Part shown: piece after piece, positions 1-64,000 of the stretch
Numbering within the stretch: position 1 is the stretch's first letter
Layout: each line of letters opens with the position of its first letter
Source of the DNA: Methylocella sp.
GTDB lineage: Bacteria > Pseudomonadota > Alphaproteobacteria > Rhizobiales > Beijerinckiaceae
Reading direction: 5' to 3'
NCBI GenBank assembly: GCA_037200525.1
Contig: JBBCGG010000001.1
Location: forward strand, 4,642,501 to 4,706,500
Length of the DNA: 64,000 nucleotides
Notes under the pieces: model-generated
What the model was told of the DNA's origin: nothing
Seen by the model: the letters and a program-made list of their open reading frames with translations, nothing else
The model's database searches: none
Translations under genes and position numbers: made by a program

Positions 1-278
1 TCTGCCTCGATCTCCTTTTCAAACTCCTCGTATATGACGATGCTGTGCGCCAGGTTGAGGCAGTGCTCTTCAAGATCGCCGGATGCGAATTGGCTCTCAA
101 GCCCCATCTCGTTGAACAGGGCGGCGTATTCCTCCTGCTGCATATCCCAGCCTTTGTGCTCGGTGATGTACAGGTCAATTTCACCTTGGAACATTCGCTG
201 AGCCAAGGCTTCGATCTTGGCCACTATTGCCGGATCGTTTGCGTCAGTTGTCCTGCTGATATTTGGCATGCCAATCAT
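1..278 (-). CDS. Hypothetical acidic protein, 3' end beyond window
   Basis: An open frame reads leftward from an ATG at 278 and runs off the left edge, so only the first 92 residues are visible. A GGAG ribosome binding site lies 7-8 nt upstream of the ATG. The visible part is acidic and helical, with the stretches MIGMPNISRTTDANDPAIV and YEEFEKEIEAE. No family recognised. Confidence 0.6.
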   Translation of the reverse strand, partial: MIGMPNISRTTDANDPAIVAKIEALAQRMFQGEIDLYITEHKGWDMQQEEYAALFNEMGLESQFASGDLEEHCLNLAHSIVIYEEFEKEIEA

Positions 279-777
279 TTTGCTTCTCCAATAGGGTTGC
301 TAGTCGGAGCGCTTGGCGTCACGCACGCCGTGCGTCGCCCAGCGCTTCCGTCCTTCCAAATTTGTTGGTGTTCGATAATGTCGCGCGCGGGGATTGAGCT
401 AAATCGCCTGAAGGGCCTCGACGCATCGCCGGCAGCAGTTCTTCCCCTGCGGAGCTATTTGTTGGGGCGAGCGCATCGCTCCTTCTCCGCATAAAAAGTT
501 TCTGCCCAGACAGCAACAAACGCTAAATCGGCGCAATGCTCCCAAAGCTTTTTCGCAGTGGATCTCACCTTGAAATAGGAGCTCCCTCGGACCCTCGACC
601 TCTGGCGACTTCGATTGATCTTGTTTCGTCAGGCATTTTGAAAAATCTCCGTTGAGGGTGCGATTATCAAAGCCTGTACGCAGCCAGTGTCGGAGTAATC
701 CACCGGAGAGCTGGGGGTTCCCCGGTAATTTCTGGGCTTCAGCGGGCATCGGCATTATGGCGCCCGCTTTAGAGGGT
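279..777. other. No well supported gene in this 500-bp stretch
   Basis: On the minus strand an ATG near 635, preceded by a good GGAG, opens a frame of only 23 codons (MPDETRSIEVARGRG...). It is followed in another frame by a GTG-started 37-codon frame (VRSTAKKLWEHCADLAF...). This could be one small frameshifted gene or two leader-size peptides. Longer frames here have atypical composition and no ribosome binding site. Confidence 0.3.
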
Positions 778-1083
778 TCACCTCAGCCGAACGCCAAAAT
801 CATTTCGCTGCCGCTCCAGGTGATGCAACGTGCGCGGAAAATGCTCTAGCCAATCGACCCAGAGCTGCAGTTGTTCCTTCGAATCAAAGAAGCTCCAGTC
901 TTCCATTTCGGAGGCTACAATTTGTTCTGTGCTGGCCAGAACCATTCTGGGAAGGCCGGGAGGACCACCGTTTGGGGAGTCATATTTGATGAGATATATA
1001 CTAGGCGAGACTTCCTCGGCGACCTCCCCCGTTCGATAATGTTCGGCATCGACGATATGAACGAATTTTCCTGTTAAACTCAT
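778..1083 (-). CDS. Hypothetical protein, 101 aa
   Basis: The ATG at 1083 is chosen because GAGG lies 8 nt upstream; the frame is open further upstream but without a better signal. The product begins MSLTGKFVHIVDAEHYRTGEV and continues with a beta-rich half and a helical end (EQLQLWVDWLEHF). This suggests a small SH3-like or beta-barrel fold, but no family was recognised. It is leftward, like the partial gene at the window edge, and separated from it by about 500 bp. Confidence 0.5.
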   Translation of the reverse strand: MSLTGKFVHIVDAEHYRTGEVAEEVSPSIYLIKYDSPNGGPPGLPRMVLASTEQIVASEMEDWSFFDSKEQLQLWVDWLEHFPRTLHHLERQRNDFGVRLR

Positions 1084-1698
1084 TTTGAAAACCTCAATTA
1101 GAGAAGCTCCCTGGCGCTCGTGAGTGATGTTGTGTTTTGCAATGAACAAGGATGTCCAGTCCTCAAAAGGCCTTGGCGGCGCGTCCCCGGTCGGAACAGC
1201 CTCTTACAATATGGTCACTCATGAATAGGACGGCCACATGTGGCGACGACCAGGCGAGGCTGTGGCTGCACTGGCGCAGCACTTGGGAACGGCAGGCGCG
1301 AAACAGGCGGCAAGGTGGCGGCAAACGGGCGATAAACGCGCTTGCCTTATTTCGGCCTCGCATATCTACTGATATGAGAAGTTGACGCTGACGCCTGCTT
1401 AAAGCAGAATCACAGGCTCGCTCTGGAAAAACGATGGTTGAGTTTTGCTGCGGCCGAGCCAACGCTAAGTTAAGTGATGATTTTCGAACGCCGTGCCTGT
1501 ATAGGTGAAAAATAGCGCCTCCCGGATGTTGTTTGGGAAGGTATCTCAATTCACACTTGCGCTGGGAGTTGGTGTCGGACGCGAAGAGTCAATGGATATC
1601 GCGCTGCCGCAAATGGCATCCTGAAGCGTGAGACTTTCACTTCGCGAGCGGTTCACGCAAAGTTCTTTGCGCGCTCGATATGAAGTTAGGACCATTTC
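1084..1698. other. Non-coding stretch upstream of chvI
   Basis: No convincing gene. Frames of 70-130 codons exist on both strands but have Arg/Ser/Pro-rich composition and no ribosome binding site. The last 100 bp must hold the chvI promoter and leader; an AGGA lies 8 nt before the chvI ATG. I could not pick a clear promoter. Confidence 0.4.
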
Positions 1699-2394
1699 AT
1701 GCCCGTGATTGCCCTGGTCGATGATGACCGCAATATCCTTACCTCCGTGTCGATCGCCCTCGAAGGCGAAGGCTACCGGGTTCAAACCTACACCGATGGC
1801 TCAACCGCCCTCGACGGTTTGAAAAGCGATCCGCCCGATCTCGCGATCTTCGATATTAAGATGCCGCGAATGGACGGTATGGAGCTGTTGCGCCGCTTGC
1901 GGCAGAAATCCGACCTTCCGGTGATTTTTCTGACTTCCAAGGATGAGGAAATAGACGAACTGTTCGGCCTCAAAATGGGCGCCGACGATTTCATCCGCAA
2001 ACCCTTCTCGCAGCGTCTTCTGGTCGAGCGCGTCAAGGCGATCTTGCGCCGCGCCAACCCGAAGGACGCCGCAACTCAAAAAGAAGCCGACGCGAAGATT
2101 CTGGAGCGCGGACTGCTCAAAATGGATCCGGAGCGGCACGCCTGCACCTGGAAAAATGATGCGGTGACGCTCACCGTGACCGAATTTCTGATCCTGCAAG
2201 CCCTCGCGACGCGGCCAGGGGTCGTAAAAAGCCGCAACGCTTTAATGGATGCGGCCTATGACGATCAGGTTTATGTCGACGACCGAACCATCGACAGCCA
2301 CATCAAGCGCCTGCGCAAAAAATTCAAGGCCGTTGACGACGAATTCGAGATGATCGAAACGCTTTATGGGGTTGGCTATCGTTTCAAGGAGTAG
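1699..2394 (+). CDS. chvI: OmpR-family response regulator ChvI
   Basis: DNA-binding response regulator of the ChvG/ChvI envelope and acid-stress system of Hyphomicrobiales. An N-terminal receiver domain (about 1-120) has the acidic cluster D8-D9-D10, phospho-acceptor D52 ([11 protein letters not shown]), T79 region and K101 in RKPFS. A C-terminal winged helix (about 140-231) has the OmpR-type [13 protein letters not shown] and [16 protein letters not shown] segments. Full length at 231 aa. It is followed 30 bp later by the cognate kinase chvG and then hprK and PTS genes, a typical rhizobial order, which supports the name. Confidence 0.93.
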
Positions 2395-2424
2395 AGTAGT
2401 CCGCTCGGGGGGGACGACGGGTCG

Positions 2425-4263
2425 ATGACTGTTGAGGCGCGCGAGGAACTGAACTTCGAGCGAACGCGCGACGCCGCGCGGCGAGCGAGGCGAATGCGCC
2501 GCAGCTTTTCAGCGCGCCTGCGCGGCCTTTTTCGCGCGGTGGTTTCGCGCTTTTCATCATCTCTCACGCGACGCATCGTAGTCCTGAACCTCGGCGGTCT
2601 CGTTGCGCTGCTCGTCGGCTTTCTCTATCTCAACCAATTTCGCGAAGGCCTCATCGACGCGCGGGTGCAAAGTTTGCAGACTCAGGGCGAAATCATCGCT
2701 GCGGCGATAGCAGCCTCTGCGACGGTCGATACGGATTCGATCACACTCGATCCTGAGAAGCTGCTTCAGCTCGCGCCCGGCGAAAGCTATGGGCTCGCCG
2801 ACGACACGACGCCGTCGCTGGAGTTTTCGATCAATCCCGAACGGGTCGGCCCCGTGCTTCGCCGGCTTGCCTCGCCAACGCGCACGCGCGCGCGCATCTA
2901 CGATCGCGACGGCTATCTGCTGCTCGACTCGCGTTCGCTTTCCAGCCGCTCGAACATTTTGCGTTTTGATCTCCCGCCGGTTTCATCATCCGATGAGGCA
3001 AGCTCGCTCATCGATCGCACGTGGATGAAGCTGAAAAGCATTTTCTGGCGGTCGTACCTGCCGCTTTATGAAGACAGCGGCGTCGACAGCGGCAAGAACC
3101 ATCCGGAAGTCCTTCTGGCTCTTGGCGGCGGCGAACAATCGGTCGTTCGCGTCAACTCCAAAGGCGAAACCATCGTCTCCGTGGCGGCGCCCATTCAGCG
3201 CTTCCGCGTCGTGCGCGGCGCGCTTCTGCTCTCGACGCAGGGCGGCGACATAGACAAGCTTATCGCGTCGGAGCGCTGGGCCATCGTCCGCATCTTCCTT
3301 GCCTCCGCCGTCATCATGTTTCTTCTGTCGCTGTTCACCGCGGGCACGATCGCCGAGCCGATACGCCGACTCGCCGAGGCGGCGGAACGGGTCCGGCGCG
3401 GCACGAAATTCCGCCGCGAAATTCCCAATTTCACCGACCGTTCGGACGAGATCGGCCATTTGTCCGGCGTTCTGCGCGACATGACCAAGGCGCTCTATGA
3501 TCGGATCGAGGCGATTGAAAGCTTCGCCGCCGACGTCGCGCATGAATTAAAGAATCCGCTGACCTCATTGCGCAGCGCGGTCGAGACCTTGCCCATCGCC
3601 CGCAAACCAGAATCGCAACAGCGTCTCCTCGCCATCATCGAGCACGACGTTCGTCGCCTCGACCGGCTGATCAGCGACATCTCCGACGCATCAAGGCTCG
3701 ACGCCGAGCTGGCGCGCGCCGAAATGGAGATGGTTGATCTCGAACTTATCCTAAACGCCGTCGTCTCGATGGCAAATCAGGTGAACGCCGAACCGAATGT
3801 TCACGTCAGCCTCACCGTCGCCCGCAACAGCTATCAAGACGAAAGCCGCAAGCTCAACTTTCGCGTTCTTGGATATGACTCACGCCTCGCTCAGGTTTTT
3901 AATAATCTGATCGACAACGCCAGATCATTCTCCAACCCAGGCGGATGGGTTCGGGTGCATTTGCGCGCCGCAAAGGATTGCGCCGACAATGGCGATTGGC
4001 GAGAGGGTTTTGAAGTCATCGTCGATGATGACGGACCGGGCATTCCGGCCGAAGCCCTCGAACGTATTTTCGAACGATTCTATACGGATAGGCCCAGTCA
4101 GGGCTTTGGCCAGAATTCGGGGCTCGGCTTGTCGATCTCGCGCCAGATCATCGAAGCCCACGGCGGGCGCATATCCGCGATCAACCGCGTCGGGGCGATC
4201 ACCGAAGACGAAGAGGCACCCGTGCTAGGCGCGCGCCTATTGATTTGGCTGCCCAAAGCGTGA
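2425..4263 (+). CDS. chvG: Sensor histidine kinase ChvG
   Basis: Inner-membrane sensor kinase partner of ChvI. After a basic cytoplasmic N-terminus, a first membrane segment lies at about 51-69 (IVVLNLGGLVALLVGFLYL), then a large periplasmic sensor region, and a second membrane segment near 289-310. A HAMP linker follows, then the HisKA H-box with H373 (VAHELKNPLTSLRS). The HATPase domain has an N-box from about N493 (NNLIDNARS), a G1 box (DDDGPGI) and a G2 box (GLGLSIS). 612 aa. Probably co-transcribed with chvI; the intergenic gap is 30 bp. Confidence 0.93.
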   Translation: MTVEAREELNFERTRDAARRARRMRRSFSARLRGLFRAVVSRFSSSLTRRIVVLNLGGLVALLVGFLYLNQFREGLIDARVQSLQTQGEIIAAAIAASATVDTDSITLDPEKLLQLAPGESYGLADDTTPSLEFSINPERVGPVLRRLASPTRTRARIYDRDGYLLLDSRSLSSRSNILRFDLPPVSSSDEASSLIDRTWMKLKSIFWRSYLPLYEDSGVDSGKNHPEVLLALGGGEQSVVRVNSKGETIVSVAAPIQRFRVVRGALLLSTQGGDIDKLIASERWAIVRIFLASAVIMFLLSLFTAGTIAEPIRRLAEAAERVRRGTKFRREIPNFTDRSDEIGHLSGVLRDMTKALYDRIEAIESFAADVAHELKNPLTSLRSAVETLPIARKPESQQRLLAIIEHDVRRLDRLISDISDASRLDAELARAEMEMVDLELILNAVVSMANQVNAEPNVHVSLTVARNSYQDESRKLNFRVLGYDSRLAQVFNNLIDNARSFSNPGGWVRVHLRAAKDCADNGDWREGFEVIVDDDGPGIPAEALERIFERFYTDRPSQGFGQNSGLGLSISRQIIEAHGGRISAINRVGAITEDEEAPVLGARLLIWLPKA

Positions 4264-4310
4264 CGACGCGATCGCCGTCTCAACCGAAGCGCGAGCGATA
4301 TTCCTAGCAA

Positions 4311-4766
4311 ATGTCTCCGATCGATGTTCATGCGAGCGCCGTCGTCATCGAGGAGGCTGGAATCCTCATCCGCGGCGCATCTGGATCGGGAAAAAGCAGC
4401 CTCGCTTTGGCCTTGATCGCTGCGGCCGAAAGCGCCGGATCCTTCGCAAGACTTGTCGGCGACGACAGAATTGGTCTCGAGAGCCGCGGCGGTCGCTTGA
4501 TCGCGCGGGGCCATCCGTTGATCCTCGGGCGGATCGAGCAACGCGGCCAAGGCATCCTGCCGACGCCTTTCGTCGCCGCGGCAATAGTGCGGCTGGTCGT
4601 CGATCTCGTTCCGCCGGACAGAACGCCGCCGCGTTGTCCCGAGCCGGAGGAAGATCGCTTGCTCTTGGCCGGCGTAAGCTTGCCGCTGCTCATCCTGCGG
4701 CAAAGCGGCGCAACTTGCGATTTAGCTGCTTCTACGCTGCGGCGTCTCCGCTTGACGCGCCATTAA
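4311..4766 (+). CDS. hprK: HPr kinase/phosphorylase, short alphaproteobacterial type
   Basis: Phosphorylates a serine of HPr and links PTS phosphate flow to ChvG/ChvI signalling. The 151-aa protein has only the catalytic C-terminal domain of Gram-positive HprK, as usual in alphaproteobacteria. The Walker A motif GASGSGKSS is at residues 22-30 with K28, followed by GDDRI and the conserved GRIEQRGQGIL region. It lies 48 bp after chvG and is followed by a terminator-like hairpin and then PTS genes. Confidence 0.9.
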   Translation: MSPIDVHASAVVIEEAGILIRGASGSGKSSLALALIAAAESAGSFARLVGDDRIGLESRGGRLIARGHPLILGRIEQRGQGILPTPFVAAAIVRLVVDLVPPDRTPPRCPEPEEDRLLLAGVSLPLLILRQSGATCDLAASTLRRLRLTRH

Positions 4767-5114
4767 TGATATCTTCATGAAAGAAAAGCCACGATAATCC
4801 GACGGAGAACGATTCATTTTACTTGCCAAGATCGCCGCAACGCACAAAATAGCGTTGCTTAATGGTCTTCAAGAGGTCTTTGCAGAGAGAGTCGCCGGCG
4901 CCGCCACGGAGCCGAAGGGACCATCCAAATCAGAACCTTCCTAACTCTAGATCTTTCAATCAAGTCCGCCGATACAGACCTTTGCTGTATCGGATTTTTC
5001 GGCGCCGGATCTTCTGAACCGGACCTTCTTAAAAATGCGTGGTCCTTTCCTTGACGAATGCTGCCCTGCCGGCGCTGATCTCAAACGGAGTTCCTGAATG
5101 AGCAGGCGCATCCG
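4767..5114. other. Intergenic region between hprK and the EIIA gene
   Basis: No coding frame stands out in these 348 bp. The stretch holds the stem-loop terminator at 4969-4998. The remaining 110 bp before the EIIA start presumably carry a separate promoter or leader; none could be assigned. Confidence 0.4.
4969..4998 (+). terminator. Intrinsic terminator after hprK
   Basis: A perfect 9-bp stem (CCGATACAG at 4969-4977, CTGTATCGG at 4985-4993) with a 7-nt loop is followed by ATTTTT. It would end the chvI-chvG-hprK transcript and separate it from the downstream PTS genes. Confidence 0.7.
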
Positions 5115-5516
5115 ATGATTGGAATGGTTCTTGTAACCCACGGCCATCTCGCGACAGCCTTTCGCGCCGCGCTGGAGCATGTGGTGGGTCCGCAAAAACA
5201 GATCGAAACAATTTCGATCGGGCCGGACGATGATATCGAGCAACGCCGCAAAGACATCGTCGCCGCGGTCGGCGATGTCGATAGCGGGTTTGGCGTCGTC
5301 GTGCTGACCGATATGTTCGGCGGCACGCCATCCAATCTCGCCATATCGGTTATGAACGGCGCTCATGTCGAGGTGGTCGCCGGCATTAATCTGCCGATGC
5401 TGATCAAGCTCGCTTCCGTGCGCGAAAGCTCAAGTCTCGAACAGGCTGTGATTCAGGCGCAGGACGCTGGCCGCAAATATATTTATGTTGCGAGCCGCGT
5501 TTTGAGTGGACAGTAG
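5115..5516 (+). CDS. ptsM: PTS system EIIA component, mannose family
   Basis: Cytoplasmic phosphocarrier of the EIIA(Man) fold (133 aa) that accepts phosphate from HPr on H9 (LVTHGHLA). The conserved TDMFGGTPSN segment sits in the middle. No EIIB or EIIC genes are nearby, so in this type of bacterium it is thought to act in regulation rather than sugar uptake. It overlaps the start of the HPr gene (TAGTG), suggesting translational coupling. The start is the ATG at 5115; the ribosome binding site is weak. Confidence 0.88.
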   Translation: MIGMVLVTHGHLATAFRAALEHVVGPQKQIETISIGPDDDIEQRRKDIVAAVGDVDSGFGVVVLTDMFGGTPSNLAISVMNGAHVEVVAGINLPMLIKLASVRESSSLEQAVIQAQDAGRKYIYVASRVLSGQ

Positions 5517-5848
5517 TGGAAGAGGACCCCGATCAATACGGAGCCGAAGATTGTCCCGCCGGCCAATCGCCGGACGGGGCGCTAGTGCGCGAGCTTACGA
5601 TCCTCAATCGCAAAGGCTTGCATGCGCGCGCGACGGCGAAGTTCGTGCGCTGCGTCGATAGTTTTGACGCGTGCGTAATGGTTGGCCGCTGCGGAGAAAT
5701 GGTTGGCGGCGCGTCGATCATGGGCATTCTCACGCTCGGAGCGGGCGCGGGGATGACGATCACCGTGACCGCGACCGGACGGCAGGCGGAACAGGCCCTC
5801 GACGCGATCGAAGCTCTCGTTGCCGAGCGCTTCGGCGAGGATGAATGA
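5516..5848 (+). CDS. ptsH: HPr phosphocarrier protein
   Basis: HPr-fold phosphocarrier between EI and EIIA. The phospho-histidine is H36 in NRKGLHARATAK, and the regulatory serine target of HprK is S67 in GGASIMGIL. 110 aa, slightly longer than usual because of about 22 extra acidic N-terminal residues. The GTG start at 5516 overlaps the EIIA stop codon, giving tight coupling. An ATG-free N-terminus makes the exact start less certain; a shorter form starting near residue 23 is possible. Confidence 0.88.
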   Translation: MEEDPDQYGAEDCPAGQSPDGALVRELTILNRKGLHARATAKFVRCVDSFDACVMVGRCGEMVGGASIMGILTLGAGAGMTITVTATGRQAEQALDAIEALVAERFGEDE

Positions 5849-5951
5849 GCGCGAACGCCGCATATGCTTCCCCCTCGCATCAATTCATTGAGCGTCGTTG
5901 AATTTGCCGGCGAGCGCGGCATCGCACCCCTCCGTAGCGGGAGCTAACGAC

Positions 5952-6632
5952 ATGCCGCCATCGCGGCCCTCGGCGCGAACCCAGGGCGGATTAGCCGCGG
6001 TCCTCGCTCTGATCGCCGGATATGTCGACTCCTATGGTTTTCTGAACTATCGGGTCTACGCATCCTTCATGAGCGGCGACACCACGCAAACCGGCCTGCA
6101 GGCCGGCCAGCGAAGGCTGGCGGAAGCGGGGCATAATTTGCTGCCTATCCCGCTCTTCGTCATTGGCGTCTTTTTGGGAACGCTCATCACCCATTCTGGC
6201 CTGCGCCACCCGTTGCGCTGGCTCCTTGCGCTCGTCGCGGCGCTGCTCATTATCGATATGGGCGCCGTTTACCTTGGCGCCGCCGATTGGCTCAGCATCG
6301 CAATACTTAGCCTAGCGATGGGGATGATGAATTCCGCGCTCAGCCGCGTTGGCGGCCAGTCGATAAGTCTCGGGTATGTCACGGGCGGCCTCAACAATGT
6401 GGGGCGGCACCTTGCGCTGGCTGTCAAGCGCGCGCCGTTGGCTGACGCACAGGGCCAATCGGATACCCACGGGCGACGAGCGGCGCTGCTCGCGGGCATA
6501 TGGCTCGCCTTCGTCGTCGGGGCGCTGCTCGCCGGGGCCGCGACGCCGAGCTTCGCCGTTCGCACATTACTGGCGCCCACACTGGTTTTGCTGGCGCTGG
6601 CCGCGTCCATCCGCTTTCCATTGGCGGACTGA
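5952..6632 (+). CDS. DUF1275 (YoaK-like) membrane protein
   Basis: Polytopic inner-membrane protein of the DUF1275/YoaK family, function unknown. The family signature regions GYVDSYGFL, SGDTTQTG, GMMNSAL and GYVTGGLNNVG are visible, with about six hydrophobic segments. The ATG at 5952 is chosen because GGGAG lies 8 nt upstream; a TTG at 5898 in the same frame would add 18 residues. About 100 bp after the HPr gene, same strand. Confidence 0.82.
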   Translation: MPPSRPSARTQGGLAAVLALIAGYVDSYGFLNYRVYASFMSGDTTQTGLQAGQRRLAEAGHNLLPIPLFVIGVFLGTLITHSGLRHPLRWLLALVAALLIIDMGAVYLGAADWLSIAILSLAMGMMNSALSRVGGQSISLGYVTGGLNNVGRHLALAVKRAPLADAQGQSDTHGRRAALLAGIWLAFVVGALLAGAATPSFAVRTLLAPTLVLLALAASIRFPLAD

Positions 6633-6672
6633 GGCGCGGGTTGATTTCCTTTCCGACCGCGCCACGCGGCGG

Positions 6673-8061
6673 TCAGCGCAGCGGTTCAACGTTTTGGTTG
6701 AGGCTGAAGAAGTTTGTTGGATCGTATTTGGTCTTGAGCTCAGCCAGCCGTTTGTAATTGCTTCCGAACGCCGCCTTGACCGCGTCCGGCTTCTCGTCGC
6801 CAAGATAATTCAGCATATAGGCGCCGCTTGAGTACGGCTTCAGCGCATCCGAGGCGGCGCGCGCCCAGCCGATGTGCTTTTCGCTCTCAGCGGCGTTCGT
6901 CCACTGCGCCGCGATCTGGACATTGTACTCCGCTTGCCGCTGCGCGAATGCCGTGTCGGCAGCGCCTACTCTGCCTGCCGCGCCGCCGAACAGCTCTATA
7001 ACGATGCCGGACAGCGGCGATTCCGCCCGGTTAGCGTAGTCAATGATCGCGTCGATGGCGTCGTCGCTGAGTTCTTTCAGGAAAGTCGATTTCCAATAAT
7101 TGTGCGAGCCGTCCGGAGAGCCGCCGTCGAGAAGCTTCTGCATCGCCGGCATCGGCATGGGTTGTATCGCGTCAAGAATCGGCGAGCCGAAAGAGCGCAA
7201 AGGCTTCAGGACGCGCTCGCCCTCGCTTAGATCGCCGCAGTAACAAGGCAGCACGCCGACGACCGGCATGCCGTCCGGCAATGATATCAGACCGGCGAAG
7301 GCCGTCAGTTCATCCGGCGCGGACGCCATGAATGCGCGGTAGTGGCGCAACACGGCGGCAGCCTGATCGCGCGTATAGAGGAGCAAGCCGCCCAGCACGG
7401 ACGAAACCGGGTGCGCCCGGTACAGGAAGGACGTTACGACGCCGAAATTTCCGCCGCCGCCTCGTAGGCCCCAGAACAAATCCGCGTTGACGTCGGCATT
7501 GGCGGTGACGACCCTAGCCTCAGCGGTAACGACTTCGCAGGAAAGGAGATTGTCGCTCGTCAGCCCATATTTGCGGACCAGCCATCCAATGCCGCCGCCC
7601 AGCGTGAGACCCGCAATGCCTGTTTTGGAGACGGTTCCGACCGGCACGGCGAGACCGTGCAGATGAGTTTCACGATCAACGTCGCATAACAGCGCCCCCG
7701 CCTGCACCCGAACCGTGCGCAGCGCTGGGTCAACGAAGATGCCCTTCATCGCCGATAGATCGATGACGATTCCATCGTCGCATAAAGCCCTTCCGCCAAC
7801 ATTATGGCCGCCGCTCTTGACCGCGACGAGCAGATCATTCGCGCGCGCGAACTTGACCGCGCGGACGACGTCCGAGACCCCCGAACAGCGGGCGATCAAG
7901 CCAGGGCGCTTGTCGATGTTCGCGTTCCAGATTTTGCGCGCGACATCGTAGCCGGCATCGCCCGGCAGCGTGACCCGTCCGTCGAACTCAGATTTGAAAG
8001 CGCCGACGGTCGCATCGTCTACAGAGGCTCCATCGCGTCGTTTGAGCGTCGCAGTTTTCAC
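6673..8061 (-). CDS. FAD-dependent oxidoreductase, BBE/GOOX type
   Basis: FAD-linked oxidase of the berberine-bridge/glucooligosaccharide oxidase superfamily (462 aa); substrate unknown. The FAD-binding domain (about 40-215) carries H86 in KSGGHNVGG, the probable covalent flavin link. The second attachment cysteine found in bicovalent members is absent (VSKTGIAG in that loop), so a single histidyl bond is likely. The C-terminus has the BBE signature YDPTNFFSLNQN. No signal peptide seen. Convergent with the DUF1275 gene. Confidence 0.85.
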   Translation of the reverse strand: MKTATLKRRDGASVDDATVGAFKSEFDGRVTLPGDAGYDVARKIWNANIDKRPGLIARCSGVSDVVRAVKFARANDLLVAVKSGGHNVGGRALCDDGIVIDLSAMKGIFVDPALRTVRVQAGALLCDVDRETHLHGLAVPVGTVSKTGIAGLTLGGGIGWLVRKYGLTSDNLLSCEVVTAEARVVTANADVNADLFWGLRGGGGNFGVVTSFLYRAHPVSSVLGGLLLYTRDQAAAVLRHYRAFMASAPDELTAFAGLISLPDGMPVVGVLPCYCGDLSEGERVLKPLRSFGSPILDAIQPMPMPAMQKLLDGGSPDGSHNYWKSTFLKELSDDAIDAIIDYANRAESPLSGIVIELFGGAAGRVGAADTAFAQRQAEYNVQIAAQWTNAAESEKHIGWARAASDALKPYSSGAYMLNYLGDEKPDAVKAAFGSNYKRLAELKTKYDPTNFFSLNQNVEPLR

Positions 8062-8386
8062 GTTCCACCTCTGCTAATAGGACTTAGGGCCGGAAGAAAT
8101 AGTCGCAAGGAGTTACGCCTCGATTGCGAGCGCAAGTTGTAGCGTTACGAATGTAATGAAAGCCTTGCGCGACGAGCGCCCAAAACTCTTCCGGCTCATG
8201 ACTGTCGGTCAGCCCTTGGCTCACCGATTTGTGGCTCGCAAAATCGTCGATTAGCCTATAGCCGAGAAGGCGCCGCCGCAGACGCTAATCGCACCCCCTG
8301 GCAGTATGTTTCGTTTGCGCGGCCGGGCCGACAGATGCGTAGATCGTTCGGCCGCGGACAGGCCATTGGACGAGAAGGAAAACGAC
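8062..8386. other. Intergenic region between divergent genes
   Basis: These 325 bp separate the leftward oxidoreductase from the rightward monooxygenase-fold gene and must hold both promoters. No clear hexamers or small gene found. Confidence 0.35.
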
Positions 8387-8692
8387 ATGGTGAGCAAAGC
8401 GCTATTTGTGCGTCTGGAAGCAAAACCGGGCAAGGAGGCTGATGTTGAGGCTTTTCTGCGCAGCGCCCTGCCGCTCGTGGAACAGGAGCCCGCTACAAAG
8501 GCCTGGTTCGCGGTGCGCTTTGGCCCTTCCACCTTCGCGATTTTCGATGCGTTTCCCCATGAGGCGGGGCGCGATGCGCATCTTTCAGGAAAGGTTGCCG
8601 CAGCGCTGATGGCGAGAGCCGATGAACTCTTCGCAACCCCGCCCAAGATCGAGAAGCTGGACGTTCTCGCCGACAAGTTGCCGCGCTCTTAA
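8387..8692 (+). CDS. Antibiotic biosynthesis monooxygenase-domain protein
   Basis: A 101-aa single-domain protein of the ABM dimeric alpha-beta barrel superfamily (VRLEAKPGKEADVEAFL at the start, FAIFDAFPHEAGRDAH in the middle). Such proteins act as small quinol or polyketide monooxygenases or have no known substrate. The ATG at 8387 has AAGGA 7 nt upstream. It faces the flavin oxidoreductase divergently; a shared redox role is possible but not shown. Confidence 0.75.
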   Translation: MVSKALFVRLEAKPGKEADVEAFLRSALPLVEQEPATKAWFAVRFGPSTFAIFDAFPHEAGRDAHLSGKVAAALMARADELFATPPKIEKLDVLADKLPRS

Positions 8693-8760
8693 GCGCATAG
8701 CTTCTGCCTTCCCTCGACCGCCCGCTCATACGATTGTCGAGGCTGCGAACAATCGAACAT

Positions 8761-8791
8761 CTTGTTGAGTGGATACGACCCGCTCAACAAG
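8761..8791. other. 12-bp stem-loop between convergent genes
   Basis: CTTGTTGAGTGG at 8761-8772 pairs with CCGCTCAACAAG at 8780-8791 with one wobble position and a 7-nt loop. It lies between two convergent genes but has no T run, so a terminator role is only possible. Confidence 0.4.
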
Positions 8792-8838
8792 CCAGCGCCT
8801 GGAGCCCAAAAACCCTCACGTGGATTTGCGCCGGTCAA

Positions 8839-8858
8839 GGCTCGCCGTTGGGCGAGCC
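8839..8858. other. 8-bp perfect hairpin
   Basis: GGCTCGCC (8839-8846) and GGCGAGCC (8851-8858) with a GTTG loop, 70 bp downstream of the stop of the leftward HTH-RibB gene. It may help end that transcript. No T run on either side. Confidence 0.35.
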
Positions 8859-8927
8859 GGCGTTAGAACGTCATGCGCGCGGTGAGGATCCAGGCATGAT
8901 TGAACAGAGGCGTCAGCGGATTATGCT

Positions 8928-10217
8928 CTACTCAACCGGCTCGCTGGATGAGATCTCAATCCCAAAGCCGGAGAGGCCGACATAAGTCATTGGAGCCGAG
9001 GTGCGCAGCCGGATCGAGGAGATCCCAAGATCGCGAAGGATCTGGGCGCCGAGACCGACCTCTCGCCACGCCTTGGTCCGCTGCGACTCCGAATCAAAGG
9101 CCGGCGCGCCCGCGATGGTGACAGGAACGCCCGCCGTGCCATCGCGCAAATAGATAAAGACGCCGCGTCCGCTTTTCTTGAAAGAGGCCAAAGTCTTGCG
9201 AATGCTGTCGCCGCCGGTGATCACGTCGGCGATAATGTCGGCGCGATGCAGCCGCGTCGGCATATCGCGGCCATCGCCGATGTCGCCCTGCACAAAAGCG
9301 AAATGCTGAACTTGATCGAAGGGCGTGACATAGGCGTAACCTGTGAGCGGACCGCTCGGCCCTTGCACCGAAAATGTGTTGACGCGCTCGACTATTCTTT
9401 CGCGGGCTTGCCGATAGGCGATCAAATCCGCGACCGAGATCCGCTTCAAGCCATGCTCTTCCGCAAACACCTCGATCTGCGAGCCGGCCATCACCGTCCC
9501 ATCGTCATTAGCCAGTTCGCAAATGACGCCAACCGGAGGCAGCCCAGCTAACCGCACAAGATCGATCGCCGCTTCCGTATGGCCGGAACGCATCAGCACG
9601 CCGCCCTCTTTCGCGATGAGCGGAAAAACATGTCCGGGCCGAACGAAATCCGCAGCCCCCATATTGCCGTTGGCGAGCGCGCGGACCGTATTGCTGCGCT
9701 GTTCGGCGGAAATGCCGGTCGTCAGCCCATGTTTGGCGTCGATCGAGACCGTGAAAGCGGTCCCGTGCGGAGCGTCATTCATCGCGACCATCGGCTGAAG
9801 ATTGAGCCGCCGGGCGTCGGCCGCGGTAATTGGGGTGCAGACGATGCCGCAACAATTGCGAATGATGAAGGCCATCTTCTCCGGCGTGCAGAGGGAGGCG
9901 GCGCAGACGAGATCGCCCTCGTTCTCGCGATCGTCGTCATCGGTGACGATGACGATTTCTCCGTGCGCAATGGCCTCGATGGCCTGGGTGACTGAATTGG
10001 CCATTGCCGCAACCTCCATTGTTTTGCCGAGCTCGAGAAAGTCATTCGGCGTGACGGCTCCGCTGGTCTCGCGCAAAATCTGCTGCGCCGTCTCGCGCGA
10101 AACCCAGGCGTCATCCTGATTGCAGAACTGCGAAATAGACCCTTTCGATAGGCCGACCCTGCGCGCAAAATCCGCGCGGCTGACATTGTTCCGCTTCAGC
10201 CAATCACCAAGTTTCAT
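8928..10217 (-). CDS. ribB: HTH - DHBP synthase (RibB) - GCHII-like fusion
   Basis: Riboflavin synthesis enzyme making 3,4-dihydroxy-2-butanone 4-phosphate from ribulose 5-phosphate. Three parts: a Cro/XRE-like helix-turn-helix (about 1-66; [19 protein letters not shown]), a RibB domain (about 75-275; [11 protein letters not shown], acid/metal site, and [10 protein letters not shown]), and a C-terminal GTP cyclohydrolase II-like domain (about 285-429). The last lacks the zinc cysteine cluster and catalytic residues of true RibA, so it resembles RibBX proteins without GCHII activity. The N-terminal HTH implies DNA binding; two dyads lie in its promoter. 429 aa. Confidence 0.85.
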
Positions 10218-10245
10218 GCGAAGATCCGCGTGTGTTTACCCGCGT

Positions 10246-10274
10246 GATATGGGCGTCCTGGTGCGTTTAGTCAA
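10246..10274 (-). promoter_or_regulatory. Candidate sigma70-type promoter of HTH-ribB
   Basis: On the minus strand TTGACT (10274-10269) and CATATC (10251-10246) are separated by exactly 17 nt, 29 nt before the ATG at 10217. The -35 hexamer lies inside the dyad at 10265-10281, so a protein bound there would block RNA polymerase. Confidence 0.5.
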
Positions 10275-10281
10275 ACTAAAC
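10265..10281. promoter_or_regulatory. Candidate operator 1, GTTT-N9-AAAC
   Basis: GTTTAGTCAAACTAAAC is a near-perfect 17-bp dyad (GTTTAGT/ACTAAAC arms). It overlaps the -35 hexamer of HTH-ribB. Likely target of the HTH domain encoded by that gene, by position. Confidence 0.5.
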
Positions 10282-10298
10282 GAACTCTATTCCCCGCT

Positions 10299-10315
10299 GT
10301 TTGGCAGCACTAAAC
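10299..10315. promoter_or_regulatory. Candidate operator 2, GTTT-N9-AAAC
   Basis: GTTTGGCAGCACTAAAC repeats the GTTT-N9-AAAC layout of operator 1, including a full ACTAAAC half-site, with starts 34 bp apart (about three helical turns). It lies between HTH-ribB and the end of aroC. Confidence 0.42.
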
Positions 10316-10322
10316 ATGGCTT

Positions 10323-11438
10323 TTACCCGGTGAACGGCCATTCTCGGCCTTCGCCGATCTGGCCGCGATGGCGCAAAAACTGGTCGGCGAGTACGCAGGC
10401 GACCATGGCCTCGCCGACGGGAACGGCCCTGATGCCAACGCACGGATCATGGCGCCCCTTGGTGACGATCTCCGTTTCGGCGCCGGTGCGATCGATGGTC
10501 AGGCGTGGTTGCAGGATCGAGGAGGTCGGCTTCACCGCAAAGCGCGCAACAATCGGCTGACCCGTCGAAATGCCGCCCAAAATGCCGCCTGCATGGTTCG
10601 ATAAAAACAAGGGCGCGCCGTCATTGCCAAAGCGCATTTCATCGGCGTTGGCCTCGCCGGAAAGTTCCGCACTGGCGAACCCCTCGCCGATTTCGACGCC
10701 CTTCACCGCATTGATCGACATTAAGGCGCTGGCTAACTCAGCATCGAGCTTGCCATAAATCGGCGCCCCCCACCCGGCGGGCGCATTTTCCGCCACGATT
10801 TCGATCACCGCGCCAATCGAAGAACCAGCTTTGCGCACCCCGTCGAGGTAGCCTTCAAAAAATGCCGCCGCCTTGGCGTCGGGGCAAAAGAACGGATTTC
10901 TGGCGCATTCGTCCCAGTCCCAATTGGCTCGATCAATTTTATGCGGACCAATCTGAACCAACGCACCGCGAATCAGAACGCCGGGAATAATCTTTCGCGC
11001 AACGGCCCCAGCGGCGACGCGGGTCGCCGTCTCGCGGGCGGAAGCGCGGCCGCCGCCGCGATGATCGCGAACGCCATATTTGACGTCATAGGTGAAATCG
11101 GCGTGGCCCGGCCGATAGACGTCCTTGATCGCGTCGTAATCCTTCGAGCGCTGATCCGTATTCTCGATCACCAGCGCAATCGGCGTCCCCGTGGTCACCT
11201 GATGGCCGCTTTTTGCGTCGAGAAACACGCCGGACAGAATTTTGACCCGGTCCGCCTCCTGCCGCTGCGTGGTGAATCGATTGAGACCCGGGCGGCGGCG
11301 CTCAAGAAACGTCTGGATCTCCTCCTCGGTGAGTTCGATCAAGGGCGGGCAACCATCGACGACGCAGCCGATCGCAGGCCCATGGCTTTCGCCAAAGGTC
11401 GTCACGCGGAAAAGGTGGCCAAAGCTATTATGCGACAT
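10323..11438 (-). CDS. aroC: Chorismate synthase
   Basis: Converts 5-enolpyruvylshikimate 3-phosphate to chorismate, the last shikimate step; needs reduced FMN. The 371-aa protein shows the family signatures GESHGPAIG near the N-terminus, [10 protein letters not shown] and [18 protein letters not shown], and GGISTGQPI toward the C-terminus. Full length. Same strand as smpB and dapA upstream and HTH-ribB downstream; the FMN requirement gives a loose link to the riboflavin gene next door. Confidence 0.95.
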
Positions 11439-11491
11439 GGGCTAGCGATCAATGAGACAAGGGAACCGAATGTCCGGCGGAGCCTAGCGCA

Positions 11492-11968
11492 TTACCCTTT
11501 TTCGCGCATCAAGCGACCCTTTTCGCGGTTCCAATCGCGCTTTTTCTCGGTCTCGCGCTTATCGTGCAGCTGCTTGCCGCGCGCCAGGGCGATCTCGATT
11601 TTCGCCCTGCCCTTTTCGTTGAAATAGATCTTGAGAGGCACGATGGTCATGCCCTCGCGCTCCGTGCCCTGCGCCAGCTTTGCGATCTCGCGCATGTTGA
11701 GCAATAGCTTTCGCGGCCGTTTCGGCTCATGATTGAACCGGTTGGCCTGCAGATATTCTGGAATGGTCGCGTTGAGGAGAAAGAGTTCGCCCGAGCGCTC
11801 GACGGAGGCGTAACTTTCGGCGATCGTCGCCTTGCCTGTGCGCAAGGATTTGACCTCGGTGCCGGTCAGCATCAGGCCGGCCTCGAAAACCTCGCCGATC
11901 TCATAATTATAGCGCGCCCGTCGATTTTCCGCAGCGATCTTGAACAGGCTCTCTTTCTTCGGCGCCAC
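11492..11968 (-). CDS. smpB: SsrA-binding protein SmpB
   Basis: Binds tmRNA and brings it to stalled ribosomes for trans-translation. 158 aa with the OB-fold core ([29 protein letters not shown] has the conserved GTEVKSLR), the central EYLQAN and [22 protein letters not shown] segments and the basic tail ending in [14 protein letters not shown] that enters the mRNA channel. Lies 29 bp after dapA on the same strand, likely one transcript. Confidence 0.95.
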
Positions 11969-11996
11969 TCAAGCCACCTCACAGGGCGATAGCCAA

Positions 11997-12890
11997 TCAC
12001 GCATTAATGAGCCCGGCATGCGCCATCGCAGCCTTGATTGGGCCATGCGCCTTGACCGTCGCCGTCAACATAGGAAGGCGAACCTCCTCGGTGATCCTGC
12101 CGAGCGCCGCCAGCGCATGTTTCGGTCCGGCGGGATTGGGCTCGATGAACAAGGCCTGGTGCAGCGGGCTAAGCCGATCATTGATCTTCAAGGCTGTCGC
12201 GAAGTCGTTGCTGAGGCACGCCTCCTGCATCTCCGCGCATTGCCTTGGCGCGATGTTCGAGGTCACCGAGATGCAGCCATGTCCTCCGAGCGACATCACC
12301 GCCACCGCGGTCATGTCTTCGCCGGACAGCTGGATGAAATCGGGGCCGAGCGCCTGTCTTTGCTGCGCGGTGCGCGCAAGATTGCCCGTCGCGTCCTTGA
12401 CGCCCGCGATGTTCTTTAATTCGAACAGCCGCTGCATGGTCTCGACCGACAGGTCAACCACGGAACGCGGCGGAATGTTGTAGAGGATGATCGGAATGCC
12501 GACCGCGTCGTTAATCGCCTTAAAGTGCTGGTATAAGCCCTCTTGCGAAGGCTTGTTGTAGTAAGGCGCCACAACGAGAAGGCCATCGGCGCCGGCTCCC
12601 TCGGCAAAACGGGCGAGCTCGACCGCCTCATGCGTATTGTTCGATCCTGTCCCGGCGAGAACGGGCACGCGCCCCCTCGCCTGCTTGATGCAGGCGGCGA
12701 TGACCTCGCGGTGCTCCGAAGGCGATAAAGTCGGGCTTTCCCCGGTCGTTCCGGTGGGGGAGAGCCCATGCGTGCCGCTCTCGATCTGCCACTCGATCAG
12801 TCCCCGAAACGCCGCTTCGTCGAACTTGCCGGCCTTGAATGGGGTAACAAGCGCAGTAATGGACCCCTTAAAAGCCGCCTTCTTCGTCAT
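11997..12890 (-). CDS. dapA: 4-hydroxy-tetrahydrodipicolinate synthase
   Basis: First committed enzyme of lysine and diaminopimelate synthesis, condensing pyruvate with aspartate semialdehyde. 297-aa TIM barrel with Schiff-base lysine K165 ([10 protein letters not shown]), the proton-relay residues T48-T49 (PTGTTGE), Y111 (PYYNKP) and Y137 (ILYNIP), and R142. All key residues present. Head of a leftward group dapA-smpB. Confidence 0.95.
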
Positions 12891-13116
12891 CGAACGTCAC
12901 CTTTCCGTAATCCGCCCGATCAACGCCGCAATTTTCAGGCTGAGTCTCAAGCGCGAGTCGAACCGCGCGAACAGAGACACATAAACGCCAAACTAAATTT
13001 CCGAAAGGGGCCTGCGGCATGAATCCCTACCTCCTCCTGCGCTAATTTGTCTCTTTGTTAATGAGAATTGGTTCACCTGGACTTCCCTTGCGCCAACTTG
13101 CGGGACTGGACGAAGC

Positions 13117-15306
13117 ATGATCACGAGGCCATCCAATTTCAAGCTCGCCGCAGCCGCCGGCGCGTTGACAATCGGACTTTGCAGCGCGTGGATCAAACAG
13201 AACGGCGCGGATTTCGATATCTCCGAATGGCAACAAGCCGCCCAGAATCTCGTCGTCTCCGAACAGCGTTTCACGCCACCTGCAGCGCCTTTTCTCGGCG
13301 ACGGCGACAGCCAAGATGACGATGAAGCAGCTTTAGCTTTGCGCAACGGCGACGCCCCTCATCCTGAGCAGACGCCGAGCGTGAACCTTGCCGATGCCTC
13401 AAAGCAGCTGGGTCTCGACATGACCGGGCTCAGCGAGGCGATCGGCTTTTACAAAACCGGCGCCCTCGCCCAGGGCGACGTCGCCGCCAAATCCGCCAAG
13501 GACAAAACCGTTCAAATCGCGCTTGAATGGGTCGCCTTGAGGACCTTTCCGCGAGAGGCCGGATTTGAACGGATTCAAGCTTTCCTGGCGGCGCATCCGT
13601 CCTGGCCGGCGCAGGATTGGCTGCGCAGGCGCAGTGAAGAAGCGCTGTTTGGCGATCATAAAAGCGCGAATCTCATCAAAACCTATTTCACCGCCTCTGA
13701 GCCGCAGACGCCGGCGGGCAGACTCGCGCTGGCCCATGTGCTGAGGGATGACGGCAAAACCGCGGAAGCCGCCGCGCTCGTTCGCGAAGTCTGGCGCGAC
13801 GCCGATCTCAATGGAGCGCTCGAAGCGCGGATCCGGTCCGATTTCGGCGCCCTTCTGCAAAAAGCCGACTATAAATACCGGGCCGACCGTCTGCTCTATA
13901 AAGAGGACATGGCAGGGGCCATGCGCAGCGCGACCCTGGCCGGGCCGGACGTCGCGGCGCTCGCCAAGGCGCGAGCCGCCGTCAGCGCCGAAGCGCCCAG
14001 CGACAAGCTGCTCGCATCGGTGCCGACGCCTCTGCGCGCCGACCCCGGCTTTCAGTTCGCGATGATCCAGAAGCTGCGCCGCGCCGACAAAATCCGCGAG
14101 GCGGCCAACGCGATGCTGGCCGCCCCGCGCGATCCGGTTGTGCTCGTCAACGGCGATGAGTGGTGGGTCGAGCGGCGGCTTCTCGCCCGCAAACTGCTCG
14201 ACCAGAACGACGCAAAAGCCGCCTACAAGCTCTGCGCGGAGCATTCGGCGATGACGCGCGAAATGCAGATCGAGGCCGAGTTTCACGCCGGCTGGATCGC
14301 GCTTCGCTTCCTGAATGATCCAATTCGCGCTGCCGGCCACTTCGAGGCCGTCGCCAAGCTCGCCCTGACGCCGATGTCGGCGGCGCGCGCAGCCTATTGG
14401 CGCGGCCGGGCCGCCGAGGCCTCCGCGACGGAAGGCGCGGCCGTCGCCGCCAAGACATTTTACGAGCAAGCCGCAGCCCATCCGGCGACCTACTACGGCC
14501 AGCTCGCGCTTGCCAAACTTGGGGTGAATGCGCCGCAGATCCGAACCCCCGCCGCTGAAGCGACAGGCGACGCGCGCGACGATTCGATCAAGGTTGTCGA
14601 ACTGCTATACGCCATCGGCGAGAAAGGCCTCGCCAGCCCCCTCGTCGTGGAGGCGGTCCGCCATCTCGAAGATCCGGCGCAAGTCTCGGCGCTGGCGAGC
14701 ATCGTCGCCAAGCAGCAGGACGCGCATCTTTCGCTCACCATCGGCAAGCTTGCCGGCCAGCGCGGCATTGCCCTCGACGCGCTTGCCTTCCCGACCTATG
14801 GCGTGCCGGCATTCGAGCCTTTGCAGAACTCGGCGGACACTTCGGTAGTCTACTCGATCGCGAGACAAGAGAGCGCGTTCGATCCCAACGCGGTCTCGAG
14901 CGCTGGGGCCAAAGGGCTGATGCAGATGATCGCCTCGACGGCGAGGCGCACCGCAGAACGCGCCGGCGTCGTCTTCGACGAGAACCGGCTTTTGTTCGAT
15001 CCCGCCTTCAATGCGCGGCTGGCGGCGGCCCATCTTGGCGCGCTTCTCGCCGAGCAACGCGGCTCTTATGTGCTCGCCTTCGCCGCCTATAACGCTGGCG
15101 GCAAACGCGTGAAGCAGTGGCTCGACGCCTATGGCGATCCGCGCAGACCAGGCGTCGATCCGATCGATTGGGTCGAGCGGATTCCCATCACGGAGACGCG
15201 CAATTACGTGCAGCGCGTCCTCGAAAACCTCGGGATTTACCGAGTCCGCTTCGGCGCCCCGCCTGACTCCAACGCAGCAATTCAAAAGGCGGAAGCCAAG
15301 CTCTGA
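13117..15306 (+). CDS. slt: Soluble lytic murein transglycosylase
   Basis: Periplasmic transglycosylase cleaving peptidoglycan to anhydromuropeptides. 729 aa: a hydrophobic N-terminal segment consistent with export (LAAAAGALTIGLCSA), a long alpha-superhelical U/L region, and a C-terminal SLT domain from about 575. The catalytic glutamate is E585 in RQESAFDPNAVSSAGAKGLM, followed by the AAYNAGGKRVKQW and ETRNYVQRVLEN signatures. No partner genes adjacent. Confidence 0.9.
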   Translation: MITRPSNFKLAAAAGALTIGLCSAWIKQNGADFDISEWQQAAQNLVVSEQRFTPPAAPFLGDGDSQDDDEAALALRNGDAPHPEQTPSVNLADASKQLGLDMTGLSEAIGFYKTGALAQGDVAAKSAKDKTVQIALEWVALRTFPREAGFERIQAFLAAHPSWPAQDWLRRRSEEALFGDHKSANLIKTYFTASEPQTPAGRLALAHVLRDDGKTAEAAALVREVWRDADLNGALEARIRSDFGALLQKADYKYRADRLLYKEDMAGAMRSATLAGPDVAALAKARAAVSAEAPSDKLLASVPTPLRADPGFQFAMIQKLRRADKIREAANAMLAAPRDPVVLVNGDEWWVERRLLARKLLDQNDAKAAYKLCAEHSAMTREMQIEAEFHAGWIALRFLNDPIRAAGHFEAVAKLALTPMSAARAAYWRGRAAEASATEGAAVAAKTFYEQAAAHPATYYGQLALAKLGVNAPQIRTPAAEATGDARDDSIKVVELLYAIGEKGLASPLVVEAVRHLEDPAQVSALASIVAKQQDAHLSLTIGKLAGQRGIALDALAFPTYGVPAFEPLQNSADTSVVYSIARQESAFDPNAVSSAGAKGLMQMIASTARRTAERAGVVFDENRLLFDPAFNARLAAAHLGALLAEQRGSYVLAFAAYNAGGKRVKQWLDAYGDPRRPGVDPIDWVERIPITETRNYVQRVLENLGIYRVRFGAPPDSNAAIQKAEAKL

Positions 15307-15330
15307 GCGTGAATCTTTGAGTATTTGAGC

Positions 15331-15735
15331 TTAGTCCGAGGACCCGTCCGAAGCAGGTGCGCGCGCCATTAGAGCTTCGATGTGCCGCACCAGAACCGGC
15401 GCGGCGTAGGGCTTGGACACGAATACGTCTTCGCGCGGCATAGCGCCCGGCTCGATGAAGCAGCGTCCCGACGTCAAGACCACCCCAATCTCCGGCCAGC
15501 GCTCATGAATGCGCCAGGCAAGGTCCAATCCGTCGAGCGATCCAGGCATGTCCACGTCGGTGAAGACCGCGCGCACATCTTCGCGCGAGGCAAGAACCCG
15601 GAGCGCCTCATCGGCGTTGCAAGCCTCAATCACCTCGAAACCGGCGCTCTCGAGAACATCCGTTCCGAACATCCGCACGAAGGGCTCATCCTCGACGACT
15701 AGAACGACTGAAGAGTGGTTTTGGGGCTGTTCCAT
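15331..15735 (-). CDS. Single-domain response regulator
   Basis: Stand-alone receiver domain (134 aa) with no output domain. Acidic pair E15-D16 (VVEDEPFVR), phospho-acceptor D60 (FTDVDMPG), switch residue T89 region (LTSGR) and K108 (VSKPY) are present. It resembles CheY-like/FixJ receivers paired with hybrid kinases in Hyphomicrobiales; no kinase is adjacent. Convergent with slt, ending 25 bp from it. Confidence 0.85.
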   Translation of the reverse strand: MEQPQNHSSVVLVVEDEPFVRMFGTDVLESAGFEVIEACNADEALRVLASREDVRAVFTDVDMPGSLDGLDLAWRIHERWPEIGVVLTSGRCFIEPGAMPREDVFVSKPYAAPVLVRHIEALMARAPASDGSSD

Positions 15736-15900
15736 GGGTCCTAAACAGCCCTATTTGAGATACGTTCCTGCGCGATCTATTTCTGGTAAAAAATTGGTTT
15801 CATTTTAAATTTAGCATTGTCGCGGCATTAATGATGGGGTGAGCCCGCTCGCCGACTCCCGGCGCCAAGGTTTGGTCTTTGACAGGATTTGGATTTCACA

Positions 15901-16830
15901 ATGGCGCTTTCGGAGCTTCCCTTTCAAAGCCGCTTTTTTTCGGCGTCAGACGGCCTGAAACTCCACGTCCGCGACTACGGCTCGACATTGGATCCCGGCC
16001 TTCCCGTTGTCTGCCTGCCAGGATTGACGCGCAGCGCCGCCGACTTCGGGCCTCTCGCCAGCGCCCTCGCCGCAGGTCTTGCCGGCGCAAAGCGGCGGGT
16101 TCTGGCGCTCGATTATCGCGGCCGGGGCCGCTCCGATTATGATCGGGATTGGAAAAACTATAGCCTCCTGGTCGAAAACGACGACATACTCACAGTTCTG
16201 ACGGCCGCCGGCATCGAGCGCGCGGTCTTTGTCGGAACCTCGCGCGGGGGCCTGCACGCCATGCTTTTGTCGGCGACGCGGCCCACAGCGATAGCCGCCG
16301 TCGTCCTGAACGACATCGGCCCGGTCGTGGAGCCGCGCGGCATGGCCCGCATTCGCAGCTATGTCGGAAAGCTGCCGCCGCCGCGGTCGCTGGCCGATGC
16401 CGTCGAGTTGCTCAAACGGTCGATGAGCGAGCAATTCAATAGCCTCAGCGAAGCCGATTGGTCGGCCTATGCGAAGATCAGTTATGCCGACGAAAAAGGA
16501 CGCTTCGGGCCCCGCTATGACCCAAAGCTGAAGAAGCAACTGGAGAATCTCGACCTTGAGCAGGCCTTGCCGAGTTTCTGGCCGCAATTCGAGGGTTTGC
16601 GCAATGTTGCTCTGCTCGCCATAAGGGCGGCGAATTCCGATCTTCTCTCGCCGCAGACGCTCGCCGAAATGGCGATGCGGCACCCTCTATGCGAAACCTA
16701 TGTCGTCGCCGGCCAAGGTCACCCCGCGCTTCTCCTTGACCCCGAATCGATCGGCAGGGTCTCCGCCTTCATCGCCAAGGCGGATGCGCGCGCCACTCAA
16801 CCCGCGGCGGCTGACGCAGCCGCCCTTTGA
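15901..16830 (+). CDS. Alpha/beta-hydrolase fold protein
   Basis: Cytoplasmic alpha/beta hydrolase (309 aa), substrate unknown. The nucleophile elbow is GTSRGG with S114; the oxyanion region is LPGLTRSAADF, a typical DYRGRGRSDYD segment follows, and the catalytic histidine is in GQGHPALLL near residue 277. Start at the ATG 15901; a TTG 12 nt upstream in the same frame is too close to AGGA. It immediately precedes tRNA-Phe. Confidence 0.82.
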   Translation: MALSELPFQSRFFSASDGLKLHVRDYGSTLDPGLPVVCLPGLTRSAADFGPLASALAAGLAGAKRRVLALDYRGRGRSDYDRDWKNYSLLVENDDILTVLTAAGIERAVFVGTSRGGLHAMLLSATRPTAIAAVVLNDIGPVVEPRGMARIRSYVGKLPPPRSLADAVELLKRSMSEQFNSLSEADWSAYAKISYADEKGRFGPRYDPKLKKQLENLDLEQALPSFWPQFEGLRNVALLAIRAANSDLLSPQTLAEMAMRHPLCETYVVAGQGHPALLLDPESIGRVSAFIAKADARATQPAAADAAAL

Positions 16831-16970
16831 GGATCGAGCCGGGGTCCGCTTCGCGCTCAAGCGCGAAGAATTTGCCCGTGATTCTGGCAAATTCCCGAAT
16901 GCGGCGGCTGGACAACAGGAATGCAGCTCCTCTATAAGACGCATCTCGCGAGCGGCTTGTCCCTGGCGAT

Positions 16971-17046
16971 GCCCAGGTAGCTCAGTTGGTAGAGCATGCG
17001 ACTGAAAATCGCAGTGTCGGTGGTTCGATTCCGCCCCTGGGCACCA
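16971..17046 (+). tRNA. tRNA-Phe (anticodon GAA)
   Basis: 76-nt cloverleaf with encoded CCA. Acceptor GCCCAGG/CCTGGGC, D-stem GCTC/GAGC, anticodon stem TGCGA/TCGCA around CTGAAAA (GAA at positions 34-36), T-arm GGTGG-TTCGATT-CCGCC. Its 3' part (17000-17046) is the left attachment repeat of the prophage-like element, which restores a complete tRNA after integration. Confidence 0.95.
17000..17046 (+). repeat. attL, 47-bp direct repeat in tRNA-Phe
   Basis: These 47 bases, from the anticodon loop side to the CCA, recur without mismatch at 52162-52208. The two copies bracket the element and mark the recombination crossover region of the integrase at 50981-52075. Confidence 0.92.
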
Positions 17047-17078
17047 TTGAAATCAAGGGCTTAGCTGTTTCACCAAAT

Positions 17079-17118
17079 ATATGTTAGACAAAAAGTTAGA
17101 CAAATTTGTCTAGCATAT
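17079..17118. promoter_or_regulatory. Integrase arm-type sites, left end
   Basis: Two GTTAGACA copies (17083-17090, 17095-17102) and an inverted TGTCTA form TAGACAAATTTGTCTA, a perfect 16-bp palindrome at 17097-17112. ATATGTTAGACA also recurs inverted with one mismatch at 17107-17118. The same octamer occurs twice next to attR. Confidence 0.6.
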
Positions 17119-17175
17119 GTTCACGGCAGAGTCGGCATTCAGACCGATCATTTGGAACCAAAGAAGAACGATTTC

Positions 17176-17218
17176 AGGAAAAAATGACCGCCGTGGAAAC
17201 GAGGAAAACACGGCGGTC
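17176..17218 (-). terminator. Intrinsic terminator for leftward transcription
   Basis: CACGGCGGTC (17209-17218) and GACCGCCGTG (17186-17195) form a perfect 10-bp stem with a 13-nt loop. On the minus strand it is followed by ATTTTTT. It would stop transcripts of the leftward hydrolase gene before they reach the att site and tRNA. Confidence 0.65.
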
Positions 17219-17354
17219 TTGCCAGTGAACCTGACAGGGCTCATGCCCAAATCGATAACAGCACTGTCCGAATCGCTCGCCAAGCGCCATTTCACCAATA
17301 GCGCGCTGCTATCATCTTTTTGTCCAACGGCTGGGCCATGTTACGTTTGCAACC

Positions 17355-17487
17355 ATGGCCAAACGTCCTGCCCAGTGCCGCCCGCAAGGCCGACGTCGTC
17401 GCGGAGCGGATAACTAGTCGCGCGATCGTCCCCAAGCCGGCCGACCCAAAGCAGCGTGGCCTTTTCGACCGGCCGCTCCCCGCGTGA
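17355..17487 (+). pseudogene. N-terminal remnant of an ATP-dependent DNA ligase (LigD-like)
   Basis: An ATG at 17355 opens MAKRPAQ; after a frame change the sequence reads ARKADVVAERITSRAIVPK and PADPKQRGLFDRPLP before a TGA at 17487. This resembles the N-terminus of LigD-type DNA ligases of Hyphomicrobiales, just before the PxxPTL and KWDGYR region. The rest of the gene is absent. Assignment is from memory of the family's N-terminal style and is tentative. Confidence 0.35.
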
Positions 17488-17519
17488 CTCCTCGCAGGTC
17501 CGCGCATATCGGCGCTGCA

Positions 17520-18440
17520 TCAGCCTTCTAAAAACCGCAGCAACTCAGTAGCGAATTTTTCGGGCTCTTCCAGCCATGGCATATGGCCGCTTTCTTCGAA
17601 TATCACCAGTCGAGAGTTGGGGATGCTCGTATGCAGCCGCTCCGAGACCGGCATTGGACAAATCCAGTCATGCCTGCCAATCATGATCAGCACGGGAGCG
17701 CGCACCTGATGAAGCAAGGCCATTTGGTCACTTCCGGCAGCTCTGTCTGCTGCGTTCTGGGCCTCAAAAGCGTAAAAGGCGATCTGCCCGGACAGTAATT
17801 GCTCCTGGGCGAATGCCAAGTTTTTCTCCGGACTGTGAAGATATAACGGCAAAAGGGCCGCGACAAAAGCTGACAGATCGGCGTCGCTTGCGAGGGGTTT
17901 CGCCTTCCCGGAGAAATGGCCGATCGCTGCTTGCACCGCCGCTTTATACCGCGGATCTTCAGCTTTCGCCTCCAAAAATGTTTGTGTAACACCGCCTGCG
18001 CTGAAGCCAAGCATCTGGCTGTCGATAAGCACCAGCTTGGCGACACGATCCGGGTAGCGTTCCGCATAGGAGAGTGCAATGGCTCCGGAGTTTGAATGAC
18101 CCAAAAGTCGAACGTTAGTAAGAGTCAGATGCTCCCGCAGCGCTTCTAAGTCATCCGCCATGTCGTCGCTGCTCATCTTCGCGCTGTCGGCTGGGCGGCT
18201 GGAGAGGCCGCTTCCGCGGGTGTCGACGAAGATGAGGCGGAACCGCTCCTGCAGAAATTTGAATCCCTTTTCCAAATAGGCGGCGCCTACTCCCCACCCC
18301 GGAGAAATGAGAAATAACAGCGGTCCGTTGCCACATACGCGGTAGTGGAGCTCGACGCCGTTCAGGTTAACGACGTGATCACCCGAATCTAGAGGATCCG
18401 TCGATGTGGCGAGGCTAGTGCCCTGTAGCGCTGTACTCAT
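17520..18440 (-). CDS. Alpha/beta hydrolase (proline iminopeptidase-like), cargo
   Basis: 306-aa alpha/beta hydrolase. Nucleophile S116 in GHSNSGA, DTRGSGLSSRP loop, acid in GRHDWICP and histidine in EESGHMPWLEEP. Closest in style to proline iminopeptidases and haloperoxidase-type hydrolases; the substrate cannot be told. The ATG at 18440 has AAAGGA upstream; the frame is open 13 codons further. It lies at the left edge of the element and is probably cargo rather than a phage function. Confidence 0.75.
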   Translation of the reverse strand: MSTALQGTSLATSTDPLDSGDHVVNLNGVELHYRVCGNGPLLFLISPGWGVGAAYLEKGFKFLQERFRLIFVDTRGSGLSSRPADSAKMSSDDMADDLEALREHLTLTNVRLLGHSNSGAIALSYAERYPDRVAKLVLIDSQMLGFSAGGVTQTFLEAKAEDPRYKAAVQAAIGHFSGKAKPLASDADLSAFVAALLPLYLHSPEKNLAFAQEQLLSGQIAFYAFEAQNAADRAAGSDQMALLHQVRAPVLIMIGRHDWICPMPVSERLHTSIPNSRLVIFEESGHMPWLEEPEKFATELLRFLEG

Positions 18441-18775
18441 AACTACATTGTTCCTTTCAGAGGGTGGGGGTAGCGGCAAGAGACAAAATTACGTTAGATG
18501 GTAGGCCCTGTCTTTCGCGATTAAATGTGTTGCCGCTGTAAGAATTCATCCGGGGTTTATTACTTGATGACATGTCTTTCGGAGGGGTGCCTGGATCAAA
18601 TCTCATCTCGAGACTGTAGAAACTCCCGAGCATCTGCGCAACCGCATGACATGACGAGATTCTTCGTCAATGTCGCAGGCTCTATTGCTGTCCCAGCAGG
18701 CGTTTTTGGGACTGGAACGAATTTTACAAGGTTTTCGAGCAGGAGCGGCAGAAGCGCCTGGCGGAGGAATATCCC
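18441..18775. other. 335 bp without a supported gene
   Basis: Upstream region of the leftward hydrolase. In the 100 bp before 18776 the frame of the next gene is open and reads like protein (WDWNEFYKVFEQERQKRL) but lacks a start codon, so a truncated gene may extend here. Confidence 0.3.
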
Positions 18776-18985
18776 ATGCAAAAGCAATGGTTCTGCTTCT
18801 CGGCGCCGGGGATCGAGGATCAATATGGCCACGGCGATACGCGCGAGGCACAGGAATATGCCCGCGAGCTGGCACCGGAGTTCTCATGGCAGCCGCTTGG
18901 CCATACCGTTCACGTCGAGCCAACTGGCCTCGGCCTCGAGATAAGTGAGGCTTTGGCGGTTCTCCGCGGCGGTCACGACGTCTGA
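18776..18985 (+). CDS. Hypothetical protein, 69 aa, possibly a gene remnant
   Basis: The ATG at 18776 has GGAGG 8 nt upstream. The product begins MQKQWFCFSAPGIEDQYGHG and has a second half with LGHTVHVEPTGLGLEISEAL. No family recognised. The same frame is open and protein-like for 30 codons upstream without a start, so it may be the 3' part of a larger lost gene whose internal GGAGG is a coincidence. Confidence 0.45.
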   Translation: MQKQWFCFSAPGIEDQYGHGDTREAQEYARELAPEFSWQPLGHTVHVEPTGLGLEISEALAVLRGGHDV

Positions 18986-19035
18986 TGTGCAACCTTTACT
19001 CGATGACCCGCAATCAGGATGGGGTCGGAAGTGGG

Positions 19036-19284
19036 CTAACGCGATTCTAAAGTCTTCAGGTCTTCGCTTCGCACGAACACGTCGCCATTGGGGCACCGGA
19101 GCCCGAGATCAAATTTAAGGCTTGCAATCCGTTCGATTTGCACTCGGTAGATCTCAAAGAGAGCGAGAGGATCTTTACTGCGAGAAGCCGACCCAACTAG
19201 CCTGTCTAAGTCATCTCTAGCGATTGCGCAGACCACAGGATTTGCGCCGTTCAGCATAGAAAACTCAACTTTGGTTAGGGCCAA
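19036..19284 (-). CDS. DUF1488-like protein
   Basis: Small protein resembling DUF1488: a V-F...NGANPVVCAIARDDL start, a middle helix with FEIYRVQIERIASLK and an end NGDVFVRSEDL. Members are about 80-90 aa, function unknown, common on alphaproteobacterial plasmids and islands. Start uncertain: a TTG at 19284 includes the conserved N-terminal strand, while the ATG at 19257 would lose it. 82 aa from the TTG. Confidence 0.5.
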   Translation of the reverse strand: MALTKVEFSMLNGANPVVCAIARDDLDRLVGSASRSKDPLALFEIYRVQIERIASLKFDLGLRCPNGDVFVRSEDLKTLESR

Positions 19285-19764
19285 CCGAGCTTTGCAGCTC
19301 GAACTCGCCAACGGCATCGTAGCTTCCTCGCGTTTGCGCCGGTCCTACAAGCGGCCCGGCTCCCCGCAGGCTGGTGCCCCGCGATTTTCGACTAGACTGG
19401 AGGCCGACGCACTCCCGCCTAGCAAGCAACGCATATGGAACAGCGATGTTACGACGTGATTTCAACTTCGAAAAAAAATCGCCGCAGCCATCGATTGTCG
19501 GAAAATGGGGACGATTGATCACCGTTGCACGGTAAATTGTTGCGTTCTTGCATGCAGCCATCGTGCTCTTACTGGCGAGGCGGCGGACGAGTTTTCGCGA
19601 GCACGGACATCATGCTGTAACAAACTGCGTAAATTTTTCTCGCTCCTAACCAACCGTGCTTTTGGCAGGAAGGAGCGAGGCAGATAATGATGCTTCTGAA
19701 GAGCCACAAACTGGACGCCATAGGCCGATAATCATCCCATCTGAGCCACCAGGAGTAAAATTCT
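19285..19764. other. 480 bp without a supported gene
   Basis: Short frames only, with unlikely composition and no ribosome binding sites. Lower GC than the flanks between 19480 and 19800. No repeats noticed. Confidence 0.35.
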
Positions 19765-19995
19765 TTGTTTGAGGCAAAGCAAAATTTTCCTGCCACAAAA
19801 AAGAAAAGAGGTAGGCCGACGGGACGCGTGCGCCCCGAAACGAAAACACTTCGCATTGCTATCGATACTCTCAAATCTATTGATAATTGGATTGCCGCCC
19901 AGCCTCATCCGAGGCCCACAAGGCCGGAAGCGGCGCGCTCGCTGATCGAAGCCGCGCTTCACTTTTTGGATAAGGAGTCCGGTGAGAAGAGGTAG
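19765..19995 (+). CDS. Ribbon-helix-helix-like DNA-binding protein
   Basis: 76 aa. Basic N-terminus (KKKRGRPTGRVRP) followed by a ribbon-helix-helix-like segment (ETKTLRIAIDTLKSIDNWI ... RPEAARSLIEAALHFL). The TTG at 19765 is chosen because AGGAG lies 9 nt upstream. Small repressors of this shape occur in phages and in toxin-antitoxin or plasmid systems; no toxin gene is adjacent. Divergent from the late operon end at 20106. Confidence 0.6.
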   Translation: MFEAKQNFPATKKKRGRPTGRVRPETKTLRIAIDTLKSIDNWIAAQPHPRPTRPEAARSLIEAALHFLDKESGEKR

Positions 19996-20105
19996 ATCCT
20001 CAGGGCGCATCCGCGGCGAGGACCTGTCTTTCCCTTCGCTCGATCTTCGCGATCCACCGGTGTCCGGTCGCCGCCGGTGCCGTAATCGCCTCGGAACCGG
20101 GCCCT

Positions 20106-20621
20106 CTAATTCGCCATAAAGCAGGCTCTGCCGTTGGCATCGCTACCGATGCCGAAAATTTGACCAGTGAATACCGACATATCTCTACTCTCTCCCGGCG
20201 CGAGCGCAAATCCTGTTAGAACCGTAACGCTTGAGTTTCCGATAAAGATCGTCGTCGCATTGGGAGCCACCGTGCAGTTTTTGACGATTCGCTGGACATT
20301 GTTGGCGTTAATCGGAGCCAGAGAAACGACGGCTGTGGCAACATTGGTCTGCGTCGTCGTCAGGGTCGCCCCGGTGGCCGGCGTTGTCGACAGCGCGGCG
20401 TTGAGCGAGTGATCGCCGAAAGCGAAAGCCGGACCCTCGACGGTGACCGATCCATCCGCATTTGGCTTTATGCAATTCGTCGGATTGCCAGGGTCGCATA
20501 TCCCGACGTTGGAACCGACGATGCCGGTGGGTACGGGGTTCGGGGCTCCATCTTGTACAACCTGTGCGAACGCCGAGGCCGGAGCCAGCATCGCAGCCAG
20601 CAAGAGTAGAATTTTGATCAT
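20106..20621 (-). CDS. Secreted hypothetical protein with signal peptide
   Basis: 171 aa. Clear Sec signal peptide MIKILLLLAAMLAPASAFAQ at the N-terminus, then a beta-rich Thr/Ala/Asn-rich domain with three cysteines (NVGICDPGNPTNCIKPNADG, VKNCTVAPNAT). The start at 20621 is chosen for the signal peptide; an open frame exists 17 codons upstream. Last gene of the leftward late region, after the lysis genes; may be a surface or lysogenic-conversion protein. Confidence 0.6.
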   Translation of the reverse strand: MIKILLLLAAMLAPASAFAQVVQDGAPNPVPTGIVGSNVGICDPGNPTNCIKPNADGSVTVEGPAFAFGDHSLNAALSTTPATGATLTTTQTNVATAVVSLAPINANNVQRIVKNCTVAPNATTIFIGNSSVTVLTGFALAPGESRDMSVFTGQIFGIGSDANGRACFMAN

Positions 20622-20638
20622 GCCAGAGTCCTTGTGGG

Positions 20639-21058
20639 CTACGGAGTGGACGGCGGCGGCGAGCCGTGCCAAATCATGTAAAGATAGGTCGCTATCGCGG
20701 TGAACAGGCCGCCGACTACACCGCTCGTGGTGATGATCGTGGCGACGTGCTTGGCCGCACCTTCCCGCTCGGCGGCGGCCTTCTCGAGAACCTTGAGGCG
20801 CTTGGAGTGATCGTCAGACTTTGCCGCCGTCGTATCGCCTTTGGCTTCGATCCGCTTCATATCCGCCTGCAAGACCGCGATCTCGAGCCCGAGGATTTTT
20901 GCGATTGCCGAAGGGAGGTCTTTGATGTCCTCGCGGACCTCTGACTTGAACTCGATGAAGCTCTCCTTGAGGTTCTTCTGATTGGTGACGACAGCGGCGA
21001 GCGTGCCCTTTATTTCACCTTCGTAAAGGTGGCGATCTGCGTCCTCTCGATCTGTCAT
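20639..21058 (-). CDS. Coiled-coil protein with C-terminal membrane segment
   Basis: 139 aa beginning MTDREDADRHLYEGEIKGTL. A long alpha-helical region (about 15-100) is followed by one hydrophobic segment (IITTSGVVGGLFTAIATYLYM) near the C-terminus. This layout is common for phage membrane proteins next to endolysins; it may be a holin or a membrane-anchored accessory. Start at 21058 rather than an upstream basic extension that overlaps the previous gene. Confidence 0.55.
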   Translation of the reverse strand: MTDREDADRHLYEGEIKGTLAAVVTNQKNLKESFIEFKSEVREDIKDLPSAIAKILGLEIAVLQADMKRIEAKGDTTAAKSDDHSKRLKVLEKAAAEREGAAKHVATIITTSGVVGGLFTAIATYLYMIWHGSPPPSTP

Positions 21059-21069
21059 CAAGCGAGCCC

Positions 21070-21330
21070 TTAGACAATGGAGATGGCCTTGAGGATCGCT
21101 TCGACGATCGGGAGGCCAGCGGCGAGTTCGGCCTGAAGGCTCTTCTCTTTCCACGCGGCCTCGAGCGCCACGAAGTCGGGGCTGATCGGCGTAAGAGCCG
21201 CAAGGACTTTGGATACATCCGATATGCCGGTCGATACGTCGGCCGGAACCGCAGCGACGACTTTCTCAACCTTCTCGACGGTGGCCGTTGCCGGGGAAAA
21301 CCATGAAACGATTTCGCTGAACAAGCTCAT
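21070..21330 (-). CDS. Small phage protein next to endolysin, 86 aa
   Basis: Starts MSLFSEIVSWFSPATATVEK; the rest is helical and amphipathic, ending with GLPIVEAILKAISIV. Its ATG overlaps the stop of the endolysin gene (ATGA). Size and position suggest a lysis-module accessory; no transmembrane segment of holin length is obvious. Confidence 0.55.
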   Translation of the reverse strand: MSLFSEIVSWFSPATATVEKVEKVVAAVPADVSTGISDVSKVLAALTPISPDFVALEAAWKEKSLQAELAAGLPIVEAILKAISIV

Positions 21331-21857
21331 TTTGCCGCCCCGCTGGCCGCGCCAATCGCGGTGAAAAATGAATGGCCGTAGCCGGCAATGAGAACGTTCT
21401 TGTCCTCGCCGTTGATGATGCGCCTGGCGTTGATCCAGTCAGCATGCATTGAGCTGAAGTAGGTCGAGAGCCTGGCGCCCGTGTACATGCCGTTGATCAT
21501 GCCGTCGTAAAGTCCGCGGAGCGCCAGCGGCCATTGCAGCAAATCGCCGGGGTTCTTGGCTCCGAACTTCGCGTAGTTCGATTTCCATGTGACGCCGACA
21601 AGTCCTTCCCCGATATACGGATAGTAGGGCTTGGAGCGGAGATAGGCCTGGCTGCCTGCCTCTTGAACCGGCTGCATCGCGGTGCCGGTCTCGTGGAAAA
21701 CGGTGGCCAGCATGTAGGCGAGCCACCGTTGATCCGTCAGATCGCGCCGGGACCATTCCCCGAGAATGCGAGTCATGCCGTCGACTTGCAGGTGATTAAG
21801 CCTGCCGTCGAACGGCGCCGCCCGCACATGGTCGAAGAATGAGCCCTGGTCGATCAT
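21327..21857 (-). CDS. Phage endolysin, glycoside hydrolase 19-like
   Basis: 176 aa. The motif ATVFHETGTAMQPVQEAG carries the probable catalytic glutamate of chitinase-class-I/lysozyme-like endolysins, and YIGEGLVGVTWKSNYAKFG matches the substrate-binding region (usually RG..QLTW..NY..FG). It degrades peptidoglycan at lysis. No signal peptide, so release would need a holin. First gene of an overlapping lysis cluster. Confidence 0.72.
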   Translation of the reverse strand: MIDQGSFFDHVRAAPFDGRLNHLQVDGMTRILGEWSRRDLTDQRWLAYMLATVFHETGTAMQPVQEAGSQAYLRSKPYYPYIGEGLVGVTWKSNYAKFGAKNPGDLLQWPLALRGLYDGMINGMYTGARLSTYFSSMHADWINARRIINGEDKNVLIAGYGHSFFTAIGAASGAAK

Positions 21858-21869
21858 TGTCGCGCCTTC

Positions 21870-22160
21870 TTAGGAAGCTGAAGTCACCGAAGGGGCGGGC
21901 GTGGTGGACGCGGGGACAGCGAGCGCGGCGTCGATCTCGGCCTGGGCGGAGGCGACTACAGCGAGCGCTCCGGTCAGGTCGACAGGCGCGGGCTCGGAGC
22001 CCAGCTTGGCGACAAGCGCGTCAACGCTAGTTTTTAGGGTGGCGAGGTTGGTGTTGAGCGTATCAATGGCGGCCATTTTTGCCTCGATGCTGGTAAGTCG
22101 TTGATTGATAGAGACTTGCTGTTGAAAAACGCCCTGAATGAACTTTGAAAGCACGGTCAA
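21870..22160 (-). CDS. Coiled-coil hypothetical protein, 96 aa
   Basis: Begins MTVLSKFIQGVFQQQVSINQ; heptad-like helix (RLTSIEAKMAAIDTLNTNL) followed by an Ala/Pro/Thr-rich tail. It ends 13 bp before the endolysin start, so the two are probably co-translated. No family recognised. Confidence 0.5.
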   Translation of the reverse strand: MTVLSKFIQGVFQQQVSINQRLTSIEAKMAAIDTLNTNLATLKTSVDALVAKLGSEPAPVDLTGALAVVASAQAEIDAALAVPASTTPAPSVTSAS

Positions 22161-22243
22161 GGCGTTCTCCTTTTGTTCTTTGCTAAAATACGCACGACTG
22201 GAAATCCTGCTAGATCAAGAAATCCTGCACGGCGCGAAATCGT

Positions 22244-25200
22244 TCACGGTTTGTTCATAAATGCAGCAATCCGTCGCGCAGCTACTTCGTTCATTGAGAC
22301 GGCCTTCGCATTGAGCGACTCGATCTGCGCATCCTTCTCCTCGCCACTCATCGTCGTGCTTCTTTGAATATCGAGCACTTGAGCATTGATGCGATCTTGC
22401 GCGATCGATAGCTGGCGGCGAACGGCATCGACGCTATCTGGCTCCGACTCGGGTTTCGGTGCCGGAGTCATGTTGACCGCGACCTTCGGCTGCTCTGCGG
22501 GCTTGCCCTTCTCTGCAAGCGCCTTGTTCAGTGCCGAAAGCTTTTCGACCGTGCTGCGATAGTCAGCTTCTCTCGGCCAGGTGCTATCTTTCATAGCGCC
22601 TTCAGACTGAGCAAGGTCGGCCTTGTCGCGCGCTATGCCTTCCTGGAGGACGGCTGGGCGTCGCTTGATCTCGCTAATCATGGTGTCGAGACGGCGCGTA
22701 AACCCGTCAAGGTTCGCGTCTTTGTCAATAAACACGCTCTCGCGCGACTGAACCTCGCCGCCTTCCCAGCGAATGAACGGCTGAATGCGCACGCCGTAGT
22801 TTGACTCGTTAAAGACGCGCTGAGCACGCGCTGAAATCTCGAGCCCCGCATAATTTCCGATCCTCGCGTCCTGCGAGTTCATGAAAGACCGTTCCATTTC
22901 GACGAAGTATTTCTTAACCGCCGCGCCGGCAGCCTCGCGGCTGGTTTGCTCGCCTCCCTTCACGCCAGAAAGGTTGATCTTGAAGTTATCGCCCGAGACA
23001 TCCTGAACCTTCGCGGCTTCAGTCTTCGCGGACTCGATCTGGCTGGCCGAGTGGAGGAGCCGGGATTTGAGGAATTTGATCGAGCCCGAGAGCCTTGATT
23101 GGGTCGACTCGAATGATCGGCGCTGAGCGGTGAGCTGGTTCACTTTGCGGGTTAGCTCGGCTTGCTCGAGAATGCGCATATCGCCTGTGGCGGCGGCTTT
23201 CATTTCGGCCGCTTCCGGCAATGGATTATCGATGTCCTCCGCGGAGCGCACGCCTTTGGCTCCGGAGATGATCTGCCCGATGAACTTCGCCTTGGTATCG
23301 AGCTTTTGCCACATGAAGGCATCGAACGACCGCTGCGTCACGTAGCGATAGAGCTGAAGCTCCTTGTTCATGTTTCCCTGGCGCAAGCCGCGTCCGTCCC
23401 GCTGCGATACCTCAGCGGGCTTCCAGGGCGCATCGATGTGGTGCAGCGCCGTCATCAAGCGTTGCACGTTCGTTCCAACGCCCATTTTGCCTGTCGATCC
23501 GAACAAGACGCGGGTTTCGCCTGAGCGCGCTTTCGCAAAGAGGCGGCCTTTGGCCTGGTCGTCCTTCGCGTCATGAATGAAGGCGATTTCATTGCGCGGG
23601 ATGCCGCGCTCGACGAGGCGCTTGGCCATGTCTTCATAGAGGTTAATGCGCGCTGTCTCTAATGGCTCGCCAGCGTCTTCTTCGTCTGTCGCGCCCTCAT
23701 CAACCTGATCGGCCTTTGGCTTTTTCGTGGCGGCGCGAGTCTGCGGCACGCCCATGTCGAGGAATACGAGCTGCAACTTATTGACCTTGTCGGAGCCTTC
23801 GCCCTCCTTGTAAATCTTCGTGATCTTGTCGATCGCCCGTGCGACTTTGCCATTCGGGTTAAAGGGCAGATCGGGATTGTAAAGGCGAGCGTCTGTCGCG
23901 ACCTTGCGGCCATCCGACACGACCTTCAGCATGTTGTCCGAGCCCTTACCCGGGCGAACACCTTTCAGGTTCGCGGCGCGGGACACAAAGCCGTCGATCA
24001 GCCGTTCCTCTTCCTCGGTCGGTTCCGCCTGGACGATGCGGATGCCCGGCTGGCCGCTCTCATTCTTTGCAAGCTCCGGGCGCGGCAGGTTGAGCATGTC
24101 TGCCGTCTGCGTATCTGCGATCTCCGAGTAAATGGAAACTAACTCGGGAATATTGACGAATTTCGAGAAAGACGTGACGGGCTGATAGGTGCGTCCGTCC
24201 GGCGAAAGCTCCATCGAGTCGACGGTCTGTCCGAAGGTTGACGCCCAATTATCGAACTTATCGATGCCGAGCTGGCGCAAGCGATTCTCTTGCAGATAAC
24301 GCTGCATCGTAAACATTTCAGCCAGCGTGTTCGAGATCGGCGTTCCGCTTGCGAATGTCGCCGAACGGCCGGGCTTGTTCTGCTCGAGCCACTGGATTTT
24401 TTGATAAAGATCCTCGGCGCGCTGGCTGGCGGCCTGAGACAATCCCTTGACGCGGGTCATCTTCGTGGCGAACGCCAGGTTCTTGAATAGGTGCGCTTCA
24501 TCGAGGAAAATGTGATCGACGCCGAGTTCTTCGAACGTCACGCCGCCATCCTTGCGCTCGATGTTCAGGAGAGCCTTTTTGCGAGCCTCTAGCTTGTTCT
24601 TGGCCGTCTCGACCTGTTTGACCGTCTTCTTGTCATTTTTGTCCGCGTGCATCTGGCCGATGATTTCCTCGAGCTGCTCCATCTGCTTGTCTATGTAGGA
24701 GGCCTGCCATTCTTCCGAGGTCTTGATGCGACCGAAGGCGTCATGCGTGATGACAATCGCATCCCAATTTCCCGTCGCCACCTTGCCCGCGAAAGCCCGG
24801 CGAGCGTCGCGCGTCATCTCGTCCTTTTCAGCCACGAGGATATCAGCGGTCGGATAGGCTTGTAGAAACTCGCGCGAGTATTGCTCGAGCATGTGGTTCG
24901 GGATGATATGCATCGGCTTGCGGACAAGACCGAGCCGGCGCATTTCCATTGAGGCGGCGACCATCGTGTAGGTCTTTCCGGCGCCGACAACGTGATCGAG
25001 AAGCGTGTTCCCGTTCTGCACGATACGCCAGACGGCGTTCTTTTGATGCGCTCTGAGGTCGAACGGTACAATGGTTCCGTCCGACTGCGCGGCCATCCGC
25101 GTCATGCCTGGGAAGGTTTGGTGCTGACCGTCAAATTTACGATTGACCGTCGAGTTGTACTGCCGATTGTAGATGGCCTCGAGGCGATCGCGGTTAGCGT

Positions 25201-28200
25201 CGTTCTTCCAAACCCAGCCTTCTGCGCCGGTCTCATCATTGCCGGCGAAGGCATCTTTCAGGTCGGCAACCTTGATGTTCGCTTCTTTAGTCGCTGCGTC
25301 GTTGACTGACGACGTGCCGTCCGAATGCTTATCGGTGACTGTGATCCGACGCATATTCATGGCGGCATCGACGATCTGCGGAAGGTCAACGCGGTTCGTC
25401 GCATACTTCGCGTAGGCTTCTGTGGACGCTCCTGCAACGCCGATGTTCCACTCCGCCGTGACGGGGTTTCGGCGAACGGTTGAGCCGTCTGCCCCTAAAT
25501 GCTCCTCGAGAAACTGCTTATAAACGTCATCTGGTATCCAAGGCGCGCCGATCTGCGCCTTGATGTCGACCGACGTCAGAGGCTCGGGCTGGACTTTCTT
25601 GAGCGCCTCGACGTTTCGGGCGAACCGCGGATCGTCCTTCGCCGCCGCCTCGGCGTTTTCGAGCTTTTGAACGACGTCGCCAGAAAGGTAATCGTCGGAC
25701 GTCGCCAGCTTTCCTCCCGCTGGATCGCGATAGGCCACATCGCCAAGGGCCGCCTCGACCTGTTCAACGGGGATCTTCAGAGCGTCAGCGATGTAGTACT
25801 CATCGACGCCGCCGCGGGCGTCCAGAGAGGCCATCATCGCATCGGAAGGCCCTGAGATCATGCGCTCGACAGGAGCGGACACGATGTCGCGCTCGAACAG
25901 CGCCGTTTTGCGGGCCTTGTCGGTTTCCGCGTCATAGTTCTCGAGCGACAATACCTTGTAGGCATCAGGATCGGGTCGGAACGCTTTGAAGTTCGGCATC
26001 GACGTGACGATGACTGGTTCGCCGGCCTTATTCAGCCGCTTTGTGACCGTGACGACTTCTCGGCTGATCGGTCCATGCTTTTTCACAAAAGCTTCGTATT
26101 CCGCAGAAAGCTTCTCGCGAAGATGCGCATTGGCTTCCGTTTTACCGCTCGCCTGCGATGACACGAGGTCGTTGAAAATGTCACGCATCCTCGAGAGGCT
26201 TGCTACCTTTGCGACATCTTCGCCCTTGAGGCTCGTCTCCTGGCCCACGCCATTGAGAACACGGAATATTTTTCCATCCTTCTCAAAAAAGCCGCCCTCT
26301 TTGACTTTTCCGGTTGTCTCGGCCGCCTCTGTCGTTTGCTTCGGGGTCCGGGCCTCGATCGAGCGCGGAACCATGCGCAAGTCCCGCGGAATGGTCGAGG
26401 CCGCAGAGGCGATCTGATTGGCGATATTCGAGATATCCTCGCTGGCGACGCCATATTCATTCGCCCGGTACATCGACCCGGACAAGACGTGCTCGCCCAA
26501 CACAATGTTGGGGTGTTCGTCGAAATATTTGTTGATGCGCGCAGTTCCATCGCCGATCCGGATATCGGTCACATCATTCCAGCTTGGTGCGTTTTCTGCG
26601 GGAGACTGACCATTCGCGCGCTTGCGCAGAAAGATGATGTCCGTGGTGACTTCCGTCCCAGCATTCCCGGCGAATGCGCCTTTCTTGCCGCCCGGCAGGC
26701 GTATGGCGCCCATGAAGTCAGCACGCTGATTTATCATCTTGCGCGCCCGGCTCATCTCCTTGTCCATCGTGTAGCGTGACGTGATGAATGCTACCATTCC
26801 GCCAGCGCGTACCTTGTCGAGCGAGCGCACGAAGAAATAGTCGTGGATCGGAAGGTTCGGCAGGCCGTATTTTGCGTCGCGAATGCCATAGGCCCCGAAT
26901 GGGACATTCGAGATCGCGAGATCAAAATAATCGTCCGGCCGCTTCAAATCCTGAAAGCCGGTGACGTTTACGTCGGCTCCACCATACAGCATCTTGGCTA
27001 TTGCGCCGGACGTCGGATCAAGCTCACTCGCAGTCCAGGCCGTCACATTGCGGGCCGACTCCGGGGTAAGGCCGATGAAGTGGCCCACGCCGGCTGCGGG
27101 CTCGAGCGCACGACCTCCCATGAACCCAAGGCTCTCTACGGCCTTCCAAATGCCCTGAATGACCGGGACGCTCGTGTAATGCGCATTCGTCGTCGAGGCT
27201 CGAGCAGCCGCATATTCTTCAGGCGTCAAAAGCTCTTTCAACTCAGCGCGTTCGGCCTTGTATTCCCTGTCCTGATCGAACGCCTTCTGAGAGAGCGATC
27301 CCCATCCGGTATAGCGCACGAGGGCCTGCTTCTCGGCGAGCGTCGGCTCACGCGCCTCGGCGAGCACCTGGTGTACCGTGCGGATAGCCTCGATGTTGGC
27401 GCGGAATTTGGCGCGCGGGCCACCGACGCCAATCTGGTCGGCTTCCGGGTCAATGAGATAGTTGCGCTTCGCTCGATCGGCGAGGCTTTGGGCAGCCTCT
27501 AATCGTCCGCGTTCGGCCGCGGTGCGTACACTATCTCCGCCAGAACTATCTCCTCCGCTACCAGCGGGGCGCTTTGGACTGCGTTTAGCCTTTCCTGCGG
27601 GTCGGTCGGCAGGTTCGGGTTGTTGACTATCTGCGCTATCAGGGTGTCGTAGAGGTCCATTGCTTGCTCGCCCACCGTCCGCAAGTAATCCGCCTGTTGG
27701 CCCGACTTCTGGAGGGCGTCCAGCATCGATGGGTTGCTGCCCTTCAGGTATTGCTGGTGCATCCGTGCGTAGACTGTCGCCGATGGCATTGGTCAAATCC
27801 TTTTCCGGCTCAGACTTGGACGCCTTCGCGGGTTTGTCAAATAGCTGGGGCGCGGTATTCGCCTCATCGAACATGCCGCCCGCGTCTTTCTGCGGGACTT
27901 TTGGCGCAAGCGGCTTCTCGGCCTCGCGCTGTGCGAGATCGGCGTCACTGATACGCTCAGCGCCCGGAATGACGGTCTGAGGCTTGCCTTCGGCTCCGGC
28001 CTCGGTCGCCGGCGACGTATTTGCGGCAACCGGCTCATATTCGGCGTCATGCATGGTCGGGCGAACGTGCTTCCACCCGGCAGGCGTGCGTTGGAGTCCA
28101 ACCGACTCGCTATGCCAAAATCCACGGTAAAAGTAAGAGCGGACGCCGTTTCCGTCCTCTCTAATCAGGTTGCCGTCGGCATTGTGGCCAATTTCGCGAA

Positions 28201-28885
28201 ATTCGTCCTTCGGATCTACTTGTGGGGCTTTGCCGCTTTGGCCTTCTGCCCTTGGCGGATTTTTGCCACCGTCAGCAGGTTTGACGCCGCCACCTTGTAT
28301 TGCTCCCTCAGTTGCGGGTTTTTCGCTTGGCTGGACAGTTGGCGCAGCGCCTTTACCGCTCTCAGGAGCTGTTGGGGTTGCAGGCTCATCAAACTTTCTC
28401 CACGGGATACTCGCGCCCTCGGCGTCGATTGCTTCGCGCGCTTCCGGCAAATCATCTATCGATCGGACCGCGGCGGCCTCGAGGGCGTCATCCCATGACT
28501 TTCCCTCATTCTGCATGATGTGCGCGGCAGCGTCGACGAGATCGTGATCGGGCTCCTCTTGCGCGACCGCATATTCTCGAAACCCGTCGTGTATCGCACG
28601 GCGGTTATCGTCAACTTCGCGCTCAGCCTGGGCAGCGTTCGCCGCATGCGAGTCACGCTCCAAAACGCGGTCGAGGTCGTGAACTGAATAAGTTGGATGG
28701 CGATCCATCGCGTCCTTAAGGTCGCTGATTGTCGTCTCTGCCATCGCGTGATCGATATGAGCGCCGAGATATCCAGCCTCAGCGGCTGCCTCGCGGGCTC
28801 GATCCAGCGGCATGCCGTTCTTTCGGATCAGTCCGGGGAAACGATTCATCCCCATTGACTTCAAATCGCCGCCCTGATCGCGCAC
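22244..28885 (-). CDS. Giant DarB-like N6-methylase/SF2 helicase phage protein
   Basis: About 2200 aa. Order: N-terminal helical region, Pro/Gly/Ser-rich linkers, an N6-adenine methyltransferase (motif I EPAAGVGHF and motif IV SNVPFG), then a superfamily-2 helicase with Walker A (VVGAGKTYTM), DEAH box (FLDEAHLFKNL), motif III (FASGTPISN) and motif VI (QRDGRGLRQGN), and a C-terminal coiled coil. Such proteins (P1 DarB, the giant protein of Bcep22-like podophages) are carried in the virion and protect injected DNA from restriction. The open frame extends to 29113, but that part overlaps the upstream gene and reads as non-coding. GTG 28885, with AGAGG 8 nt upstream, is a best guess. Confidence 0.8.
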   Translation of the reverse strand: MRDQGGDLKSMGMNRFPGLIRKNGMPLDRAREAAAEAGYLGAHIDHAMAETTISDLKDAMDRHPTYSVHDLDRVLERDSHAANAAQAEREVDDNRRAIHDGFREYAVAQEEPDHDLVDAAAHIMQNEGKSWDDALEAAAVRSIDDLPEAREAIDAEGASIPWRKFDEPATPTAPESGKGAAPTVQPSEKPATEGAIQGGGVKPADGGKNPPRAEGQSGKAPQVDPKDEFREIGHNADGNLIREDGNGVRSYFYRGFWHSESVGLQRTPAGWKHVRPTMHDAEYEPVAANTSPATEAGAEGKPQTVIPGAERISDADLAQREAEKPLAPKVPQKDAGGMFDEANTAPQLFDKPAKASKSEPEKDLTNAIGDSLRTDAPAIPEGQQPIDAGRPPEVGPTGGLLADGGRASNGPLRHPDSADSQQPEPADRPAGKAKRSPKRPAGSGGDSSGGDSVRTAAERGRLEAAQSLADRAKRNYLIDPEADQIGVGGPRAKFRANIEAIRTVHQVLAEAREPTLAEKQALVRYTGWGSLSQKAFDQDREYKAERAELKELLTPEEYAAARASTTNAHYTSVPVIQGIWKAVESLGFMGGRALEPAAGVGHFIGLTPESARNVTAWTASELDPTSGAIAKMLYGGADVNVTGFQDLKRPDDYFDLAISNVPFGAYGIRDAKYGLPNLPIHDYFFVRSLDKVRAGGMVAFITSRYTMDKEMSRARKMINQRADFMGAIRLPGGKKGAFAGNAGTEVTTDIIFLRKRANGQSPAENAPSWNDVTDIRIGDGTARINKYFDEHPNIVLGEHVLSGSMYRANEYGVASEDISNIANQIASAASTIPRDLRMVPRSIEARTPKQTTEAAETTGKVKEGGFFEKDGKIFRVLNGVGQETSLKGEDVAKVASLSRMRDIFNDLVSSQASGKTEANAHLREKLSAEYEAFVKKHGPISREVVTVTKRLNKAGEPVIVTSMPNFKAFRPDPDAYKVLSLENYDAETDKARKTALFERDIVSAPVERMISGPSDAMMASLDARGGVDEYYIADALKIPVEQVEAALGDVAYRDPAGGKLATSDDYLSGDVVQKLENAEAAAKDDPRFARNVEALKKVQPEPLTSVDIKAQIGAPWIPDDVYKQFLEEHLGADGSTVRRNPVTAEWNIGVAGASTEAYAKYATNRVDLPQIVDAAMNMRRITVTDKHSDGTSSVNDAATKEANIKVADLKDAFAGNDETGAEGWVWKNDANRDRLEAIYNRQYNSTVNRKFDGQHQTFPGMTRMAAQSDGTIVPFDLRAHQKNAVWRIVQNGNTLLDHVVGAGKTYTMVAASMEMRRLGLVRKPMHIIPNHMLEQYSREFLQAYPTADILVAEKDEMTRDARRAFAGKVATGNWDAIVITHDAFGRIKTSEEWQASYIDKQMEQLEEIIGQMHADKNDKKTVKQVETAKNKLEARKKALLNIERKDGGVTFEELGVDHIFLDEAHLFKNLAFATKMTRVKGLSQAASQRAEDLYQKIQWLEQNKPGRSATFASGTPISNTLAEMFTMQRYLQENRLRQLGIDKFDNWASTFGQTVDSMELSPDGRTYQPVTSFSKFVNIPELVSIYSEIADTQTADMLNLPRPELAKNESGQPGIRIVQAEPTEEEERLIDGFVSRAANLKGVRPGKGSDNMLKVVSDGRKVATDARLYNPDLPFNPNGKVARAIDKITKIYKEGEGSDKVNKLQLVFLDMGVPQTRAATKKPKADQVDEGATDEEDAGEPLETARINLYEDMAKRLVERGIPRNEIAFIHDAKDDQAKGRLFAKARSGETRVLFGSTGKMGVGTNVQRLMTALHHIDAPWKPAEVSQRDGRGLRQGNMNKELQLYRYVTQRSFDAFMWQKLDTKAKFIGQIISGAKGVRSAEDIDNPLPEAAEMKAAATGDMRILEQAELTRKVNQLTAQRRSFESTQSRLSGSIKFLKSRLLHSASQIESAKTEAAKVQDVSGDNFKINLSGVKGGEQTSREAAGAAVKKYFVEMERSFMNSQDARIGNYAGLEISARAQRVFNESNYGVRIQPFIRWEGGEVQSRESVFIDKDANLDGFTRRLDTMISEIKRRPAVLQEGIARDKADLAQSEGAMKDSTWPREADYRSTVEKLSALNKALAEKGKPAEQPKVAVNMTPAPKPESEPDSVDAVRRQLSIAQDRINAQVLDIQRSTTMSGEEKDAQIESLNAKAVSMNEVAARRIAAFMNKP
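27499..27789 (-). CDS. Overprinted small phage protein, 96 aa
   Basis: Same strand but a different frame, wholly inside the giant methylase-helicase gene where that gene encodes a Pro/Gly/Ser linker. The ATG at 27789 has AAAAGGA 8 nt upstream. The product (MPSATVYARMHQQYLKGSNP, LRTVGEQAMDLYDTLIAQI, acidic end) has the composition of a folded helical protein. Probably a nested gene; function unknown. Confidence 0.55.
   Translation of the reverse strand: MPSATVYARMHQQYLKGSNPSMLDALQKSGQQADYLRTVGEQAMDLYDTLIAQIVNNPNLPTDPQERLNAVQSAPLVAEEIVLAEIVYAPRPNADD
28216..28389 (-). CDS. Overprinted small phage protein, 57 aa
   Basis: Another out-of-frame gene nested in a low-complexity linker of the giant gene. 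The ATG at 28389 has GGAG 8 nt upstream. The product begins MSLQPQQLLRAVKALRQLSS and is a basic helical protein ending KIRQGQKAKAAKPHK. Helical, lysine-rich; possibly nucleic-acid binding. Confidence 0.5.
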   Translation of the reverse strand: MSLQPQQLLRAVKALRQLSSQAKNPQLREQYKVAASNLLTVAKIRQGQKAKAAKPHK

Positions 28886-28934
28886 GCCGCCTGCCTCTTG
28901 CAAAAACTTGATGAGGCTACGCGGCGCTGCTTCT

Positions 28935-30512
28935 TTAGCCGAGTTGATAAAGCTCCTTCTCGCCGGCTGTTGCTCCCGCGATGTCCCGCTGAACCTGTTC
29001 ACGCGTGTATCCCGGCTTCGTGGCATTCGCGCCATTCTCAAGCGACTCCATCTCTTTGGCTGGACCGCTCCATGCATCGCGAGCCAATGAATAATTCGGG
29101 CTCTGCGCATCAAGCTCAGCGATAAGATCCCTTCGCAACTTTGGGAGGTCTGCCGATCCGGTATTTTCCTGCCCTGCGTTTACCCGCTTTATCTTGTAAT
29201 CTAGTTCGCGCTTCATATAGTCCCACGGCTGAAGCGTATTCAGATCGAACGGTGTCCGGTCGATAGCCATTGCGTCTTGCGTAGCGCCGAAAACCCCCGC
29301 TCGCTGAAGGCTTGGTGTAAGGTCTTTGAGCGACGGAGAGTCCGGGTCCGGGTGAGCCGTAACGAGCGGATCGATCGGATCGGCATAGGCCGCTTTATAA
29401 AGTGGAGTGGCTCTTGCGATTTGGTCAGCCTTCACGCGATCAATCGTCTCGAGCGAACCATCATGGCCGAATAGCTCGCCAAGATGACCGTCGATCCGGT
29501 TGCGCTGATCGGTTTGGCGCTGCTCAAATAGGTCACGCGCAGCCTGTCCGGCCTTGTCCGGCCGATCGGCGATATTTCTCGCTGTATTTCCCAACGCATC
29601 GTTCGCGGCATCGGCAAGCGTATAGGATGGCGTCACGCCAGCGGTAGCCGCAGCATCATGGTGAGCGTGCATGTCGTCGACGAGATCGGAAAGGCTGATT
29701 TTCGCGTCGGCGAGCTTCTCGGCGATCGTTTTATCGGCGAATGCCGCAGGCTTCAGTGACGCGCCGAGGTTCCCAAGACCAGCGCCTACGACTGCCCCAG
29801 CGCCATGCGCAGCGCCACCGAGAATGGGGGCTGCAATGGTGCCTGTCAGCGCGCCCTTAGCGATGTTCGTGGCAGCGTCTGGAAGGCTTTGCTCCTCGCT
29901 GATCGCAATGGCATCCATTGGGCCGGTGTCGTCGACGTAGCCCATGAGCTGTTCGCGGGTGATTGGATACCAGGGGATATTCGCCGAGCCGACGTTGTTC
30001 TCGATCATCGTCAAGGCGTCGTCGGGCGCCATCGGATAGCGAAGCTGAACGTATTGCGAGGTCTGCGCCGGATTGGTCCAATCGCAATTCGGGTCCATCA
30101 GCACGTTTTCTGACGGGAACAGGAAGATGTCGGGCCGATCCATGATGATGCGCATCTTCGGCGCCTTCTGGAGCGTGACTTCTCCGGTGTGCGGGTCCGT
30201 AACCATTTTCGCTTCGAACTCGCCGGTCTCCTCCTCCTGAAACAGCCAGGATTGCTTCGATGCGACAATCGATGTGATCTTGGCGTTCTCGATCGCGCCC
30301 ATAGCGATCTGGAACCAGCGAATGCCGTTGCGCCGCGTGCCGCGCGAAAGCCGGTAATTCAACAACTCTTGCTTGATAGCCGCGCTGGCTTCCTGAAATC
30401 GGTCGCCGGTGTTCTGCGGCTTGATCGAAACGACGTCGCCGGTTCCGAATAGCGCGTCAGCGGCTTGCGCCTCGGCCTTCCGCACGGCGGATCGCGTCTT
30501 GGGCCGGAGCAT
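28935..30512 (-). CDS. Portal fragment fused to internal virion protein fragment
   Basis: 525 aa that read as two unrelated halves. Residues 1 to about 204 (KTRSAVRKAEAQAADALFGT, PSENVLMDPNCDWTNPAQTS, MGYVDDTGPMDAIAI) match the middle of podophage-type portal proteins. From about 205 (SLPDAATNIAKGALTGTIAA, then helical regions) it reads like an internal/ejection virion protein. The portal N-terminus and C-terminus are missing, and the virion part stops abruptly at ELYQLG. Most likely an in-frame deletion product, with no function as a portal. Confidence 0.65.
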   Translation of the reverse strand: MLRPKTRSAVRKAEAQAADALFGTGDVVSIKPQNTGDRFQEASAAIKQELLNYRLSRGTRRNGIRWFQIAMGAIENAKITSIVASKQSWLFQEEETGEFEAKMVTDPHTGEVTLQKAPKMRIIMDRPDIFLFPSENVLMDPNCDWTNPAQTSQYVQLRYPMAPDDALTMIENNVGSANIPWYPITREQLMGYVDDTGPMDAIAISEEQSLPDAATNIAKGALTGTIAAPILGGAAHGAGAVVGAGLGNLGASLKPAAFADKTIAEKLADAKISLSDLVDDMHAHHDAAATAGVTPSYTLADAANDALGNTARNIADRPDKAGQAARDLFEQRQTDQRNRIDGHLGELFGHDGSLETIDRVKADQIARATPLYKAAYADPIDPLVTAHPDPDSPSLKDLTPSLQRAGVFGATQDAMAIDRTPFDLNTLQPWDYMKRELDYKIKRVNAGQENTGSADLPKLRRDLIAELDAQSPNYSLARDAWSGPAKEMESLENGANATKPGYTREQVQRDIAGATAGEKELYQLG

Positions 30513-30517
30513 ATGGG

Positions 30518-30709
30518 TCAGTTTAACGGAAACGTTAATGAGGAAACACGCCCATAAGACGCTAGCCAGCGCTTTATTCCAATTTCCTCTATCCGCTTTT
30601 CAACTTGGAGTGCCGATGGCTGTGGCGATTCCCTGACGATGGCGCGCGCCTCTGCCGGAAGCCGATCGAACGCGGCCATCTCGCGTGTTGTAGCCGTCAC
30701 GCCGAACAT
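30518..30709 (-). CDS. Hypothetical protein, 63 aa
   Basis: Begins MFGVTATTREMAAFDRLPAE and has a helical core (RAIVRESPQPSALQVEKRIEE). The ATG overlaps the stop of the ParB-like gene (TGATG). Unrecognised. Its 3' end overlaps a start-less frame that continues into the portal fragment, so its last residues (SYGRVSSLTFPLN) may be out of the original frame. Confidence 0.45.
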   Translation of the reverse strand: MFGVTATTREMAAFDRLPAEARAIVRESPQPSALQVEKRIEEIGIKRWLASYGRVSSLTFPLN

Positions 30710-31362
30710 CAGTTCATCTTACCCTTTGGCGTGTCGAGCCATTCCGAGAGGTGCGTGACGACTTCGGCCTGGACCAAATCGCCAAGGATCACACCGCGCC
30801 GCAAGCGAGCCTGCGCCTTGATCCTGACGTCGCCGAGATCGAGGTTCTTGAACGCCTCGAACAGATTCGGATGCCGTAGCCACTCCTTGTGATCGCCAAG
30901 GACATCCGACACGGCCCGGATGTTCGCGCACGAGAGGTTGCCAGCCTCGCCATCCGATGATGCGACGATTACTTGCAGCGTGACGCGCGTCACCTCGTCG
31001 CCGTATTTCTCGAGCGAGCGCATAATCGCGCCGATGGCTATCGTCTCGTTGGCCGCCATCCGCTTCGTCGAGATGTTGTAGCCGATGACGTCGACGTTGG
31101 CCGCCTTCACGATGGCGTCGAGTCGCTTCGCCTCCGGGTTGCCGGCCGTGTACATGGCCTTGTAGCGGGCCGCGCTCGTCACCTTCGTCACCGCGCCATT
31201 GATCGCCCCGAAGCATTCGGCTTGCAGCCGCTGGTCGGCCTGGATGATCTGGCAGGGGACGCTCTTGACGCCGCACATCCATGCGCCCGTCGTGCGGTGC
31301 TGGCCGTCGATGATGGCATAGTTGCCGCCGTCGATCGGACTGACCACGACCGGGGCGAACAT
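30709..31362 (-). pseudogene. ParB-like nuclease-domain protein, N-terminus missing
   Basis: 217 codons from ATG 31362. The ParB/sulfiredoxin-fold signature DGQHRTTGAW is near the N-terminus. Directly upstream the same frame reads AYQRPIQRQDEENVRKIVKA, clearly part of the domain, but is cut by a TAG (31437-31435) that ends the small membrane gene, with no start codon between. The first strand of the ParB fold is therefore lost. ParB-like proteins in phages act as DNA-binding or nuclease factors. Confidence 0.6.
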
Positions 31363-31434
31363 GCACCAATTGAATGCCTTGACGATCTTGCGAACGTTCT
31401 CCTCGTCCTGGCGCTGGATCGGGCGCTGATACGC

Positions 31435-31614
31435 CTAAAACCCCAGCGCGGCCCCGAGCGGAACAGCGAAGATGCCAAGGCCACGCAATACCAGCATGGC
31501 GTCGATCGGAGCGTGGGAGGCCGCCAGGTGAACGACTTCGATGAAGTTGAGCACCCAACCCCAGCTAAGCCCACACAAGAAGGCCATCCACACGAAGAAA
31601 AACAATGCTTTCAA
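31435..31614 (-). CDS. Small membrane protein, 59 aa
   Basis: TTG start at 31614. Two hydrophobic segments: KALFFFVWMAFLCGLSWGW and AMLVLRGLGIFAVPLGAALG. Typical small phage membrane protein. Its stop codon sits immediately before, and in frame with, the truncated ParB-like sequence, so its true C-terminus may have been lost too. Start codon weakly supported. Confidence 0.45.
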   Translation of the reverse strand: MKALFFFVWMAFLCGLSWGWVLNFIEVVHLAASHAPIDAMLVLRGLGIFAVPLGAALGF

Positions 31615-31644
31615 GATGTTGTAGATTTCGAGTTAGAGGGCGGA

Positions 31645-32073
31645 TCAGCCGATCTGGCTTTTCAGGGAATAGAGCGAGCTGGTCAGATGATCCAACCGCG
31701 ATCGAATGTGCGAGACCTGCGAGTGGAGCAATTCGGTCAACCCAACCGGCTCAGCTTTATCGTTACTGCTGCTGCCAGCGAGCGGGCTTGGGCCGTTGAG
31801 CTTACACAGAATTTCGTCGACGATGCCCTGCTGGATAGTGATATCAGTCATCACGTCGGCTAGCGATGATGGCAGGTGTGTCAACGTATGCGGTGTCATG
31901 TTCTCCTTGGCTCCAGGACGGTTTTTCAGCGCCATGAACTCGACGTGCGCCTCGTCGCGGTGCTGGATAGCCTGGGTCAGATCCGCCTCGAGCAACTTGT
32001 TCGCGGCATACCAATTGCGCAGATGGCGCGCGTGACGCCGCAGGCCGAGCCCGTCGATGATGTCGCTGATCAT
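31645..32073 (-). CDS. Hypothetical phage protein, 142 aa
   Basis: Begins MISDIIDGLGLRRHARHLRN; two helical regions flank a Pro/Gly/Ser linker, and the C-terminal part (LLHSQVSHIRSRLDHLTSSL) is a predicted coiled coil. Its ATG overlaps the stop of the preceding gene (ATGA). Unrecognised. Confidence 0.55.
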   Translation of the reverse strand: MISDIIDGLGLRRHARHLRNWYAANKLLEADLTQAIQHRDEAHVEFMALKNRPGAKENMTPHTLTHLPSSLADVMTDITIQQGIVDEILCKLNGPSPLAGSSSNDKAEPVGLTELLHSQVSHIRSRLDHLTSSLYSLKSQIG

Positions 32074-32270
32074 TGCGGGATCGCTCCGTACTCGCTGATG
32101 ATGAACGCGGCGATCTCAAACGCATCAGCGCGCGAGAACATCAGCTTCTCCCGAGGGAACGCGATGCACAGCTCAGCGCCATGCTCGTCCGACTTCTCGA
32201 TGACCAGCTCCACCTCGCCGATGTACCCGCCTCTGTGCCCGACTATCGCCATTTTCAGTTTCTTGCTCAT
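32070..32270 (-). CDS. Hypothetical phage protein, 66 aa
   Basis: Begins MSKKLKMAIVGHRGGYIGEV; mixed alpha/beta protein ending with a helix (ADAFEIAAFIISEYGAI). Overlaps its neighbours on both sides by 4 bp, so it is translationally coupled in the late operon. Unrecognised. Confidence 0.55.
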   Translation of the reverse strand: MSKKLKMAIVGHRGGYIGEVELVIEKSDEHGAELCIAFPREKLMFSRADAFEIAAFIISEYGAIPQ

Positions 32271-32629
32271 TGCTTGGCCTTCTCGATCATGGCGGTCCAG
32301 ATGTCCGCCGCGCTGTCGCTGATGTGATCGGTCGCGCGCTCGTCGCCGGCGTCCACCATCATCGTCGTCGGCTTGGTCATAGCCTCGAGCACGGCGAGGC
32401 CGCAGGCGGCGCCCAACAACGCCTTGTAGATCACACTGGCCTCGTCGTGATTGCTTGGGAGCGCTTGGAGCTTGTGCGTCTCCGGTGTGAAGCGCTCGCG
32501 ATTAGTCGGAAGGCCTGGCTCGCTCATCCTAACTGCCTTGTGCGTTTCCGCCGCATGGTCGAAGTACCAGAACCATAGCTGCGCCTCGTCACGCCACGCC
32601 TTTGCGATGCGGTCTACCATCACGCTCAT
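32267..32629 (-). CDS. Hypothetical phage protein, 120 aa
   Basis: The start at 32629 (MSVMVDRIAKAWRDEAQLWF) overlaps the stop of the small membrane gene before it. Helical; contains a moderately hydrophobic segment (LLGAACGLAVLEAM). A frame open further upstream is the out-of-frame copy of that membrane gene and is not used. Confidence 0.55.
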   Translation of the reverse strand: MSVMVDRIAKAWRDEAQLWFWYFDHAAETHKAVRMSEPGLPTNRERFTPETHKLQALPSNHDEASVIYKALLGAACGLAVLEAMTKPTTMMVDAGDERATDHISDSAADIWTAMIEKAKQ

Positions 32630-32778
32630 GATTGCTCTCCGTCGTGATCCATCACGCGATCCGTCACGTAGGCGAACGTGAAGCAGATGACGCACACCGC
32701 CAGGATCAGGACGGCTGGCCACGACGGATGCTCGATCAGCCGCCCTATCGCGATAATCACCAGAAGCCAAATGATCAT
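32626..32778 (-). CDS. Small membrane protein, 50 aa
   Basis: ATG at 32778, two hydrophobic stretches (MIIWLLVIIAIGRLI and AVLILAVCVICFTFAYV) and a charged tail DRVMDHDGEQS. Stop codon overlaps the next ATG (ATGA). Possibly a holin-like or inner-membrane phage protein. Confidence 0.55.
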   Translation of the reverse strand: MIIWLLVIIAIGRLIEHPSWPAVLILAVCVICFTFAYVTDRVMDHDGEQS

Positions 32779-32781
32779 GCG

Positions 32782-33039
32782 TCACGCTCCCTTGATGCTG
32801 ATCACGCCGTCGTCGCTGATCGTCAGCCAGTAATCGGTTGCCGAGGCGTTGCGAACAGCGTCCTCGGTCGCGTTGAAGATGGCCATCACGCTAGTGAATG
32901 GCATCGGCCCGCGCATGCCGACGAGCGCATAGATGCCGCATGACAGATCCTCGATGTCGACGTCGCCCGGCGCGCCCCAGCCACGGAAGAACGTCATATC
33001 GCGCGGCGGCGGGGTCACCGGCCTCTCGCTGGCGCTCAT
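32782..33039 (-). CDS. Hypothetical phage protein, 85 aa
   Basis: Begins MSASERPVTPPPRDMTFFRG and ends YWLTISDDGVISIKGA. ATGA overlap with the gene before it and a 3-bp gap to the gene after it. Unrecognised. Confidence 0.5.
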   Translation of the reverse strand: MSASERPVTPPPRDMTFFRGWGAPGDVDIEDLSCGIYALVGMRGPMPFTSVMAIFNATEDAVRNASATDYWLTISDDGVISIKGA

Positions 33040-33449
33040 GCGTCACCCGATAGAGCCGGTACCGTGTGCGTGCTCTCGTTGCGCATGGCCGAGAACACAG
33101 CCGCTGGCTTCTCGAGTTGGTGTATCCTCACCCAATCCTCGATGGCGTCATTCACCGAGTTCGTCAGCTCGGCGAGGATATTGTCAGCGACAGCATCAAA
33201 CACTGTTTCGCCGTTCTCATAGGAGGAACGCTCCTCGTTGCGATCCTCGATCTTCTCGATGATGCCCGGCCCGCTCATGACGCGGTAGTTGTAGCTGCCC
33301 TGCTGCGCCTCAGTAATCGTAAAGGTCATGCCGATGTCACGCTCAGCATCAAGCTCCGCGATCAGATCCTCCCGGCAGTCATGTGGGCCCACATCGTAGT
33401 TCTCGCCGTCCGTGCTCGCCCACCATTGCCATTTCCCAATCGTGCTCAT
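33036..33449 (-). CDS. Hypothetical phage protein, 137 aa
   Basis: Begins MSTIGKWQWWASTDGENYDV; mixed beta then helical (NILAELTNSVNDAIEDWVR). Overlaps both neighbours by 4 bp. Unrecognised. Confidence 0.55.
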   Translation of the reverse strand: MSTIGKWQWWASTDGENYDVGPHDCREDLIAELDAERDIGMTFTITEAQQGSYNYRVMSGPGIIEKIEDRNEERSSYENGETVFDAVADNILAELTNSVNDAIEDWVRIHQLEKPAAVFSAMRNESTHTVPALSGDA

Positions 33450-34033
33450 CGTCTCTGTCCTGCTGCTCTTGAGTATGCGGCGACTGCCGTATCCAAACTG
33501 TTGACCGATGGCGGTTCGATCCGTTGAAACTCGCCTTCGATCATTTGCCCTTGCTGCTGACCCTGCACGTTGAGCGCAGCGATAGCGTTCTCTTTCACGG
33601 TCTGCATGCGGGCGATCACCTTGTCGTACAGGAGCGCCGAATGCTCGATCATGCTCATGCTGATTTTGTCGACCACCAGAGCGTCGGCGTTCTCCATCGT
33701 CGCTGGATCACGGCGGCTGATCCATTCCATGTTCTTGAGCGCCCCTATCGCTCCGCCCCTACGCAATGCAGCGGCCACGTCTTCGTACGTGACGATCTCC
33801 TCGAGCGTGGTCGCTTGAGTTAGCCCAGCCGTCACGTCCCATGCGTCCTTGAACTTCCATTGACGAATGGTGCTCGGCGATATGACGCCATAGCCCTCAT
33901 CCTTCAACTGGCGGGCGATGTCCGATGCATTGGCCTTCCGCTTGGACTCCTCCCAAATTGCGGGGGCGCGATCCTGAGCCGGCATTTCCGGCTGCGGGGT
34001 GTTTTTCTTTTTGCTCGAAAGTGTTTTCGCCAT
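33446..34033 (-). CDS. Terminase small-subunit-like HTH protein
   Basis: 195 aa. A helix-turn-helix region at about 33-65 (SDIARQLKDEGYGVISPSTI, then RQWKFKDAW) resembles the DNA-recognition domain of phage small terminases; the rest is helical with a Gln-rich segment. First gene of the leftward late operon, where small terminase genes usually sit. No large terminase follows. Could alternatively be a phage regulator. Confidence 0.5.
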   Translation of the reverse strand: MAKTLSSKKKNTPQPEMPAQDRAPAIWEESKRKANASDIARQLKDEGYGVISPSTIRQWKFKDAWDVTAGLTQATTLEEIVTYEDVAAALRRGGAIGALKNMEWISRRDPATMENADALVVDKISMSMIEHSALLYDKVIARMQTVKENAIAALNVQGQQQGQMIEGEFQRIEPPSVNSLDTAVAAYSRAAGQRR

Positions 34034-34122
34034 GTCTGCTAGTTAGCAACATCCAAGAGCGCTCGCCAATAGCATCGTGCTGATTTTGATGATGAATGTT
34101 GACACGGCTTCAATTGCCGCAG

Positions 34123-34138
34123 GGTGTTTATAAACACC
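34123..34138. promoter_or_regulatory. 16-bp perfect palindrome in divergent control region
   Basis: GGTGTTTATAAACACC reads the same on both strands. It lies between the leftward late operon (34033) and the rightward promoter at 34162-34190 and differs from the CI-type operators. Candidate site for a separate regulator such as the HTH protein at 35467. Confidence 0.5.
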
Positions 34139-34161
34139 TCCATAAATCTTTAGCATGCGTG

Positions 34162-34190
34162 TTGACATAGGGAATTAATTTCCCTATACA
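34162..34190 (+). promoter_or_regulatory. Strong sigma70-type promoter with internal inverted repeat
   Basis: TTGACA (34162-34167), 17-nt spacer, TATACA (34185-34190). The spacer is filled by 8-bp arms ATAGGGAA (34167-34174) and TTCCCTAT (34180-34187) 5 nt apart, overlapping both hexamers. It drives the small genes from 34220 and is probably repressed by a dimeric protein. Confidence 0.7.
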
Positions 34191-34219
34191 CGAGTCATAG
34201 ACAAACGACGGAGATGGAA

Positions 34220-34366
34220 ATGACCAAGCTGATTAACGCCTACAAGGCTCGCCCAACCCCCACCAATCGCGTCAGGCTCCAGACATACCTGCGCAGGCAT
34301 CCAATGGCCGTCTGCATGGCCTCGCACGTCGAGGTCGAGTGCCTCAAGGCTTGGGGCTTCAACTAA
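34220..34366 (+). CDS. Small phage protein, 48 aa
   Basis: ATG at 34220 with GGAG about 6 nt upstream, about 30 nt after the strong promoter. Product begins MTKLINAYKARPTPTNRVRL and ends ECLKAWGFN; basic. First gene of the rightward small-gene group. Unrecognised. Confidence 0.6.
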   Translation: MTKLINAYKARPTPTNRVRLQTYLRRHPMAVCMASHVEVECLKAWGFN

Positions 34367-34407
34367 TCGAGGGCTTCGGCCCTCCTTCTCAAATCGGAGT
34401 GATTGAT

Positions 34408-34578
34408 ATGACTAAACAGGAGATCAAATGGGCAGCCTCGCACGACTGGTTCGTTGCGGACATGGGCGACGGGCGCGTGCTCGTCCTCGACAACAGCCAA
34501 CTGGTGACTGGCCAGAACGTCTGCGAGTGGTGCTCGTTCAGCAGCTTCAGCGCGCTGCGCAATTTCGCGGGGTATTGA
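34408..34578 (+). CDS. Small phage protein, 56 aa
   Basis: ATG at 34408 with GGAG 8 nt upstream. Begins MTKQEIKWAASHDWFVADMG and ends SFSALRNFAGY; mixed alpha/beta. Unrecognised. Confidence 0.6.
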   Translation: MTKQEIKWAASHDWFVADMGDGRVLVLDNSQLVTGQNVCEWCSFSSFSALRNFAGY

Positions 34579-34579
34579 G

Positions 34580-34756
34580 ATGGGCGTTGATTTTGACACG
34601 ATGCAGGAAGCGATCGATTTCCTTCTGGCGCAAGGATGGACAAAAACTGACTCCAAAATATTTCCTTGGATCAGCCGTGGCGGAACTCACCGGGCGTCAA
34701 TTAGACAGTTCTTGCCCGACCTTTACGTCCGCATTCGCTTCACCAGTTGTCGCTAG
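34580..34756 (+). CDS. Small phage protein, 58 aa
   Basis: ATG at 34580 directly after the previous stop codon. Begins MGVDFDTMQEAIDFLLAQGW and ends YVRIRFTSCR. The motif FLLAQGWTKTD followed by a short beta region suggests a compact fold. Unrecognised. Confidence 0.55.
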   Translation: MGVDFDTMQEAIDFLLAQGWTKTDSKIFPWISRGGTHRASIRQFLPDLYVRIRFTSCR

Positions 34757-34821
34757 CCTCCACAGGGCGGCCATGCGCCGCCTCAATGGACGCAGGGTCC
34801 AATCATCACGGAGTGACGCAT

Positions 34822-34995
34822 ATGCTGAAATTCAAAGTTTCCTTCACGGACGGCTCGATCATTATCGTCCTCGCCCCCGACGCGATCAGCAACAAAGAAG
34901 CCGACGTCGATGCTTCGATGAAGAAGGTCGAGGCGGCGGCGCGGAGCAAATACAAGACGGACGCGTCCGTCGCGATCGTCGAGATCGTTGCCTAA
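34822..34995 (+). CDS. Small phage protein, 57 aa
   Basis: ATG at 34822 with GGAG 8 nt upstream (same GGAGTGA spacing as its neighbours). Begins MLKFKVSFTDGSIIIVLAPD; Ala/Lys-rich helix and a final beta strand. Unrecognised. A 13-codon frame with its own ribosome binding site (MKLYALVTCDPGQ, 35022) follows and may be a leader peptide or a broken gene. Confidence 0.55.
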   Translation: MLKFKVSFTDGSIIIVLAPDAISNKEADVDASMKKVEAAARSKYKTDASVAIVEIVA

Positions 34996-35197
34996 GCATC
35001 ACGCATCACGGAATGAACTAAATGAAACTCTACGCATTGGTCACCTGTGATCCGGGACAATAGCTCCCTCTCATCCGCGAGGGTAGGTCCAAGCGCCGCT
35101 TGACTGACTAATTTGGGCGCCGCGGCGAACCTGCGCATTTTTTCATGAGTTCGATTGTGCAGCCACAAAGGGATTGGTCCCTGATCAGGAGACGATT

Positions 35198-35386
35198 ATG
35201 GCTAGCGCAGCTGAAAGAACGAAGGAAGAAGTCCGCGATATGATGGAGGTGGTTGAAAGGCTCGACCTGCCGGACAGCGAGCACTGGAAAATGATCGCTG
35301 ATCTCCTCGGGATTTCAGAGGAGTCTCTCTTTAGCATCATAATCGAAAACTCTAGCTACTTCGAGGGTCACATAGACACTGATTAA
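35198..35386 (+). CDS. Small helical phage protein, 62 aa
   Basis: ATG at 35198 with AGGAG 8 nt upstream. Acidic and helical (ERTKEEVRDMMEVVERLDLP); the segment HWKMIADLLGISEESLFSII resembles a helix-turn-helix. Possibly a small regulator. Confidence 0.55.
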   Translation: MASAAERTKEEVRDMMEVVERLDLPDSEHWKMIADLLGISEESLFSIIIENSSYFEGHIDTD

Positions 35387-35466
35387 CCTCATGATCTGTA
35401 TGTGCATTTTGCCATCAATCCGCGTTGGGCTACCCTGGCGCGGATATCTCTTTTGAGCGAATCACG

Positions 35467-35688
35467 ATGACAAATAAGCAAGCCGCGAAACTGGTTCGAG
35501 CGGTTCGGATCGACGTTTTAGGTATGAGCCAGCAGAAATTTGCAGAGTTCTTGCTGATGCCGTCCGGCGATCGGACGATCTACAACTGGGAGAACGAGGC
35601 CACGAAAGTCCCTGGCCCTGTCATCTTGCTTTGCCAGATGCTGCTGGCGAAATCTCAAGAGCTTGAGGTTCCGCCGAAAAGCCCCTGA
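35467..35688 (+). CDS. XRE-like helix-turn-helix regulator
   Basis: 73 aa. HTH core LVRAVRIDVLGMSQQKFAEF ... RTIYNWENEATKVPGPVILL, as in small Cro/antitoxin-type repressors. Last gene of the rightward small-gene group; may act at the nearby palindromes (34123-34190). Its 3' end overlaps the convergent SleB-like gene by 34 bp. Confidence 0.65.
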   Translation: MTNKQAAKLVRAVRIDVLGMSQQKFAEFLLMPSGDRTIYNWENEATKVPGPVILLCQMLLAKSQELEVPPKSP

Positions 35689-36692
35689 AGGCTCGCCAAT
35701 AGGTCTGGATTGGCCGGCGCGGCGCTGGCCTGTTGGCCTGGCGTCTGCGGCGCACCCTGGGCGGCACCAGGCGTCGGTTGAGCTGGCGTAGCGCCAGGCG
35801 TCGGGGCCGACGGCGTTGGCGTTGCTTGGGCTACGGCTGGGACTGGCGGGGGTAGAGGCGCGCTCTGCACTGGTGCGGGCGGCGGAACAGGCGTGGCAGG
35901 CGATAGAGCTGGGGCTGGGGGCGGAACACTCGGGGACGCTGCCGGCGCGCCCTGCGGCTTGAATAGCGAGCCGAGAAGCCCAAGCCCATTGTTTGGCGTC
36001 GGGATCGCCCCGAACAATCCTTTTTGCGGCGGCGCGCCCGGCTGGTCGCCAAACAGCACGCGCGGGATCAAGCCGCGCTGTTGCGGCGCGACGCCGGCGT
36101 CATGCCCAATCTGGTTGCTGAGCGACGCGATCTTGGCGTCGAGCAACGGCGTTGCGCCCTGAGCGGGCGCGGATGGGGTCGATGCTGTCGAGGGCATAGC
36201 GGGCGTTGACGAAGACGGCGTTGCGCCTGGCGTAGCGCTGCCAGCGCCGGCCCCTACCGCGCCGTTGGGGGCATAGAAGCTGTGAGCGCCGATGGTCGCG
36301 ATTGGCGTGCCTTGCGCCCAATCCGGCAAGCCGTTGGCATTCCCATACGTTCCCCTGCCTCGCACGGTCGCCGCATTGAGAAAGTGCGTTGCTCCGCCTG
36401 TCGGATCTTTGATGGCGCCCGAGTTGACGCCATCCACGATTTGCGCGGCCTGCTGGTAAGCTGGGTCGCCGGGCTGAGCCGTGTAAAACGAGCTGGTGTG
36501 GTCGCTGACAGGCTCGAACTGGCTTTTCGCTAGGATCACTTCATGCGGCGTTGAACCGCCGTATTTGCCCGACGTGACGCGATTATTGATGACGTGAGCG
36601 ACCGCAGCTTGACCCTGAGCTGGCTGATTTCCAGCCTCGGCAAGAACAGTTCTGATCATAAGATCACGGTCGAGCGCGCTCATATCGGTCAT
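35655..36692 (-). CDS. SleB-like cell wall hydrolase with Pro/Ala-rich tail
   Basis: 345 aa. N-terminal Hydrolase_2/SleB-type domain (about 1-145): LIRTVLAEAGNQP-like start with the catalytic glutamate, INNRVTSGKYGG, and a Cys-less ATHFLNAATV segment. From about 150 the protein is a Pro/Ala/Gly-rich disordered tail with repeats of PAPAPxxP type. Peptidoglycan hydrolase; in phages such domains act in entry or lysis. Follows the KTSC gene by 3 bp. Confidence 0.72.
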   Translation of the reverse strand: MTDMSALDRDLMIRTVLAEAGNQPAQGQAAVAHVINNRVTSGKYGGSTPHEVILAKSQFEPVSDHTSSFYTAQPGDPAYQQAAQIVDGVNSGAIKDPTGGATHFLNAATVRGRGTYGNANGLPDWAQGTPIATIGAHSFYAPNGAVGAGAGSATPGATPSSSTPAMPSTASTPSAPAQGATPLLDAKIASLSNQIGHDAGVAPQQRGLIPRVLFGDQPGAPPQKGLFGAIPTPNNGLGLLGSLFKPQGAPAASPSVPPPAPALSPATPVPPPAPVQSAPLPPPVPAVAQATPTPSAPTPGATPAQPTPGAAQGAPQTPGQQASAAPANPDLLASLQGLFGGTSSS

Positions 36693-36695
36693 GCG

Positions 36696-36911
36696 TTACG
36701 CCTCAAGCTTCGTCGATTTGAACTTGTTCTTGATATGGCTGTAGAAGTGACTGCCGAGCGACTTCGCAGCCATGAAGTCCTCGTGAACCTTCGACGATAC
36801 GTCGGCATACGCATGGGTTGAGCCGGTCTTAAAAGCGACATGCAACGTCTGTGTGGCTGGGTCGTAGCCGATGCTCGCGATGTTCGACGATGTAACCGGG
36901 GTCATTTCCAT
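36696..36911 (-). CDS. KTSC-domain protein, 71 aa
   Basis: Begins MEMTPVTSSNIASIGYDPAT. The KTSC domain signature is clear: IGYDPATQTLHVAFKTGSTH, then YADVSSKVHEDFMAAKSLGS. KTSC proteins are small, found in phages and beside lysyl-tRNA synthetase domains, role unknown. Precedes the SleB-like gene. Confidence 0.75.
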   Translation of the reverse strand: MEMTPVTSSNIASIGYDPATQTLHVAFKTGSTHAYADVSSKVHEDFMAAKSLGSHFYSHIKNKFKSTKLEA

Positions 36912-37129
36912 TATCGTTTTCCGTTCGTTGTCGAAGTGAATGAGTGGGGGTCTTGTCCAGATTTATAGGTACCAATGAACCGGTCCCTGAACCGGCGGAG
37001 CGCCACCCCATCTGGACTTGTGCTTGCGTGACTGAGACCGGCCCCCAAAGCCTGAGCGGAATTGGCGCTCCTAATATGCCCGCGAAACCGCGAGTAGAAT
37101 TGGACTAGACTCCAAATCCGATTCACCTG

Positions 37130-38358
37130 CTAGCCCTGTTTCCTAGATTTTGCGAAAGCGATTCGGCGGCTGGTCTCATAGGCGCGAACTTCCTGACTCG
37201 GAACCTTTGCTTCCTTGAGCAATCCATCTGGCCAGCAGCCGAATTTTTCCCTGAAGGTGTAAGCTGCAGAGCCTTCCGCCTTACCATTCTTTTTGGCGAT
37301 CCAAAGCAGACCGCTATAGAACGCCTGTCGTTCGGCGCGCTCGGCATTCCTTGCCTTCCTGCTGACGTTCAGTTTGACAAGCTCGCCCTCCGCAGCCTTC
37401 ACGTCGCTCTTGGGGATCGACACCTCTCCGCATGATGGACACACGCGCGCCTGGGGCGGCATCACGCGACCGCATGACGGGCACTTGTGGTTCTTCGGCG
37501 GCTTCTTCTCCTCGGCCTCCGGTGGCTCGCGCTCGCCGGGCTTCGCCGTGCTCAGCTTTGTCGGTCTCGGGTCCGTCACGAGCCCAACGCCTTCGCGCAG
37601 GCTATTGCCGGCGTGGTCGAGGATGAGAAGCCGCTTCTTGCCCGCTGCCGTCCGCAGGCCTCGCCCGATCATCTGATCATTCAGGATGATGCTCTTGGTC
37701 GGGCGCGCCACAATGATGCAGCGCACGTCCTCGTCAACGCCGGTAATCAAGCAGCCGACACTCGCGATGATTCGATCGTCGCCATTCCGGTAACGACGGA
37801 ATGTTTCTCTGCGCTCGTCGTCGTCAGAATGGCCATCGATGTATCCACATGGGACGCCGGCCTTGCGGAACTCGTTTTGCAGATTGGCGGCGTGCGCGCG
37901 ATCGACCGCGAACAAGAACGTCTGCTCGTTTTCGCCGCGCTCGAGCCACGTCTTCACGATGTCCGCGACCAGCTCCGGTTGGTTCATCGTCTTGCCGAGC
38001 TGCTTCTCGTTGTAGTCGCCCGCCGTGATCTTGACCTTGCTGAGATCAACCTCACGCGGCGGCGCGTACACCTCGAATGGCGACAAGAAGCCCTCGTCGA
38101 TCAGCTCGCCGACGGTCGCGGCGACAATCAGCTTGGTCCAATACAGTCCCATGCCTTTCGACCACGGCGTTGCTGTCAATCCGATGATTATCGTGTCTTT
38201 CCATTCCTCGCTCTGAAGCTTTTCGTTCAGCGCGCCGTACTGATTATGACATTCATCGATGATGATAAAATCAAACTCAGGGGCCCGGCGCCGAACAAGG
38301 GTCCGAACGCTGGCGATTTGCGTTTGCGCATACGCATCACGCCGGCTGCGATGCCTCT
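37130..38358 (-). pseudogene. Superfamily-2 helicase, N-terminal part with Walker A deleted
   Basis: The frame from about 38358 reads IGQRHRSRRDAYAQTQIASV, then IIIDECHNQYG (motif II) and LTATPWSKG (motif III), followed by the second RecA domain with DQMIGRGLRTA (motif VI) and a zinc ribbon (CPSCGRVMPPQARVCPSCGE). No Walker A and no start codon exist; upstream it merges out of frame into the antirepressor gene. A TTG at 38179 could start a 349-aa C-terminal piece. The parent was a phage DNA-repair/replication helicase. Confidence 0.7.
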
Positions 38359-38994
38359 GGCCGATGCATGGATTTTATCCTGCGGGCCGCGCTTGAAGAT
38401 CCAGTCCTTCTTGATGAGCCACTCTTTGAACCGCTTGCACGGTAGACCGATTACTTTTGCGGCTTCGTAAATTCCATAGTCCTGTTCAGACTCGATAATT
38501 TTTTCGAGTATTTTGGCCTTCGGCTCAAGAACCGCGATCGTCACGTCACGCTCGACTACCGCTTGGGTCAACGCCGCTGCCTGGGCTTGCAAAGCCTGCA
38601 CAAATCCGAGCTGCAAGGCGGGATTGAGATAGTCGATTGCCAGCGCGGGTGCTGGCAATCCGTAGGAACCCGTTTCGCGGATAGACGGTATGACTTCCGA
38701 TGTGAGCCATTTCCGAAACCGCTTTGCTACCGTCTTGTAGCTGCGAAGGGTCAGCGCATAGCAGCCAGACTCGTTGATTATGCTGATCTTTTGAGGGCCG
38801 CCTCGGGTATCAATTGTTGTTATCCCTTTCTCGTCGGCGTCGAGACGACGGGATACCATGCTTGAGTTTTTGATCTCCAACACCTTGCAGATATCGGGCA
38901 GCACAAACCATTTTTTTCCGTCGATGTAGACGGATCGGATCGTATTCCCCTCGAAGTCGAGAGGGGCGACGGAGAGTTGAACCACGTTCGCCAT
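38227..38994 (-). CDS. BRO-N / KilAC phage antirepressor, C-terminus replaced
   Basis: 255 aa. N-terminal BRO-N domain (about 10-115: FVLPDICKVLEIKNSSMVSR, RKWLTSEVIPSIRETGSYG) and a C-terminal KilAC domain (about 150-215: KAKILEKIIESEQDYGIYEA, FKEWLIKKDWIFKRG). Antirepressors bind and inactivate phage repressors. After about residue 215 the sequence (AAGVMRMRKRKSPAFGPLFG) is the helicase DNA read in the wrong frame, so the end is not native. ATG overlaps the DUF1376 stop. Confidence 0.75.
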   Translation of the reverse strand: MANVVQLSVAPLDFEGNTIRSVYIDGKKWFVLPDICKVLEIKNSSMVSRRLDADEKGITTIDTRGGPQKISIINESGCYALTLRSYKTVAKRFRKWLTSEVIPSIRETGSYGLPAPALAIDYLNPALQLGFVQALQAQAAALTQAVVERDVTIAVLEPKAKILEKIIESEQDYGIYEAAKVIGLPCKRFKEWLIKKDWIFKRGPQDKIHASARGIAAGVMRMRKRKSPAFGPLFGAGPLSLILSSSMNVIISTAR

Positions 38995-39560
38995 CAGAAA
39001 TCCTCCCCGTCAGCGTCAAACGCAACGCCGCCAACAGCAGCAAGCCCTATAGATCTCTCCCTTCCTTTATTGGATAGCCTACTATTCTGAGACGTAGAGA
39101 GAGTAGTAGGAGAGGTAGAGTATAAACGTTCTGGTAACGGCTCCTCACGTTCTTCTGACGTTGCGGTCTTGTTACGCGAACGTGCGTCTCTCATTCTATC
39201 GCGCGCGCCCACACGAGCCTTGAACACTTCCGAAGCGAAATCGCACAGCGTGCGATTGTACAGGCGACCGTCCGAGCACCTTACGAAGCCGTGCATCGCA
39301 TCACCACGAATGCGCATCCATGCTTTGATGTCGCGCCCGAGGCCGGCGAGGCCGCACAGAGCGTTGTCGTTGTCGGGCAGAGATCCACACGGCACCTGAT
39401 GCCACGCACGGCACCACAGGGTCACGCCAGCACGCCAGGCGCTATCATTGTGGGTCTGGTTGAACTCGCTCGAGGTCAAAGCGAGAATGTCGAATTTCAT
39501 CCATCTGCACGATCGCAGATCAAGATTAGCCGGGACGAACGGCGCCGGTAATTCGGTCAT
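38994..39560 (-). CDS. DUF1376-family phage protein
   Basis: 188 aa. Signatures VPANLDLRSCRWMKFDILAL, GVTLWCRAWHQVPCGSLPDND and DGRLYNRTLCDFASEVF match DUF1376, a phage and prophage family with a role in replication initiation or regulation. Start at 39560 has AAGGA 9 nt upstream. The tail is Ser/Arg/Glu-rich. Overlaps neighbours by a few bases at both ends. Confidence 0.75.
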   Translation of the reverse strand: MTELPAPFVPANLDLRSCRWMKFDILALTSSEFNQTHNDSAWRAGVTLWCRAWHQVPCGSLPDNDNALCGLAGLGRDIKAWMRIRGDAMHGFVRCSDGRLYNRTLCDFASEVFKARVGARDRMRDARSRNKTATSEEREEPLPERLYSTSPTTLSTSQNSRLSNKGRERSIGLAAVGGVAFDADGEDF

Positions 39561-39838
39561 CGAACGATATCCTTCGGGGGTTGAAAGCAAAGCTTCATGT
39601 CTCTGAGGAACTTCGCGAGAGTGCGGGCCTCGTTGATCAATTTGTCGGCGGCTTCGATGTAGCCGTGGGCGTCATCGATGCTGTGATGGCTGTGGCAAAT
39701 TTCGCTGTAGGCGATGATCTTTCTGAGGGTCGGATCCATCTCGTCCATCAGCATTCCGGGCAGGACGCCTAATGTGTCAGGGCCGGCGTGGACTGGATCT
39801 CTCCCCGCGCGCTCGTCATTCCGCAGGGGTTTGTTCAT
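39557..39838 (-). CDS. Hypothetical phage protein, 93 aa
   Basis: Begins MNKPLRNDERAGRDPVHAGP; helical C-terminal half (GYIEAADKLINEARTLAKFL) that resembles a four-helix or coiled-coil segment. ATGA overlap with the DUF1376 gene. Unrecognised. Confidence 0.5.
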   Translation of the reverse strand: MNKPLRNDERAGRDPVHAGPDTLGVLPGMLMDEMDPTLRKIIAYSEICHSHHSIDDAHGYIEAADKLINEARTLAKFLRDMKLCFQPPKDIVR

Positions 39839-40022
39839 CTATTTTCTTCCGCGCCCTGCATCGGCGCTGAGCGGCGGCGTTGTAAGAGCGAAGCCCCTGT
39901 ACGCCGAGCCGGGCTTTGCGCTTAGCCTGCGCGCGTCGATGCATTGCCTTCACGCGCTCGGGATTTGCTAGCCTCCACGCGCGATTCGGGTCTGGCTTCT
40001 GGTTGTCGTCCATCATTGACAT
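39816..40022 (-). CDS. Small basic phage protein, 68 aa
   Basis: The ATG at 40022 has AAGGAGG 6 nt upstream. Very basic: PNRAWRLANPERVKAMHRRA followed by RKARLGVQGLRSYNAAAQRR. This looks like a DNA-binding peptide or an HNH-associated fragment; unrecognised. It shares 101 bp with the neighbouring 40257 gene in another frame. Confidence 0.55.
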   Translation of the reverse strand: MSMMDDNQKPDPNRAWRLANPERVKAMHRRAQAKRKARLGVQGLRSYNAAAQRRCRARKKIDEQTPAE

Positions 40023-40257
40023 CTTTGGCCTCCTTAATTTTTGCCGCCAGCCATGCACGCAGCTCGGTCTCGTAGGGAGCCATAGCTTTCAGTGTGCGCA
40101 GCGTTGACAGCGTGATTTCGTGTTGCTCCCGTTTTCGCTGGACGAAGTGTTCGCCGAGCTTTTTCTTCGCGGGGGTGTCTCTATCGAGCCAATCGCGTTG
40201 GCCGAGGGCGAGCAGATCAAGCCCCTCAACCTGTTGCGCGAGGCTATGTCTCGTCAT
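39922..40257 (-). CDS. Hypothetical phage protein, 111 aa
   Basis: ATG at 40257 overlaps the stop of the previous gene. Begins MTRHSLAQQVEGLDLLALGQ; helical, with a charged C-terminal region (EARPESRVEASKSRAREGNA) lying in the overlap with the next gene. Unrecognised. Confidence 0.5.
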   Translation of the reverse strand: MTRHSLAQQVEGLDLLALGQRDWLDRDTPAKKKLGEHFVQRKREQHEITLSTLRTLKAMAPYETELRAWLAAKIKEAKDVNDGRQPEARPESRVEASKSRAREGNASTRAG

Positions 40258-40631
40258 TCTGCGGCCTCGTGATCTTCAACCTCATCGAGAAGGTTGCGAA
40301 GCAGCGCGGGCTCGCTGAGAACGATGTCGAGAATGTTGCAAGCGAAATCCCAAGGGCTTTGGCACCGACGGCGACTCTGCTCGATCAGCTTCATCCATAG
40401 GCTTTCGCCCATAGATTTCATGGTGAACTGTGACTCGTGATGACGAGCGTGCGCTGGCGGAGGTAGTGTGCCGTCGCGGCGGAGGTTCGAAATATGAACG
40501 CGAACAGCATCTATGCTCGCGAACGTGCCGGCCGGTAGGCGCGCGAAAATCTCGTCAGCCCGCAATCCCTTTTCGACCATCACAACAAGCAGCTTTCGCT
40601 TCATGTCGCTGATGTTCCGAGACATCGCCAT
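40254..40631 (-). CDS. Winged-helix-like phage protein, 125 aa
   Basis: Begins MAMSRNISDMKRKLLVVMVE. The segment LRADEIFARLPAGTFASIDA ... VRVHISNLRRDG resembles a winged helix-turn-helix. C-terminal helices (SPWDFACNILDIVLSEPALL). Coupled on both sides (TAATG and ATGA). Probably regulatory. Confidence 0.55.
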   Translation of the reverse strand: MAMSRNISDMKRKLLVVMVEKGLRADEIFARLPAGTFASIDAVRVHISNLRRDGTLPPPAHARHHESQFTMKSMGESLWMKLIEQSRRRCQSPWDFACNILDIVLSEPALLRNLLDEVEDHEAAE

Positions 40632-41302
40632 TATCGCTGCTCCGCGCGGCGCTGATCGAGAGCTGAGCGGCCAGGCGCGGGCTCGCCAAGGTGCAAAACT
40701 CTTGGCTGCGATCTCGGCTGATCGACGTGCCAGATATTGCCGTCACGCACCACGCGCTCATCACGCGCAAGCGGAGGCAGATCACCAATCAGCACGACGG
40801 GCGGCGCGGGAGGTGCCGCGACCTGTTGGTCAAGCTCATCGTCCATCGGTGGCATCACAAAATCGATAGCGGCAGCGATGGCGCTGAGGTTCGCCTCGTT
40901 GACGACGCCGGCCCCGCCTCGCCGTTTCGCGCGCGCATGCGAGTGCGCTGCGTTCGGCGTCGAGATCGATAGGCGCTTGGCTACGTTGCTGTTACCGTAC
41001 CTTGGGTGCTTCGCGGCAATGACGAGCAGGGTGGCATATTTTGCGGATGAATGAAGCTGGATGCGGCGCCCGGCACATTCCGAAGCGGCTCTCAAATCAG
41101 CCTCAAAGACAGGATCATCGAAGCGCGGCTGCTTATTCCGCTCCTCTCTGAACACAATCACGCGCGGATCGCGGCGCGCCATCTTTTCGACGACATGCGG
41201 CGACGACGCGATAGCGCACGCGACCATTTTCATGGTCTTGCCGGCCAATATCATCTGAATGGCGATCTCTAAATCTTCGGCAGAAACTCTTTTGTTGCTC
41301 AT
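40631..41302 (-). CDS. Phage HTH protein, 223 aa
   Basis: Begins MSNKRVSAEDLEIAIQMILA. N-terminal recognition-helix-like region (KTMKMVACAIASSPHVVEKM) and a second HTH-like segment (YGNSNVAKRLSISTPNAAHS), then a Pro-rich linker and a short C-terminal segment (RDGNIWHVDQPRSQPRVL). Probably a phage DNA-binding protein; unrecognised family. Confidence 0.5.
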   Translation of the reverse strand: MSNKRVSAEDLEIAIQMILAGKTMKMVACAIASSPHVVEKMARRDPRVIVFREERNKQPRFDDPVFEADLRAASECAGRRIQLHSSAKYATLLVIAAKHPRYGNSNVAKRLSISTPNAAHSHARAKRRGGAGVVNEANLSAIAAAIDFVMPPMDDELDQQVAAPPAPPVVLIGDLPPLARDERVVRDGNIWHVDQPRSQPRVLHLGEPAPGRSALDQRRAEQR

Positions 41303-41691
41303 CGCATCAAGACTTCCGTAACGTGAATGCCGTGGTACATTTCGGCTGCCTTCTTGCGGAGCCGGTATGCCGGATCGATCCGCGTGCCGCTCGACTTCAC
41401 ATCCTCAACGATCATGAGATCGAGGCCATTGCGGAAGTAGGAAAAGTCGGCCGTATATGTGCAAAACTTCACGCCGCCGATGTAGGCGACAAAGGCAGGC
41501 TGGAGCGTGAGGTGCGTTATCTCGCCCGCACGCTCCATGATCTTTAATTGGCTGTATCTCTTGGCCTCGCGACCGCTCGCGAAGACGATTCCGTCTACGG
41601 TGCGCAGATGCTTTTCAACAACCGGGTAACGCGACTTCTTTGGCGTCACGCCAATCATCATCTGCTGAAGCTGGCGTGACGTGATGCTCAT
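41299..41691 (-). CDS. DUF1064-family phage nuclease-like protein
   Basis: 130 aa. Matches DUF1064: YPVVEKHLRTVDGIVFASGREAKRY has the conserved FASGREAKRY; FCTYTADFSYFRNGLDLMIV and the VEDVKS element give the PD-(D/E)XK-like D...E-x-K pattern seen in Rus-like resolvases. Such proteins are thought to act on phage recombination intermediates. Coupled to neighbours by ATGA overlaps. Confidence 0.78.
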   Translation of the reverse strand: MSITSRQLQQMMIGVTPKKSRYPVVEKHLRTVDGIVFASGREAKRYSQLKIMERAGEITHLTLQPAFVAYIGGVKFCTYTADFSYFRNGLDLMIVEDVKSSGTRIDPAYRLRKKAAEMYHGIHVTEVLMR

Positions 41692-42095
41692 TGGCGGAGC
41701 GCGGCTTCTAAGACCAGATGAGCCTCGCTAGTCGACATTTCCAACGCACTAATATGTTTCTGAAGACGTGGCGAACCAGTCCTCCTCGCGCGTTCGAGTT
41801 CATTCATATTCCTTTTTATTTCGGCCTCTAAGAAACGGATTTTATGCTCTTGGATTTTGTCACGGATGATCCCTTGCAGACTCCGCCGAAGCCGCTTGCG
41901 ATCTATGTTTTCAACCGTGCCAGGCGATATGCCGATGTCACGCGCAACAACTACGCGGGCGTCGGGGCGATTGTCGCAATCACTACGACCGCTTCGCCGC
42001 ATGCGTTCGACTTGCTCGACCACCCATTTCGAGGCGGACTCATCATCAAAGGTTGCGGTGTCCATCGGAACTATCCCTGATTCAAGGATGCGCAT
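41688..42095 (-). CDS. Hypothetical phage regulator, 135 aa
   Basis: Start at 42095 (MRILESGIVPMDTATFDDES) because GGAG lies 8 nt upstream; the frame is open to 42155. The segment ARVVVARDIGISPGTVENID looks like a helix-turn-helix; the rest is coiled-coil (HKIRFLEAEIKRNMNELERA). First gene of the leftward early operon after cro. Confidence 0.55.
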   Translation of the reverse strand: MRILESGIVPMDTATFDDESASKWVVEQVERMRRSGRSDCDNRPDARVVVARDIGISPGTVENIDRKRLRRSLQGIIRDKIQEHKIRFLEAEIKRNMNELERARRTGSPRLQKHISALEMSTSEAHLVLEAALRQ

Positions 42096-42138
42096 GTCCA
42101 ACTCTCCGTGGTTCTTGAGGATTGGAAGGCGGACAGAC

Positions 42139-42363
42139 ATGTGCATCGAACTCATTGACCAACTTCAACTCGATACTGACGGGCCATTCGGCGTTGGAGC
42201 GCCGAAAGTGGCCGAAGCTTTGAGCCGTTTGTTTCGGCTCGATCCGCGCCGCGGGCATTTACTCGCGGACGCAATACGAGATCTTCAGCAGGCATATAGA
42301 GAGGCTCCTGAAGACCTACGCGCGCTTGCCGCGTCGTTCCCGTTCGCCATTGAGGAAAACTGA
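42139..42363 (+). CDS. Small helical protein, 74 aa
   Basis: ATG at 42139 with GGAAGG about 10 nt upstream. Begins MCIELIDQLQLDTDGPFGVG; GHLLADAIRDLQQAYREAPE is strongly helical. Divergent from the 42095 gene by only 43 bp and pointing against the leftward early transcript. Unrecognised. Confidence 0.5.
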   Translation: MCIELIDQLQLDTDGPFGVGAPKVAEALSRLFRLDPRRGHLLADAIRDLQQAYREAPEDLRALAASFPFAIEEN

Positions 42364-42439
42364 GATGAAGCGGACATGCCTAACTGGATTAGTCTGGAAG
42401 ACAGGCCTGGCTTCGCGACGAGAAACACCGGCGGGTCGC

Positions 42440-42640
42440 TCAATCTCGATCACGCGGCTCTATGAAGTCATTGGGCATCACCTGCCCTTTCGTTACTTCA
42501 ATGAGCAGCGCCATTTGGCGTGGGCGGGGTGCCCTCTTGCCACTTGACCATCGATAGACGCACTGCCTGCTTACGTGCATCTCCAACGCCAAGTCGGATG
42601 GCTTAATACCGCTGTCCTTGATGTAACGAGATAACTTCAT
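42440..42640 (-). CDS. cro: Cro-like repressor (YdaS-type HTH)
   Basis: 66 aa. HTH KLSRYIKDSGIKPSDLALEM-HVSRQCVYRWSSGKRAPR, then a short helix and QVMPNDF end, as in YdaS/Cro-type proteins. The start at 42640 directly follows its promoter. Divergent from the CI-like gene with shared operators, so it most likely opposes CI in the lysis-lysogeny switch. Confidence 0.78.
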   Translation of the reverse strand: MKLSRYIKDSGIKPSDLALEMHVSRQCVYRWSSGKRAPRPRQMALLIEVTKGQVMPNDFIEPRDRD

Positions 42641-42648
42641 GGGACGGA

Positions 42649-42710
42649 ACAATGTCGCCAGATCGGCACCATGTCAAGCAGAATTGTCGCCAATACGGTG
42701 CGTTGTCGCC
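42649..42710. promoter_or_regulatory. cro promoter and CI-type operators
   Basis: Minus strand: TTGACA (42677-42672), 17-nt spacer, CATTGT (42654-42649). Operator-like repeats TGTCGCCAGATCGGCACCAT (42653-42672, filling the spacer), TGTCGCCAATACGGTGCG (42685-42702) and a TGTCGCC half-site (42704-42710) occupy the cI-cro gap. Related copies lie at 44079-44132. Confidence 0.65.
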
Positions 42711-42737
42711 GGCTTGGAGCCGCTCTACGCTTCCGGC

Positions 42738-43388
42738 ATGAACTGGCTCGGTTACTTTTTGGACGAAAAAAAGATGTCGGGAAGCGCTTTGGCGAGAGCC
42801 ATTGGCACAACTCGGCAAACCGTGTCGAAAATAGTGAATGGTAAACTTGATCTGGATCGCGACTGGGCCATGAAAATTGCGCCGATTCTACAAATCGGTC
42901 CCGAGGAATTGATTTTTGGTCCGTCCGAAAAACAGCTACCCGTAAGCCTTGTTCCTGTGCTTGGCACGGTCGCTGCAGGCCTGTGGTTCGAACACGATGA
43001 CCTAAGCACCGATGGGTTTGACCCAATACCCGTTATTCCGATGAGATTCCCCGCCGCGAAGCAATTTGCTTTTCAGGTGTCGGGGCCAAGCATGGACCTT
43101 CGGCGTATTTTTAATCGAGACTATGTGATTTGCGTCGCCTATTGGACTGCTCGTCGGACTCCAGAGACCGGGGATATCGTCGTTGTTGAGCGACGAGACG
43201 GTCACCGCACGGAACGCACATGCAAAGAGATCGTCGTCTCAAACGGCATCGTCGAATTATGGCCGCGATCAACCGACGTTAGATTTAAGGACCCGCTGCA
43301 CGTCCCAAACAGCAAAGAGATCAGTGTTGATGATGGAATGCAAATTGAAATTATAGGTCTAGTGATCGGCGTATATTCTCCAAGGTAG
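42738..43388 (+). CDS. cI: CI-like phage repressor, S24 peptidase type
   Basis: 216 aa. N-terminal HTH (ALARAIGTTRQTVSKIVNGK) and C-terminal LexA/CI autoproteolytic domain. The probable cleavage site is A80-G81 (TVAAGLW), nucleophile S118 (VSGPSMD) and general base K163 (RTCKEIVV). All residues for RecA-stimulated self-cleavage are present, so the prophage should have been SOS-inducible. Divergent from cro across shared operators. Start at 42738 chosen to begin just before the HTH. Confidence 0.82.
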   Translation: MNWLGYFLDEKKMSGSALARAIGTTRQTVSKIVNGKLDLDRDWAMKIAPILQIGPEELIFGPSEKQLPVSLVPVLGTVAAGLWFEHDDLSTDGFDPIPVIPMRFPAAKQFAFQVSGPSMDLRRIFNRDYVICVAYWTARRTPETGDIVVVERRDGHRTERTCKEIVVSNGIVELWPRSTDVRFKDPLHVPNSKEISVDDGMQIEIIGLVIGVYSPR

Positions 43389-43421
43389 ATAACAAGAAGA
43401 AACTTAAATGAAGTCTAAGAA

Positions 43422-43919
43422 ATGAGTGACGGACTATCTGACCTTCCTTATGGTTACGCGATCAGACAGGCCGCACCAGAAATACCGGATGGTTGGGAGG
43501 CTGCGCCCCTGCCGACGCAAGCTGAATTTATAGATCAGCACTCTATGAGTGGAACCGGCACGAATACGGTTGCCTGGGTAATGCTATCCATCGTAGCAAT
43601 AATTATAGTGTCTAAATTAAAGCACGATGGCGGACCGATACCTGGCGTGATAGTCAGGGCATTGCATGATCTTGCTACAGGAGTATTTAACCTGGTAACA
43701 GGAACATTTCGCTTAGCGCTTAAGACTGTATATTATCTTTTTATCGCTCTTATATCGGTGTGCGCTGCGGTAGTATGTCTGGTTATATTATATGTTATAT
43801 TTTTGATGTTTTACTATGTGTTTTCATATACCGGACCTGTCGTATTCATGCTCGGTGTTATATCTTTATTGTTATTTCTTATTCTTGTTAGAATAAGCCC
43901 GCCGTCTATTGGTAAATAA
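43422..43919 (+). CDS. AT-rich membrane protein, possible immunity/exclusion gene
   Basis: 165 aa. A soluble N-terminus (about 1-48) and four hydrophobic segments: TNTVAWVMLSIVAIIIVSK, YYLFIALISVCAAVVCLVIL, VIFLMFYYVFSYTGPVVFML and GVISLLLFLILV. Codon use is much more AT-rich (tta, ata, ttt) than the neighbours, so it was probably acquired separately. Downstream of cI and before a terminator, so expressed in the lysogen; superinfection exclusion is a reasonable guess, not shown. Confidence 0.6.
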   Translation: MSDGLSDLPYGYAIRQAAPEIPDGWEAAPLPTQAEFIDQHSMSGTGTNTVAWVMLSIVAIIIVSKLKHDGGPIPGVIVRALHDLATGVFNLVTGTFRLALKTVYYLFIALISVCAAVVCLVILYVIFLMFYYVFSYTGPVVFMLGVISLLLFLILVRISPPSIGK

Positions 43920-44027
43920 AGTAATTTCCCGCGTGACGGTATTTCGGCTGCGATAATGACGGCGCGACCGCTGTCGCCACGACTATCTTTTCATAGCGCC
44001 TGTCGTCTGCTTGTTTCCACATGATGG

Positions 44028-44056
44028 ACAGGAGTTGGGAAACCGACTCCTGTTTT
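44028..44056 (+). terminator. Intrinsic terminator after cI and membrane gene
   Basis: ACAGGAGTTGG (44028-44038), GAAA tetraloop, CCGACTCCTGT (44043-44053): an 11-bp stem with one G-T pair, followed by TTTTGATT. It insulates the lysogenic transcript from the RecT operon. Confidence 0.78.
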
Positions 44057-44078
44057 GATTCATGCACAAAATTACGCC

Positions 44079-44132
44079 CGTCGCCATTATGGCTCCATTC
44101 CGCTTGACGGAGTGTCGCCATTACGGCACCAT
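44079..44132 (+). promoter_or_regulatory. Promoter of RecT operon with two CI-type operators
   Basis: Operators CGTCGCCATTATGGCTCCAT (44079-44098) and TGTCGCCATTACGGCACCAT (44113-44132), same pattern as in the cI-cro gap, starts 34 bp apart. TTGACG (44104-44109) is followed after 17-18 nt by CACCATT, so the second operator fills the spacer as in the cro promoter. Functionally like lambda OL. Confidence 0.6.
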
Positions 44133-44160
44133 TTCTCCATCGACCCGATGGAGCCGACAA

Positions 44161-44352
44161 ATGTCAGCCGCCCCCAAAAATTCCCAAACCGCCGATCTCG
44201 CAGAGATCGATGCCCTTCGCCCGCAGATGCAGCACGACGCGCATGTTGCCGCGCATGAAGATGATCTCGATCGCCAGCAGTCTGACCATGACCGACGCGA
44301 GTGCGAATATTCGCGGACTGGCCGCTACTACAACCCGGTTGGGTGGTGGTGA
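44161..44352 (+). CDS. Small acidic phage protein, 63 aa
   Basis: ATG at 44161 with GGAG 7 nt upstream. Begins MSAAPKNSQTADLAEIDALR and is His/Asp-rich (HEDDLDRQQSDHDRRECEYS). First gene of the rightward recombination operon. Unrecognised. Confidence 0.55.
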   Translation: MSAAPKNSQTADLAEIDALRPQMQHDAHVAAHEDDLDRQQSDHDRRECEYSRTGRYYNPVGWW

Positions 44353-44603
44353 TGGCCAAGACCCGCCGCGTGAAGTGCGAGCGCGCGATAGCGCACTTCG
44401 GCCTCAATGATTTTCGCGTCCGCAGAGCGATCTCCGAAGTGATCCATCTGAAAGGCCTCAGCGCTTTCAAAGATGAAGCGATATCGGACATCACCCGCGA
44501 TGTGCTCAGCGGCTGGAAATATCAGCGCAAGCTCGATGTGAAGGAGCGCGCTCGCCGCGCTGCTGGATGCCCCGCAGCGCGACACGACATAGCCGCAGAG
44601 TAG
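44352..44603 (+). CDS. Small basic phage protein, 83 aa
   Basis: ATG at 44352 overlaps the previous stop (TGATG). Begins MAKTRRVKCERAIAHFGLND; basic and helical (KERARRAAGCPAARHDIAAE end). Possibly DNA-binding. Unrecognised. Confidence 0.5.
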   Translation: MAKTRRVKCERAIAHFGLNDFRVRRAISEVIHLKGLSAFKDEAISDITRDVLSGWKYQRKLDVKERARRAAGCPAARHDIAAE

Positions 44604-44651
44604 CAACTCCGCGTCACGCATCACGTCACGATCAACCAAGGAACTCGGACA

Positions 44652-45296
44652 ATGAAAATAATCGAAATGTTCGAAGCGTTCGACGGTACACGCTTCGACG
44701 ACAAGACCGAATGCGCGTCCTACGAGTCGATGAATGTCGAGTCGCGCCTTGTCGGTCTCACGATAGAGCAAGTGCGCGCCGCCATTCTCCGTCATGACCT
44801 GGAGCTGGCCGAGGCGTTCGAGGAAATCGGCAACCGGATCGCCAAGCTTCGGCGCACGGCGGGCGAGTTTAAGCGCCGCCAGGCGAGCGCCAAGGCCGCC
44901 GAGCCAGCGGCTATCGAGGAACCGGCTCTAGCTGCTCCGCAGGATGCCCCAGCACCGCCGACCGCGCCCGATCTTCCGCCGCATGACCCCGAGACAGGCG
45001 AGATATTGGAGAAGCCATATTGCGAGGCTGCCGACGTGCAGTCGATGCTGCAAAAAATGTTCGCGCGCTTCAAGCTCGCGCAAAGCCAGGATGAACTGCT
45101 CGACATTTGCGATGAGGAGCGGGTCATTTGGTACAACGACGCTCCTGCGATGATCCGCCATCAAGCGGAAGAAGCATTCGATGAAGTGCGCAAGACGCTA
45201 CCGATCAGCGCCTCGCCGATGCACGCGACCCCAACACCGCCCGCGCCTCCCGCGCCGCCGATGCAAGCGATGGCCGACGACGACATTCCTTTCTAG
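44652..45296 (+). CDS. Phage recombination accessory protein with SSB-like tail
   Basis: 214 aa. N-terminal helical region (about 1-85), Pro/Ala linker, a conserved module (about 110-178: PPHDPETGEI, then a helical bundle with LLDICDEERVIWYNDAP) that also occurs at the C-terminus of the RecT gene product, then a second Pro-rich linker and the last residues DDDIPF, the typical SSB C-terminal tip that recruits repair proteins. No OB fold visible. Two genes upstream of recT. Probably interacts with host DNA-repair proteins. Confidence 0.6.
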   Translation: MKIIEMFEAFDGTRFDDKTECASYESMNVESRLVGLTIEQVRAAILRHDLELAEAFEEIGNRIAKLRRTAGEFKRRQASAKAAEPAAIEEPALAAPQDAPAPPTAPDLPPHDPETGEILEKPYCEAADVQSMLQKMFARFKLAQSQDELLDICDEERVIWYNDAPAMIRHQAEEAFDEVRKTLPISASPMHATPTPPAPPAPPMQAMADDDIPF

Positions 45297-45305
45297 GAGA
45301 TTTCC

Positions 45306-46385
45306 ATGACGCAGACTGTCAACCAATACGCTCGTTGGCAAGCCGCCCTGGCCGGCAAGCCGATGGAATGGTCGCGGGGCGATGTCCCCAGCGGCTTCTT
45401 TCGCCAGGGCACAAGCAAGGGCCAAGAGGCAATCGCTATTTGGCGCGACGAAACCGGCAAGATCCAGTGCAAGCGCTCGATCTTCGGCGATGGCTCAAAG
45501 CTGACGTCGGAGGATGAAATCGGCGAGGAGCTGTCGGGCTGCTTCGTCTACCCGATCCCCTACGAGCTTTATACCGCCGTCACGCGCGACAAAGCGGAAT
45601 GGCCGCCAGAATACAAGACGCGCCTGACGATGAAGGAACAACAGGCTGGGCTCATTTGGACTTTGGAGCTTGGTCGCAAGAAGCTCGGAGCCGATATCGA
45701 GCCGGAAGCCGCAGAGAACCCGCGCGCCGTCGCTGGCAGCAATTCCGAAGGTGTCGTCGAGGTTCTGGCGCCAGAGAAGGATTTGCAGGACCGGATCGAT
45801 AAGGTTTCGACGCGCGCCAAGGATTTCCTCAAGAGCATCAAGAACTCGCCGACGACGAAGGAGGAAGCCGACAAGCTCGCCGACTTCGCGACCAAGATGT
45901 CAGAATTTAAAACGACCGCCGAGGACAAGCACAAGGTCGAGAAAGAGCCGCACCTCAAGGCCGGGCGAGCCGTCGACGCGAAGTGGTTCGGGATGCGTAA
46001 CGCCGCAGAGGCGCTTCGCGCGGGCTATCTCGTGATCCTCAATGGCTGGTTGACCGCCGAGAAGACCAGGCTTGCCGCTGAGGCTGCGGCCGCAACTGCC
46101 GAGCGTCAACGCCTCGCTGATATCGAGGCTGCCGCGACAAACGAAGCGCCGGTAACGGTGACGGCCGTAGTGGCTGAACCGGTCCGGGCTGGCAACCTTC
46201 GCACGGTCTCCCAAAGGAAGCGCCGGACTTGGCGGTGCAAGGACAGGAATGAACTCGCGCTTTACCTGATCAAGATCGAAAACGAGGAAATCTACGCATT
46301 ACTCGAGAGGTTGGCGCAAAAACTGGGCGCAGCAGGCGTGAAGCATGCGTCCATCGAAGAAGAAGGGGTTGTTTCAGCATCATGA
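45306..46385 (+). CDS. Phage protein in RecT operon, 359 aa
   Basis: ATG at 45306 with AGGAG 6 nt upstream. Begins MTQTVNQYARWQAALAGKPM. An N-terminal globular domain (about 1-130), then a long coiled coil (about 155-285: DKVSTRAKDFLKSIKNSPTT ...) and a small C-terminal basic domain (TVSQRKRRTWRCKDRNELAL). Conserved position before recT in alphaproteobacterial prophages suggests a recombination or ssDNA-handling role; the family is not recognised. Stop overlaps the recT start (ATGA). Confidence 0.6.
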   Translation: MTQTVNQYARWQAALAGKPMEWSRGDVPSGFFRQGTSKGQEAIAIWRDETGKIQCKRSIFGDGSKLTSEDEIGEELSGCFVYPIPYELYTAVTRDKAEWPPEYKTRLTMKEQQAGLIWTLELGRKKLGADIEPEAAENPRAVAGSNSEGVVEVLAPEKDLQDRIDKVSTRAKDFLKSIKNSPTTKEEADKLADFATKMSEFKTTAEDKHKVEKEPHLKAGRAVDAKWFGMRNAAEALRAGYLVILNGWLTAEKTRLAAEAAAATAERQRLADIEAAATNEAPVTVTAVVAEPVRAGNLRTVSQRKRRTWRCKDRNELALYLIKIENEEIYALLERLAQKLGAAGVKHASIEEEGVVSAS

Positions 46386-47395
46386 ACGAAATGACGTCAG
46401 TCCAACGGATCGAGCGCCAGGCGCTGCAAGTCATCGATCCGGTCCCGACGCTCGATACGGCACGGTTCGAGCACATGCAGCGCATCGCTATGGTGATGGC
46501 GGAGTCAAATCTGATCCCCGACTCGCTGTGCAAGATCACGGAAGGCGAGGGAAACAACAAGAAAACCTCTCTGCTTCCGCTGCGGACTGTCGTTTCGAAT
46601 TGCTTCCTCGTCGTCAACCAGGCCGTGCGGTGGGGTTTCGACCCCTTCGCCGTCGCGCAGTGCGTCTCGGTCGTGAAGGGAAAGCTTTGCTACGAGGGCA
46701 AGCTGATCGCCGCCGTCATCGAGTCAAAGCTGAAAATTCGGCTGAAGTTCGATTGGGATGATGCCGCAGGCGACAATCTTGGCATCACGGTTAGCGGACA
46801 ATTCCCCGATGAGGATGAGCCGCGCACCGTCCAGGGGACCGTCGGGCAATGGAAGACGGATCATTCTGGCTCGCCTTGGAGAAAGGCGTCGCAGGCGCGG
46901 ATACAGCTCGCCTATCGGGGAACGCGCGAATGGGGCCGTCTGCACGCGCCGTCGATTATGCTCGGTGTCTATACGATCGACGAGATGGATTATCTCGACG
47001 GCCCGACGCATTCTTCGGCGCCGCGCATTGAGAGTGTCCGCGTAGAGCCCGCGCGCCGCGAGCCGCCGCCCCCGCCGCCGCCCGCTATCAGTGTTGACGC
47101 GCCGGTAGAGGCGAAGTCCGGTCCGACGCCGCCAGAGCCGCCAGCGCCCGCCGCTGACCTTCCGGCGCATGATCCAGAGACAGGTGAGATTGCCGAGACG
47201 GCGGAGCCCGACGTTGTGTCGGAAGCCGATCTTGCGGTCGAGATGATCGACTCGTTCGAAACGGCGCAGACGCTCGAAAGCCTCCTCGATCTCGCCGACG
47301 AGGCAAAAGACGGATGGCTGAAGACGGCGGCGAAGGAGATTGTCGACAAGGTTCACGCGGCATTCTTCCAGCACAAGGCGAGGCTCGGCGGATAA
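46382..47395 (+). CDS. recT: RecT-family single-strand annealing protein
   Basis: 337 aa. The RecT core (about 1-205) shows IPDSLCKITEG, NCFLVVNQAVRWGFDPFAVA and GKLCYEGKLIAAVIES, typical of phage RecT annealases, which pair complementary single strands. After a Pro-rich linker (RREPPPPPPPAIS) comes a C-terminal module with HDPETGEI and a helical bundle (LLDLADEAKDGWLKTAAKEI), shared with the 44652 gene product. Start overlaps the previous stop. Confidence 0.8.
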   Translation: MNEMTSVQRIERQALQVIDPVPTLDTARFEHMQRIAMVMAESNLIPDSLCKITEGEGNNKKTSLLPLRTVVSNCFLVVNQAVRWGFDPFAVAQCVSVVKGKLCYEGKLIAAVIESKLKIRLKFDWDDAAGDNLGITVSGQFPDEDEPRTVQGTVGQWKTDHSGSPWRKASQARIQLAYRGTREWGRLHAPSIMLGVYTIDEMDYLDGPTHSSAPRIESVRVEPARREPPPPPPPAISVDAPVEAKSGPTPPEPPAPAADLPAHDPETGEIAETAEPDVVSEADLAVEMIDSFETAQTLESLLDLADEAKDGWLKTAAKEIVDKVHAAFFQHKARLGG

Positions 47396-47850
47396 TGCGG
47401 GCAATCTGGCGGAAGTTCGGGCGCGCGCTCGTCCCAGCAAGCGATGAAGCTTACGAGATGCTTCGCCTGATGGGCGACCGCAGCGAGTGCCTTGGCGAGT
47501 TCAAGTTTCCCCGAAACCTCCGACAGCTTCGACTGTGGTGGGCTCTCATGGGCATCCTCGTTGATCACGACCTTTTCGAGATCGACGAAGCCGCGAGCGA
47601 CGCCACGAAGATCGCAACAGGGCACGCGACGATGGTCATCATGCCGGACACCGGCGTCGTCAACATGAAACCAAAATCGATCGCGTTCCAATCCATGAAA
47701 CAGGCGGATTTCAACAAGTTCATGAAGGCGGCAATCAACACGATTTGCGTCCGCTGGCTACCGGACTGGAACGATGAAGCGCTCGAGCGAGAGGTTTTCG
47801 CCATCGTCGATGGCCCCAGCGCTATCGGACAGAGAGTGGTCAGGCGATGA
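47395..47850 (+). CDS. DUF1367-like phage protein
   Basis: 151 aa. Resembles DUF1367 (lambdoid NinX-region type): GEFKFPRNLRQLRLWWALMG, ATKIATGHATMVIMPDTGVV, PKSIAFQSMKQADFNKFM. Function unknown; these genes sit in recombination/nin regions. The ATG overlaps the recT stop (TAATG), and the end overlaps the HNH gene. Confidence 0.68.
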   Translation: MRAIWRKFGRALVPASDEAYEMLRLMGDRSECLGEFKFPRNLRQLRLWWALMGILVDHDLFEIDEAASDATKIATGHATMVIMPDTGVVNMKPKSIAFQSMKQADFNKFMKAAINTICVRWLPDWNDEALEREVFAIVDGPSAIGQRVVRR

Positions 47851-48251
47851 GCCGCGAAGTCGCCGAGTGGATTGGCAAAACAGACGACTCGATGCCGCCC
47901 GAGCGGGTTCGCCTGCGCATCCTGCGCCGCTACAACTTCACTTGCTACAAGACCGGAGTCCCGATTGCGCCCGGATCGAAGTGGCAGCTCGACCACATCA
48001 TCGCGATCATAAACGGCGGCAAGAACTGCGAGTCAAATCTGGCGCCGATATCGTTCGCCGCGCACAAGGCCAAGACTAAAGCCGATGTCGCCGAGAAGGC
48101 GAAGACGGACGCGATGGCCAAAGCCGCATTCAATATTCGGACGGAACCGGCCCGCAAAATCCAAGGCCGGCCATTTCCGCACAAACCGCTGCCGTCACCA
48201 AAGTTGCCAGTCCACGCCAGAACCGTTGACGCCTTCGGCCGGCGTCTATGA
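47847..48251 (+). CDS. HNH endonuclease
   Basis: 134 aa. HNH core LDHIIAIINGGKNCESNLAP with the metal-binding His pair and the following AHKAKT histidine; the upstream RYNFTCYKTG gives the first strand. Small HNH enzymes of this type nick or cut DNA in phage recombination or packaging. Coupled to neighbours by 4-bp overlaps. No zinc-binding CxxC pairs. Confidence 0.8.
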   Translation: MSREVAEWIGKTDDSMPPERVRLRILRRYNFTCYKTGVPIAPGSKWQLDHIIAIINGGKNCESNLAPISFAAHKAKTKADVAEKAKTDAMAKAAFNIRTEPARKIQGRPFPHKPLPSPKLPVHARTVDAFGRRL

Positions 48252-48268
48252 AACGAAGGATTAAAACA

Positions 48269-49351
48269 ATGAATATCGCCCACGGATCTGAAACCTCAGC
48301 TCTCAAAGCGGAGATCGTCAATCTCAATCGGATCATCGACGAGCTGCGCGGAACGATGATCATGCTGAATAGCGAGCGATGCGCCGCGATCGATGAACTC
48401 GCCAGGATCAACGACCCTGAGATCAGGCACCTTCGCCTCGAGGACGGAAAGCTGAACCTGGCCCTCGCCGGCCCGCTCGTCGAACATTTCAGCGCGGTAT
48501 TTGTCGCGATGTTCAGGAATGGCGGCGCCGAAAACTATTGCGAGATAACGCTTCACGAGCGCCGCGCTCCGTATGACACGTTCGCGCTGATAGTGCAGAG
48601 GGTCGGCGGCAAGAGCCCGAGCCAATTGCAGCGTGATGCCGAGCAGGAGCGGGATAAGATGAAGCGCACATATGACTACCAAAACGAGTTCGGGGGCCGG
48701 CTCTGTGTCGAAAACGAAAAGTTTCGGGAAATCATCGCAACCGCACGCGCTGCTCCCGATGCGGTCGAGGCGGCGATGAAAGCTTGGGACCATAGGTGCG
48801 GGGACATATGTGACGAACCCCCATGTTCCTGCATGCAAGCAGCGCTCACAGCAGCCAATCTTAAAGCGATCAAGACCATCGAAGATGCACAAGCGGCTCC
48901 GGACGCGGTGGAGGCGATGGAAAACGCGTTTTGGGAATGTTATGGAAATACTAGCGACAGCCTCAAGGCTGCACTCACCGCAGCCAACATCAACATTGGA
49001 GCCGAGCGCGAGCGCGCCGAGAAGGCCGAGGCCGAGCGGGATGCGGTCCTCTTCGCCAACAAAGACCTGAAGCTTCATTGGGATGTGTTGAAGGCGGAAT
49101 ACGACAAGGTCATTGCCGAGCGGGATAGAGCGTCGGCAGCCCTACGTATCCATGCGGATGAAGCTGAAGCCCACCTCGCAGCCGCACAGACGCGCGCATG
49201 GACCGAGGGATTAGAGCGCGCAGCAACCTATCACGATAGGCGGGCCGCTGACTGTGCGGTATCAAGGGAAGACTTCTCGCGCTACGCCGAGGATGAAGAA
49301 GAACGCAAAGCGTGGCGGCTGCTCAAGGACCGCGAGTGGTCTGCCCCCTGA
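48269..49351 (+). CDS. Coiled-coil phage protein, 3' end cut by IS
   Basis: 360 aa from the ATG at 48269, which has AAGGA 8 nt upstream; the frame begins at 48248. Mostly helical and coiled-coil with two similar repeats (AAPDAVEAAMKAWDH..., AAPDAVEAMENAFWE..., each followed by ALTAAN). The last codons (from 49337) lie inside the IS left inverted repeat, so the native C-terminus is lost after DREW. Unrecognised family. Confidence 0.55.
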   Translation: MNIAHGSETSALKAEIVNLNRIIDELRGTMIMLNSERCAAIDELARINDPEIRHLRLEDGKLNLALAGPLVEHFSAVFVAMFRNGGAENYCEITLHERRAPYDTFALIVQRVGGKSPSQLQRDAEQERDKMKRTYDYQNEFGGRLCVENEKFREIIATARAAPDAVEAAMKAWDHRCGDICDEPPCSCMQAALTAANLKAIKTIEDAQAAPDAVEAMENAFWECYGNTSDSLKAALTAANINIGAERERAEKAEAERDAVLFANKDLKLHWDVLKAEYDKVIAERDRASAALRIHADEAEAHLAAAQTRAWTEGLERAATYHDRRAADCAVSREDFSRYAEDEEERKAWRLLKDREWSAP

Positions 49352-49403
49352 AAAGTGATCCTCCGTGAAGTATGGGCTTATGAGCCTGATGGAGGACTGC
49401 GCA

Positions 49404-49682
49404 ATGCCGAGGAAAAGACACAAGGCGGAAGAGATCGTCGCGAAGCTACGGCAAGTCGAAGTGCTTAGCGCGCAAGGGCGACCGGTCGCGGAGGCGATCC
49501 GCTCGATAGGGGTGACGGAAGTTACATACTATCGATGGCGGTCGGAATACGGCGGCCTGAAGGGCGATCAGGTGAAGCGGCTGAAGGAGCTGGAGGCGGA
49601 GAATACGCGGCTCCGTCGAGCGGTGTCCGATTTGACGCTTGAGAAGCTGATCCTGAAAGAGGCTGCCTCGGGAAACTTCTGA
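49404..49682 (+). CDS. IS3-family transposase OrfA
   Basis: 92 aa. HTH (KAEEIVAKLRQVEVLSAQGR, VTEVTYYRWRSEYGG) and a leucine-zipper (KRLKELEAENTRLRRAVSDL) ending in the family signature KLILKEAASGNF. Binds IS ends and is joined to OrfB by programmed frameshifting near 49670. Start at 49404 (MPRKRHKAEE). Confidence 0.88.
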   Translation: MPRKRHKAEEIVAKLRQVEVLSAQGRPVAEAIRSIGVTEVTYYRWRSEYGGLKGDQVKRLKELEAENTRLRRAVSDLTLEKLILKEAASGNF

Positions 49683-49705
49683 GCTCCGCGCGTCGTCGCG
49701 CCTGC

Positions 49706-50572
49706 GTGGAGCATGTGATCGCCGAACATGGCGTTTCCGAGCGGTTCGCTTGCCGGGTTCTCGGTCAGCATCGCTCCACGCAGCGCAAGGTTCCGACCAA
49801 GCCCGATGACGAAGCGGCATTGATCGCCGACATCACGGCGCTCGCCATCCAGTACGGCCGCTATGGCTACCGCCGCATCACGGCGATGTTGTGGGAGCGA
49901 GGCTGGAAGGTCAACGTCAAACGGGTCGAGCGGATCTGGCGACGCGAGGGGCTGAAAGTTCCGGCCAGACAACCCAAGCGCGGGCGTCTCTGGCTCAATG
50001 ACGGCTCGTGCGTCCGGCTGCGCCCGCAATGCCCCAACCACGTCTGGTCCTATGACTTCGTCGAGGACCGCACTCATGATGGCAGGAAATATCGCATGCT
50101 GAATATCATCGACGAATTTACCCGCGAATGCATCGCGATCAGGATTAACCGGCAGCTGAAGGCAGCGGACGTCATCGACGTTCTCTCGGACCTCTTCATC
50201 TTGCGAGGGGTTCCGGTCCACATTCGTTCCGACAACGGCCCGGAGTTCATCGCCAAGGCGTTGCGTGACTGGATTGCCGCCGTCGGCGCGAAGACCGCCT
50301 ACATCATGCCGGGCAGTCCCTGGGAGAACGGCTATTGCGAGAGCTTCAACTCGAAGCTGCGCGACGAGCTTTTGAATGGTGAAATCTTCTACACTCTCAA
50401 GGAGGCGAAGGTCGTCATTGAGCGATGGCGACGCCACTACAACACCGTGCGCCCGCACTCATCGCTGGGCTACAAGCCGCCAGCCCCGGAGACCCTGCAA
50501 TGGCCGGCTTCGCAATCCGGACCAGCTTCGCCCGCCACGCCAGCAATAGCGCCAGGGCCGACAATGCACTAA
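49706..50572 (+). CDS. IS3-family transposase OrfB
   Basis: 288 aa from GTG/ATG region at 49706; the frame continues upstream as KLLSSARRRACVEHV so the working product is the OrfAB fusion. HTH_21 region (YGRYGYRRITAMLWERGWKV) and the rve integrase core with DDE residues in WSYDFVED, IRSDNGPEF and ENGYCESFNSKLRDEL. Intact, so the IS may be active. Confidence 0.88.
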   Translation: MEHVIAEHGVSERFACRVLGQHRSTQRKVPTKPDDEAALIADITALAIQYGRYGYRRITAMLWERGWKVNVKRVERIWRREGLKVPARQPKRGRLWLNDGSCVRLRPQCPNHVWSYDFVEDRTHDGRKYRMLNIIDEFTRECIAIRINRQLKAADVIDVLSDLFILRGVPVHIRSDNGPEFIAKALRDWIAAVGAKTAYIMPGSPWENGYCESFNSKLRDELLNGEIFYTLKEAKVVIERWRRHYNTVRPHSSLGYKPPAPETLQWPASQSGPASPATPAIAPGPTMH

Positions 50573-50602
50573 CATTCAAACTGGATCACCCCATGGGGGC
50601 AG

Positions 50603-50791
50603 GCCAGGGGCATTGTCGGGTTCGCCGAGATCGTCGATTGCGTGAGCGAGTCGTCGTCGCCGTGGTTTGTTGGCCGTTACGGCTTTGTCCTGCGCAACGC
50701 TCGCTGGCGGCCCTTCCGTGCCTGTAAGGGCGCGCTGGGCCTCTTCGAGATACCAGATGAGATCGTGGCGGGCGCCGGTGCTGCGCTATGA
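50603..50791 (+). pseudogene. ASCH-domain-like protein, 5' part removed at IS
   Basis: Beyond the IS right end the frame reads GIVGFAEIVDCVSESSSPWF, VGRYGFVLRNARWRPF and CKGALGLFEIPDEI before a TGA that overlaps the next ATG. This is the C-terminal half of an ASCH-type (PUA-like) phage protein. The N-terminal half is not on the other side of the IS, so insertion was accompanied by a deletion. Confidence 0.6.
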
Positions 50792-51015
50792 GCCGCGCAC
50801 ACCAGCTATTTCGGCAATCCGACATTTCGCGTGCTATCGTCGCCGTCGAAAAGGCGGGAAAGTCAGTAACGCGCGTTGAAATCGACCATAACGGCTCGAT
50901 TGTCGTCGATTGCAGTGATCCGATTGATGTGGTCGACCCCTCGGACGATCTTGACTTGACTGCGATCATGCGAGGCGAGGATGGGACGAAAAGGAAGCGC
51001 GTTCGTGGAAGTTGA
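50788..51015 (+). CDS. Small phage protein upstream of integrase, 75 aa
   Basis: ATG overlaps the ASCH stop (ATGA). Begins MSRAHQLFRQSDISRAIVAV; core VTRVEIDHNGSIVVDCSDPI, acidic then a basic end. Overlaps the integrase start by 35 bp. The position fits an excisionase or directionality factor, but the sequence does not show the usual Xis fold. Common before integrases in alphaproteobacterial prophages. Confidence 0.55.
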   Translation: MSRAHQLFRQSDISRAIVAVEKAGKSVTRVEIDHNGSIVVDCSDPIDVVDPSDDLDLTAIMRGEDGTKRKRVRGS

Positions 51016-52075
51016 GGGCGTCAAGCGCTATACCTCAAAGGGTATTGCCTATTGCTACGATAGAGCTAGCGGCACACGTATATTGGCCGCCTTCGGGACG
51101 ACTGATTTTTTCACCGAGCTTGAAGCTGTCCGGAAAACGGAAGAACCCTCACGCATGCCGAAAGGCAGCCTAGGCGAGGTAATCCGCCTCTATAAAAAGG
51201 TCGGCGACTGGTCTTCTCTAAAGCCCAAGACGCAACTGTCCTACAATCGCGTCTTTGCGATTCTCGACCCTCTGCGGAGAGTTCGAATGTCGCAAATGAC
51301 GCGGCCTCAAATCCTGAAAATGCGTGACGACGACTTTAAGCCGAAACACGGCCGCTGGATGGCAAACTATGCCGTGACGGTAATGGCGCTGCTATTTTCC
51401 TTCGCGCTCGATCGCGGCGAGGTCACGCATAATCCGCTCGAAAAGCGCGTCAAGCGCATCCGGAAGGCTGCATCAGATCCCGTCGCGAACCGCCCATGGG
51501 TGCCTGAAGAGTGCCGAATGGTCCTCGACGAAGCGCCGGCACAGTTGCTCGTGCCGCTCGCCCTGGCGATGTTCTCTGGCCTGCGCAAGGCCGACGTCCT
51601 GGCCGTAACGCTCGCGGACATAGAAAACGGCGAGATAACGATCCGCACATCAAAGCGCGGCGTGCCGGTCAAAATCCCGATGCACCCAAAATTGATCGAA
51701 GCAATAGAGCTGCGCCCGACGAAGCCAGCTGGCGGCCGGACCGCAGAGAAGTGGAAGCCTGCAATTCAGATCGCGATCACGTCGCGGGGCGCGCCATGGA
51801 CCGAGACCGGCTTCAACGCGTCATGGAACAAGTTCAAGCTCAAGCTTGAGGCTGAAGCCAAGGTCAAGCCCGGCCTGACGATCCATGGCCTTCGCCACAC
51901 TCTTGGAACAAGACTCAAAGAGGTTGGCGTCGATGATGGAACTATCGCCGATATTCTCGGTCAGAGGTCAACCAGCATGGCGCGGCACTATTCAGAATCG
52001 GCTGATTTGCCCGACGCGGCCAAGGCCGTTGTAGTCGGGTTGGACGTGACCAAAAAACGTGGTAAAAGCGGTTAG
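50981..52075 (+). CDS. int: Tyrosine-family site-specific integrase
   Basis: 364 aa. Core-binding domain (about 62-150) and catalytic domain: R202 (SGLRKADVLAV), K225 region (TSKRG), H302-x-x-R305 (HGLRHTLGT) and nucleophile Y337 (ARHYSES). The second conserved His/Trp is Q328 (LGQRST), a tolerated but unusual replacement. Recombines at tRNA-Phe: its stop codon lies 86 bp before attR, inside the first right arm site. Overlaps the upstream small gene. Confidence 0.9.
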   Translation: MGRKGSAFVEVEGVKRYTSKGIAYCYDRASGTRILAAFGTTDFFTELEAVRKTEEPSRMPKGSLGEVIRLYKKVGDWSSLKPKTQLSYNRVFAILDPLRRVRMSQMTRPQILKMRDDDFKPKHGRWMANYAVTVMALLFSFALDRGEVTHNPLEKRVKRIRKAASDPVANRPWVPEECRMVLDEAPAQLLVPLALAMFSGLRKADVLAVTLADIENGEITIRTSKRGVPVKIPMHPKLIEAIELRPTKPAGGRTAEKWKPAIQIAITSRGAPWTETGFNASWNKFKLKLEAEAKVKPGLTIHGLRHTLGTRLKEVGVDDGTIADILGQRSTSMARHYSESADLPDAAKAVVVGLDVTKKRGKSG

Positions 52076-52128
52076 ACAACGAAATAGAAAACCCAATGAA
52101 ATCAACGATTAGTTTTTATCGTTAGACA
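52071..52128. promoter_or_regulatory. Integrase arm-type sites, right end
   Basis: GTTAGACA at 52071-52078 (containing the integrase stop codon) and again at 52121-52128. The same octamer occurs at 17083 and 17095 beside attL, matching the layout of arm-binding sites of phage integrases. Confidence 0.6.
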
Positions 52129-52161
52129 GCGTAACACACTGTTTTATATGATTTCAGTCGT

Positions 52162-52208
52162 GACTGAAAATCGCAGTGTCGGTGGTTCGATTCCGCCCCT
52201 GGGCACCA
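52162..52208 (+). repeat. attR, 47-bp direct repeat
   Basis: Identical to 17000-17046, the 3' portion of tRNA-Phe from the anticodon loop to CCA. It marks the right boundary of the element; it is not a functional tRNA because the 5' half is missing. Confidence 0.92.
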
Positions 52209-52903
52209 ATAAAATCAATGAGTTATCCCTGAATAGTTCTCTCTGGCGCATCCAGAAACCACCGTCGGGACAACGTATCGGACAACAGCGCCAATATTTC
52301 GTTATCCATCACTAATTCGTGAACAGCTGCCTCTACTGAGACCCCGCCGACACAGCCGTCGAGTGGCAGGTGTAAAACATCCCGGAAATTTTGATAGTGG
52401 AGCAAGAGGCGTTGCGACAATTGTGACGATTGACAATTGTGCTAACGTCACCGTCGCCGCAGTGAGGCCCCACTGTGGGCCACAGCCACAGTGGGGAACC
52501 GTGGCTATGGCTAAAGCTACGACTGCGCTGGTGGGGACCTTCGCGCGGTCTTAGTTAGCAGAGGTGTCCCCGATCAGGCTACCTGACGGCTACGACTCCG
52601 ATTTCTTCTGACTTGAGACCAGGCTTTCGAGCCTGGCTCTTATTACGCCCTTGGTCGAGCCCTTAGCCGATCCGCCAAAAGCCCCAGAGCACTATAGCAC
52701 GATAAGCGCGTCCTGTTTGTCGGGTCGCCGACGCATGCCCGCATTAAAAGGCGACAGTCGGGACAGTGGCGCAGGCGCAACAATAAGCGGACAGATCCCT
52801 GACATCCCGAGCGCTCGAAACGGTTGTGTTCGGCGGAACTGGAACTTTACCGAGAATTGTACATTTCAAATCTGCAGCATGACGCTGTTAAGGTGCAGCG
52901 CCC
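52209..52903. other. 695 bp without a gene, two stem-loops
   Basis: CCCCACTGTGG (52468-52478) and CCACAGTGGGG (52486-52496) form an 11-bp perfect hairpin. CCAGGCT-TTCG-AGCCTGG (52619-52636), flanked by GAG/CTC and followed by CTCTTATT, looks like a weak terminator. Other frames have unlikely composition. Confidence 0.4.
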
Positions 52904-53152
52904 ATGTTTTTCCCCTGGCACACAGCTACGATGCTTGCGATCGAATCGAATGGCGTGATTGGCCTGCGCCTCATTAAGCTGGCGAGTGGCGGCAGCGATG
53001 CGGGGGACGAGTTCGGTCTAATGCTTCGCGAAAAAATCGACGCCGCTGTTGAAGCCCGCGAGACGCTACTGTCCGGCGGGACCGTTGCTCTCGTCGTCGA
53101 TAGATATCGGGAACATGTTGCGGCTAACTCAGTCCGCCTTCGGCCGGCTTAG
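52904..53152 (+). CDS. Conserved small protein of Hyphomicrobiales type, 82 aa
   Basis: ATG at 52904 with AAGG about 10 nt upstream; another ATG at 52931 in frame. Helical protein: VIGLRLIKLASGGSDAGDEF, MLREKIDAAVEARETLLSGG, VDRYREHVAANSVRL. The pattern EKxxAxxEA...GG...VxxYRxHVxAN is familiar from small unnamed proteins of this order; role unknown. Confidence 0.6.
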   Translation: MFFPWHTATMLAIESNGVIGLRLIKLASGGSDAGDEFGLMLREKIDAAVEARETLLSGGTVALVVDRYREHVAANSVRLRPA

Positions 53153-53347
53153 GGACGGCGGCGGGTTCCACACACCAAAATCGTCATCTCCGGGCACGAG
53201 GTTGCGGTGCGACGGCACGGCTCTAGCTTGGCCGTAGCTGTTTGATCATTCGCCCCCTGCATACGATGCAACTTTTCCGATGCGCTCGAATTTAACCACT
53301 ATTCATTAAAATAAAGCCGAATTGTTCCCACGCGGCAGCGAGGTAAT

Positions 53348-53776
53348 ATGATGAGTCGCGCGCTCTGCCAACTATTGGCGGCTGTCTTCATTGGCTACAC
53401 GGGCTTTGGCGCTACGTTGAGCGCGTATGCTCAGCAACGGCCGCGCTCTGTCGTGAGTTCGAGTCACGACGGTGTTTATGCGGTCGCGATTTCCACCACG
53501 ACGGGCTACTGCGACAAGGTCTATCATTGGACGATCACCGTGGCCCGAGGCCAAATCACCTCTCCGGCTGATGGCTTTATGCAGGCCTCGGGTGAGATCA
53601 GTCCGCGCGGCGGCGTGGCGCTGGCCTTTCGGCGTGATAATCAGATCGCCACCGTAACTGGACGTATCAAGGACAAAGTTGGCTCTGGCATTTGGTCGTC
53701 GCCGACACTGCAATGTGCTGGATCGTGGAGCGCTATTCGACAATCAGACACTCCGCTCAGAGCTCAACTACAGTAA
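53348..53776 (+). CDS. Secreted hypothetical protein, 142 aa
   Basis: Signal peptide at the N-terminus (LLAAVFIGYTGFGATLSAYA before QQ). Mature part is beta-rich with two cysteines (GYCDKVYHWTITV, SPTLQCAGSWSAIRQ) and reads like the small exported lipocalin/MliC-like beta proteins seen in Hyphomicrobiales. Function unknown. Start could be the second codon. Confidence 0.6.
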   Translation: MMSRALCQLLAAVFIGYTGFGATLSAYAQQRPRSVVSSSHDGVYAVAISTTTGYCDKVYHWTITVARGQITSPADGFMQASGEISPRGGVALAFRRDNQIATVTGRIKDKVGSGIWSSPTLQCAGSWSAIRQSDTPLRAQLQ

Positions 53777-53832
53777 TAGCACCCCATTCGGAAGTGGTGA
53801 TCTTCTTGCTTTGCGGATAGCAAACGGAAGAG

Positions 53833-54042
53833 TCAGCCAGTCGGCCTTAACCTTCGAACTGAGGCGCACAAAAAGTCGAGCTCACTGCGCAGAAAATAAT
53901 CATCTAAAGGACTGTGCGCTTTGGGGAGCTGACCAGCCGCTCGCATCTCACTTTCGATCGAGATCCAGGAAGTGTGACGACCAGAGTTGGCGAGCTCTCT
54001 CGCTCGTCTTGTTATATGCTGGCGCTCGGCTGCGGTCGTCAT
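53833..54042 (-). CDS. Hypothetical protein, 69 aa
   Basis: ATG at 54042 with AGGAGG 7 nt upstream. Begins MTTAAERQHITRRARELANS; helical with RSELDFLCASVRRLRPTG end. Typical small unnamed alphaproteobacterial protein. Confidence 0.6.
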   Translation of the reverse strand: MTTAAERQHITRRARELANSGRHTSWISIESEMRAAGQLPKAHSPLDDYFLRSELDFLCASVRRLRPTG

Positions 54043-54197
54043 CTCAAATCCTCCTGGGGTTGCACTAAGCGCAACGCAACCCCCGCGTGAAGGATGCATC
54101 TAAGCGGGGACTTTTTAATCCATTGCAGAGAAATGCTAAGTCCTGCGTCGATCATGCAAACAAGCTATCTTAAAATTTGGGAGATAGCGGTATCCGT

Positions 54198-54845
54198 TTA
54201 TTTAACTGCTTCATCCGAGCCAGACACGCTGTCAAGGAAGCCGTCGATCAAGGATTTTAGCGTCTTTAAACTCGGTAGATCCATGAGCATCGTGATATAG
54301 CCGCGGATATTTCGATCGCTGATCATAAAATTAACGTAGAGAAAAAGAACTCCATCCTCCTGCGAGCTGTCGTCCGAAGGTTCAAACAACATGCCACCAG
54401 GGCGTCGGGTTATCTGGGGGAGAGCCATCGCCAACGGCCGCTGCAGCATATTAGCGATTGTTCCCAAGCAGGCGTTGAGTACAATGTTGCCGGTTTCGGA
54501 AAGGGCATCATCTTCGATTTCCGCAATTTCGTTGTCAGGAAAGTTGCCTCCTGCGACCGCTCGAACCAGCTCGAGGCTATTTGATTCAGGGAAGATTAGA
54601 GACGCATGCCCGCATAAGGCGCCTTCAAAACTTTGGCGAACAGCGACAAACTGACCTGTTTCTCGCTGTTGAAGGATCGTCGCTGCGGTGCGGCGGTCAA
54701 CCAGTTCGATAGCGGGAACTGACAGAAGCACTTCCGAGCCAACGATCCTCCGCAGCCTCGAAGCTCCCCGACTGACCCCGATATTGACCAGCTCGGTCAA
54801 GGCATCGCGTTCTAGTTTATCGAATACAATGCCAAATTGAGTCAC
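54198..54845 (-). CDS. cheC: CheC-family CheY-phosphate phosphatase
   Basis: 215 aa. Two CheC-type active-site helices: LTELVNIGVSRGASRL near residue 17 and LSETGNIVLNACLGTIANML near residue 115, each with the E-x-x-N pair that positions water to remove phosphate from CheY-like regulators. GTG start at 54845 with GGGGAAAG upstream. No chemotaxis genes are nearby, so the partner is unknown; the orphan receiver at 15331 is one candidate but is 39 kb away. Confidence 0.75.
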   Translation of the reverse strand: MTQFGIVFDKLERDALTELVNIGVSRGASRLRRIVGSEVLLSVPAIELVDRRTAATILQQRETGQFVAVRQSFEGALCGHASLIFPESNSLELVRAVAGGNFPDNEIAEIEDDALSETGNIVLNACLGTIANMLQRPLAMALPQITRRPGGMLFEPSDDSSQEDGVLFLYVNFMISDRNIRGYITMLMDLPSLKTLKSLIDGFLDSVSGSDEAVK

Positions 54846-54931
54846 GTGGCCGAACTTTCCCCAACTCCAAGAAAGCTGGCGTCGTCTAAATTGATATCGC
54901 CTACAACCCGCCAGGCCAGCGCCGGTTCAAT

Positions 54932-55051
54932 TTATTGCCGGCTGCCCGTCCTTTCGAGATCATCGGTGATCCGAGACGCCAGAGCCAATAAGCCCGTGAC
55001 GACCCAAATCCGAATGCGCGCCCATAGCGTGCGGTGAAGCGGCTGGGTCAT
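54932..55051 (-). CDS. Small membrane peptide, 39 aa
   Basis: ATG at 55051, one base after the stop of the upstream gene, so translation is probably coupled. Begins MTQPLHRTLWARIRIWVVTG with one hydrophobic segment (IWVVTGLLALASRI). Unrecognised. Confidence 0.4.
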   Translation of the reverse strand: MTQPLHRTLWARIRIWVVTGLLALASRITDDLERTGSRQ

Positions 55052-55052
55052 G

Positions 55053-55748
55053 TCAGGTCTCCACGTCGCGGGTGGCCTCAAAAAGCACGCCGACGTGATC
55101 CACGGTCCGCGTCTCTGGATCGTGCGACGCTAGATATTGAAGCCTGCTGAGCGCCTCGTGGGGCGTCGTGCACCGATAAGCGCATAACGCCATCAAGGCG
55201 TCCTGTTCGGCGTCATCGGCGCGATCATTGTCGAGATCTAGAGACTTGAGGCCGCTGCGTTCCCTCGCCGCGTCATCGTCGGCGAAGATTTTCTCAAGGA
55301 TCCCCTTATTTTCCTCCTCGACGGCTTTAGCGAAATTTTTTCCTCGCTTCTGGAGCTTCGGAGATGCCCGACTCATAAGAATTTCGAACATCATACCGGA
55401 AAACTCAAGGCCGGCCGCCAACTCCTTCCTGCATTTCTCGATACCCATATCCAATGTTAATGGCACTGATTTGGCATGCCCCTTTACAGGTAAGGGCCCC
55501 TTCCAACGCATTGTTTGATAGACCGCCTCTGCTTCGCCCTTCCTCGCAATAATGATTTGGAGGGCAGCGTGAGCCACACGATGGCCTTCGATCAGCCGAT
55601 TAAGTTCGTGCGAGACCGGCGTCTCTGCGCTGGCGCCCGTGGCGAGCGAAGCGCCGCCAGCGATTCCCATCCCCAGTTTTGCCAGCGCTGATCTTCGATT
55701 CAGATTTGGCAAGCCGGTATCGGCTGCCGGAACTGTGCTGTTCGGCAT
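55053..55748 (-). CDS. Exported protein with twin-arginine-like signal, 231 aa
   Basis: Start at 55748 (MPNSTVPAADTGLPNLNRRS). Signal: NRRSALAKLGMGIAGGASLA ending at TGASA, resembling a Tat or Sec leader. Mature part helical with heme- or metal-free composition (LDMGIEKCRKELAAGLEFSG, KRGKNFAKAVEEENKGILEK). Function not recognised. Confidence 0.55.
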   Translation of the reverse strand: MPNSTVPAADTGLPNLNRRSALAKLGMGIAGGASLATGASAETPVSHELNRLIEGHRVAHAALQIIIARKGEAEAVYQTMRWKGPLPVKGHAKSVPLTLDMGIEKCRKELAAGLEFSGMMFEILMSRASPKLQKRGKNFAKAVEEENKGILEKIFADDDAARERSGLKSLDLDNDRADDAEQDALMALCAYRCTTPHEALSRLQYLASHDPETRTVDHVGVLFEATRDVET

Positions 55749-55826
55749 TGTGGTAATCCTGTGATACATTGACATTGACAGCACAAATGTGCATCACTTG
55801 TAACGACACGTCAAGAGTTATTCATT

Positions 55827-55997
55827 ATGAAGAATCCCACGAAGTCCGATGACGATAAGGGACGCTCGCACACTGTGCGCCTTTCGGCAGATATCTCGGC
55901 CAAGGTTGAGGAAATCGCCAAAGCGCGGCTTTGGTCGTTTTCAAAGACACTTGCCGTGTTGGTCGAAAGGGCCATCGAGGCGAAAGTGTTGAAATGA
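55827..55997 (+). CDS. Ribbon-helix-helix protein, 56 aa
   Basis: ATG at 55827. HTVRLSADISAKVEEIAKAR is a typical ribbon-helix-helix strand and helix A, followed by FSKTLAVLVERAIEA for helix B. Small DNA-binding repressor or antitoxin-like. Its stop overlaps the start of the next gene (ATGA), so the two form a pair. Confidence 0.65.
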   Translation: MKNPTKSDDDKGRSHTVRLSADISAKVEEIAKARLWSFSKTLAVLVERAIEAKVLK

Positions 55998-56305
55998 TCA
56001 ATGACGAACTGCGGGCGCAATTCGAGCGAATTGGCGAGGAGCAAGTCCGACTCAATCTAAATAATCATCGATATAATGAGCGCGCGACGGCCATTGCGAT
56101 TGAGTGGCTTGCTCCAAGAGAAGAAGAGTCTAGGCGCCGCATAAGCGCTTTGCAGGCAGAGCAAGTCGAGATCGCTCGTTCCGCTAAAGATGCGGCCTGG
56201 GTTTCGGCGCAGGCGGCCAAGGGCGCGAATCTAAGGTCGACAGTCGCGATAATCGTTGCATTGATCGCGCTGGGGGTTTCAGTTTTTGGGCTTCACCAAG
56301 GGTAA
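55994..56305 (+). CDS. Coiled-coil protein with C-terminal membrane anchor
   Basis: 103 aa. Long helix (EEQVRLNLNNHRYNERATAI ... RRRISALQAEQVEIARSAK) and one C-terminal transmembrane segment (LRSTVAIIVALIALGVSVFG). ATGA overlap with the ribbon-helix-helix gene. Similar small membrane-anchored proteins follow RHH genes in many alphaproteobacterial islands. Function unknown. Confidence 0.6.
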   Translation: MINDELRAQFERIGEEQVRLNLNNHRYNERATAIAIEWLAPREEESRRRISALQAEQVEIARSAKDAAWVSAQAAKGANLRSTVAIIVALIALGVSVFGLHQG

Positions 56306-56310
56306 TAGGG

Positions 56311-56535
56311 ATGCGCGGCATAGAATTCACCGATGGCGCCTTTCGGGTCGGCGATTCTGTCAGGTTTCGTCTTGGCAAGGAGGCCCAGGGAATCACAAGT
56401 GGGGAGATCGGCGTAGTCTCAGACGTCGAAACATATCCGATCAGAACGGGGCCGGTTCCGATGATCAGGGTGCGGTTTGCCGGGCGTGAAACAGCCTGGG
56501 AGTCACCGGGCATGTTCGAGTTTGTATCCGGCTAG
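56311..56535 (+). CDS. Hypothetical SH3-like protein, 74 aa
   Basis: Begins MRGIEFTDGAFRVGDSVRFR; beta-rich (GEIGVVSDVETYPIRTGPVP, MIRVRFAGRETAWESPGMFE), like small KOW/SH3 barrels. Six bp after the previous gene. Unrecognised. Confidence 0.5.
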   Translation: MRGIEFTDGAFRVGDSVRFRLGKEAQGITSGEIGVVSDVETYPIRTGPVPMIRVRFAGRETAWESPGMFEFVSG

Positions 56536-56688
56536 TCGGCGGTCGAGTATATCGCCGCGAGTAACGTATGTCCGACATTGACATGAAACCAAAGGATCGA
56601 TTTGTGTGGAAGCGAACCGATTGGTCTTATGCCATTCTTTGAATAGGCCATACGAGGCAGTAACTCTCCCACGAAAATGAGGACGGTC

Positions 56689-57219
56689 ATGAAACTGAGT
56701 GATGGCGAAAAACTAATCCTTGTTATGCTAAGCGATATTTACAAACACATGGGCATCAAGGGAGAGATTGACGCGGAGTTCGTCTCATCAGCAGTGAACA
56801 CGGGAAATGCGTGGGGTCTAACTTGGAAGTACCCGGGCGTTTTCGAGCCCGAAGAACATGAGCGGGCTACGGTCAGTGAGGTTGTGGACATACTCGACAT
56901 GTGGTCAAGCATTGAGACGGCTTACAGCGAACTCCTTGCCGACGAAAGGGCTCGCGTTGATCGTGTAAAATCTCCACTTTCAAAGACGCCCCGCTTTTTT
57001 GGGTTTGACGGCAATAATGAAAGCGAACATATCGGCGTAGCTAGCTTTCTAATTGACGATTTGGAGCGTTTTTCTTCTTTCAAGGGACGCGATCTGAATT
57101 CGCACTTTCCGGGATCTCTTGATATCCACAGGCGCATGCTGGCAGTGTTCAAGCCCATCCGGTCTACACTGGACCCCTTCGGCGCGGAGAAAATTATATC
57201 TGTTTTGGAAGCAAGTTGA
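56689..57219 (+). CDS. yfbU: YfbU family protein
   Basis: 176 aa. YfbU signatures: GLTWKYPGVF near residue 45, VSEVVDILDMWSSIETAYSE, RFFGFDGNNESEHIGVASFL and DIHRRMLAVFKP. Helical cytoplasmic protein linked in E. coli to stress or cell death phenotypes; activity unknown. GAGG lies 6 nt before the ATG; another in-frame ATG is 12 nt upstream. Confidence 0.78.
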   Translation: MKLSDGEKLILVMLSDIYKHMGIKGEIDAEFVSSAVNTGNAWGLTWKYPGVFEPEEHERATVSEVVDILDMWSSIETAYSELLADERARVDRVKSPLSKTPRFFGFDGNNESEHIGVASFLIDDLERFSSFKGRDLNSHFPGSLDIHRRMLAVFKPIRSTLDPFGAEKIISVLEAS

Positions 57220-57262
57220 TCCGCTCGGATAGATCTACTGACCCACAGGACTCATATTGCGA

Positions 57263-57302
57263 ACCAAGTCGCTTCCCACCTCACCAAGTCGCTTCCCACC
57301 TC
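57263..57302. repeat. Two tandem copies of a 20-bp unit
   Basis: ACCAAGTCGCTTCCCACCTC occurs twice head to tail between the YfbU gene and the convergent gene at 57562. May be slippage. Confidence 0.7.
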
Positions 57303-57313
57303 CAGGTCACGAT

Positions 57314-57562
57314 TTAGCGAAGCCCCTCCATCGCATCATAGCCCACCTCCGTGAGTCTAATCACAGGCGGCTCCTCTCTGATCCAACCTTGCTCGACGGC
57401 ATAGTCCATGCCGGCTTTGTAGTTTTCCGGCCCGTATCCCAGTTTCAGAAAATCAGCATTCACCGCGCCAGCCATCACTACCTGGCCGGAACGGACGCTT
57501 CGCGAATAGAAGATCGACAAAATGATACGGGCGCTTTCGGTAGCCGTTAGTTCAGCAGCCAT
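57314..57562 (-). CDS. Small winged-helix-like protein, 82 aa
   Basis: ATG at 57562 with AAGGGG about 6 nt upstream. Begins MAAELTATESARIILSIFYS and ends PPVIRLTEVGYDAMEGLR; the order of helices and the final strand resembles a small winged helix domain (KAGMDYAVEQGWIREEPP). Function unknown. Confidence 0.55.
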   Translation of the reverse strand: MAAELTATESARIILSIFYSRSVRSGQVVMAGAVNADFLKLGYGPENYKAGMDYAVEQGWIREEPPVIRLTEVGYDAMEGLR

Positions 57563-57824
57563 GATTTCCCCTTCGTTGTCGCCGGCGTAGCCACTAGCCC
57601 TTAGCGGCGCTGACATCAGCCGATCGCCAATCCTAGGCTCACGTTGCCAGGTCTATGCCCAAGCTCAGACTGTAACCCATACCATTCATTTGTAGTCATT
57701 TCGTCCGTTTCCGTAGTCAATCTGCCGCCGTAGCCGCCTATCATGGCGCACGCACAGCCAACTTATTGCGCCGTTCCCACTTTACCGGGATCGCCGGTGA
57801 CAATTCTTAGGAAAGGCCGCCCGC

Positions 57825-57980
57825 ATGCGTTACATACGGCTTTTAGGTACTATCGTCTTGTCCGCCGGAGCTGGCCTTCTTCTGGGGATCAATCTGGGGG
57901 CAACCGATACATCGGTCGAAGCTGCATTGCTTGGTCTGACTTTAGGCTTCGGCGGCGGTCTCGCCATAGTAGTGTTCTAA
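57825..57980 (+). CDS. Small membrane protein, 51 aa
   Basis: ATG at 57825 with GGAAAGG 8 nt upstream. Two hydrophobic segments (LLGTIVLSAGAGLLLGINLG and EAALLGLTLGFGGGLAIVVF). Glycine-rich; could be a small phage or inner-membrane protein. Confidence 0.5.
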   Translation: MRYIRLLGTIVLSAGAGLLLGINLGATDTSVEAALLGLTLGFGGGLAIVVF

Positions 57981-58131
57981 GGTAATGATGCGGGAATGAT
58001 CGAGCGCGCAAGGACCCCGAAGTAAAGATCCTTCACTGGTTGGCCGCCGCCATCGCCGCAAACTGCGCGGACCCTTGCGGATTATTCGCATAGGCCTCGA
58101 AGATGCTGACTCATCCGCTTGTCGGGTCTCT

Positions 58132-58338
58132 TCATTTGCAACCCAAATTAAGTGAGTCCCATGCTTCGTCGAAACTTCCGCCGTCCGCGTCGATCGGCAT
58201 AATCTTTTCGCCATTCGCGAAGTATTGCACTCGCCAATGATTCTTGGCATTGCGCGTGATGATGAAATGCTCGGGGCGGTCCACCGCATCGGACCTCAGA
58301 AACTCAATAAGAGCGGTTTCGCTTTCGGACAGTTTCAT
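58132..58338 (-). CDS. Hypothetical protein, 68 aa
   Basis: ATG at 58338 with AAGGA 8 nt upstream. Begins MKLSESETALIEFLRSDAVD; short beta region NHWRVQYFANGEKIMPIDAD. Follows the hub-like gene by 34 bp. Unrecognised. Confidence 0.55.
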   Translation of the reverse strand: MKLSESETALIEFLRSDAVDRPEHFIITRNAKNHWRVQYFANGEKIMPIDADGGSFDEAWDSLNLGCK

Positions 58339-58372
58339 TTTTAATTCCTTTGTGTGAGGGTTGAGCGATTGC

Positions 58373-59338
58373 TTAGGGGCTGGGCGTCGTTGGCGGAGCG
58401 TTGCTGGGGTCGCCAGTTAGCTTTTGCGTCAAAGCATCAGGAGGGGCCGAGCCCGGCTTAGCGCCGATGCAGGTCATATCTTGATACCACTCGGCCCCGC
58501 GGGTATCGCCGGTACGGGTCATGTAGAGGACTTTATAAATCCCATCATTGGTGCCCAGACGGAGAACCTGATCATTTGCTTGGGCGCTGTTATGCAGCTG
58601 GCTTAGCTGGGCGCGCTGGATATCCTGGTCATTAATCTGAAGCAGAGTATTCACTTTGACGCGCGAATTAATCAGCGTCCGAACAATGATTCCGCCAGGG
58701 GTTTCAATCGGCATCCCGATCATGCCGGTCTTTGAATTGACGATAAACGCGGAACCCGGAAGAGGCGTATTCTCCGGAACCATTTGAAGCTGACCGTTTT
58801 GTATAGACCAGGTGCAGCCCTTGGACTGCGCTAGCGTCCGCAGCAGGTCCTTGGCGCCCGTAAACCACGAGACGGCCCTCGGATACTTGGGCGTATCGAA
58901 CACGCCCTGCGGGATGTAGCCATGCGTGACCCCAAATGGGGCCATTGCCTTCAACGCTGTCTGGTAGTGGTCTAGCGGCGTGCTGCCCTTCGCCAACGTG
59001 ATATTGACCACGCCAAAATTGTAAGTGCTATCGCCGTCCTTGGCGAAAATATCCACGTAGGTGTCCGTAGGACTCTCACGGCCAATGCGTGGTTGGGTTA
59101 CCTCGCCTTTGAAAATAAGCCCGGCGCCTTCGTCTTCATACCCGGCATATAATTCGACGTGATCGCCCTTGAATATCTTTTGCGCCGTCTCTTTGTTCGG
59201 GTTGTAGATCCTGCATTCCAGGGTATTGGGGGCCTGAACCGTGTCCTGCTCGATGGAAAACTTGACGCGCAAATCGGACAAATCGAGGGTGCCGCTACTG
59301 CCGGTGACCGTCAGTTTCAAACTGCGAAGCCAAGCCAT
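58373..59338 (-). CDS. Phage baseplate hub-like tail protein
   Basis: 321 aa. Start MAWLRSLKLTVTGSSGTLDL. Beta-rich N-terminal domain (LRVKFSIEQDTVQAPNTLEC, GDHVELYAGYEDEGAGLIFK, then GEVTQPR), central AKDLLRTLAQSKGCTWSIQN and QLQMVPENTPLP, as in tail hub proteins of phages with contractile or long tails. Pro-rich C-terminal end. Part of the second phage remnant. Confidence 0.65.
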   Translation of the reverse strand: MAWLRSLKLTVTGSSGTLDLSDLRVKFSIEQDTVQAPNTLECRIYNPNKETAQKIFKGDHVELYAGYEDEGAGLIFKGEVTQPRIGRESPTDTYVDIFAKDGDSTYNFGVVNITLAKGSTPLDHYQTALKAMAPFGVTHGYIPQGVFDTPKYPRAVSWFTGAKDLLRTLAQSKGCTWSIQNGQLQMVPENTPLPGSAFIVNSKTGMIGMPIETPGGIIVRTLINSRVKVNTLLQINDQDIQRAQLSQLHNSAQANDQVLRLGTNDGIYKVLYMTRTGDTRGAEWYQDMTCIGAKPGSAPPDALTQKLTGDPSNAPPTTPSP

Positions 59339-59339
59339 G

Positions 59340-59612
59340 TTACTCCGTCCCCTCTCTCGCAATCGAAACGGACGACGCCGACGCTGTAACGCGCCGACGC
59401 CGCCTCTGTCGCCGACCTGCGGTCCCAATCGGAGTAGGAACGGCCTCGGCTAGCCTATCTATCCGCACGCCGGCTTCCGCGTGGTGTGCCCGGGGATCAT
59501 CCGGGCCGGAACTGAATTGGCGCCGCCGACGAGCGCCGCTTCTCTGACACCACTCGCCGGCGACTATCGCTGCCAGGTGCACCCACGGCGGCGAATCTGA
59601 ATTTTGACTCAT
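59340..59612 (-). CDS. Hypothetical protein, 90 aa
   Basis: ATG at 59612 overlaps the stop of the previous gene (ATGA). Begins MSQNSDSPPWVHLAAIVAGE; the rest is Arg-rich (GTAGRRQRRRRRVTASASSV) and may be out of frame relative to an ancestral protein. Ends 1 bp before the hub gene. Confidence 0.4.
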   Translation of the reverse strand: MSQNSDSPPWVHLAAIVAGEWCQRSGARRRRQFSSGPDDPRAHHAEAGVRIDRLAEAVPTPIGTAGRRQRRRRRVTASASSVSIAREGTE

Positions 59613-60286
59613 GGAAGACGCAGTTCTGCGCATGCGTCGACCCGTAGATTGGCGGCGAACGCGGCCCATGCAACCTTGCATTTTTCGGAACGATTTTGCG
59701 TCGCCGCCGAGAGCGGATGGGCGTTGTCGATGTAATTTGCGGGTCGGCGCGCCAGCTTGTCGGCCAGACCGCTTGGCGCTATGCCCCAGCTATACGCTAG
59801 CGCTCGGAGCTCCGTGCGAAGGCTGGCCGCAGCCAATTCGCAATCAAGCATGCGCGAAAGCAATGGTGATGCCTCTTCGTCAATTGCGGCTTGGACGGCT
59901 TGCTTCAATTCATCTTCCGCATCAGCTCGTTTCCGCTGGGCTTCGCCGAGCTTGACGGCGAGATGGGCAATCGTGGCCTCAAGGCTCTGAAATTGGTCAT
60001 CCAGATCGCGGCGGCGACGGCTTGAACCCGTGAGGATCACAGCGGCCACACCGTGCTCAAAGTGGACGGCCCGAACGCGGGCCTCTGCGGTCTCTGCTTC
60101 CGAAGCCGCAGAGCGTTCCTCCGAAAGAAGAGCCAACCGTTCCTTGCCGCGTCCCAATGCAGCTTCCGCCGCTTCCAATGAAGCATTCGCGGTCTTCAGC
60201 GCCGTCTGCGCCTCGCGAAGGCGGTCACGGGCGGGATATGGCGACTCGGTATCGAGCTCATCGATGCAGTATCTCGCGTTGTCCAT
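59609..60286 (-). CDS. Coiled-coil phage protein, 225 aa
   Basis: Begins MDNARYCIDELDTESPYPAR. Long coiled coil (about 20-150; ALKTANASLEAAEAALGRGK, DDQFQSLEATIAHLAVKLGE). Function unknown; such proteins sit between terminase and structural genes in some prophages. Coupled by overlap to the genes before and after. Confidence 0.55.
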   Translation of the reverse strand: MDNARYCIDELDTESPYPARDRLREAQTALKTANASLEAAEAALGRGKERLALLSEERSAASEAETAEARVRAVHFEHGVAAVILTGSSRRRRDLDDQFQSLEATIAHLAVKLGEAQRKRADAEDELKQAVQAAIDEEASPLLSRMLDCELAAASLRTELRALAYSWGIAPSGLADKLARRPANYIDNAHPLSAATQNRSEKCKVAWAAFAANLRVDACAELRLP

Positions 60287-60801
60287 TATTTCACACCGTA
60301 AAATTTGGCGTTCATCTCGTTAATCGAGCGCATCTCTGATGTATTCCTGCCGATCGTATCCAGCGCCTTTTTTGCCGACTTGGTCATGGTCACGGCAGCG
60401 ACGTTCGATTGCGCCACGCGTGGCTTGCGCTGCACGCTATCGCCGACGACGGACGTCGCCCGTTTGGTAATAGGGTCGACCGAGAACATGCTTTGTGGAC
60501 CGCCTTCGCCGCCCTGCAACAGAACCCAAGCGATGAAATATTTCGTGCCGTTTTCCTCAACGATCTCGACGTCCCAGTTCTGCGTCCAGCTGCACAAAAC
60601 AGCCCGTGTGGCGCCGTCCCCACGCGTGGGCATCGTCCCGCCGAGTTCGCCGGCATACTCAAGGCCGCTGTGTGACGCGCCGCGGAAGCCCCGCAGGATC
60701 TCAATTGCCGGGTCGCCGTCCTTTACATGTCGCATTCTGGCGCCGCAAAGCGGTTCTGGCTTGTCATGGGTCATTACGTTCTTAATCACTCTCGTTTTCA
60801 T
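60286..60801 (-). CDS. Hypothetical phage protein, 171 aa
   Basis: Start MKTRVIKNVMTHDKPEPLCG at 60801, AAAGG upstream; the longer open frame overlaps the terminase gene. Contains a beta-rich central part (WDVEIVEENGTKYFIAWVLL) and helical end. Follows the large terminase by 20 bp. Unrecognised. Confidence 0.55.
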   Translation of the reverse strand: MKTRVIKNVMTHDKPEPLCGARMRHVKDGDPAIEILRGFRGASHSGLEYAGELGGTMPTRGDGATRAVLCSWTQNWDVEIVEENGTKYFIAWVLLQGGEGGPQSMFSVDPITKRATSVVGDSVQRKPRVAQSNVAAVTMTKSAKKALDTIGRNTSEMRSINEMNAKFYGVK

Positions 60802-60821
60802 GCTGGTCTGCCTTTCAAAAT

Positions 60822-62348
60822 CTATCCAATGAATGTGTGCTGCGCCCGCAAACGCGCCGCCCGCGCTTGCAAAGCCGCCCTGGTGTCTTCGTCGAGGTCC
60901 TCTCGTCCGGGCAGCGGAGAATCGCCGCCCAACGCCTTGTCGAATTTGCCCCATAGCTCGGACCAGTTGTCGTTGCCGACAATCCGGGCCATTAATCCCG
61001 CTACGGAGGCTGCAAGGTCATCATGTCCGCCAGGTGGGTGGCCGATGCTGTCCTTCGCGCCGACACGGGAGGCGCGGCGCTCCAGCCCGCACAGCTGAGC
61101 GGCGAGCCTGCGATGATCAAGCAATTGCACACGGCGACTGTTAAGGATCGGCAGGAAGCCACCGAAATAGTCGCTCGTCGTCATTTCGCTGTGGCGGTAG
61201 GTGACACCGTTCTTGCCGAACAGCTCCACAGTGAATCCGGCGCCGTAGCGATCACCCGTCACCTCATGAAGCTCATACGTCTTGAGAGCCTCGCAGAGCT
61301 CAATGACGACCTCTTCAGGACTGAATGGCGGTCTCTTCTCAAGCAGCAGGTCGAGGACGCCCACATTGTCTTCGACGTGGCCTATCGCCAATGTGAAGCT
61401 GTCTTGCCCGCCTCCCGACGGATCAACGTGAGCAACATATGATCTGCCCTTCGCGAACTCGATTTGGGCAACGCCCTTCACTGTGCAGGCGTCGACGATT
61501 TCCGGCGATACGTATGACTCTAGGTCATTTCTGAAGAGACCTCCCCATTCGCTTGCGGCAACCGAGGCGTCATCTTCGTAGGCCCTGTCGATAACCGACT
61601 GCTTGATCGTCGGGTTGAAAAGCTTCGTCGGGCCGTTGGCGACCAAGATTGCCGGGTTGCCGTTAGGACCGAAGTGTTTCTGGTAGGTGCGCCACATCTC
61701 ACCCCGCCTGGCGTGCGGAGAGCCGATGCAGAACAGTTGGCCTCCGGTCGTGGCCAAGCTTGGCTTGACTGCGGCGAGGATCTCTTTATCGGGGTTGCGG
61801 CTGTCGTCCGACTGCCACATGCTTGCTTCCTCGGCGATAACCGCCACCGCGCTGAAACCGCGGATCGTTCGAAAGGATGCCGGCCGGATTTGGATATCCA
61901 CGCGGTTCTTTAATGAAATCGTGTCCGCCGTGATGCTCCCAGCCATGGCTGCGAAGCGCGGTATGTCAGTGAAGATGCCCCGCGCGAAGTTCATCAGGGT
62001 TTGCGCTTGCTGCATCGAGGCCGCCAGGATCGGCAGCACCCCGCGCTCGCCAAGCCCCAGCGCGTCGCGGTGGTCGCAACACGCGGCGATATAAGCCGCA
62101 ATGGCTGCCGTTCCGAGCGTCTTGCCTGACCTGCGCCCGGCGATGACGTGGCACTCCTCCACGGGCGCCGCTGGCGCTTCTAGGCGCTTCGTTACCTCGG
62201 TGTAGATGGCCAGTTCGCTCGCTGTGAGCTTTTCGCCCATGGCTGCGATAAGCAGGACCCGCATGACGGCGAAGGAGTCGCCCCCCAGAACCGTCCCAAG
62301 CCAGCCATTGTCTGTCAGCGCCTTGCGCGCAGTGATGAGCTTCTTCAC
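60822..62348 (-). CDS. terL: Phage terminase large subunit
   Basis: 508 aa. DNA-packaging motor: ATPase domain with Walker A (AGRRSGKTLG) near residue 70, Walker B (VAVIAEEAS) near 175, coupling motif (CIGSPHARRG), then an RNase H-like nuclease domain with VDPSGGGQDSFTLAIG, a second acidic site at TGDRYGAG and GGHDDLAAS near the C-terminus. All catalytic acids present. The start overlaps the stop of the small-subunit-like gene. No portal gene follows. Confidence 0.85.
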   Translation of the reverse strand: MKKLITARKALTDNGWLGTVLGGDSFAVMRVLLIAAMGEKLTASELAIYTEVTKRLEAPAAPVEECHVIAGRRSGKTLGTAAIAAYIAACCDHRDALGLGERGVLPILAASMQQAQTLMNFARGIFTDIPRFAAMAGSITADTISLKNRVDIQIRPASFRTIRGFSAVAVIAEEASMWQSDDSRNPDKEILAAVKPSLATTGGQLFCIGSPHARRGEMWRTYQKHFGPNGNPAILVANGPTKLFNPTIKQSVIDRAYEDDASVAASEWGGLFRNDLESYVSPEIVDACTVKGVAQIEFAKGRSYVAHVDPSGGGQDSFTLAIGHVEDNVGVLDLLLEKRPPFSPEEVVIELCEALKTYELHEVTGDRYGAGFTVELFGKNGVTYRHSEMTTSDYFGGFLPILNSRRVQLLDHRRLAAQLCGLERRASRVGAKDSIGHPPGGHDDLAASVAGLMARIVGNDNWSELWGKFDKALGGDSPLPGREDLDEDTRAALQARAARLRAQHTFIG

Positions 62349-62779
62349 TCGGACTGACCCGTCGGAGGCCTGGAGAAATATGTCGTCAGGAAGGCGTCGT
62401 CGCCCTTCAGGGGCTTAGCCACGCGCTGAAGGCCAAGGCCTTCCAAGATGCGCCTCAGGCCGCCAGCATGCCTATTGTAGGCATCGAGGTCTGCATCGTT
62501 GCCTAACGACAGCTGGCCCTCGATACGTTCCAGCTCGACCTCCAAGGTCGCGGCGCGCCTGCATAGGCTAGTCTGAGCCTCAGACAACGATTCTGGGCCG
62601 CCGAGGTCGTCGACATGAAGAGCGAGCAAATCCTTCCAGCGGCGATACCAGGGCGAGTTTCCATCGCCCTCGATGAAGGCGCGTGTTCCATTCGTCACCG
62701 CGGAACGCTTCCGCCTCGTGGCGTCGACGTTGCGGAGTGGATTGGTTTCAGACTGCATTGGCTGGCAAACGGTTTCCAT
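62345..62779 (-). CDS. terS: Terminase small-subunit-like protein
   Basis: 144 aa; the start could also be the ATG at 62758 (MQSETNPLRNVDATRRKRSA). Core: WYRRWKDLLALHVDDLGGPE, LSEAQTSLCRRAATLEVELE, a helical pattern usual for the gene upstream of this terminase type. Overlaps terL by 4 bp. Confidence 0.6.
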   Translation of the reverse strand: METVCQPMQSETNPLRNVDATRRKRSAVTNGTRAFIEGDGNSPWYRRWKDLLALHVDDLGGPESLSEAQTSLCRRAATLEVELERIEGQLSLGNDADLDAYNRHAGGLRRILEGLGLQRVAKPLKGDDAFLTTYFSRPPTGQSE

Positions 62780-63019
62780 TTGTTGTCCCTACGTTGTCCT
62801 CATTGTCGTTTATCCGACGACAACAAGCAAGACTATCAGCAGTACTCATTTGATATCACTGGTATTTGTCTTTGTTAAAACCCAATCGAACACGCGATAT
62901 CTCGTCGGATGCTCTGCATTACGCAGCGTGGTTTTCCGCGCAGAAAAATCTTACAAAGGCGTGGCGATCGCCGGCTGACCCCAGGTTGGGTATAGCCAGC
63001 GTGTTTCTTATGGCCGAGG

Positions 63020-63044
63020 GGAACCTGTTGAGTAGCAAACAGTT
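63020..63044 (+). promoter_or_regulatory. Candidate EcfG-type (general stress) promoter
   Basis: GGAAC (63020-63024), 16 nt, AGTT (63041-63044), close to the alphaproteobacterial sigma EcfG pattern GGAAC-N16/17-cGTT, 23 bp before a small membrane peptide gene. Confidence 0.35.
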
Positions 63045-63066
63045 CGCCAAGCGTAAGGAGATCCAA

Positions 63067-63147
63067 ATGGAAACTATTCTGATTATTGTAGTCCTCGTAG
63101 TACTTCTCGGGGGCGGTGGACTGTATGGCCGCGGACGTTGGTTTTAG
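63067..63147 (+). CDS. 26-aa membrane peptide (DUF3309-like)
   Basis: ATG at 63067 with AAGGAG 6 nt upstream. Product METILIIVVLVVLLGGGG plus LYGRGRWF, very like the short hydrophobic peptides of the DUF3309 type. Followed by a terminator. Such genes are often stress-induced; the role is unknown. Confidence 0.6.
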   Translation: METILIIVVLVVLLGGGGLYGRGRWF

Positions 63148-63179
63148 ACCCGGCGCCTAACTCCAGATAAGATTGGTCC

Positions 63180-63209
63180 AAGCCGAGGCTTTACCGCTTC
63201 GGCTTTTTC
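63180..63209 (+). terminator. Intrinsic terminator after the 26-aa peptide gene
   Basis: AAGCCGA (63180-63186) pairs with TCGGCTT (63199-63205), 12-nt loop, followed by TTTT. Confidence 0.65.
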
Positions 63210-63329
63210 GCAATTAAGCCCCTTACACGGTATAATCGTGACAAATGGCTGGCCCCCTTTTTGCGGTCCTGAGGTTCTCAAGAGGCTTGCCGATAGGGCA
63301 CATTGCCCTGGAGTTGGAGCAACCCGCCG

Positions 63330-63427
63330 TTCCAACGGCGTGGGGGTGTTCCAACGCCATGGGGGTTATAGGGGGTGGAACACACACCCCCGTTGGAAGC
63401 GTTGGAAGGGCGTTGGAAGCGTTGGAA
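63330..63427. repeat. Iteron-like repeats CGTTGGAA
   Basis: Four direct CGTTGGAA copies (63391-63398, 63400-63407, 63411-63418, 63420-63427) and two inverted TTCCAACG copies (63330-63337, 63349-63356). They lie just downstream of a RepA-like ATPase gene, in a non-coding gap, like a replication origin or a plasmid/phage partition site. Confidence 0.6.
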
Positions 63428-63443
63428 TGTTGCGCTGGAAGGA

Positions 63444-64000
63444 TCATTGAGAGCCTACAATCACGAGCTTGGAGCGCAAGCGAGACGCAGGCCCGACCGG
63501 CTCAACTTTGATGGCCCCTTTTTCGAGCAGGCGCTTCATTGCTGCCGCAAAGGCAGCTCTTCCGATGCTTTGGCTGCCCGGCTCATCCTCAAATATCTTC
63601 GGTGCGAAGTTCACGCCCGGATTAGGCCCGACATTTCTGCCTTGCGTGGTGAGTTTTGCCAGCAGCATAAGGAAAGCATCCTCGACTATGGCCTCCGCCG
63701 CGAGCTTATCGACGCCTGTCGCGGCTGTGCTGACGACAAAGACACCATTTTTCCACTCGACTTCGATGGTTTCGGCGAGGCCGGAATAGTTGCTTTTCTT
63801 GGCCGTCAACGTTCGCAGATTGGGATTCGGCTCGCTTCCGTCCGATGCCTTCCCTGTTTGAAAATAGAGACGACTGCGGACCGAATTGCTCCAGCCGGTA
63901 GATCCGGACATGCCGGTGCCGGTCGCCATGCCGGTGAGGCTTGGGTGGGCGAGGACGAGGATTGTGCAGCGGTGGTCTACGGCGATCTGTTTCAGGAGAG
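63444..64000 (-). CDS. RepA-like hexameric ATPase (AAA_25), 5' part beyond window
   Basis: Leftward frame open to the right edge, 185 codons visible. CTILVLAHPSLTGMATGTGM and SGSTGWSNSVRSRLYFQT match the core of RSF1010 RepA-like replicative helicases (AAA_25; H-box and Ser/Thr sensor). The C-terminal part has a helix-turn-helix-like IGRAAFAAAMKRLLEKGAIK. Phage or plasmid replication helicase; the Walker A part is outside the window. Confidence 0.7.
   Translation of the reverse strand, partial: LLKQIAVDHRCTILVLAHPSLTGMATGTGMSGSTGWSNSVRSRLYFQTGKASDGSEPNPNLRTLTAKKSNYSGLAETIEVEWKNGVFVVSTAATGVDKLAAEAIVEDAFLMLLAKLTTQGRNVGPNPGVNFAPKIFEDEPGSQSIGRAAFAAAMKRLLEKGAIKVEPVGPASRLRSKLVIVGSQ

Follow-up and report, generated by a model that had tools for sequence, protein, structure and literature searches.

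A likely negative feedback on ribB by an HTH-RibB fusion protein with predicted paired operators in its own promoter

According to our analysis, a ribB gene in a 64,000-nucleotide stretch of Methylocella sp. DNA (this whole stretch is called the window below) encodes a helix-turn-helix (HTH) domain and a DHBP synthase (RibB) in one polypeptide, and it is likely that this enzyme-repressor fusion negatively autoregulates its own gene; we infer both the binding and its sign from sequence comparison. The initial annotation had claimed two matched 17-bp dyads of the form GTTT-N9-AAAC, with starts 34 bp apart, in the promoter of this gene, and both can be read directly from the sequence. It had also suggested that the adjacent HTH reads the dyads and represses its own gene, and this idea gains support from the conservation of the dyads together with the HTH, from co-variation of the predicted recognition helix with the dyad letters, and from the near-single-copy character of the sites, all of them sequence evidence.

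We propose that the dimeric RibB core, assumed to be a dimer by analogy with known RibB enzymes, would hold two HTH domains together, and that these two domains would bind the 17-bp dyad covering the -35 region of the gene's own promoter, with a second dimer on the dyad 34 bp upstream and a probable cooperation of the two sites. The bound protein would block RNA polymerase, and the enzyme would in this way limit its own synthesis. Repression is the suggested sign since the dyad overlaps the -35, and a metabolite of the pathway may change the binding to the operator.

The fusion protein and its promoter

The fusion is a minus-strand open reading frame of 429 aa (8928..10217), as shown by the frame itself and by domain profiles, and we presume it to be both an enzyme and the repressor of its own gene. 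Its first 65 residues (10023..10217, minus strand) are assigned to an HTH by Pfam HTH_3, by predicted helices at residues 3-10, 14-21, 25-33 and 41-50, and by Foldseek. HTH_3 scores 24.4 bits (cut-off 23) for a 72-aa piece and 20.3, below the cut-off, in the whole protein, and there are weak profile matches to Cro and HipB. With a mean pLDDT of 64.5 the model of the whole protein's structure was poor, and the HTH part alone was used; Foldseek relates it to Cro/C1-type proteins with TM of about 0.6 and probability 1.00, with no E-value below 0.001. The N-terminal domain is predicted to be an HTH of the Cro/C1 (XRE) type whose helix 3, residues 25-33 in the structure models (10145..10119, minus strand), is the putative recognition helix.

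The DHBP synthase domain (aa 78-268; 9414..9986, minus strand) is matched by PF00926 with 272.7 bits and by TIGR00506 ribB above its cut-off, and has a loop of 10 residues which is conserved across 21 aligned proteins. The C-terminal part (aa 281-424; 8946..9377, minus strand) is a degenerate, RibX-like domain of GTP cyclohydrolase II type (PF00925, 78.8 bits); it scores 24.1 against TIGR00505 ribA, whose cut-off is 205.85, and when aligned with the RibBA chain 4i14 it has no counterpart to that chain's cysteine motif. Pfam and NCBIfam find only RibB and RibA-like domains in the frame and no riboflavin kinase domain. This degenerate domain (8946-9377) is also the single PF00925 match of the whole genome, and canonical GTP cyclohydrolase II was found neither there nor in 9 further genomes of the 13 searched. 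PMC9478397 describes, for Sinorhizobium, a formamidase route whose first enzyme is unknown.

Both dyads lie in the 105-bp gap between the stop codon of aroC (10323, minus strand) and the ATG (10217) of the minus-strand frame 10217..8928. The predicted proximal operator (10265..10281; GTTTAGTCAAACTAAAC on the plus strand) is a perfect 17-bp dyad of 7-3-7 layout which overlaps the predicted -35, and the predicted distal operator (10299..10315; GTTTGGCAGCACTAAAC on the plus strand) is an imperfect 17-bp dyad with one core mismatch. They start at -64 and -98 from the start codon, so that on the gene's strand the distal one begins 34 bp upstream of the proximal one. GTTT-N9-AAAC matches twice in the 64-kb window, both times in this promoter, with a mean of 0.58 matches in the shuffled window and two or more matches anywhere in 10 of 100 shuffles. 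With 0-1 mismatch to GTTTAG-N5-CTAAAC the two dyads are the sole matches in the whole 5.24-Mb genome, where the distal dyad is the second-best site. At 2 mismatches there are 40 further places, 42 in total vs 246 for the reversed-pattern control, and these we regard as noise, rejecting a wider regulon in this genome.

The letters of a TTGACT-17-CATATC promoter with the first dyad over its -35 hexamer, another element of the initial annotation, are indeed present on the gene's strand. The predicted -35, TTGACT (10269..10274, minus strand), lies inside the proximal dyad and is backed by the sequence and by the aligned fused loci; the predicted -10, CATATC (10246..10251, minus strand), follows after 17 nt and is backed by the sequence and by a weak TA preference in relatives. 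A generic sigma-70 consensus scan called no promoter in 10180-10400 at its thresholds, because CATATC is a poor -10. When the 74 loci whose site falls between -45 and -38 are aligned by the dyad, TT(T/G)ACT appears at the 3' half of the dyad, ACT being also dyad letters, and a weak TA preference appears about 17 nt further on. This weak -10 register stands 8 to 12 nt ahead of the start codon, and the fused ribB mRNAs of many relatives may therefore be leaderless.

In named loci that have aroC upstream on the same strand, the gap to the start of the ribB frame or domain does not exceed 50 bp in 24 of 33 non-fused loci (negative values among these are alignment artefacts) vs none of 19 fused ones. 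It follows that non-fused ribB may often be read together with aroC; fused ribB would have room for a promoter of its own.

Conservation of the dyads with the HTH

Homologues were searched in 289 genomes of the class, 298 of the family and 397 of the order, and upstream regions were taken for part of the matches. Among the first 119 loci, judged by the best match within 200 bp to GTTTAGTNNNACTAAAC, a search pattern of 14 fixed bases, 44 of 76 fused loci stay within 3 mismatches and 68 of 76 within 4; the latter level was reached by none of the 15 non-fused loci of the family and by 2 of the 23 of the class. The literal GTTT-N9-AAAC of the initial annotation is present upstream of 12 of the 75 fused genes; 10 of these 12 belong to the window's genus, which has 11 fused loci in the set. 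It is largely a genus-level form, and the wider conserved core is TTnAG-N5-CTnAA.

A symmetric score, drawn up after inspection of the first locus set, reaches 15 or more within 130 bp in 36 of 36 named fused loci vs 0 of 42 named non-fused ones, and in about 1% of shuffles. From the 80 named loci L191 and L192 were left out (partial, and another HTH type). Of the 36 named fused promoters, 13 were already in the first set in identical form, and the 23 new ones all pass. If 400 bp are searched instead of 130 bp, 1 of the 42 named non-fused loci passes, the position of the start codon in genes without the HTH being approximate. Counted as distinct fused promoters, 123 of 129 score at least 15 and 128 of 129 at least 14.

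In the joint tree set the dyad is found upstream of 135 of the 141 RibB genes with this HTH vs 1 of the 68 without it, with duplicate promoters counted, with 400 bp searched for the genes without this HTH and 130 bp for the fused ones, and with the class-level non-fused loci L008-L031 scored separately in the mismatch comparison above. The 68 include three RibB genes with other HTHs (L106, L111, L161); the rows L083 (N), L118-L121 (copies of other loci) and, in the mismatch comparison, L024 (N) were left out. Six of the 141 fused loci fall below the score threshold, L069 clearly so. Phylogenetic footprinting, which had been proposed as a check, thus speaks for the operators. On the best tree the state of the HTH changes at least 27 times, mostly on weak branches. 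Few independent pairs have branch support; in these 5, dyad and HTH agree in 4.7 on average, and no pair shows them opposed (p 0.06).

Three loci of the window's genus (L101, L103, L104) have a RibB without the HTH and no dyad, with 7 mismatches at best, in what is apparently a joint loss of both; L101 and L104 lie near contig ends. G444, also of this genus, and the Beijerinckiaceae MAG USCa_AHI have identical promoters. Fused genes occur in records named Beijerinckiaceae, Microvirga, Chelatococcus, Bosea, Methylobacterium and Labrys, as well as Xanthobacter, Ancylobacter, Pseudovibrio, Labrenzia and Roseibium.

The position of the sites varies among the relatives. Of 105 fused loci, 51 have the start of their best dyad at -39 to -44 relative to the start codon, 23 at -67 to -70, 12 at -24 to -26 and 8 at -78 or -79. 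Most loci thus keep the dyad near -41 or -68, but in many it lies upstream of the -35 or at -24, and the overlap with the -35 is not universal. A second site with a score of at least 14 is present in 40 of these 105 loci (the best-site rate in shuffles is 3.5%), and in 35 of the 40 it lies 26-43 bp from the first; the pair is thus common and not universal, and the spacing of 34 bp is not fixed.

Helix-operator co-variation, targets and the sign of control

Among the 99 loci with a score of at least 15, Lys at position 25 of the window's protein goes with an outer G of the dyad in 13 of 13 cases vs 4 of 86 for other residues, and Ala or Gly at position 30 goes with C as base 4 in all 30 loci. 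Where position 30 is Gln or His (69 loci), base 4 is not C in 56, is C in 6, and differs between the halves in 7. Both halves of the dyad change together between clades, and family f180, a divergent clade in which positions 25 and 27 are Gln and Arg, has mostly TATTAGC half-sites. On the tree, an average of 3.6 out of 4 supported pairs agree with the link of position 30 to base 4 and none runs the opposite way (p 0.125); in 6 supported pairs which differ in base 4, residue 30 goes along in 3.8 and shows no difference in 2.2. The link of Lys25 to the outer G is one single change on the tree and therefore has no statistical weight. We take positions 25 and 30 to be residues 28 and 33 by the numbering of the 434 repressor, where they would read base pairs 1 and 4.

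The regulator looks single-target by its sequence pattern, because in 40 chosen fused genomes the exact core pattern TTYAGTNNNACTRAA matched the ribB promoter in 28, as assigned by comparing coordinates with the homologue searches, and only 5 other places in total, vs 24 matches for the reversed control in the same genomes; the remaining 12 genomes have no exact match at ribB. Two relatives of the window's genus carry the same dyad, TTCAGTCAGACTAAA, away from ribB (G411:C83:57547 and G429:C3:410698), which is either chance or a second target.

The main rival to negative autoregulation is that the fused HTH, once on the dyads, switches ribB on, or acts either way depending on a ligand. In many relatives the strongest dyad stands some 67 to 79 bp before the start codon, on the upstream side of the predicted -35, as would suit an activator, and there is a precedent in the separate XRE-type proteins wBmxR1 and wBmxR2, which, according to PMC3518464, bind the ribA (ribBA) promoter of Wolbachia and activate it. 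Against this, the window and 51 of 105 fused loci have the best dyad over the -35 (-39 to -44 or equivalent), which is the place of a repressor, and a positive autoregulation of an enzyme gene would presumably be unusual; we consider activation rather unlikely.

It would be more unlikely still, to a degree that we call it improbable, that the dyads serve a separate, stand-alone regulator as its operator while the fused HTH has another role. Sequence as such cannot tell which protein binds, but the presence of the dyad tracks the fused HTH on the tree, its letters track the recognition helix of this HTH, and if the regulator served other genes, more sites would be expected than the near-single target found; on these three grounds we rejected this candidate as the reader of the dyads. 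Hardly any weight goes to the last reading, in which the dyads are chance or a by-product of the promoter sequence. The 3' half of the proximal dyad does coincide with a -35-like hexamer, but the distal sites lie outside the hexamers, the two halves change in step from clade to clade, RibB genes without the HTH have no dyads (1 of 68), and the rarity of a score of 15 in shuffles, together with the uniqueness of the matches in window and genome, led us to reject chance dyads.

We put forward, tentatively and as the less probable view, that HTH-RibBX proteins are ligand-gated sensors of riboflavin feedback, and that at least three HTH types, each with its own operators, were fused to RibB independently, with the control invented repeatedly. 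The dead cyclohydrolase domain or the RibB site might then read GTP, a flavin or ribulose 5-phosphate and set the affinity for the operator, and the protein might stand in for an FMN riboswitch. No FMN riboswitch (RF00050) was found in the window or in its genome, and control of this kind was rejected here. A match exceeded the cut-off in 2 of 72 genomes searched (71 of the family), G305 (L163) and G310 (L164), both probably without this HTH going by homologue-search scores; the fused G330 (L165) has a weak match below the cut-off. Such riboswitches are rare both with and without the HTH, and their rarity therefore gives no sign of one replacing the other.

As to other HTH types, compared by BLASTP with the HTH of the window (HTH-A), HTH-B gave no hit and HTH-C an E-value of 1.3. 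HTH-B-RibB occurs in 7 family genomes (L286-L292; genera g238 and g230); L293 was dismissed as an eighth, its open frame having only 230 aa and looking unrelated to RibB. HTH-C-RibB comes from another family, where 1 genome out of 2 has it (L294); this third HTH type on RibB (L294, and L161) is known from that one genome only. Upstream of the HTH-C gene there is a perfect dyad of 7-3-7 layout, GTTGCCAAAATGGCAAC, which begins 36 bp ahead of the start codon, and the two HTH-B genes of g230 have dyads of CTTGCG..CGCAAG type with repeats 39-43 bp apart. HTH-B genes of g238 have a pair of similar imperfect repeats about 34 bp apart, whose dyad symmetry alone (5-6 of 7 pairs) is not above the rest of the upstream region. 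Small as the numbers are, this suggests that a fusion of RibB to an HTH with its own dyads was invented repeatedly.

Relation to known systems and significance

BirA and PutA act on operons or on divergent genes, and their ligands or redox signals are known. The HTH-RibB fusion resembles them in joining a DNA-binding and a metabolic enzyme domain in one polypeptide, and in having a predicted operator in the promoter of a pathway gene which is linked to the HTH across genomes; it differs from them in that its target looks like its own gene alone. The wider class of such trigger enzymes, in which a metabolic enzyme with a DNA-binding domain represses the genes of its own pathway, is outlined in PMC6978683.

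As in the Cro/C1-type phage repressors, of which the 434 repressor is an example, an HTH of this class is found with paired dyads over a promoter, and positions of the recognition helix track operator bases 1 and 4; unlike there, the gene is a bacterial metabolic one, the HTH is fused to an enzyme, and no lysogeny function is involved. The archaeal RbkR is an HTH-riboflavin kinase which regulates rib genes. It shares with the protein described here the fusion of an HTH to an enzyme of the flavin pathway, but the enzyme is another one, with no kinase domain in the window's fusion. RibBX was reportedly described by Brutinel and co-workers as a DHBP synthase with a degenerate RibA-like domain, and genomes with RibBX reportedly also carry a separate active RibA. 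Our protein has the same combination of RibB with a GTP-cyclohydrolase-II-like domain without the metal-binding cysteine motif; to this the window's fusion adds the N-terminal HTH and the predicted promoter operators, and its genome, unlike those of RibBX, has no separate RibA, the only PF00925 match being the fusion frame itself. With wBmxR1 and wBmxR2 it has in common an XRE-type HTH which acts, in our case by prediction, at the promoter of a RibBA-type gene, but those are separate, unfused regulators with reported activation (PMC3518464). Feedback control of bacterial riboflavin genes by the FMN riboswitch is described in PMC12542839; it is RNA-based, and no such element was found in this genome. 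No description of the HTH-RibB fusion or of its operator was found in the titles and abstract beginnings of the open-licence literature; the literature covered being open-licence only, the novelty of the fusion is to be read as 'not found there', not as proven.

The fused set is a natural series of paired changes in repressor and operator, and the contacts of one HTH can therefore be read from sequence. If our reading of the fusion is true, it would mean a protein-based control of vitamin B2 synthesis in many Hyphomicrobiales, and knowledge of the HTH-RibB control could aid flavin production in methylotrophs.
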